Virus record (IMG/VR): IMGVR_UViG_3300045999_011519
Coordinates: 1 to 30,971 of that record
Reading direction: 5' to 3' (one strand)
Source: a virus
Length of the DNA: 30,971 nt
Part shown: piece after piece, positions 1-30,971 of the stretch
Layout: each line of letters begins with the position of its first letter
How positions within the stretch are numbered: the first letter of the stretch is position 1
Translations under genes and position numbers: made by a program
Notes under the pieces: generated by a model
Told to the model about the DNA's origin: nothing
Database searches by the model: none
Seen by the model: only the letters and a program-made list of their open reading frames with translations

Positions 1-2
1 CT

Positions 3-1529
3 ACACAAAAGGGTGATTTGAATTTGAATGACCAAAAGGCAGGTAACGTGCAGAAAAAATATTTTGGTACTGATAAGCCATTAATTAGAATAAATTCTCA
101 AATTATTGATGGGTTAAAATATTTTAGACTGGATCTAACTGGTTTTAAACCCACTGTGATGTTTAGATTTGAAACAATAGATGAAAGATTTATATCAACC
201 GCTTTTCCTAAGGATGGTGATATAGTTTCTATCTATATAAGGCCATTTGGTGAAATGTTTAAGCCAGTTAGGATGGATTTTATAATAAACGAGGTTATAT
301 CCCCGTTTTCCAACGGACCTTATGATGATTATACACCGTCATCAGGTAAATACCAATCTTACACTGTAATGGGAGAGGTCAGAATACCTAAGCTTTATAA
401 GGACGTGTGTAAGGTTTTTAAAGGTAATAGTTCAGATGCTTTACTTAAAATAGCGGAGGATCTTAATCTAGGATATGCCTCTAACGAGACAAAGACCAAT
501 GACACAATGAATTGGATAGCTCCTAATATAGATTATCAGACGTTAATAAGACATGTTGTAAACGGATCTTGGTTAGGCGAAGAGGATTATTTTGACTGCT
601 GGATAGATCAATATTATAACATAAATTTTATAAACCTTAAAAAACAATTTGATGAAGTAAATCCCAATATAGAGACAATGAGAATGGCTTACGGTGCAGA
701 TTCTTTTGGAGATACTATGGCGGGAGGTACAGAAACAGCAGAAGTTGAATTTCCTTTATTACTAACAAACTCTACTCAATATAGCAAATCACCTCTTTTT
801 ATAAAGGATTTAGCAGTTGAGCAAAACGCGGGTACGATTAATAATGATTTGGGATATTTTCAAAAGGTTCAATTTTATGACAGTAAGCTTGTTTCAGATA
901 AGCCTAAAAATAAGTTTGTCGAGTATGATATAGAATCAGTTACTAACAAGAACTTGGGATCTAGAGATAATATAAATAAAGGGCGTTTAGGGGAAGATTT
1001 GTATAAAGAAGAGATTAAAAAAACTTATGTAGGAACTCTATATTTCGAAAACGTACATGAAAATTTTCAACAAGCATCCATACAGAATATACTAAATAGA
1101 AATGATAGCTATAAGATAATATTAAAAGTTAAAAATAGATCATGGACTCCTTTTCTTTACAGGGGACAAACTTTTCCTGTAGTAATTGTTTCTGAGGGAA
1201 GTTCAACGGTAAGCGCTTCTTCTAAATATAGTGCAGGAGGTGACCAAGCTTCTTCGTTATCGACTCCAGGAGATAAAAGAATGATAAATGCTTTTTTATC
1301 TGGTAATTATGTTGTGCTTGGTTTTACTATAGAATATGACCAAACGAGTATATACCAGACAATGGTCTTAGGTAAGAAACAATGGGCAATGAATCCTGGA
1401 TTGGCTTCAGAACCTAATTCATTAAATCCTAAGATTTTTGATGCAGACTTTAACGATCTTGTCGATAATGCTTCTAGTATATTGCAAGAAAATACACAAA
1501 AACTAAAGAGTGATATTTACTCTAAATAA
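3..1529 (+). CDS. Baseplate hub protein, gp27-like (5' partial)
   Basis: Probable central hub subunit of the contractile-tail baseplate, which in this family forms the ring under the tail tube that carries the spike. The first third has short beta-strand-like segments (LIRINSQIIDGLKYFRLDL). A segment LLKIAEDLNLGYASN...TNDTMNWIAPNIDYQTLIRHV then matches the pattern of gp27/late-control-D hubs, in which an 'IA..LGL' helix precedes a Trp and a helix. The frame is open to the left edge: TTG codons at 18 and 24 could start it, but the codons from position 3 are also open and no ATG is available. The gene therefore probably begins upstream, and the visible 503 aa from TTG 18 is a minimum. It ends in a double stop (TAA TAA) 9 nt before the next gene. 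Its position just upstream of a gp5-like spike gene supports the hub call. Family assignment is by pattern only. Confidence 0.65.
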   Translation, partial: TQKGDLNLNDQKAGNVQKKYFGTDKPLIRINSQIIDGLKYFRLDLTGFKPTVMFRFETIDERFISTAFPKDGDIVSIYIRPFGEMFKPVRMDFIINEVISPFSNGPYDDYTPSSGKYQSYTVMGEVRIPKLYKDVCKVFKGNSSDALLKIAEDLNLGYASNETKTNDTMNWIAPNIDYQTLIRHVVNGSWLGEEDYFDCWIDQYYNINFINLKKQFDEVNPNIETMRMAYGADSFGDTMAGGTETAEVEFPLLLTNSTQYSKSPLFIKDLAVEQNAGTINNDLGYFQKVQFYDSKLVSDKPKNKFVEYDIESVTNKNLGSRDNINKGRLGEDLYKEEIKKTYVGTLYFENVHENFQQASIQNILNRNDSYKIILKVKNRSWTPFLYRGQTFPVVIVSEGSSTVSASSKYSAGGDQASSLSTPGDKRMINAFLSGNYVVLGFTIEYDQTSIYQTMVLGKKQWAMNPGLASEPNSLNPKIFDADFNDLVDNASSILQENTQKLKSDIYSK

Positions 1530-1538
1530 TAAATAAAG

Positions 1539-4115
1539 ATGGCAGATTTTTTATCCGATTTTGGTGGATCACTAGGAGATAAAGTTTTACCTAATGGTGA
1601 CGCTTTAAAAAGAAAAGTTGATTCACAAAGGGAAAACTGGCTAAGGGGGATTTCCTCTACTAAATACGGTAAAAAAGAAGATCCCACATATTTACATTTC
1701 CGATTTATATTTGACTTCGCAGCAACAGCTGTTATAGACCCAGAAACTTTCTTAGCTCCTTCCCCTCTTTTTAGACCTATAGACGGATCGATAAGTAAAA
1801 CTGACGAAGCAGAAGCTTCTGAAGGGAACAGATTATTATCTCTAGATCCTAATAGCGGAGCTAATCCTTCAGATTTTGTAAATTCTGTACAGAACTCCGG
1901 AGCTGGTAATTTTTTTAGCACGGATGAGTTCTTTTATGGATCTAAAGCTAGAGTTGCTACAAGATACGGTAGGGGATTTTACGATATGACAGAGGGAATT
2001 GCTTACATGGGAGCTCAGAATTTTTTATCTCAAAGATCCAAAAAGAGACAAGAAATGCTTAACTCTTTTAGAACTGGATTAAGATTTATAAATCAAAATT
2101 GCCCATACTATTTTCAGTCACTTAGCGGGCTAGATCAGCTTCTAAAGGTTGATATTAAAAATTTTCACAAAAATGCTAGTAAGCCTCAAAGAGCAGGTAC
2201 TCTCACTGTTGATTGTTTAGAATCTATAGATATGAGGATATTCGCTCTTTCTGAGCTTTATAGAAAAGCAATATATGACTACACATATCACAGAACAATG
2301 CTTCCTGAGAATCTCCGAAAGTTTAGAATGTGGATAGTTGTATCAGAGATTAGAAACATACAATTAACATATGGCATAAATGATGTTTTAAATCCATTTT
2401 CAATTCCCTCTGTTGCGCAATCTGCTAATTTCTTAGACAGCTTTAATACACAAACTGGATTATTAGATAACACTGAAGGTCTACTACAAAAAACAACCAT
2501 CGGGAAAGCTAATGCTGACAAAGCAGGATCCTATGAATTGGGACCATATGCTTTCATTTATCAATTAGATCAATGTGAGTTTGATTTTGACGATTCTTAT
2601 CCTTCTTTTGCAACAATAGACAATAAAGGAGGATCTGCAGTAACGAACAAATTTAAGATACATGTTGGTAAAATTAAAGACTATAAAATACAATTTAATG
2701 AACTTGCCGATGTAATAGGAAAAGTAGATAACATAAAGTCAATGGTGATTTCTGATATATGGGGATCAAAATCAGCAGACTATACTAAATATGATTATGA
2801 AGGTACTAGAGGAGTTGGAAACACGGTTCTCCCACAGGATGGAAACGCAGCGGAATTTTTTGCCGGGCTAGCTTCGGATTTTATAACGAACAGCGTGGCG
2901 GATTTAAAAGACCAAGGAGTTCAGATAGTTCAAGGTGCTCTTCTAGGAAACATATATGGATTGGGTGGACTTAACCCAGGAGCAGCAGGTAGAAGTGCGC
3001 AGTCTCTTATCAACACTTTAAAAGAGGGAATACCTAACCCTTTTAAGGATAACACACCACAAGGACAAGGACTAGGAGGACCTGGACAAAGACAATATCC
3101 CTCTATTAACGAGGATGCTTATACAGGAGTTCCTGGGGCATCCCAACAAAACCTTGGATCTGCTTATAATGGATCGTCTGGGGCAACAAATAATTTGAAC
3201 GAGGACGTATATTCAAATAATCCTGGGTCTGATTTGGGATTACCTGATAGACAGTATCAACCTGCAAAAGGAGACGAGTATAAAAATGTACCGGGAGCTG
3301 ATTCAGGAGTACCTGGTAGAGTTTACCCAGAAGTGATAAAAGAAGATGTTTACACGAGTAATCCAGGATCCGATGGAGCTTTACCAGATAGACAATATCC
3401 TACTGTCTCTGATGACGCTTATAATAATGTCCCTGGTCCAGATCTTGGTGTGCCTTCCAGAGTATATCCAAATCTAGAAGATGATGCTTATACAAATAAT
3501 CCCGGATCAGATCTTGGTTTACCTGACAGACAATATCCACCAAATACAGAAGATGCTTATACAGATACGCCATCACAGGAAACTGACCAAATAGGCTCTG
3601 TATATCCGGATATTGATAATGAGTATTCTTTAGTTAATGATAAAGAATACACAGAGAGTATATCTGTGCCTGTGAATAATATAGGCGATGTATATTCAGA
3701 TTCTGAAAATAAATATCCGGAGATTAATGATAAGGTTTATCAGCAGGATACTACAAATATAGAAACAGATTTAATAGGAGATGTGTACGACGAAACTAAA
3801 AACCAATATCCTCCAGTAAACGATAAAGTTTATGACCCAACGAAAGCACCTCAATCCGATTTTCTAGGCGAGGTTTATAGTAACACTCAAAGTAAGTATC
3901 CATCTGTAAATGAGGACCTATACCAAAACTCAGTAACTCCCGCTCCAGGAATAAACGATGACGTTTATAAGGGAGTACCGGGATCAGATCTGAGCACTCC
4001 TTTTAGAAATTATGAATCGTTAAATTCTAACGAGTACACTAGAAATCCGCAACAAATGGATGTTAAAACTATAGGAAGAGTATATCCTTCATCAAGGAAT
4101 GAAAACAATCTATAA
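1539..4115 (+). CDS. Virion protein with globular N-terminus and long Tyr-Pro/PGSD repeat tail
   Basis: 858 aa, function not recognised. Residues 1-500 look globular: a hydrophobic/aromatic start, a helical middle (about 170-270) and beta-rich segments such as GPYAFIYQLDQCEFDFDDSY. That block resembles tail-tube or baseplate-tube proteins of large myophages, but only loosely. From about residue 516 to the end it becomes a low-complexity acidic region of degenerate repeats, [DE]-x-Y-x-x-N-P-G-S-D-x-G-x-P-x-R-x-Y-P, about 23-24 aa each. Later units are about 30 aa (G-D-V-Y ... Y-P-x-V-N-D-K-V-Y). The ATG follows TAAATAAAG, with no Shine-Dalgarno. Placement between the hub and spike genes implies a baseplate/hub role. 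The repeat tail could be an extended fibre, a spacer or a binding platform, which is inference. Confidence 0.6.
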   Translation: MADFLSDFGGSLGDKVLPNGDALKRKVDSQRENWLRGISSTKYGKKEDPTYLHFRFIFDFAATAVIDPETFLAPSPLFRPIDGSISKTDEAEASEGNRLLSLDPNSGANPSDFVNSVQNSGAGNFFSTDEFFYGSKARVATRYGRGFYDMTEGIAYMGAQNFLSQRSKKRQEMLNSFRTGLRFINQNCPYYFQSLSGLDQLLKVDIKNFHKNASKPQRAGTLTVDCLESIDMRIFALSELYRKAIYDYTYHRTMLPENLRKFRMWIVVSEIRNIQLTYGINDVLNPFSIPSVAQSANFLDSFNTQTGLLDNTEGLLQKTTIGKANADKAGSYELGPYAFIYQLDQCEFDFDDSYPSFATIDNKGGSAVTNKFKIHVGKIKDYKIQFNELADVIGKVDNIKSMVISDIWGSKSADYTKYDYEGTRGVGNTVLPQDGNAAEFFAGLASDFITNSVADLKDQGVQIVQGALLGNIYGLGGLNPGAAGRSAQSLINTLKEGIPNPFKDNTPQGQGLGGPGQRQYPSINEDAYTGVPGASQQNLGSAYNGSSGATNNLNEDVYSNNPGSDLGLPDRQYQPAKGDEYKNVPGADSGVPGRVYPEVIKEDVYTSNPGSDGALPDRQYPTVSDDAYNNVPGPDLGVPSRVYPNLEDDAYTNNPGSDLGLPDRQYPPNTEDAYTDTPSQETDQIGSVYPDIDNEYSLVNDKEYTESISVPVNNIGDVYSDSENKYPEINDKVYQQDTTNIETDLIGDVYDETKNQYPPVNDKVYDPTKAPQSDFLGEVYSNTQSKYPSVNEDLYQNSVTPAPGINDDVYKGVPGSDLSTPFRNYESLNSNEYTRNPQQMDVKTIGRVYPSSRNENNL
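3087..4100 (+). repeat. Degenerate coding repeats: PGSD/YP units
   Basis: About 340 codons at the 3' end of the preceding gene are built from repeated Tyr-containing units. Five to six units follow the pattern D-x-Y-x-x-x-P-G-x-D-x-G-x-P-x-R-x-Y-P (period about 70 nt). They grade into about four longer units with G-x-V-Y ... Y-P-x-[IV]-N-D-K-x-Y (period about 90 nt). Two copies encode the same 14 residues, NNPGSDLGLPDRQY (3216-3257 and 3495-3536), yet differ at 8 of 42 nucleotides, all synonymous. The repeats are therefore old and kept at the protein level rather than being a recent expansion. Confidence 0.85.
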
Positions 4116-4134
4116 TATCTTGGTATAATTTAAA

Positions 4135-5049
4135 ATGGGATTAGTAGATAGAAATAAATTAGAAAAGCCTAATATAGAGATCTCTCACTATTTAGGTGTG
4201 GTCATAGACAATAAGGATCCGGAGTTTAAAGGTAGAGCTAAGGTGAGAGTTTTTGGTGTCTTCGATGAACTAGAAGATGGTGATCTCCCATGGGCTTATC
4301 AAAGATTTGAGCAAAGCTACGGGCTTGGTGGAGGATCTGGTAGAATGTCTGTGCCTAAACTTGGCTCTGTTGTTCATGTGCAATTTAATAATGGAAACTA
4401 TTATAGTCCAGAATATAAAGCAGCACAGGAATTGGCTCCAGATCTAATCGATGAGATAAGAGCTAGTTATGAAGGGGCGCACTCTATAATATACGACGGA
4501 ATAGAAAGGCTTAAGATGTACTATACTGTTGAAAAGGGATTAGTTATAGACTTAAAAGAATCTAAGATTATAATAAGAAACGATAACTCCATACTTATTA
4601 CACATGCGGATGACACTGCTTCTATAGAACTGAAGGGCGGAAAGATAACTAAGTATGCAGATCAGGAAATAGAAAACACCGCAATAACAAGGATCAAACA
4701 CAGTTCTGAGGAAGTTTGGATGGATGGCAAAACAACTAATCTTGGACATTCTCCTCTTTTTTCTGCTGTTTGTGCAGAGCCATTATTTGACTTTCTTAAA
4801 AAATTGGCTATATCAGTAGATAGTAAAATGCCAGCTACACCAGGAGTTAATTCAACATTAGCTTCTAGCTTCGAACAATTAGCAACAAGTCAGACAGTTA
4901 GAGTAACAAGAGAAAATAGTCCAGATTTCCCTGTTGTTCCTGCTAATGCGGATTCTCCTGTTGGTATACCTAACACAGGTACATCAGGAACATCTGGTAC
5001 TTCCGGAACATCTGGTACTTCCGGAACCAGTGGAATAACGGGAGTGTAA
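4135..5049 (+). CDS. Baseplate central spike, gp5-like OB-fold protein
   Basis: 304 aa. Residues 18-95 match the OB-fold domain shared by T4 gp5, phage gpV and VgrG: HYLGVVIDNKDPEFKGRAKVRVFG, then LPWA (51-54), then SVPKLGSVVHVQFNNGNYYSPEY. That domain docks on the hub and forms the base of the puncturing spike. Residues about 130-200 are short alternating strands (KIIIRNDNSILIT, SIELKGGKI, EVWMDGKTTNLG) that could form a small beta-helix. Unlike T4 gp5 there is no lysozyme domain. The C-terminus is a (GTS)n run at about 282-300 followed by GITGV. The ATG lies 19 nt after the previous stop, behind ATCTTGGTATAATTTAAA and without a Shine-Dalgarno. The TAA is one nucleotide before the next ATG, suggesting coupled translation. 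Confidence 0.8.
   Translation: MGLVDRNKLEKPNIEISHYLGVVIDNKDPEFKGRAKVRVFGVFDELEDGDLPWAYQRFEQSYGLGGGSGRMSVPKLGSVVHVQFNNGNYYSPEYKAAQELAPDLIDEIRASYEGAHSIIYDGIERLKMYYTVEKGLVIDLKESKIIIRNDNSILITHADDTASIELKGGKITKYADQEIENTAITRIKHSSEEVWMDGKTTNLGHSPLFSAVCAEPLFDFLKKLAISVDSKMPATPGVNSTLASSFEQLATSQTVRVTRENSPDFPVVPANADSPVGIPNTGTSGTSGTSGTSGTSGTSGITGV
4975..5034 (+). repeat. GTS-coding microsatellite with 18-bp tandem unit
   Basis: The end of the spike gene encodes about six consecutive Gly-Thr-Ser triplets. Within it GGAACATCTGGTACTTCC occurs twice in perfect tandem (4987-5004 and 5005-5022), followed by a partial third copy. The perfect 18-bp duplication looks recent, and repeat number could change by strand slippage without breaking the frame. 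Confidence 0.85.
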
Positions 5050-5050
5050 T

Positions 5051-8000
5051 ATGGAAAGTATAGAATCTAGGATAGACAGTCTATTAGGGAAAGACTTTTC
5101 CAAAATGTCTACTGAGGAGATACTCAGTACTATATCAGGAGGGCAGAGCTTTAATATTCCCTATGAAGATTTACAATCCAAGGAGGGATTTGAAAAGGAG
5201 CTAGATAAAAGTCAGAAGGAGGTAGATAACGTAATAAAAAGCTTAAGTCCGCAAAAGCCTCCCATTCCTATGAATGAAATAGAGGATCTTGCCTGTAAAT
5301 ATGAGGGAGATGATCTCTACAGTCGAATTATAATAGAGACTATAAAAAGAGAAGATTCTAATTTATATAATGATCTTTTAAATTCTGATGAATACAAAAA
5401 AAATTCTCCTATATCTGAAAATGATTTAGGGGTTACTGTTAGTGGAGGTGATTTAGGATTTTCTAAAAAAATTCCCTCTGATGGAATAACAAAATATCTA
5501 AAGAGAAAGGATTCGAAGTTTCTTGAAAAAATAAACGAGAAGATATTTGATAATATGGACCCTTTGATATTAGGTAAGCCTTCTAACTCAGGAACTAGAA
5601 AAAAAAGAGCTCTTAACATTTTAGGATTTGAAATTCCTTTAGAGTTTATAATGAACGGAACTCAAATAGTTCACGTAAAAATAGGAGGTGATGAAATAGA
5701 TCTAAACTCCGCTTTAGATAAAATAAATAGTATCTTAAAAAAGCAGAACGAGAATTCTAAGCCTTGTGATTTTGATGGAATAGACGAAAATACATCCTCT
5801 GAAAGAATTGATGGATTTGATGCTAATTTTTTTCCTGATGGGGATGATCCAATAGCAGATGATGAGTGTTTACCAGGAATACCCGAAGATCCTATAACAG
5901 GAGATCCTATTCTAACTAAGAATAACTTTGATGAGTCGTTGGATGAATTTTGTGATCCGCCGGTTTATGAATTTAAAAGAGACGAGGTACCGGATCCTGT
6001 ACCTCCTACTGTTGATCCTAAAGATATAGATGCTTGTTTGTCATCTGCCTTAGATAAGAGCAAAAAACTAGAAGAAGATATTAAAGTACTAGCTAGATGG
6101 CAAATGATAGAAAGAAATCTAGAGGAGATACTATATCACTATGAGCCAATATACGAGTATCAGAAATCTCTAGCAGAAAACTGGAGGAATCGCGTTCCTG
6201 TAAACGAGGGAGGAGATCCATCAGATTTTGATATAGGAATTCAAATTTTGACATATAGAGATCAGTTAGAAGCATATAAAAAAGAGCTTAAAGATCAAAC
6301 AACAAAATACGAGAATGATAAATCTTTGTTTTTACAAAACAATAATATATTTACCGAGGACTTATTTATTCTTAGCGTTTATGACACGGAGCTTAGTTCT
6401 CCTGAGCTGGAAGTTCTTTTTAATAATCAGATAAATGCTAATAAATCGCCTATAACATATGATGAATCCACACAATCGTGGCCAGTTTCCGGTGGGGTTT
6501 CTAAATTTATTGAGAATGTAGAAGACATAAGAAACATTATGATCGAGAGTAACTTTATTGATCTAATACAATCCAAAATAGATGATACACAATCTCTTCT
6601 AAACGCTTCTATTCAAACGCTTTCACAGAAAAGAGGAAGTCAAGTTACCATCGCCGATGTTGAAAAATCTTTCTTACCCTCCAGCACAGTTTCTTCAGAT
6701 CTTTATGGGCAAGGCAACGGCTCGTTGGATATAAACGATAGGGTTTTTAAAAGCCCAGCCCAGTTATTTCTGAGCACTGAATCTTATGCTTATGATTCAT
6801 ATGGATATGAATTCTTAGAAGCACTTAAGAAATTCTCCGTTAGATTTAATACAAATTTTAATAAACCCTTGGGCGAGTTAGAGTTTAAACTTTCTTTTGT
6901 TACTGACTACGGATCTCCTCTTCCATACAAGAAAGTAAAAAAACCTTCTAAGATAACCTTTAGCGGATCTAGTACAGAGCCATTAAAAGAAGCTAATGAA
7001 CCTGATGAGGAGAAAATAAAAATAGGTAATGAGTATGCTGGCAACGGAGGATTGCTAAGTGGATATTTACCAGAGTATTTAAGGTCTTATCAATTTATAA
7101 AGATTAATAACATTAAGACTGGTTTTCCTGATGTTGCAAAATTCTATGATTTTATAGAGAAAATAATAAAAACTAGTGACTCAAAAGAAAGTATTGTAGA
7201 GAAAATTGTAGAGGACAGAGGAACATTATATGGACAGTTAATAGAGAAATCCTCCTCAACTTGGCTTTTCTTTAGCGCAGAAGAAAGAGGAGATAATGAC
7301 TCTAGGGATCCTGCAAAAAGCAGACCCTCTAGTTTCACACAAGACGGAGAACCAACGCCGGTATTTACTGATTTTTATAGTAATTTCAAAACTAAGTGGA
7401 ACCAGAAATACCTACAAAACAAGCAGGCTTATATAACTCCCGCTCTTGAAGATTTAAAAACAAAAGCTAGAAGAGCAGGTGAAGGATTAGGAAAAACCCT
7501 ACCGACTTCAGACGTTATAGGAATTAGAATATTTGAGAACTACTCTGACATAACTAAAAAATATGAAAATTTAAAAGAAGCTTTGTTGCTTGCCTCTCAA
7601 AAAATCGCTGAGATTAGTGAATCAATTAGCCCAGAAAACATAGAGAAAAGATTTAGTGACATTAAATGTGCGGGAGCACAGTCACCACCCGATGCTGGGG
7701 ATAAAGAGAACTGCCCACCTGTTTGTTGTGGAGAAGCGGGGTCTGATTTTAAAACTGATAATTTTTTACTATCTTCCCCACCAAGCTCAGATTGCCCAAC
7801 GATGTTTCAAAGATGTTGGTGGAAGCAATTTTCTAAGGATCTAACCAAGGTTGGTATGTTGCCATATCCTAATGGTCTTCCTCCAATTGAAGATCCTAAA
7901 TATTTTTTAACCCCTGGACCAGCTGTTAGATTGGGTTTAAAATATTGGCCCGTAGGATATCTTCCGCCTGCTTTTATTCCTATACCTTTTCCGAATCCGA

Positions 8001-10147
8001 TAGACGGTAATCCTTATATAAGGGTTCCCCTTCCAATGATATGGACTATAATTCCCCCTATTCTTATACCTCTTCCTTTTAATTTGGGAATGCTTGTGAT
8101 ATTTATACCTTTCATAGGAGGATTTATGCCTACTCCATTAGTTTATCTAAAAGAATTTATCACTGGTAGTTCTTTATTTTTAACCGGAATTAGAGGACCT
8201 AGATTTATTCCAAGAAAATCTGACCCGGATACGAAAGATCCATTTGAAAAGATCAAGCAGATTCTATCTTTTGGTGTACCTGATAAGTTAATACCTCTTC
8301 CCGGATTTGGCCTGGATGATTTAGATTCTTCAGCTAGGGTTTTAACTGATATAAAAAGTAACTTAACTAAAATATTTGATAGTGTTCCCCCTCCTGGAAA
8401 CATGCAGCAGGTAAGAGACATACAAGAAAAAGAAAGGGAGCTTAAAAGAAAAATAAGGGAAAAGGAAAAGGATTATAAAAAGAAGAGTGCTTTATTAGAT
8501 GAGAATCCCCCAGATTTATCTGCTGAAGAGGAGCAATTAAAAGCTTTGGTTAATCAAAGAAAGGATGCACTAAAAACCACTATAAAAGATTATCTTAAAA
8601 AAAGTATACCAGATCCAAAGTCTATACATTTTCCTAAAGATAAGGACAAATTAAAGGTTGATATACCAGGGATTGTGAAATCATTAAGAATCCTTAAAGA
8701 AATGAGAGCTAGCCTTGTCCCAGTGGACTGTCCTAGCTTTGTAAACTTTAAGGATGAAATGAGGGAGGTTCTAAAACTAATGAAAATAGTTTGTCCTCCT
8801 ATTTATGCAATAGAAAATTTTCAGGTAGCTAATTCGAGTAAAATATTTTTAAGAAACAATAAGGACCCTAGATTGATGACGGATAATGAATTTAATATCC
8901 TAGTTAAAGAGATAAGAGGAGCTTCCCTTGTGATAGCTAAAGTGATTCTCTGGGGAAATAATTTTTCTGTAATAAAAAAAGTCAGGGATGGATCATTCTC
9001 TTTGGTCGAAAAAAGTGAATTTGAAGGAGCTTTTAAATTCCCTGAAATAAAAATAACTAACTCTGCACCTAAAGCGCTCAACTTTGCTAGAAAAAAGAAC
9101 CCCATTATAGAAGCTATGAAGTTTCGTATAATGGAAGGCATGGCTAACATAGAATATTCAAGAGAGGATTTTTCTAGATATGTTAGATATGACGGAGAAA
9201 ATCCAATATTAGTTATAAGGGTAAAGGATTTAAAAATATTAGTTTCTAAAAAGATAGGATTAAGTAAGGCAGGTCCATTTGATCCAGTAAGACCATTAGA
9301 TCAAGAAGAGCCTTTAATATCCAATTTTCCTTTTCCTAAGGGGCCTTTATCTTGCCTCAGTTCACTTAATGGAGGATTTGGTAATGCTGTTGCTGCTTTT
9401 GAGCTACCCACAGTTTTTCCGCCCAAGCAAGATCAGTTAGGACAAATCCCTGGATTAGGTGGCATCATTCAAGTTAGTATACCTGGGTCTGTTATAAAAG
9501 ATTTTTTATCGGCTTCACTTGAAAAATCATTAGATGCTGGGATATTAGAAAAAACATTTCCAGAGATTGATGATGTAAATTCCCCGAAGTTTTTAAATAT
9601 GGATCCTTCAGATATACAAAAAATGACTAAGAATTTAGTTACTGGAGCCATAGATCCTTCGTCTAAAGACGTACCGCCTTTTTTAAATGTGATTAAAACC
9701 CCAGTGATTCCTAAAGCAAGACCCACTGATATGATAGAGCAAGCTTTAATTGGTTTAGGAGCTCCTCCACCAGCTAGGATAGTTTATAGTTTGTTCTGGG
9801 CATATTTTAAGAGCTTACCTAAAACACCTCTGGCTGATTCTATTATGCTCACTAAAGTAACTGCTTCCGCTGAAATTTTATCTAAGATCCCTTGGCCTCT
9901 TGCAGTACTAATAGGTAGGAATATATTAAACATTATAAACCCAATAGCAATGAATGATGACCATCCAGTTTGGAGAAGAATGAGTTTAAAGAATACATAC
10001 TATGTTGTTTACTTGGATGAATTCCTAAGGAGCGCAGCGGATGTGTCGGGACTTTTTAAATTTTTCTTAGGCTCAGCAGATCCTGTGTATCCAATACCAG
10101 AATTACCAACTGAACTAAAAGAAACTAAAAATGTAAAAAAATACTAA
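5051..10147 (+). CDS. Giant virion protein (1698 aa) with Pro-rich hydrophobic core
   Basis: Function not recognised. The N-terminal 330 residues are acidic and Asp/Pro-rich. Residues about 333-427 are helical and charged (LDKSKKLEEDIKVLARWQM...). A Cys cluster follows at about 872-921 (CPPVCC and flanking Cys, ending in CWWKQ). Residues about 935-1045 form a striking Pro-rich hydrophobic stretch with segments PPAFIPIPFPNPI, MIWTIIPPILIPLPF and LGMLVIFIPFIGGFM, which could contact or insert into a membrane. A coiled coil lies at about 1118-1185 (IQEKERELKRKIREKEKDY). Another hydrophobic segment, WPLAVLIGRNILNIINPIAM, starts near 1613. The gene starts one nucleotide after the spike stop (TAATATGG), so it is probably co-translated with the spike. 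A hub-associated or tape-measure-like role is possible, but the high proline content argues against one long helix. Confidence 0.6.
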   Translation: MESIESRIDSLLGKDFSKMSTEEILSTISGGQSFNIPYEDLQSKEGFEKELDKSQKEVDNVIKSLSPQKPPIPMNEIEDLACKYEGDDLYSRIIIETIKREDSNLYNDLLNSDEYKKNSPISENDLGVTVSGGDLGFSKKIPSDGITKYLKRKDSKFLEKINEKIFDNMDPLILGKPSNSGTRKKRALNILGFEIPLEFIMNGTQIVHVKIGGDEIDLNSALDKINSILKKQNENSKPCDFDGIDENTSSERIDGFDANFFPDGDDPIADDECLPGIPEDPITGDPILTKNNFDESLDEFCDPPVYEFKRDEVPDPVPPTVDPKDIDACLSSALDKSKKLEEDIKVLARWQMIERNLEEILYHYEPIYEYQKSLAENWRNRVPVNEGGDPSDFDIGIQILTYRDQLEAYKKELKDQTTKYENDKSLFLQNNNIFTEDLFILSVYDTELSSPELEVLFNNQINANKSPITYDESTQSWPVSGGVSKFIENVEDIRNIMIESNFIDLIQSKIDDTQSLLNASIQTLSQKRGSQVTIADVEKSFLPSSTVSSDLYGQGNGSLDINDRVFKSPAQLFLSTESYAYDSYGYEFLEALKKFSVRFNTNFNKPLGELEFKLSFVTDYGSPLPYKKVKKPSKITFSGSSTEPLKEANEPDEEKIKIGNEYAGNGGLLSGYLPEYLRSYQFIKINNIKTGFPDVAKFYDFIEKIIKTSDSKESIVEKIVEDRGTLYGQLIEKSSSTWLFFSAEERGDNDSRDPAKSRPSSFTQDGEPTPVFTDFYSNFKTKWNQKYLQNKQAYITPALEDLKTKARRAGEGLGKTLPTSDVIGIRIFENYSDITKKYENLKEALLLASQKIAEISESISPENIEKRFSDIKCAGAQSPPDAGDKENCPPVCCGEAGSDFKTDNFLLSSPPSSDCPTMFQRCWWKQFSKDLTKVGMLPYPNGLPPIEDPKYFLTPGPAVRLGLKYWPVGYLPPAFIPIPFPNPIDGNPYIRVPLPMIWTIIPPILIPLPFNLGMLVIFIPFIGGFMPTPLVYLKEFITGSSLFLTGIRGPRFIPRKSDPDTKDPFEKIKQILSFGVPDKLIPLPGFGLDDLDSSARVLTDIKSNLTKIFDSVPPPGNMQQVRDIQEKERELKRKIREKEKDYKKKSALLDENPPDLSAEEEQLKALVNQRKDALKTTIKDYLKKSIPDPKSIHFPKDKDKLKVDIPGIVKSLRILKEMRASLVPVDCPSFVNFKDEMREVLKLMKIVCPPIYAIENFQVANSSKIFLRNNKDPRLMTDNEFNILVKEIRGASLVIAKVILWGNNFSVIKKVRDGSFSLVEKSEFEGAFKFPEIKITNSAPKALNFARKKNPIIEAMKFRIMEGMANIEYSREDFSRYVRYDGENPILVIRVKDLKILVSKKIGLSKAGPFDPVRPLDQEEPLISNFPFPKGPLSCLSSLNGGFGNAVAAFELPTVFPPKQDQLGQIPGLGGIIQVSIPGSVIKDFLSASLEKSLDAGILEKTFPEIDDVNSPKFLNMDPSDIQKMTKNLVTGAIDPSSKDVPPFLNVIKTPVIPKARPTDMIEQALIGLGAPPPARIVYSLFWAYFKSLPKTPLADSIMLTKVTASAEILSKIPWPLAVLIGRNILNIINPIAMNDDHPVWRRMSLKNTYYVVYLDEFLRSAADVSGLFKFFLGSADPVYPIPELPTELKETKNVKKY

Positions 10148-10203
10148 TTTCTTGGAAATTTTAATCCAATTTTATACTAGAAAACTATACAAACCCAAAT
10201 AAT
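10148..10203 (+). promoter_or_regulatory. 56-nt spacer before the S1 gene, small hairpin
   Basis: This is the longest + strand spacer within the hub/wedge block. It contains TCTTGG, an inverted repeat TTGGA (10152-10156) / TCCAA (10165-10169) with an 8-nt AT loop, then TTTTAT, and a second small dyad TAG-AAAA-CTA. It could hold a weak terminator, a promoter or a processing site. The 5-bp stem is too short for a firm call. Confidence 0.3.
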
Positions 10204-11313
10204 ATGAAAAGCAAAAATTTTAGTTGTTTCGAATACGAACTTACTGAAAGAGAAAAACTACAATCGATGTATGACCAGACGTTCCCAGAGGAGTCTAAAA
10301 ATATATCAGGTAAGGATATACAAAATAACACGTCAGAAAAAATCGTTATCACATCTGTTGATAACGAGAAAGGGGTCGCTTTAGGAGAGACCTCTTTTGG
10401 ACAGACCATTATAATAGACACCAAGAAGGAAGAGAAGAGTATGAGAAAACTCGGATACCCTTCGATGGAGGTTTCTTATGGGCAGATCTTGGATGTTGTA
10501 ATTACAAAAGATGCAGGAGGTTCCTTTAATGGCTCTGTTTCTGCTGGATACGAAAAAGCTCTTAAGAGAGAACTACACAGATCTATTAAAGAAGAAGATT
10601 GTGCATTTAAAGTTAGAGTTAAGAATGTTTGTAACGGAGGATTCATGGTGGATCTATCCGGTATAGAGTGTTTCTTACCTGGAAGCTTAGCTGCTGCAAA
10701 CAGAATAATGAACTTTGCTGATTATGTAGGAAGAGACCTAAATGTTATGGTTGAGGTCTATGATCAGAAGCGTGACATCTTTGTTGTTTCATTTAAGAAG
10801 TATTTGAGAAAAATAATAGACAAAGAAGTTCAGAATCTATCTTTTTCTACTAAATATGAGGGAACAGTTACAGGAGCTTCTAATGGCGGAGTTTTTGTTG
10901 AGTGGAACGAAATTTACACTGGTATAATTCCAATGGATGATTCTAATAGAGAATCATTATCAGTCTATAATGCTGGTGACGCTGTGGAATTCTATGTATT
11001 AGACATAAAAAATCCTCAAAGAATAACCTTATCAGTTACTCAGCCTAGTGAAAAAATGAAAAATGTCCAAGAGATGAAGAATACTTCATCAGAAGTTTTG
11101 GGGGAAAATACCGATTTGAAAATATATAAAGGAGAGGTTACTAAAATTAAAACCTTCGGTGTTTTTGTTAAAATGGAAAACGGATTAACTGGACTTATCG
11201 AAAAAGAAAGATTAGTAGGCTCTATTAAAGAATATGAGGTTGGAGAATCGGTTGATTTTTCTATCTTGAGTGTAGACAGTTCTACTCTCAAAATACAATT
11301 AATAGAAAAATAA
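10204..11313 (+). CDS. S1-domain RNA-binding protein (ribosomal protein S1-like)
   Basis: 369 aa with at least three tandem S1/OB RNA-binding domains, at about residues 130-205, 212-280 and 305-369. Each shows the S1 layout: an initial strand, a turn with G-G-F/V or F-G-V-F-V, a G-I/L-x-P or GLIE segment, a V-G-x-x-V/L-x-x-x-V strand and a final basic or R-I-x-L-S-V strand. The clearest is domain 3 (YKGEVTKIKTFGVFVKMENG ... TGLIEKERL ... YEVGESVDFSIL). Residues about 45-115 may be a fourth, degenerate OB domain. It is shorter than cellular S1 (four to six domains) and has a charged N-terminal tail. S1 bridges mRNA to the 30S subunit, so a phage copy could steer ribosomes to phage mRNA, or serve another RNA-binding role. 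It ends in TAA, same frame as the next gene. Confidence 0.85.
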   Translation: MKSKNFSCFEYELTEREKLQSMYDQTFPEESKNISGKDIQNNTSEKIVITSVDNEKGVALGETSFGQTIIIDTKKEEKSMRKLGYPSMEVSYGQILDVVITKDAGGSFNGSVSAGYEKALKRELHRSIKEEDCAFKVRVKNVCNGGFMVDLSGIECFLPGSLAAANRIMNFADYVGRDLNVMVEVYDQKRDIFVVSFKKYLRKIIDKEVQNLSFSTKYEGTVTGASNGGVFVEWNEIYTGIIPMDDSNRESLSVYNAGDAVEFYVLDIKNPQRITLSVTQPSEKMKNVQEMKNTSSEVLGENTDLKIYKGEVTKIKTFGVFVKMENGLTGLIEKERLVGSIKEYEVGESVDFSILSVDSSTLKIQLIEK

Positions 11314-11316
11314 AAA

Positions 11317-12759
11317 TTGGCTAATTTACTCAGTAATGATTTTTTCTACTCTGCTAAATTGGGTTTTGAATTTGAGTTCTATAGCAACTTAAACAGAAAC
11401 GAAATAGCATATGATCTGGGTAAAGTACTCGGTAAGAAAGTACTTGTCTTTAAAAAGTACCACTCCAATTTTAAACCAACTAAGGATATATTTAAGTTAG
11501 AGCCAGATTATTCTGGTGGATCTAAAATGGTAGAGTTTATTACTGGACCGCTTCCTTATTTTGAAGCGATAGTAATACTAATAAAAACCCTTAAGTGGAT
11601 AGACGAGAATGGTTACACAGATAAAAAATGTGCTTTCCAATTTGGTATGGATATAGACACTTCCATTTACCCTGATGTTCCTCCTATGTCACAAATGAAC
11701 ATACTCAAGTTTATCCTTGGGTTTGATGAAAATGTTGTCTATAAAAGATTCCCTGATAGAATGGGATCGCTATATGCTAAGTCTATAAAAAGAATAGTAC
11801 CATCCAATAAATTTGTTGATCCTAGTAACATCTCATTTATTGACAAGAATCTTTTTGATGTTCCGTTAGAGAAGAATATGGGGATTAATTTCCTGAAGCT
11901 TCCTGATGGATATTTTGAAGTTAGGTATCTAGGTGGGAAGGATTATCAGAAAAGGTACAATGCCTTAAAGGAAGTTATTGATTATATTATCACATACACC
12001 GTAGATGTTTTGAGATTTAATCAAGGATTTACTGAAAATGATATTAAAATCCTTAAACTTTTCCTAAGCGAAATATACAAGAATTCATCCACCTTTATAG
12101 ATGCTGAAACCTTTCAAAAGAACTACCCGCATTTAAATGTGATGATTGACCTTAGGTCAGATCCACAAATACTAAAGGCGTTCTTCCTTAATGTAAGGGA
12201 AGTTCTATATGATTTAATTGTGGATAACAATATAAAGGAGGGTATAATTAATTACGATAGTAATCTTGGAAAATTCCAAATCAAGGATGTTAAAACACAA
12301 AGAGCTTATCTATTAAAGGATTATGATATACTCGAAAGTGAAATATCTGGAAATATTTTAAACTGTAGGATTTTTACTTCCAAGCTTAATGATTGTACAA
12401 TTGAGGAGTGTGATTTAATCACGAATAACGAGATAAATCGATCTAAGGTAATGGTATCAGATCTTTACTTCACAAACACAGTTCACGACACTTATATAGA
12501 CAATAAGGACAAAGAAATAAACTGCGAAGTCTTTGGTGGAATAATTAGATCTGGCTTCATTGGAAAACTTGCTACAATCTCGCCTGAAACAGAAATAGTT
12601 AAAGATGGAGATGATGATAAGAAATTAAAAGGAAGTTCCAAGAAACAGCAATTCCCTAATAGAAACGAAGGAGAAGCACTTTCTAAGCCAGTGAGATTTG
12701 GAAATAATAATTCTAAGCCTTCTGGTATTCCTGGGATTAACTTCAAATCAAATAATTAA
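11317..12759 (+). CDS. Amidoligase-like protein (glutamine-synthetase-type fold), TTG start
   Basis: 480 aa. The N-terminal 230 residues resemble the GS-like amidoligase superfamily, ATP-dependent enzymes that join carboxyl to amino groups. Visible parts are GFEFEF (16-21), EPD..GGSKMVEFITGPLPY (62-81), a following helix, CAFQFGMDID (105-114) and YFEVRYLGG (199-207, Glu201 and Arg203). The usual HxH position appears as FQF, so catalysis may be altered. Residues about 345-410 are strand-turn repeats (NCRIFTSKLNDCTIEECDLI) reminiscent of a beta-solenoid. The tail is low-complexity, ending PSGIPGINFKSNN. The start must be TTG at 11317: an in-frame stop lies 3 nt upstream and the next Met (71) would delete the first motif. 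The substrate is unknown. Confidence 0.5.
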   Translation: MANLLSNDFFYSAKLGFEFEFYSNLNRNEIAYDLGKVLGKKVLVFKKYHSNFKPTKDIFKLEPDYSGGSKMVEFITGPLPYFEAIVILIKTLKWIDENGYTDKKCAFQFGMDIDTSIYPDVPPMSQMNILKFILGFDENVVYKRFPDRMGSLYAKSIKRIVPSNKFVDPSNISFIDKNLFDVPLEKNMGINFLKLPDGYFEVRYLGGKDYQKRYNALKEVIDYIITYTVDVLRFNQGFTENDIKILKLFLSEIYKNSSTFIDAETFQKNYPHLNVMIDLRSDPQILKAFFLNVREVLYDLIVDNNIKEGIINYDSNLGKFQIKDVKTQRAYLLKDYDILESEISGNILNCRIFTSKLNDCTIEECDLITNNEINRSKVMVSDLYFTNTVHDTYIDNKDKEINCEVFGGIIRSGFIGKLATISPETEIVKDGDDDKKLKGSSKKQQFPNRNEGEALSKPVRFGNNNSKPSGIPGINFKSNN

Positions 12760-12764
12760 TTAAA

Positions 12765-13544
12765 ATGACTGAAGCGGATTTAATACAGGAAATAAGAGAT
12801 GATATATCTCACTCTTGTGCATTACCATACAACTTAAATGAGCAAGAAATTAAAAGGATTATAAAAAGAGCTAGGGCTTATTTTTATGATAATTATCAAT
12901 ATGCTGTAGAGGATAGGATATTCGTATTAGGGAAAGAGCTTTTTGCTACCGCTTCATTTAAAGCCACAAGGCAAATACAAATGCCATCGTGCGTTAGATC
13001 TATTTATGAAGTTAGAGAAGTAAACGGATCTGGCTTAATTGGTACACCAGATAAGGATTTTGGTGATTCTAAATTATTAGGATCAGAACTTATGCTTTCT
13101 CCTTTTGCAGGGGATAATCTAGTTTATAGAACTGTTCTATATTCATTTTTCGATCTTGCTAAAGCTTATCTATTAGAAACATATGCTTTTAACTACAACA
13201 AAAACACAAAGAGGCTAACCATCTTAGGTAGAGATCCAAATAGAACATATCAAACCGCTGGCGGATCTTCTAGTACTCTTTTTAGTGGTGTTGATGTAGG
13301 AGTAAGAGCTTTTATTGATATACCAGAAGAAAATCTATACGATGATGAATTGTTTGTTAGGTTCTGTCTAGCTGAAGCCAAAATAAATATTGGTAGATTA
13401 CTAGGTACATTCGAATATAATCTCCCAGGTGGTGTTAGAGTTAATTATAGCAACATCCAAACAGCAGGAACCACTGAAAAGGCTGAGATTATTCAAATGA
13501 TAAAAGACGAGAACACACCTTCATACTTCTTGCAGTGGAATTAA
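12765..13544 (+). CDS. Conserved-looking virion protein, possible neck/baseplate component
   Basis: 259 aa, not recognised with certainty. The N-terminus is helical (LIQEIRDDISHSC, EQEIKRIIKRARAYFYDNYQ). A mid-section MPSCVRSIYEVREVNGSG resembles the 'lP.cV..I..V' segment of several phage connector or tail proteins. The C-terminus (VRFCLAEAKINIGRLLGTFEYNLPGGVRVN followed by an Ile/Glu-rich helix) resembles a motif in head-tail or tail-completion proteins of large phages. The ATG follows TTAATTAAA, 5 nt after the previous stop, with no Shine-Dalgarno. It lies directly upstream of gp25, which supports a structural role in or near the baseplate. A neck-type role is an alternative. No enzymatic motif is visible. 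Confidence 0.55.
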   Translation: MTEADLIQEIRDDISHSCALPYNLNEQEIKRIIKRARAYFYDNYQYAVEDRIFVLGKELFATASFKATRQIQMPSCVRSIYEVREVNGSGLIGTPDKDFGDSKLLGSELMLSPFAGDNLVYRTVLYSFFDLAKAYLLETYAFNYNKNTKRLTILGRDPNRTYQTAGGSSSTLFSGVDVGVRAFIDIPEENLYDDELFVRFCLAEAKINIGRLLGTFEYNLPGGVRVNYSNIQTAGTTEKAEIIQMIKDENTPSYFLQWN

Positions 13545-13582
13545 TTTATCATGTTATTAATCCTTGGAATATATAGATCAAG

Positions 13583-13954
13583 ATGGCAAGATTTTCTGAA
13601 ATTTATCCAAGGAATCCAGATGATCCTAATTACAAAGAGGGACTTTTACATACCGATGATGAGGTTGAGATCCTTATAGGTATGATAAAAAACTGTATGC
13701 TTTCTAGACCAGGAGAGGTTCTAGGAGATCCTTATTTTGGTATAGATCTGGAGGGTCTTATTTTTGATCTTGAGGTGGATGAAAAAACATTAAATAGAGC
13801 CATAGAATTGCACTTAATAACATATGTGCCTCTTGCTTATTCTCTTTTTAGTGTTGATTTTAAGATTGGATTTTTTAAAGGAGAAACAAGAGATGCTTGT
13901 GTTATAGATTTTGCAATAAAAGGTAACCCTATATTGGGAATTAAAATATTATAA
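13583..13954 (+). CDS. 25: Baseplate wedge subunit gp25 (GPW/gp25 family)
   Basis: 123 aa, close to T4 gp25 (132 aa). It carries the GPW/gp25 signature: LLHTDDEVEILIGMIKNCM (21-39), then S-R-P-G-E (41-45), then DPYFGIDLEGLIFD (49-62), and a final alpha/beta part ending in FAIKG. The conserved Arg-Pro-Gly-Glu and the 'GI.L..LIF' segment are both present. In T4, gp25 binds gp6 in the inner baseplate and acts as a sheath-initiation point. The next gene is gp6-like and starts one nucleotide after the stop (TAATATGG), matching that partnership. The 38-nt spacer upstream carries ATCCTTGGAATATATAG and no Shine-Dalgarno. Confidence 0.9.
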   Translation: MARFSEIYPRNPDDPNYKEGLLHTDDEVEILIGMIKNCMLSRPGEVLGDPYFGIDLEGLIFDLEVDEKTLNRAIELHLITYVPLAYSLFSVDFKIGFFKGETRDACVIDFAIKGNPILGIKIL

Positions 13955-13955
13955 T

Positions 13956-15653
13956 ATGGATTTATTATCGAAAAATAGAGCAAAGATATCTGATTTATTA
14001 GCACAGACTTTTGAGCTAATACAGGCAAGATATGGAATGTCTAATCAGCTTTTTACTGTTGCCTCTGTTTGGGGACAGATAATATTTGTTCTAGATAACC
14101 TTTCACAGTTTATATTGTTCTTTATAGAAGATTCAATAACAGAATTAAACATAAACACTGCAACAAGGGAATCATCCATATATGGGTTAGCAGCTTTAGC
14201 TGGACACAATCCCACTAGAGCTATATCTGCTAAAGGTGAGGTTGTTATTAAATGGAACGGTAAAGGATTTGAAGATATTGGAGGTAGTGCAGTTCTTATA
14301 CCTAAGAATTCTGAGATCAAATGTGTAAATAATGGTAAAACATACCTTCTTAAATTTCCACAAGAGTACACGAGATTAAACCTTGACGGAACTTCTAAAC
14401 TTATTTGCTCGGTAGTCGAAGGAACCCTTAATGTCAACCAATACACGGGAAATGGAGGAAAGTTACAGAGCTTTAATATTTCATCTCGTGGTACTTCAAG
14501 TATAGAAAATTTTGAGATCTATGTTAAAGTTAATGGAGTAGAGTGGAAAGCATACGATTCTTTATATGATATCCCTAGAAACGGACTAGGATATATGGTA
14601 AAGAGTTCACTTATATCGGGTATCGATCTTTTCTTTGGAACTAGTGATTTTGGTTTACCTCCTGCTCCTGGATCTATTATAGAGGTAACTTATCTTGAAT
14701 CTTCTGGTTCTTCTGGTAATATTCTAGTAGATGATTCATCACAAGCTATATTTAGATTCGATTCAGATGGAACGGATTTATTTGGGAACGGAGTAACTTT
14801 AGCAGACGTTCTACAAATATCTTGTACAATTGCTCCGCAGATGGGAGCAAACCAAGAGCCAGTAGATTTAACAAGACTTATAGCACCTAAAACATCTAGA
14901 AGTTTTGTTCTTGCAAATCCAACAAATTACATAACTTTCTTTGAAAAGTTTGGACAGTTTTCTATAATAGAAGCTTTTACTACCTTCGATGATCAATACA
15001 TTGATGATGACAACGTCATATATTTAATACTTGTACCAAATATCCAATTAACCCTGAAGAGCAATGAGACATATTTTGATATCCCTGTTTCTAGATTTAA
15101 ACTAACACAGCCCCAAAGAGATAGAATAAATCAACTTCTAGATGAGAGCGGGCAAAAGATAGTTACGACGGAGGTTAAAATATTAGATCCGGTAATAAAA
15201 AAATATGTAGTTAATATTTCCATTAGTATTTTTGAAGGAAACGATCCTGATACTATAAAATCACAGATAGTAAACACTATGAGTAACTACTTCTTAAATA
15301 TTAGAAGGAGAGATAAAATACCAAGATCGGATTTGATCGCAGCAGTTGAGGAAATAGAGGGAGTTGATTCAGTAGCACTATATTTTGTTGGTGAAGAAAA
15401 TGAAGCTGCAAAAGCACAAAATCCAAATTCACCCGAAATCGGATTCGATGAGTTTGGTGATATAGTAATGGGTAAGGATGAGGTTGTTATTATCTCAGGA
15501 GGATGGGAAGATAGGAACGGGATATTCTATGATCTTGGAGCAGGAATGACTACCCTTTCATCTATTAATATAGATGTTAGAGCTATAGTTCCTTACACAT
15601 ATAATTCTAGAGTTAATAATATAATGAAAAGCTCGCTAAAAACAGGAAACTAA
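13956..15653 (+). CDS. 6: Baseplate wedge protein, gp6-like (baseplate J-like)
   Basis: 565 aa, near the length of T4 gp6 (660 aa). The N-terminal 100 residues carry the family hallmark: a helix with an aromatic hydrophobic stretch (FILFFIEDSITELNI), then TATRESSIYGLAALAGHNPT (68-87) and RAISAKGEVVI, as in gp6/J proteins ('ta..rsv..la.l.G..p..a..A.G'). A middle beta-rich domain follows. The C-terminal region (VEEIEGVDSVALYFVGEENEA) resembles the last alpha/beta domain of baseplate J proteins. In T4 two gp6 copies clamp gp7 and gp25 to form each wedge core. It follows gp25 at one nucleotide and is followed at one nucleotide by a small gene, all likely co-translated. Confidence 0.85.
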   Translation: MDLLSKNRAKISDLLAQTFELIQARYGMSNQLFTVASVWGQIIFVLDNLSQFILFFIEDSITELNINTATRESSIYGLAALAGHNPTRAISAKGEVVIKWNGKGFEDIGGSAVLIPKNSEIKCVNNGKTYLLKFPQEYTRLNLDGTSKLICSVVEGTLNVNQYTGNGGKLQSFNISSRGTSSIENFEIYVKVNGVEWKAYDSLYDIPRNGLGYMVKSSLISGIDLFFGTSDFGLPPAPGSIIEVTYLESSGSSGNILVDDSSQAIFRFDSDGTDLFGNGVTLADVLQISCTIAPQMGANQEPVDLTRLIAPKTSRSFVLANPTNYITFFEKFGQFSIIEAFTTFDDQYIDDDNVIYLILVPNIQLTLKSNETYFDIPVSRFKLTQPQRDRINQLLDESGQKIVTTEVKILDPVIKKYVVNISISIFEGNDPDTIKSQIVNTMSNYFLNIRRRDKIPRSDLIAAVEEIEGVDSVALYFVGEENEAAKAQNPNSPEIGFDEFGDIVMGKDEVVIISGGWEDRNGIFYDLGAGMTTLSSINIDVRAIVPYTYNSRVNNIMKSSLKTGN

Positions 15654-15654
15654 T

Positions 15655-15900
15655 ATGGAAAAGAAAAGCTGGTATGAATTTATAGAATCTCAAAATGATG
15701 TAAGATCAAACGTGGGTTTTGATTATGAGGGTAAGATATTCGAAAAAACTCTATCTAATCCCGTATTGGGTGGAGATGCTAATAGGATGGACATATTAGC
15801 AAGTATAGAAAATGTGATTTATTCACTATTTGAAACTACTAAGTATATAAAGAACTATTTTAATTATACTGTTTCTAAAAATAACAAATACGTGAGATAG
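15655..15900 (+). CDS. Small hypothetical protein in wedge operon (81 aa)
   Basis: 81 aa. The ATG follows the gp6-like stop by one nucleotide (TAATATGG), and it ends with the only TAG stop in the window, one nucleotide before the giant wedge gene. The N-terminus is charged and aromatic (KKSWYEFIESQND). The C-terminal half is probably helical (RMDILASIENVIYSLFETTKYIKNYF). No signal peptide, transmembrane segment or enzyme motif is seen. Tight packing between two wedge genes suggests a small baseplate component or an assembly factor, which is inference from context only. Confidence 0.7.
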   Translation: MEKKSWYEFIESQNDVRSNVGFDYEGKIFEKTLSNPVLGGDANRMDILASIENVIYSLFETTKYIKNYFNYTVSKNNKYVR

Positions 15901-15901
15901 G

Positions 15902-18900
15902 ATGGCTTTTCAAAATCTTTTATTCTTTAATAAAAAAGGCGACCAATACAACTTCAAATGGAATGGAGATTATTGGGAAGGATCTGTTCTTTTCGAAAAA
16001 GTTTCAGAAAGGCTTTTTGAGATAGAACACATATTTGTAATAGAGAAATTTCTAGATCTTTCCTCTGATATAAAATACGGATTTCCACATTCTTATGGAG
16101 TTAGTCCAGGATCTCCTGTGTGGAGAACTAGATGGGAATCTAATTACGATGGGAGAACTGATGTTTCTTCCACTATATACACTTATGAGCTGGGTGTTGA
16201 TGGTGAATTGGATGCTCCTATTTTAGTTAAAGCTACGAATGTAGAATTTTATCCAGAGGTTGTAGTTGGTGATACTATATCATCTCCGGAGGGAATAATT
16301 ATAAGCAGTGATATTAATCCTGCTTCGATGCAAATAAACATTGCATTAAATTCTAATACCGAAGGAATATACGACAGAACATTAATCCTAGAAGATTATA
16401 CAGATCCTAATAATCCTGTGACTATAATGTCAATAAACTTCCACGGAGAAGTCGAAGGAGAGGACAGTAGATTAGCAGTAATATTAGGTAACTTTGGTAG
16501 ATCTTTTAATCCAGAGGATGCTTTAATAGTAAGGGATAGCGACATAAAAGAGGAATTTCCTGATTATGAAATAATAAACAAGAAAAGAAAAGAGCTACTA
16601 CTTACTGGGGAGACTATATTTCCCTATTTAGGATCTTATAAATCCCTATTCAATGCCATAAAATTCTTTGGATACTATGACCTTAGAGTAAAGGAGTACT
16701 GGTTAAATATTAAAAAAGATGACGCTGACACATTAACACCTCTACAACAAAACCAAACAATATTAAATCAGTTATCTCAGCCAAATATAGAAGGGCAAAG
16801 TAAGCTTGAGTTAATAAGCAGTTTAATAAAAGATGAAAACGAGGGTAAGTTTAAACAAGTAGAGGTTTACGGAAAAAATAAAGATGGCACTTTTGGATTA
16901 AAAAAACAACTTGATAAAATATTCCCGTCTAAGTCTTACAAGAAGACATCTCTTTTTGGCCTTTTCTACGACATAAATAAAGTAGTTGAGGATCAGGACG
17001 AGGATCAATACGGCTATCCCATTGTGGAAGACAGCTTTTTGTTTAGCCCGGAAGAGGTTCTCATAAAACTTTTTGGCTTAAAAGAAAGACTTAAAAATGA
17101 TTATCTTCCATTAAATGCTAGAATAATAGACATTACTGGGGAAGGAATATATTTTAATATCTACAAAACTAGAGGGTGGACAGACTCAGTAGATATAAGC
17201 GAGATAAAAGGTGGTATCGAGGTAGACTTTAGTGTCTTTCCTAATGAGGGATACGTAGAGGATTTAAGACCATTTTACATAAAGCCAAATCAATCTGGAA
17301 TTTTATATCCAGCGGTAAATGGAGCTGAGCCGGGTATAAGTTATTATGGTAACACCGTGGATCCATATTCTTTTTTCCAGAAGTATCCAAAAAGTGCTAT
17401 TCCTGATTTAGAATCTGCAATAGTGAGTTTTTATGATGATCAAAAAGCGGGAGTAATGCCTAAGTTTCTTGGTGACGGAGATTATGATCCACCAGGATAC
17501 AAACTTTTCTCTGATGGCAGCGATTACGTTTTTCCTGCTGGGTGTCCGATTATAATAAAAAATAACACTTTTAATCTTTCTTGGGAGGAAATAAGCGGAA
17601 GCTGGACCTCATTCGACACAACTATAACAACTACAAATTTACAAATAGCTAGTTACACAAGTACAGCTTCTTCTAATCCTGGAGGAAATTTACAGACTGC
17701 AACAAGCACTGACACTTTTACTTTACCTACGACTTTCCCTAGCAATCTAACTATTAACATAGGAACGGGCAACAATTGGTTTAGTACAACCTCTCCACAG
17801 ATTATTTTAGTAAGAATAGAATCTGCAGACAATCCTGGTAACTTAGTTCTTGGGTATTGTAGCTCAGGAGACTACAACACAGTTACCGGGGACTTGTACG
17901 TGGAGTTTATGTACACTAGAGGATCCGGGGAATATTCAAACTGGAAAGTAACTCCTACTAATTTAGGATTTAGTTCTTATGTTTTTGACTACTATGAAAA
18001 CTTTGTTCATTCTAACGGGTTTTATTCTTGGGATAGAATACCTTATTTGGACTTTTATGAAATTGAATGGACCATATACAAGGATGATGATGACAAACCA
18101 TATTTCTTCCAAATAACTGGGGATCTTCCTGGATTAGATACACTTGTTCATTTTTTACCTTATGATGGGAATTACAATGTTAAGTGCAGGGTTTGGGACA
18201 CTTTAAATTCCATATCACTTGGAATAAAAAGAGGCGTAGTAAAAGTAGCAAAAAGAGGAATAGAATTAAACACAATAACAAGATTTAGGGAATCTGAGAC
18301 TTACAACTGGGACAACATGCCTCTTAAATGGGATAGTTATTTCTCACAGTGGCTATTCCCTGTTGAGAACACCAATAAAATAATTGATATCTCACAATTC
18401 ATACAGAGCTACCCTGAGTATTCTAATAACTTTGAGGAGGGTCAGCAATGTGAAGTTCTAACCAAACTACCCGAAATAAAATCCACTTCAATTTTTGATG
18501 TTGGTGTGGATGAGATTTCTATATCAACAATAGCTAGTAATTACAATGGTAGCGGTTACGATTTAGCTACTGTGACCACTTTAACACCACACGGATACAC
18601 ATCAGGAAGCAATGTTTGGATATACGATTCTACTGGAGCACCATATGGACAGTATCCTATAACAGTAACCGGAACAACAACTTTCCAAATTCCTGAGATA
18701 GAGGTTACTCCAATATCTGGGGGATATGTTTACGGTTCTGGTACAGTTAAAATAATTGCAGATTCTGTCGAAATTGCTTCCTGTAATTTTCAGGGTGATC
18801 TTAATGCTACGTGTAGTTTACTTTATAGCTCAATAAATTCATCACCAATAAATCCAAAATATAAGGTTATCAATCTAATTGATTCTTCTGTTAATGGATA

Positions 18901-21900
18901 CAAGACGTTTACTTTACAAGCCCCAAATAATTCAGGAGCTTTATGGAACGGTAAACCCGTTATAATACAAGTTACTGGTTCTATTCTAGCTTCCCCTTCT
19001 TCCACTACATTCTCTGGTGGATTTAACGAAACTGAAGCTTATGTGCCTTACGATTTTGGATCTCTTCCTAAAAAAGAAATGAAGTACTGGGGAACTAAAA
19101 GATTATCCTGGGACACTTTCGAAGATTTTGCTTTTGAAAAGGCTTATGCTCATACATGGGATATGTATGATTATCATAATGATTGGTTAGGTGGTTTTGA
19201 TCTTTATTCTTTACAATATGGTGATAGGGTTAGAGTTTCTGGAGACTCCTTGGGTATGGTATTTACAGAAACAGATTCGCCTGGGAATAATTATTTAGAT
19301 CTTAGTGAAGCAGCAGATCAGTTAAACGATTCAATAGAGACAAATATAGATAGATTTGATTATATTGTTAGAGGGTTTTCTGAATTGCCAAACAACTTCT
19401 ATATAAACAGTAATCCAATTTCACCAGATCTTAGCACCAACCCAGGTCCTAAAAATATCACATCATCTTTCTATAAAATACCCGCATACTCTCCAGTTTT
19501 ATTTTACCCGACTGGTATAGCTTGGGATGCTGATGGAGATATATGGGTAACTGGTGAAGACGTAGTAAAATTTGACGGATTAAACTACACCACATATGAT
19601 TCTAGTAATAGTGTTATGCCTGGTGTTTCTACTCCTACTAACTGTATAAAGATAGACAGGAATGATGATAAGTGGATAGGAATAAATAACAATTTAGTTC
19701 CTTTAGTTAAAATAAACGATAAGGATCCAACTAAAAGTATAGCTTATTCAGTAAGTGATTTCATAGATAATTCTGGTAATCCCGTAAGTCCCATTACAGC
19801 TTCTAGTATAAATGCAATTGAGATTAACCCTCAATCTGGTGATGTATTTGCAGCATTTACTTGTAACGGATCTCCTTCATTTGATGGGTTACTTTTCTAT
19901 GACTCCCATGCTAAGTCGTGGCACCTTTATACAACTAATAATTCGGAGCTTCCTTCCGACAATATTAGGGATCTAAAGTTGGAACATTATGGGATCAACA
20001 AATGGTATCTTTGGATAGCAACAGATAATGGACTTTCCCGATTCAATGGTGTTGATTTCAAGAATTACAATATGAATAATTCCGGATTACCCGATAGCGA
20101 TTTATATTCTATTGAAATTGATAAATTGGGTCATAAATGGATTGGAACTTCGTCTTCTTTAGTTTATTGGGATCACACGAGATGGGCGGTATGGAACAAT
20201 GGAACTAATCCCGAAATATCTCTGGGTAGATTTGCAAATATCACTGAAACTGGAAATGCAAATATATGGTTTACTATTGACGTTGGAACATCTCCAGGAA
20301 ATTCTGAGTTATATTTCTTTGATGGGTATTTCTTTACAAAGGTTCTATATAGGAATGATGGCGTAACATTAATAAATCCTTGTAATGGATTAAACGGAAA
20401 AGTGCTACTTTCTGCTCCTTGGAAAACTATTAAAAATGGGGAAACAACATATCCTAAGAATTTAATTTTTGCTACTGAGGATGGTGAGATCGGTAAGCTT
20501 GATTATGTTATACCACATATCCATGCTTCATCAAAAATTGCAGATCTCAAAGGTTGGGATTTTATTTATCATGAGACGTCTACACCTCTACCTTCTATAG
20601 AATATATTTACAATAGTGGAGTTGGTGCTTCCCAATTAGGGTTTAATTTTATAGTTGGTCCATTTAATGACAATATAACTTTAAATTCTGATTATACAAG
20701 ACCAGTCATGCCCAATGTGGACAGATACTCTTGGTATAAGCCTGTTTGGCAGCGTTATAGCATCGATCGTCTGAAAGATCAGTTTCCATCTTTAAACTTG
20801 GATCATGTCTTCTTATACGCTCCGCTACGAGATATTATAACAGGTAAAGCAACTAAGGAGCCTTATTGGAAAAATTCACAGATAGAAAGGATCGCACAGA
20901 AAAAGTCTAGGGATCTATTTGAGAATTTTGAATGGGTTATAACATTAGGAAACAGCAATCCTGACCAGGGTGTTAAAGTCACTGTTGATAACGAAGGTGA
21001 TATTATAGCAATAGGAGATTTTACTGGGACTATATTCATGGGTGAGGTAAACAACATAGGAACACAGGATGTTTATTTAAACACATTAGACCAGGGTGTT
21101 TATGTTGCTAAGTATAATAAAGGTGGAGTTTTACAATGGGCAAGAGCAATAGGGTCAACTTCCCCACAAGGACCTATATACGGAAGATCCGTTATAACTG
21201 ACGAAAATGGAAACATATATGTTGTTTGTGATAATAGTCTAACTGGATTTATTGAAATAAATAAATACAACTCTGATGGGGATTCATTAAACATAATCAA
21301 TATCCCGGTTACACCATCACAATTCATAGGTGATATTAAAGCAGACAAATACGAGAACGTCTATATATGTGGCGGATTTGAAGGAACGTTAACTCTTGGA
21401 GCATTTAGCCTTACCTCAGTAGGACAGGATGCTGGATTTGTTGCCAAACTAGATTCAACATTAAGCTTTGTTTGGGCTAAGCAATTAAGCGACAGTAACT
21501 ACTCTAAAGCTAATGAAATAGCAATATTAAAAGAGGAGTATTTATATTTAACAGGCGTCTTTGACACACAAGTTAATCTGGGCACAATACAGTTAACCGG
21601 GGTTGGAAATCCGGATATGTTTGTTGCTAAACTTTATACAGGGGATGGTACATGTCTATGGGCTGATTCATTCGCTTATAACTCGTCCACATCATTTAGT
21701 GACACTTCAGTTTGTATAGATCCTAAAGGACACGTTTTAGTCACTGGATCTTTTGAAGGTACAATAGAAATAGAGGGAACTCAGATTTCTTCTTTCCCTG
21801 GTACCACTGATATATTTCTAATTAAGCTCCTATCGACTGGAAAGCTAATGTGGATGAAAATGTGTGGAGGAGCTTCCGGGGATACCGCTCATGATGTCGA

Positions 21901-22687
21901 AAGTGATTCCGAAGAGAATGTTTATATAACAGGGTCATACACTTCCCCAGCTTACTTTTCTCCTGAAGAGATAGAATCCAGAGGAGGTACTGATATTTAT
22001 TTGACAAAGTTTAATAAGGATGGATTACTTGTTGATATAGTAACTGCAGGTGGGATGAATAACGACTCAGGTGCGGATTTAGTTTTAGATAGTGAAGAAA
22101 ATATTTATATAACGGGATACTTTGAAGGAGAATCTGAATTTTCTCCTTATGTTGTTCTTTCCCCTCCAGGAGGTAGCTTAGATGCTTTCTTAGGTAAGAT
22201 ACCTAAACAAAGATTCCAGACCGGTTTAAAAATAGGAGGGGTTCAATCATGGTTGGGCTCACATTCTTGGTCTTGGAGAGAGGATAAATTCTACCAGGAG
22301 GAATTTGAAATACCGATAGCAACAACAATATTTATAAACCCTATAGATTCATTAATACCTGGTAAGAAGGATCATATATGGACTTTAAGAGACACTGAGA
22401 GCAATAACGTTATTGTTAAAATCAGAAAAACTCCTTATTTTATATGGACCTTCGTAACACCAGGATTCTATACTATATCTTGTGAATTACAAGACGCAAA
22501 TGGTAACATATATGAAACTGAGCACAAGGGCAAAATAAGAGTAATAGATCACAAGACTCCTTTTGCTGGCGACTTAACACCTGAGGTTGTTAATCCGAGT
22601 GACTATCTGCTTAGATCAATATACTACGATAGGAAGGATTTTGGATTTCCTCCGTACTCAAGGTTTGATATACAAGCTGATGTTTAA
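15902..22687 (+). CDS. Giant baseplate wedge protein, gp7-like, fused to two beta-propellers
   Basis: 2261 aa, twice T4 gp7 (1032 aa). Residues 1-480 look like the wedge core, with a motif around 250-270 (SLFNAIKFFGYYDLRVKEYW) found in gp7-like proteins of large myophages. About 700-777 is PKD/Ig-like (YEIEWTIYKDD, NYNVKCRVWDT). About 1205-1440 carries propeller repeats: GIAWDADGDIWVTG, CIKIDRNDDKWIGINN, LYLWIATDNGLSRFNG-type and SIEIDKLGHKWIGTSS. About 1673-2097 is a second set with SBBP-like repeats: TVDNEGDIIAIGDFTG, VITDENGNIYVVCD, CIDPKGHVLVTGSFEG, VESDSEENVYITGSY and VLDSEENIYITGYFEG. About 2140-2213 is a second PKD-like domain. The propellers could recognise glycans or proteins at the cell surface (inference). 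It follows the 81-aa gene by one nucleotide and meets phoH tail to tail. Confidence 0.7.
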   Translation: MAFQNLLFFNKKGDQYNFKWNGDYWEGSVLFEKVSERLFEIEHIFVIEKFLDLSSDIKYGFPHSYGVSPGSPVWRTRWESNYDGRTDVSSTIYTYELGVDGELDAPILVKATNVEFYPEVVVGDTISSPEGIIISSDINPASMQINIALNSNTEGIYDRTLILEDYTDPNNPVTIMSINFHGEVEGEDSRLAVILGNFGRSFNPEDALIVRDSDIKEEFPDYEIINKKRKELLLTGETIFPYLGSYKSLFNAIKFFGYYDLRVKEYWLNIKKDDADTLTPLQQNQTILNQLSQPNIEGQSKLELISSLIKDENEGKFKQVEVYGKNKDGTFGLKKQLDKIFPSKSYKKTSLFGLFYDINKVVEDQDEDQYGYPIVEDSFLFSPEEVLIKLFGLKERLKNDYLPLNARIIDITGEGIYFNIYKTRGWTDSVDISEIKGGIEVDFSVFPNEGYVEDLRPFYIKPNQSGILYPAVNGAEPGISYYGNTVDPYSFFQKYPKSAIPDLESAIVSFYDDQKAGVMPKFLGDGDYDPPGYKLFSDGSDYVFPAGCPIIIKNNTFNLSWEEISGSWTSFDTTITTTNLQIASYTSTASSNPGGNLQTATSTDTFTLPTTFPSNLTINIGTGNNWFSTTSPQIILVRIESADNPGNLVLGYCSSGDYNTVTGDLYVEFMYTRGSGEYSNWKVTPTNLGFSSYVFDYYENFVHSNGFYSWDRIPYLDFYEIEWTIYKDDDDKPYFFQITGDLPGLDTLVHFLPYDGNYNVKCRVWDTLNSISLGIKRGVVKVAKRGIELNTITRFRESETYNWDNMPLKWDSYFSQWLFPVENTNKIIDISQFIQSYPEYSNNFEEGQQCEVLTKLPEIKSTSIFDVGVDEISISTIASNYNGSGYDLATVTTLTPHGYTSGSNVWIYDSTGAPYGQYPITVTGTTTFQIPEIEVTPISGGYVYGSGTVKIIADSVEIASCNFQGDLNATCSLLYSSINSSPINPKYKVINLIDSSVNGYKTFTLQAPNNSGALWNGKPVIIQVTGSILASPSSTTFSGGFNETEAYVPYDFGSLPKKEMKYWGTKRLSWDTFEDFAFEKAYAHTWDMYDYHNDWLGGFDLYSLQYGDRVRVSGDSLGMVFTETDSPGNNYLDLSEAADQLNDSIETNIDRFDYIVRGFSELPNNFYINSNPISPDLSTNPGPKNITSSFYKIPAYSPVLFYPTGIAWDADGDIWVTGEDVVKFDGLNYTTYDSSNSVMPGVSTPTNCIKIDRNDDKWIGINNNLVPLVKINDKDPTKSIAYSVSDFIDNSGNPVSPITASSINAIEINPQSGDVFAAFTCNGSPSFDGLLFYDSHAKSWHLYTTNNSELPSDNIRDLKLEHYGINKWYLWIATDNGLSRFNGVDFKNYNMNNSGLPDSDLYSIEIDKLGHKWIGTSSSLVYWDHTRWAVWNNGTNPEISLGRFANITETGNANIWFTIDVGTSPGNSELYFFDGYFFTKVLYRNDGVTLINPCNGLNGKVLLSAPWKTIKNGETTYPKNLIFATEDGEIGKLDYVIPHIHASSKIADLKGWDFIYHETSTPLPSIEYIYNSGVGASQLGFNFIVGPFNDNITLNSDYTRPVMPNVDRYSWYKPVWQRYSIDRLKDQFPSLNLDHVFLYAPLRDIITGKATKEPYWKNSQIERIAQKKSRDLFENFEWVITLGNSNPDQGVKVTVDNEGDIIAIGDFTGTIFMGEVNNIGTQDVYLNTLDQGVYVAKYNKGGVLQWARAIGSTSPQGPIYGRSVITDENGNIYVVCDNSLTGFIEINKYNSDGDSLNIINIPVTPSQFIGDIKADKYENVYICGGFEGTLTLGAFSLTSVGQDAGFVAKLDSTLSFVWAKQLSDSNYSKANEIAILKEEYLYLTGVFDTQVNLGTIQLTGVGNPDMFVAKLYTGDGTCLWADSFAYNSSTSFSDTSVCIDPKGHVLVTGSFEGTIEIEGTQISSFPGTTDIFLIKLLSTGKLMWMKMCGGASGDTAHDVESDSEENVYITGSYTSPAYFSPEEIESRGGTDIYLTKFNKDGLLVDIVTAGGMNNDSGADLVLDSEENIYITGYFEGESEFSPYVVLSPPGGSLDAFLGKIPKQRFQTGLKIGGVQSWLGSHSWSWREDKFYQEEFEIPIATTIFINPIDSLIPGKKDHIWTLRDTESNNVIVKIRKTPYFIWTFVTPGFYTISCELQDANGNIYETEHKGKIRVIDHKTPFAGDLTPEVVNPSDYLLRSIYYDRKDFGFPPYSRFDIQADV

Positions 22688-23355
22688 CTAGTATATTCTC
22701 TATAAACATCTAGTATTTCTGGAACTATAGGATGTCTATGGTTTTTCTTGAGTGTAATAACTTTAACCCCACTAACTCTAGATGCTATAGTATTAAGAAA
22801 GTCCAATCCCGATTCTTTCTTATTTTTTAAATCTATCTGCGATGTATCACCACATATGATAAGTTTGGAGTTAACACCAAGTCTACCAAGAACCATTTCC
22901 ATCTGACTCATGGTTACGTTTTGTGCCTCGTCAACTATAACGCATGAGTTTACTAAAGTTCTACCTCTCATAAAAGGAAAAGGAAGTATTTCTATTATAC
23001 CCTCAGTGATAAGTTTTTGTACCTTATCCTTGTCATAGATCATTTCTAAGTTAGCATAAATAGGTGCTAACCATGGATCCATTTTCTCTCTAAGATCGCC
23101 TGGAAGAAATCCTATATCTTCTTTAGCAACCGTTGGTCTTGTTATCACCAATCTTTCAATCTCTCGGTTAAAAAGAAGATCAAGAGCTATCTGAACTGCT
23201 AATAAGGTTTTACCAGATCCTGCAGCTCCTTTTAAAACACTGACTGGTGTCTCAAGGATTATATTCTTTGCCTCCTTTTGTTCCTCGTTTAATGTGAGTT
23301 TAAATTTGATTGGGTTTTTAGGTTTTCTCTTTTGAGTCCAATTACTTCCTGTCAT
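22684..23355 (-). CDS. phoH: PhoH-family P-loop ATPase
   Basis: 223 aa, essentially the PhoH ATPase domain, an RNA-helicase-like P-loop NTPase common in large phages whose role there is unsettled (phosphate starvation or RNA metabolism have been proposed). Visible motifs are LNEEQKEA, Walker A GAAGSGKT (43-50), ITRPTVAKEDIGFLPG (71-86), Walker B with VDEAQN (141-146), GDTSQID (169-175) and the terminal Arg motif NHRHP (205-209). The start ATG is preceded on its own strand by an A-rich run and an 8-bp dyad about 18 nt upstream. It is the only minus-strand gene in the window. Its stop shares the TTAA at 22684-22687 with the stop of the wedge gene. It separates two + strand structural blocks and probably has its own promoter. 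Confidence 0.95.
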   Translation of the reverse strand: MTGSNWTQKRKPKNPIKFKLTLNEEQKEAKNIILETPVSVLKGAAGSGKTLLAVQIALDLLFNREIERLVITRPTVAKEDIGFLPGDLREKMDPWLAPIYANLEMIYDKDKVQKLITEGIIEILPFPFMRGRTLVNSCVIVDEAQNVTMSQMEMVLGRLGVNSKLIICGDTSQIDLKNKKESGLDFLNTIASRVSGVKVITLKKNHRHPIVPEILDVYREYTS

Positions 23356-23466
23356 AAGATTTTTTTTATTTTAAGAAACATATTCGATGTTTCTCTGTTT
23401 AATAATTAACCCTGTCTTTTCTTAAAGTATTAAGTACAGGATATATATCAAAAAAAGAAAAATCAA
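23356..23466. promoter_or_regulatory. Divergent intergenic region between phoH and the fibre block
   Basis: 111 nt, the largest non-coding gap. It should hold a leftward promoter for phoH and a rightward promoter for the 23467 gene. Seen in it: a perfect 8-bp dyad at 23374-23394 next to phoH, the AT-rich TTAATAATTAA, and CTTAAAGTATTAAGTA followed by GATATATATC and AAAAAAAGAAAAATCAA before the rightward ATG. The word AAGTATTAA recurs in the spacer before the 24399 gene. No exact Bacteroidetes -7 TAnnTTTG or T4 late TATAAATA box is found, so the promoters are inferred from layout. Confidence 0.45.
23374..23394. promoter_or_regulatory. Perfect 8-bp dyad (AGAAACAT / ATGTTTCT)
   Basis: The arms AGAAACAT and ATGTTTCT are exact reverse complements around the 5-nt loop ATTCG. 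It lies 18 nt upstream of the phoH ATG, so it would be in the phoH leader or overlap its promoter. It could be an operator for a dimeric repressor or an RNA hairpin controlling phoH translation. No U-tract follows directly on the + strand, so a standard terminator is unlikely in that direction. Confidence 0.4.
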
Positions 23467-24384
23467 ATGGCAATTACAATTACCGAAATCCTTGGAACCG
23501 ATTCTATTTCCGGATCAAGATTAACTATTAATGCTAACTTTTTGCTATTAGAGAATGCCTATAATGATCTAGAAAACACTTTTAATATTAATGTTTTAAC
23601 TGGATCACTAGACGTTTCTAACGCTTCGAGTGGACAAATTAAATCTAAATCAATGCTAACAAATAGCTTGGTTATGCCTGCTTCAGGCTCTCCAACCATA
23701 CAAATTTATGGAACAGGAGCCAGTGGAGGATCTTTAATTGCCTCGAATACTGTAGCGGCAGCAACTGGTATATTCTCTAACGTGATTCAGGTTAATAGTT
23801 TTGGAGCATCTGGCCCCGCTACATTGGGAGCAACAGCAACGTTTCAAGGAACTGTTAGCTTAGAAGGTAGAACGAGCATTGGAGCTTCTGGTAATTTTGT
23901 TAACACGAATAGAAAAGCAAGCGTTGGTTCAACAACAGCTTTTCCTTCAGCTCCTGGAGCTGGTGTTACTGGAACATATTCAGTACCTTATCAATTAACA
24001 CTAACCGAAAATGTTATCTATATACAATCAGACTTTGTTTCGAGTGCGCCTGCTGACACTGCAAACGCAACTGGATTTTTCTTTTACGCAACAACTGGCG
24101 CTGGAGCAACTTCTTCTGCTATCCCTGCGGGTTACACTGTGACATTAATCGACACCGCAACTAGTACTGGACTAATCTCTACTGGTGTGACTGGTCCTTC
24201 GCCATATTACTATACAGGATTTTCAACTGGTGACGGAGCATACTCCGATCCATCTATTCAAACTTCAGGTAACCCATATAAGTCTTCTATTACTCTTATG
24301 TGGGAACCTAGAATAGATCAATCAGCTGGTACTCAAAAAGGATCTTGGGTGGTTGTAAATGACACTCAAGGATTCACATACTAA
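23467..24384 (+). CDS. Fibre-like virion protein rich in Gly/Ala/Ser/Thr
   Basis: 305 aa. The N-terminus (SISGSRLTINANFLLLENAYNDLENTFNI) is like the 'SR..iN.NF..L...i' start seen in many fibre or whisker proteins of large phages, where a helical bundle anchors the trimer. Residues about 60-170 have low-complexity short strands rich in G, A, S and T (GASGPATLGATATFQGTVSL), consistent with a triple-stranded beta fibre. The C-terminal half is a compact beta-rich domain with aromatic residues, ending GSWVVVNDTQGFTY, suitable as a tip. No chaperone or catalytic motif is visible. It opens the second + strand block after the divergent region, with ATG behind AAAGAAAAATCAA. Whether it sits on the tail, neck or head cannot be told. 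Confidence 0.6.
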   Translation: MAITITEILGTDSISGSRLTINANFLLLENAYNDLENTFNINVLTGSLDVSNASSGQIKSKSMLTNSLVMPASGSPTIQIYGTGASGGSLIASNTVAAATGIFSNVIQVNSFGASGPATLGATATFQGTVSLEGRTSIGASGNFVNTNRKASVGSTTAFPSAPGAGVTGTYSVPYQLTLTENVIYIQSDFVSSAPADTANATGFFFYATTGAGATSSAIPAGYTVTLIDTATSTGLISTGVTGPSPYYYTGFSTGDGAYSDPSIQTSGNPYKSSITLMWEPRIDQSAGTQKGSWVVVNDTQGFTY

Positions 24385-24398
24385 TTAAGTATTAATAA

Positions 24399-26582
24399 AT
24401 GGCAAAGACACCTTTTATAAGACCCATAGCAGTACAGGGAGGTACATTTTATACGTTCTCGTCTGCTGCGGAAGATCTATCTTTAACTTTCAATAATTCA
24501 TTAAAGAAGTTTTCTTTTTCTAAGTATGCTTTGTTAAAGCTTCCTGAATTTGGTTCTCCTACATACGGAGAGAATACACTTCAGTTCAATGCTATTGATA
24601 CTACATTTTTAGATGCTGCTGTTGGGGACTTTATATTAACTAATCCTAATAATTTAAGCCCATCACCAGAGATATCATTTCAGAATTACTGTTTAAATCT
24701 CGAATCTACCGTTCTTTCAGATCCAAATTACAATCCGGATCTAAAAAGGAATGTATCTGAAAGAATTTTTTGGAAATGGGTAAAAGAATTAGGGGGAGTA
24801 AGATATAGGACTGCTAATTCAAACGAGGTGGTTGCTTCATTAAACCAGACTTCAACTACAACAAAGGATGGTTTTCCTTATTCTGATAAAAGATGGGTAG
24901 AGGAAGACACATATTTAACTGGGAATGGATCTCCAACACCTAGATATGAAAGAATTGTCCAATACATAGGAGATATTGATGTAGTTAACTCTGTCCAGAA
25001 CTCGAGCAATGCTTATTCTGAAGTTTATATTCACATACCAACTAGTGACGGAGGAACACCTTATGTTCTTTTTAAAACAGTTGCTGATGAGAACTACTAT
25101 CCTGATAGAACGTGGACTCACTTGCCTCCAGATCCTACGGACACAGAATACATACAAGGAAGGGATTCCGCTTCTGGATTATATGGTCCTAATGGATTAC
25201 CAAAACTTGCTATATTCGACCAAGACGTTTTAGGAAATCCTGGTGTAAGTGGAACTTCTGCCACTGGTTCATTTACTAATAACTGGTATTCTCCAAGAGA
25301 TGAGGCTAATTCTTATTTTACGGATCCATCGTTTTTTGATAATACAAACTATACGATTGAGAAATATCTAGCAGCTTCTGGACCTACAGGTTATACAGTA
25401 ACATACAAAAGAAACAACCTTGACGGTGTTCAGATAGATTTCGATCCTTCTTCTTATCGTGCAATTCAAAACTATGTGGGAATATCCACTATAGAGGAAT
25501 GGAATGGTACTCCTGTAACAACTTCTTTCGAGTTTAACGCAGTCCTTGTTTATTACGATGTATATGATCCTAATAACCCAACGGATTCAGAGACTAATCT
25601 TTATGGGATTTTATTTTTAAATGATCCTGAGCCAGTTTCAAATAATGCAGCTAAGCTTCCTACGTTTAAGAAATTTAAGCCGGATCCAATTACCAAACTT
25701 AACGGTAACTCTTATGGATTCAAGATAAACCTTAAGTTTGATACTGATGTCGAAAGCACTGGGGTAGAGCAGGCTATAAACGACTATTCGTCCTTCTCTC
25801 TTTCTATATTTATGGATGCTGCTACTGTTTTACAGGATGCTGCTAAAAACTTAAATGATAGGACCCTTCAGATAGCTAATATGCAGCAAGATATTAATGA
25901 TCTTAAGGATTTAATAATAAACACTGACGATAGCACTGAAATAAAAGCAAGATTAGATTTAGTTGAATCAGCTTTACAAGCCAATCAGGCACTATTCAAT
26001 AACACTCAGGACATCTTGAGTTTGATTGAACAAAACAGCGATACCATAGAGAACATACTACAGAATCAGACCTCTATTAACATGTCTTATAATTTAGATC
26101 TGTTAAAAGATGGTAATGGTACTTCTGTTAACAGGAACACACCTAACATACTTAAAGTAGACGTAACACAACAAGATTATAATATAGGAAATAATTCATT
26201 GTTTACTATTAATCCTGTTGCTGGTAACACTGTTCCACTTTCAATCTATACCAATTATTTAAAACACAAGAACAACGGAGTATCTATAACTGCAACAAAT
26301 GACATAGTTATAAGAATAGATGACAGCTTGAATAAATGGCAGAAGGGGCAAGTGCTAAGATTTGTTATAGGAGACGAAATAGATCTTGGTAACTATTCAG
26401 TAGTTATGCTCACAGACGCTCTTGGAGAATATCCTAAAGCTAACCCTTCTGGAGTTCCTTATTCAACAGTAGTTGCTGGATTCTTAAACATCCAGTTCTC
26501 TAGTTCGGGATATAAACCAATATTTGATATTGTTTGTGTAGACGAAAAGAACCTAATATTTGAAATAGATCAAATAAGATAA
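24399..26582 (+). CDS. Large virion structural protein with C-terminal coiled coil
   Basis: 727 aa, not firmly recognised. The first 430 residues are beta-rich and aromatic (ALLKLPEFGSPTYGENTLQF; SERIFWKWVKELGGVRYRTA), a pattern seen in peripheral baseplate proteins of large myophages. Residues about 480-560 are heptad-like (LNDRTLQIANMQQDINDLKD through LIEQNSDTIENILQN), a probable trimeric or dimeric coiled coil. A C-terminal beta-rich domain follows. The gene starts 14 nt after the preceding stop (spacer TTAAGTATTAATAA) and ends 4 nt before the next start, in the same transcription unit as its neighbours. A wedge-periphery or fibre-connector role, comparable to T4 gp8-gp10, is inference from position after the wedge genes. 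Confidence 0.6.
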   Translation: MAKTPFIRPIAVQGGTFYTFSSAAEDLSLTFNNSLKKFSFSKYALLKLPEFGSPTYGENTLQFNAIDTTFLDAAVGDFILTNPNNLSPSPEISFQNYCLNLESTVLSDPNYNPDLKRNVSERIFWKWVKELGGVRYRTANSNEVVASLNQTSTTTKDGFPYSDKRWVEEDTYLTGNGSPTPRYERIVQYIGDIDVVNSVQNSSNAYSEVYIHIPTSDGGTPYVLFKTVADENYYPDRTWTHLPPDPTDTEYIQGRDSASGLYGPNGLPKLAIFDQDVLGNPGVSGTSATGSFTNNWYSPRDEANSYFTDPSFFDNTNYTIEKYLAASGPTGYTVTYKRNNLDGVQIDFDPSSYRAIQNYVGISTIEEWNGTPVTTSFEFNAVLVYYDVYDPNNPTDSETNLYGILFLNDPEPVSNNAAKLPTFKKFKPDPITKLNGNSYGFKINLKFDTDVESTGVEQAINDYSSFSLSIFMDAATVLQDAAKNLNDRTLQIANMQQDINDLKDLIINTDDSTEIKARLDLVESALQANQALFNNTQDILSLIEQNSDTIENILQNQTSINMSYNLDLLKDGNGTSVNRNTPNILKVDVTQQDYNIGNNSLFTINPVAGNTVPLSIYTNYLKHKNNGVSITATNDIVIRIDDSLNKWQKGQVLRFVIGDEIDLGNYSVVMLTDALGEYPKANPSGVPYSTVVAGFLNIQFSSSGYKPIFDIVCVDEKNLIFEIDQIR

Positions 26583-26586
26583 AAAA

Positions 26587-29500
26587 ATGTCAAATACCAA
26601 AAATTCATTCTCATCATTAATAGCACAGTTTCTTAGACTCCAAAAAAACTCTTTGGAGATTATAAACAAATTAAATGATGTAACTACATCTTCTAAAGAT
26701 TCTGTGGAGATAGAATTTCTGATGGATGATAACACATCTGAGAACATACAGGTGCCATCCTTTGGATATTTAAAAAGTGAAGTTAATAGATTAGATCAGA
26801 ACATTAAAGCTCTTTCCGGACTGGATGATAATAGAGCTAATGTTAGAAACCCAGATGGAACTGTTGCTAAGATCTATCAATCTAGAACACTACAAGATCC
26901 TTCTTCACCTAGCAGTTTGCAAGTACCATCTACTTTTCAGGCTAGAAACAATTGGTTTTTTGAATCTTTTTTGAATCCTTTACTTTACATAGAAATTGAC
27001 GTTGAGAATCAGATACCTGAAAATTCGGAAAGTGTTTATGTTAAAAGAGTAATAGCAAACACACAATCCGATGTACAGAAACAATATTTTGATAATAACC
27101 TTAAGGGTAGAAACGATTTAAGTGATTCTGATTTCATAGCAGCTTTACAAAGCCAGGGGATTCAATATTTTGTTGATGAACAAATAAATAATCTGGACTT
27201 AAGAACCATTAGATATATTGGTTCTTTTGGAGTTCTTAGAATATTCGATGAGGAGGTACAAATTACAGTAAATGGTACGACAACCACAAATACTGTGAGA
27301 AAATATAAACTCAATTCAATCAGATATACTGACAACTTATCAGACACCGAAAATTCTAGAACATTAGCTAAAGGTGATTTACTAATAACTTCAGGAGGTA
27401 CAAAATATGAAATAGACTCAATTGATACAAGTGACCAAACTGTTGTGTTGAAAAGACTATTTGGATTTGAAGCAATTAAAATAGGTGACTCATCTCTTAC
27501 AATATACTCCAATGTTTTATCAAATAGACAGGTGGAGATAAATGTTGGGTTTGATGAGAGACAGGGTGTATTTATAAAATCTATTGACGGTGATTTTAAC
27601 GTTGCAGCTAGCAAATATAGTCCTGGTATATGCTTCTGGTCAAACGAGCTACAGATTAGCACATCGGATGGTGTTAAAACTTTAGAGTCTTTCTATAACT
27701 CACAGGTTTCTGATTTTGGTAAAATCTTTATAGCTTCGGCAAAAGAAAATGCTATTCCTGCTGTTTATGGACAAACTCCAGCTGCACCGGTTGTTTCTGC
27801 TGGAAACTTTAAAGTTGTTAAGGTTAATGCTCAGGTTACGGATTCAAAGGAGAATAACACATTCAAGGATAAGATAAAGATAAAAACAACTCTTAAGAAT
27901 GAGATCGATTCCATTGATAGAGCAATAGATCAGACGAGGAAACAACTTTCTGAATTAACTACAACATCATCAGCAAAAACTCCTAATGCGGAATTTAAAA
28001 AACTGAACGATAAGATCGCTACTCTTACAAAAGACAAGGGGACAAAAACTGATCTTCTTTCCACCACTATAAATGAAATTAACAATCTTGTTATAGCAGT
28101 TCCGGAGCTATCAGAAGCTCCTAAGTATAGAGTTAGAGGATTCTGGCCTATACCAGAGCCTATCGTTGATCCAAAAACTGGAGAACAAAATATAGTACAA
28201 TTTAATGTAAGATACAGATATCTTTCTATGACAGGTAACCCTAACGGGGTTCAACAGATAGATTATATTGATAACAACGGAGTTCAGAAGACTGGACAGT
28301 TTACAAACTGGACACAGTTTAAAAGTGATGTAAGGAAGAAAGTATATGATACGAATACTGGAACATATACATGGCAAATAGAGGACGTTAGCGATGCTAA
28401 TACGGTAAATATAAACCAATTAGACATTGCTATAACTAAAGGAGAAAAGGTAGAAATACAGGTTCAGTCAATATCTGAAGCTGGATGGCCAACAAATCCT
28501 TTAACTTCCGATTGGTCTACTTCAGCAGTTGTAGATTTCCCACCAGATTTGGTTGTTCAAGTTGATAATGCTTCTTTTGTGGCACAAAATAGCACGGATA
28601 ACGCTATAGTTAAAGTACAAGAGGACTTACAGGCAAAGGGACTAGATCAACATTTATCAACACAGTTTACGTCTGGTGATAAATTTTATGCCCACAACAC
28701 ATCAGTTATTGCTTCTGGATTTTTTGATGCTAGCGGTAAGGCATTAGACCTTTTCCAAAAACTAACACAGATAGACAATGAGTTACAATCTTTAAGAGCT
28801 CTAATTGCAAAAGCAAAGGGAACTTTAGGGGTTTATATAAGAAGTGGAAACACATCAAACAAGATAAACCAGGGAAGCACGGTGAATCTGTTTGCTGGGT
28901 ATTACGATCAATTGATAGATCTTTCCAATGCAACTAACAAAGGTAAGATCGCCACTGTTATCTATTACTTAGAATTAAGGAACGAAGCAGCTACTCCACT
29001 TGAACTATCATCACTAATACCTGGAGGTCAGGGTGTTAAAGCACCTAATACGATTGGTCAGAGCGATTATGATAATAATAGAAAATATGGAGAAACTCCA
29101 ATACAGCTTTCCGGTATAGACACAGTTGATGTTACTTCTGGTCCAGGATCTTTTATACAGGCTCCTGGTTATCAGAGTGCAAACGCATATTCACAATTTG
29201 TTTATGCAAGATATAAATCGTCTGGCTTAGATGAGAATCTATATTTTACTCCACCCACAACTTTAGGCTGGAACATATCTAACGGATCTCTTGTTGGCAG
29301 TACGCAATTACCTATAAACGATGATGGAATAATAATTCCATTTGAACCAAATACCACTACTGTGACAGGAGCAGGAAGTAATGCTAACGTGTGGGCTGGT
29401 ACATACACAGGAGCAACCCCAGATGGCAATGGAAATCTAAATGAGTTTTGTGTCCATATCTCACATCCAGATATAAATGATGGAGGTTCTAGTTCGTTTC

Positions 29501-30081
29501 CAAATCTTATAAGGCCTTCTGTTACAACACCAGGGGGACCAATGAACTATCCTTCGTTTAGACATGCTTTAGGATTTGAAACTGACACAAACACAACGGC
29601 ATCAGTACCTGGTTCACAGACATCTTCTTATCAGCAGTTAGAATACTATCCTGCACTTTCTGCAAGTAATTTTGGAGTAGATGACAATGCTTATCCAAAC
29701 AAGCTTGGTTTTGTGGAATCTGACGAGTTCTTATGTGGTAAGTTCTCTTGCGGGTCTTATCTTTTCTTATCCCCGACAAATCACTCGGCGATACAAATCG
29801 AGGGGTCAACACAATTAGCTAAAAAGACTTTAAACTTTGGTCAAGAAAATGCTATAACTATACCTATAGTTTTCCAAATGAGAGCTCAGGATAAACTTGG
29901 TTACGTTGGAGGATGGAGACAGGCTGGTAACCTTAAAAATATTACTTATACTAAAAAGATAGGAATAGATATACAGGTGATGAATGAAGAGCTTTTCTCA
30001 TTTGATGTTCTTGTATCAGGAAGCTATACTAAGACATCATTAGTTTCACCAGCTTATTCTCAAAGTAAGAAAACTATTTAA
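26587..30081 (+). CDS. Large virion protein with FN3-like region and coiled coils
   Basis: 1164 aa, function not recognised. The N-terminus is helical (SSLIAQFLRLQKNSLEIINKLND), then a beta-rich domain. Residues about 437-502 form a coiled coil (NEIDSIDRAIDQTRKQLSEL, then KLNDKIATLTKDKG). Residues about 510-648 look fibronectin-III-like: FNVRYRYLSMTGNPNG, then TWQIEDVSD, then EKVEIQVQSISEAGWPT. A second short coiled coil (LTQIDNELQSLRALIAKAKG) lies near 725-748. The last 350 residues are beta-rich with Gly/Ser loops and a C-terminal globular end. The ATG follows GATAAAAAA, 4 nt after the previous stop. Adjacency to the 727-aa gene and to a partial structural gene suggests a baseplate-periphery or tail-fibre-base role, not provable here. 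Confidence 0.6.
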   Translation: MSNTKNSFSSLIAQFLRLQKNSLEIINKLNDVTTSSKDSVEIEFLMDDNTSENIQVPSFGYLKSEVNRLDQNIKALSGLDDNRANVRNPDGTVAKIYQSRTLQDPSSPSSLQVPSTFQARNNWFFESFLNPLLYIEIDVENQIPENSESVYVKRVIANTQSDVQKQYFDNNLKGRNDLSDSDFIAALQSQGIQYFVDEQINNLDLRTIRYIGSFGVLRIFDEEVQITVNGTTTTNTVRKYKLNSIRYTDNLSDTENSRTLAKGDLLITSGGTKYEIDSIDTSDQTVVLKRLFGFEAIKIGDSSLTIYSNVLSNRQVEINVGFDERQGVFIKSIDGDFNVAASKYSPGICFWSNELQISTSDGVKTLESFYNSQVSDFGKIFIASAKENAIPAVYGQTPAAPVVSAGNFKVVKVNAQVTDSKENNTFKDKIKIKTTLKNEIDSIDRAIDQTRKQLSELTTTSSAKTPNAEFKKLNDKIATLTKDKGTKTDLLSTTINEINNLVIAVPELSEAPKYRVRGFWPIPEPIVDPKTGEQNIVQFNVRYRYLSMTGNPNGVQQIDYIDNNGVQKTGQFTNWTQFKSDVRKKVYDTNTGTYTWQIEDVSDANTVNINQLDIAITKGEKVEIQVQSISEAGWPTNPLTSDWSTSAVVDFPPDLVVQVDNASFVAQNSTDNAIVKVQEDLQAKGLDQHLSTQFTSGDKFYAHNTSVIASGFFDASGKALDLFQKLTQIDNELQSLRALIAKAKGTLGVYIRSGNTSNKINQGSTVNLFAGYYDQLIDLSNATNKGKIATVIYYLELRNEAATPLELSSLIPGGQGVKAPNTIGQSDYDNNRKYGETPIQLSGIDTVDVTSGPGSFIQAPGYQSANAYSQFVYARYKSSGLDENLYFTPPTTLGWNISNGSLVGSTQLPINDDGIIIPFEPNTTTVTGAGSNANVWAGTYTGATPDGNGNLNEFCVHISHPDINDGGSSSFPNLIRPSVTTPGGPMNYPSFRHALGFETDTNTTASVPGSQTSSYQQLEYYPALSASNFGVDDNAYPNKLGFVESDEFLCGKFSCGSYLFLSPTNHSAIQIEGSTQLAKKTLNFGQENAITIPIVFQMRAQDKLGYVGGWRQAGNLKNITYTKKIGIDIQVMNEELFSFDVLVSGSYTKTSLVSPAYSQSKKTI

Positions 30082-30084
30082 TAA

Positions 30085-30971
30085 GTGGCAAGGAAAATAA
30101 TTAAACAAAGCTCGTCTTTTGGAGTGCTTAGAGCGAATCCAAGAATCTCTGGTAACGTAAAGATTACAGTAGATTCAAAAAGCGACATATGGCTTAACTC
30201 CATAGACTCAAATCAGGAGATGTCTAATAGCTTATATAAAGGATTTAGAATTTCTCCAGATACGTCCTACGATAAAGATCTATATAGATTTTTCAACGAG
30301 GGTAAAACACCTTCGCAATTTGTTTTCGGTATGATTGGGGAAGGAGATCCAGTACAAAATCAGATCAAAGACGTTTCTAGTAGTTATAACTTTTTTTATA
30401 GCTCAGGTGTATCTCCACTTATTTCCGATAAATATTCAGAGGATTTTTCTTATCTTGCTCCTCTTTGGCTAGGCAACGATATACCTGATTATTTTGTAAT
30501 ATTTAAGGTTAATGATCCAATAGATTATTCCTACAAGATACCAGTAACAACATTAGAAATTGGTAAATCATATAAGGTTTTACAGGACACTTCTGTTGAT
30601 ACACAAGCTCCTGGATATCTTCCTTTTCAGGTTTCTATCTCATCACAAGTTTACACGGACGGTAATGTTTTTACTGCATCCACTTTCACTTTTACTGTAC
30701 TACAAGGTCAAGGATCTGTTGTGCTTTTAGATCCTTTGTATAATCTTGACTCTGTGGAAAACACGGAGCAGCACTTCTATGATAAAATACTTCCTAAATC
30801 TACCGCAATAGCAACTTTTGATCTAAGCGAAGATTCTAAAATAGGAAAGTATTTAAGAAAAATAAAATCCACTCCTGGATATACTGATAGTTTAATAGAT
30901 GTAAGATTTGAGGAAAATCAGCTTACCACTTTTAATGGAGTAAATTATTCAGTTGGTATTTTTGATAAATT
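30085..30971 (+). CDS. Virion structural protein, GTG start, 3' partial
   Basis: An open frame of 295 complete codons running off the right edge. It starts at GTG (30085) directly after the double stop TAA TAA of the preceding gene, in the same frame. There is no earlier ATG, and the next in-frame ATG (about residue 46) would remove the N-terminal motif. The N-terminus ARKIIKQSSSFGVLRANPRI, then SGNVKITVDSKSDIWLNSID, resembles the start of very long structural proteins of large phages, so the complete gene may be long. Further on are FFNEGKTPSQFVFGMIGEGD and LAPLWLGNDIPDYFVIFKVN, which look globular and structural. No enzyme motif is seen. The role is inferred from context. Confidence 0.7.
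   Translation, partial: MARKIIKQSSSFGVLRANPRISGNVKITVDSKSDIWLNSIDSNQEMSNSLYKGFRISPDTSYDKDLYRFFNEGKTPSQFVFGMIGEGDPVQNQIKDVSSSYNFFYSSGVSPLISDKYSEDFSYLAPLWLGNDIPDYFVIFKVNDPIDYSYKIPVTTLEIGKSYKVLQDTSVDTQAPGYLPFQVSISSQVYTDGNVFTASTFTFTVLQGQGSVVLLDPLYNLDSVENTEQHFYDKILPKSTAIATFDLSEDSKIGKYLRKIKSTPGYTDSLIDVRFEENQLTTFNGVNYSVGIFDK

Follow-up and report, generated by a model that had tools for sequence, protein, structure and literature searches.

The gene at positions 10204..11313 (+) of a 30,971-nt stretch of viral DNA (IMG/VR record IMGVR_UViG_3300045999_011519, referred to below at its full length as the window) codes for a homologue of ribosomal protein bS1, that is, for more than a protein with loose S1 domains. 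It is a single open frame of 369 residues belonging to a family of phage proteins, here called phage S1, which in the lineage of the window occupies a nearly fixed slot among baseplate genes. We computed its S1 identity, its colinearity with domains D1-D4 of bS1, its fold, the residues of its putative docking end, its conservation and its placement in a separate clade, as well as the absence of Shine-Dalgarno (SD) enrichment at the starts of its relatives. We consider it fairly probable that this four-domain bS1-like phage factor docks on the 30S subunit and favours phage mRNA.

The first-pass annotation, made from the sequence only, had claimed at least three S1/OB domains in this protein and proposed a profile search and a structure prediction, and both bear the claim out. 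The Pfam S1 domain is found with an E-value of 2.8e-19 (69.7 bits for a cut-off of 22) in three separate stretches of the ORF, and the AlphaFold2 model (mean pLDDT 83, pTM 0.57, 37 aligned sequences) consists of an N-terminal helix at residues 13-26 (10240..10281, +), whose sequence aligns with that of the helix by which bS1 docks on uS2, and of four OB folds starting at about residues 43, 133, 215 and 306, all on the plus strand; pLDDT drops below 50 at residues 31-35. OB domain 1 (about residues 43-117; 10330..10554) has strands from residue 43 in the model and is colinear with D1 of bS1; the three PF00575 matches in a near relative (L019) cover domains 2-4 and not this one. OB domain 2 (about residues 133-204; 10600..10815) carries the signature FLPGSLAAAN and is backed by the model, by invariant alignment columns and by a structural match to D1-D2 of bS1. 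OB domain 3 (about residues 215-280; 10846..11043) rests on the model and the alignment, with NGGVF and GIIP in the window and FGVF and GMIH in distant members, and OB domain 4 (about residues 306-369; 11119..11310), also present in the model, contains the best Pfam S1 stretch (307-366). The gene is under purifying selection, with dN/dS values of 0.045-0.141 in seven of eight comparisons with the window (the eighth was not computable), values that are approximate because dS is high; the constraint is somewhat weaker than that on the hub and gp6 genes.

Homology extends well beyond the presence of the domain. Scored against a profile built from 11 phage proteins, E. coli bS1 reaches a whole-sequence E-value of 5e-52, and positions 39-353 of the profile are colinear with its residues 16-345 (i-Evalue 2.2e-35), a span that we take, from the E. 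coli domain limits, to be D1 to D4. When the predicted structure was compared with known ones, the top Foldseek matches were bS1 proteins in 30S mRNA-delivery complexes. D1-D2 of ribosome-bound bS1 superimpose on model residues 24-202 (Z 14.3, rmsd 4.3, 170 aligned); the full-length match to bS1 has an rmsd of 17.8, because the domain orientations differ between the two. The NCBIfam rpsA models match phage S1 far below their cut-off (TIGR00717, 88.7 bits vs 577), and six S1 stretches are found in one Bacteroidota bS1 (L136) vs four OB folds in phage S1.

The N-terminal end deserves particular attention. According to the available text of PMC10123108, the N-terminal helix of E. coli bS1 stacks on uS2 via Phe5 and Phe9, with Lys43 reaching into a pocket of uS2. 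In our joint alignment, the helix of the window S1 has L and Y at the positions of F5 and F9; across the phage rows, the F5 position is Leu in 34 of 44 and hydrophobic in all 44, and the F9 position is Tyr in 38 of 44. Leu and Tyr are found at these positions in all five Bacteroidota bS1 rows, and Tyr at the F9 position in none of the 11 other reference rows (10 bacterial ones and that of phage MaAM05). As far as the alignment tells, the residues that pair with the bS1 docking helix in it are thus of the Bacteroidota type. A second motif, F[DNS]W near the N-terminus, is present in 17 of 44 phage rows, for 0.2 expected by shuffling, namely in all 15 sister-clade rows and both Lak-type rows, as well as in 5/5 Bacteroidota rows and 0/11 other reference rows; it is missing from the window's own clade in the 44-row alignment. 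A point against such docking is the position of Lys43 (loop 2, uS2 zinc pocket), which is Gly in the window S1 and K in just 5/44 phage rows. One has to keep in mind that the superposition of phage S1 on bS1 begins at model residue 21-24, so that the equivalence of the predicted helix to the docking helix is not confirmed by structure. Further along, the position of F120 in the mRNA pocket of E. coli OB2 is aromatic in 44/44 phage rows and Met in 5/5 Bacteroidota bS1. The S1 identity put forward in the first-pass annotation can thus be sharpened into that of a homologue of bS1 D1-D4 with a putative ribosome-docking end.

An alignment scan of IMG/VR found at least 549 stretches encoding a relative of this family, of which the best 79 loci were taken forward. 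For the tree, proteins shorter than 290 aa and near-copies (88% or more) were removed, which reduced 123 candidates to 44. In the tree of these 44 phage rows and 16 reference rows, the phage S1 proteins all fall on one side of a branch (100/100), a long branch parts their clade from the reference rows, and phage S1 does not branch among the cellular bS1 included. When IMG/VR was searched for host-type bS1 with a Bacteroidota bS1 as query, no relative came up, and the reference bS1 were therefore drawn from plasmid records and from phage records holding a bacterial rpsA; the five Bacteroidota rows are four named Bacteroidales and one faecal record, with no row from the Flavobacteriia. Records filed as phage with a bacterial-type rpsA were MT835643 (L136), OR846962 (L134), OR846668 (L135) and CAKLQH020000011 (L133), and the rpsA gene in these four is probably host DNA. 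In a collection of species genomes, a pattern scan picked up a single locus, where a MAG labelled Clostridium has a Lak-like gene on a contig of 3.4 kb; the two peptide patterns searched for came from the phage family, so that diverged cellular relatives would be missed, and "phage-only" is to be read within the limits of the pattern scan and the tree.

Relatives of the protein are also encoded by Lak phages and by five uncultured megaphage records (462-735 kb), plus a duplicate record. We presume that these five records come from Al-Shayeb et al. 2020. Sister-clade contigs reach 434 kb, and each of the 10 large records tested (141-435 kb) has one S1 copy, from which we infer that the window is probably part of a larger, jumbo-phage genome. 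Three of the megaphage records (LR745206, LR756502 and LR756504) carry one more gene with an S1 domain, whose open frame of 601-646 aa does not belong to the phage S1 family.

The neighbourhood of the gene in the window is that of a baseplate, as had been proposed from the sequence. Upstream lie a gp5-like hub gene (4135..5049, +; Phage_base_V E 3.6e-5, PHROG hub/tail-lysozyme family 7.3e-14) and a gene for a protein of 1698 aa without a clear Pfam family or assigned function (5051..10147, +), which fills the hub-S1 interval in near relatives as well. Downstream come a 480-aa gene (11317..12759, +), a 259-aa gene, a gp25-like wedge gene (13583..13954, +; a weak match to the PHROG wedge family, E 0.029) and a gp6/J-like wedge gene (13956..15653, +; PHROG 219 wedge family, E 2.6e-26). 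The 480-aa product has a predicted fold resembling glutamine synthetase or amide-bond ligases, with a beta-helix, on weak Foldseek matches (best E 1.6e-4); among known phage records, tblastn finds its gene in five uncultured megaphages and one duplicate, all of them S1 carriers. A PhoH-like gene (22684-23355, Pfam E 1.1e-64) stands on the minus strand amid the virion genes.

This gene order is the same in all 36 near relatives, as far as their contigs reach. Across 78 IMG/VR loci (L050-L127), the 480-aa gene is the next recognised gene after S1 in 77, the contig of the other one (L096) ending at S1, and the hub lies upstream of S1 in 71; in the other seven, S1 is at most 3.9 kb from the contig end. 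We also ran the test in reverse, looking for loci by gp6 alone in two scans and requiring at least 7.5 kb upstream; the scans gave 124 loci, from which four already in the set were left out and 26 were too short, leaving 94. S1 is present in 93 of these 94 loci, many of which are on the same contigs as those already found via S1. Within these 93, the 480-aa gene follows S1 within 700 nt in 92 (1654 nt in the other one) and the hub is upstream in 75; no hub was found in the other 18, where the locus begins 4.4-5.0 kb before S1. The slot of S1 among baseplate genes is therefore nearly fixed in the window's lineage.

Such a slot could mean that the protein is a baseplate or tail part, a structural OB-fold protein resembling S1 by chance, and the order of genes in the lineage favours this, as does the 462-kb record LR756500, in which S1 lies between homologues of the hub and of the 480-aa gene (g6). 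The four-domain colinearity with bS1 argues against a chance resemblance, and a baseplate protein would be expected to stay with baseplate genes everywhere and to be needed by every homologous baseplate. In Lak MK250027, S1 is at about 187 kb and gp6 at about 356 kb; in Lak MK250024, the neighbours of S1 are Thg1, DnaB and RNA ligase genes. In LR745206 and LR756502, S1 is downstream of homologues of the last two genes of the window, and in LR756504, sheath and SSB genes are found some kilobases upstream of it; gp6 is more than 100 kb from S1 in Lak, LR745206, LR756501, LR756502 and LR756504. Conversely, gp6 is common to the window and to five cultured phages of 168-235 kb, Tenacibaculum pT24 and PTm1, Flavobacterium MaF61, Chryseobacterium MA9V-1, and PAU, whose deposited hosts are Bacteroidota except for that of PAU (Sphingomonas). 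An S1 domain was found in 0/5 of them vs 15/15 other records in the same search, and a match to the family profile in 0/5 vs 5/5 comparison records; PTm5 and MA9V-2, which also share gp6 and were outside the S1-profile search, gave no tblastn match with the window S1 protein. The one gp6-found locus of the 94 that is devoid of S1, L259, has the hub followed by a 213-aa gene and then the 480-aa gene; it has hub, g6, g7, gp25 and gp6 and no S1 within its 77-kb contig, beyond which S1 could lie. A baseplate that works without S1, together with an S1 kept away from the baseplate, argues for a function of its own rather than a structural role. S1 is probably not a baseplate part, the structural explanation is in our view very unlikely, and a tie of the protein to the tail itself finds no support.

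How the genes of these phages start bears on any role in translation. The first-pass annotation had them without SD sequences, which holds among the relatives, with an SD 4-mer at 13 of 219 starts vs 12.1 in shuffles (by gene, 0/28 for S1 and 4/10 for the 1698-aa gene), and less well for the window by itself, where 2 of 12 starts vs 0.7 in shuffles is slightly above chance; the E. coli control gave 12/22 vs 4.2. Regions upstream of the starts are A-rich. S1 is preceded by a leader of 56 nt between ORF ends (10148..10203, +), the longest gap in the run 1539-22687. The sister clade has GATATATA there, 24-53 nt before S1 and also before gp25, in 14/37 S1 rows, 14/26 gp25 rows and 1/198 other starts. 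In 19 sister-clade loci, 38 copies are on the plus strand and one on the minus strand, and 32 of the 38 stand before S1 or gp25; as base composition predicts 20.1 plus-strand copies, and as some of the 19 loci are near-copies, the argument for a promoter rests on place and strand. In the sister clade, GATATATA looks like a promoter element from which a transcription unit would start with S1, and its strand-specific copies before S1 and gp25 in loci L098-L127 are listed as a candidate promoter. In L259 (6660-7400), the element now stands directly before the 480-aa gene. The exact GATATATA is missing from the window's S1 leader, where TATACTA at 10173 may be its counterpart. The two matches in the window are the two strands of one palindromic place, at 23440, ahead of the gene at 23467; this being the chance level, GATATATA was rejected as a promoter of the window, and we restrict the claim of a promoter-like element to the sister clade.

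In the reading that we favour, phage S1 would use its N-terminal helix and OB1-OB2 to dock on the 30S subunit at the bS1 site (uS2), where it would displace or supplement the six-domain bS1 of the host, while OB2-OB4 would hold the A-rich, SD-less leaders of the phage and feed them into the mRNA channel; expressed from a transcription unit among virion genes, the protein would tilt ribosomes towards phage messages at the time at which structural proteins are required. What we infer here is the host group, the binding to the ribosome, the displacement of bS1, the selectivity for phage mRNA and the late timing, a bias of ribosomes towards phage messages being the most likely role. This reading finds support in published work: in the available text of PMC9976891, F. 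johnsoniae bS1 raised initiation about 2-fold on one SD-less mRNA and had little effect on the rpsU mRNA, and in that of PMC3296737, D1 of E. coli S1 is by itself enough to displace native S1 and to inhibit bulk translation.

The same displacement feeds the main rival, a shut-off decoy, that is, a truncated competitor at the bS1 site that would mainly block host translation while phage messages depend less on bS1. Phage S1 is indeed devoid of the D5-D6 of six-domain Bacteroidota bS1, and E. coli D1 or D1-D2 fragments, in displacing S1, inhibit growth as well as bulk translation (PMC3296737). A pure decoy needs D1 alone, however, and domains 3 and 4 are retained, as is an aromatic residue at the F120-aligned OB2 pocket position in every phage row where the Bacteroidota rows have M. 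With 403-417 aa, two Bacillota S1 proteins would by their length hold about four domains, hence a short form need not be dead; we regard the decoy as unlikely. Another alternative is translational autoregulation, phage S1 binding its own leader to set the output of S1, g6 and g7, as E. coli S1 regulates its own messenger. The length of the S1 leader fits this, and so does a TGGAAAT block in 13/37 S1 leaders vs 2/224 other starts. The leader hairpin TTGGA..TCCAA, tried as an RNA operator and kept as a possibility only, folds weakly, however (z from -0.14 to -2.98 in seven of eight leaders and +0.29 in the eighth), the conserved leader blocks are not the same in the different clades and could be promoters, and Lak as well as further megaphages retain the gene in a different setting, all of which makes autoregulation quite improbable. 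A role as cofactor of a phage or host ribonuclease or RNA chaperone has a precedent in T4 infection, where host S1 is tied to RegB activation (PMC9409239, available text), but the putative ribosome-docking end is retained, and we give this role hardly any weight.

Taken in its widest form, the reading of a ribosome-directed phage S1 becomes more tentative, and we hold it possible rather than probable. The family would be an old viral ribosomal-protein lineage shared by Lak, the 460-735 kb megaphages and a large group of Bacteroidota-type jumbo phages; its host-type helix would dock at the bS1 site, and its four domains, with an OB2 surface of their own, would turn host ribosomes, at a late stage of infection, into phage-specialised ribosomes that serve SD-less messages. 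One lineage would have made it a fixed cassette in the baseplate genes with, in the sister clade, a promoter-like element, its dose following virion production.

Bacteroidia ribosomes do not use SD pairing (PMC9976891), and a factor of this kind kept by a phage draws attention to bS1 as a place where the choice of starts may be controlled. Phage S1 may be seen as a natural four-domain variant of bS1, and the family carries a prediction, the displacement of bS1 on the 30S subunit.

A viral S1 as such is not new: in 2020, Al-Shayeb et al. described proteins with S1 domains from a small number of huge phages, noted that SD sites are rare in such phages, proposed a hijacking of initiation and noted that a true rpS1 is hard to confirm (PMC7162821, available text); Mizuno et al. 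2019 set the S1 domain aside as ambiguous (PMC6375957, available text). A term search for "S1 domain" found no mention in the jumbo-phage overview PMC7824862 or in the 2026 review PMC13282480, and we found no paper joining S1 domain, jumbo phage and baseplate in a search outside which most subscription papers lie, so that an earlier one may be in print.

Our proteins resemble the "possible rpS1" of huge phages in their S1 domains and their few SD sites; beyond the few genomes treated in the consulted text of PMC7162821, we find one clade, at least 549 IMG/VR stretches, colinearity with bS1 D1-D4, a putative docking signature and a nearly fixed slot. Family anatomy, the candidate docking signature and the fixed slot are thus what is added here, and the uncertain "possible rpS1" would become a defined family that has a candidate docking signature, its own phylogeny and S1-minus relatives in nature. 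The bS21 of Bacteroidetes huge phages, encoded beside virion genes and expressed late (Chen et al. 2022, PMC9723584, available text), is likewise a ribosomal protein of translation initiation whose gene adjoins virion genes, although it is a different protein. S1 and bS21 as a shared kit is not general: among S1-carrying records, bS21 is found in 2/31 from IMG/VR (0/6, 1/15 and 1/10, mostly fragments) and 4/7 huge-phage records. Microcystis phage PhiMa05/MaAM05 also encodes a bS1 (PMC13157829, available text), which, unlike the phage S1 family, falls among the bacterial bS1 rows of our tree, on a long branch. With Bacteroidota-type bS1 (rpsA), finally, phage S1 shares a FLPGS-type D2, the order D1, D2, D3, D4 after a helix that is predicted in phage S1, and, in the alignment, Leu and Tyr at the docking positions, together with, in the sister clade and Lak, the F[DN]W motif; it differs in having four domains instead of six, i.e., no D5-D6, and from bS1 at large in mostly lacking Lys43, in scoring far under the NCBIfam cut-offs and in forming its own clade on a long branch.
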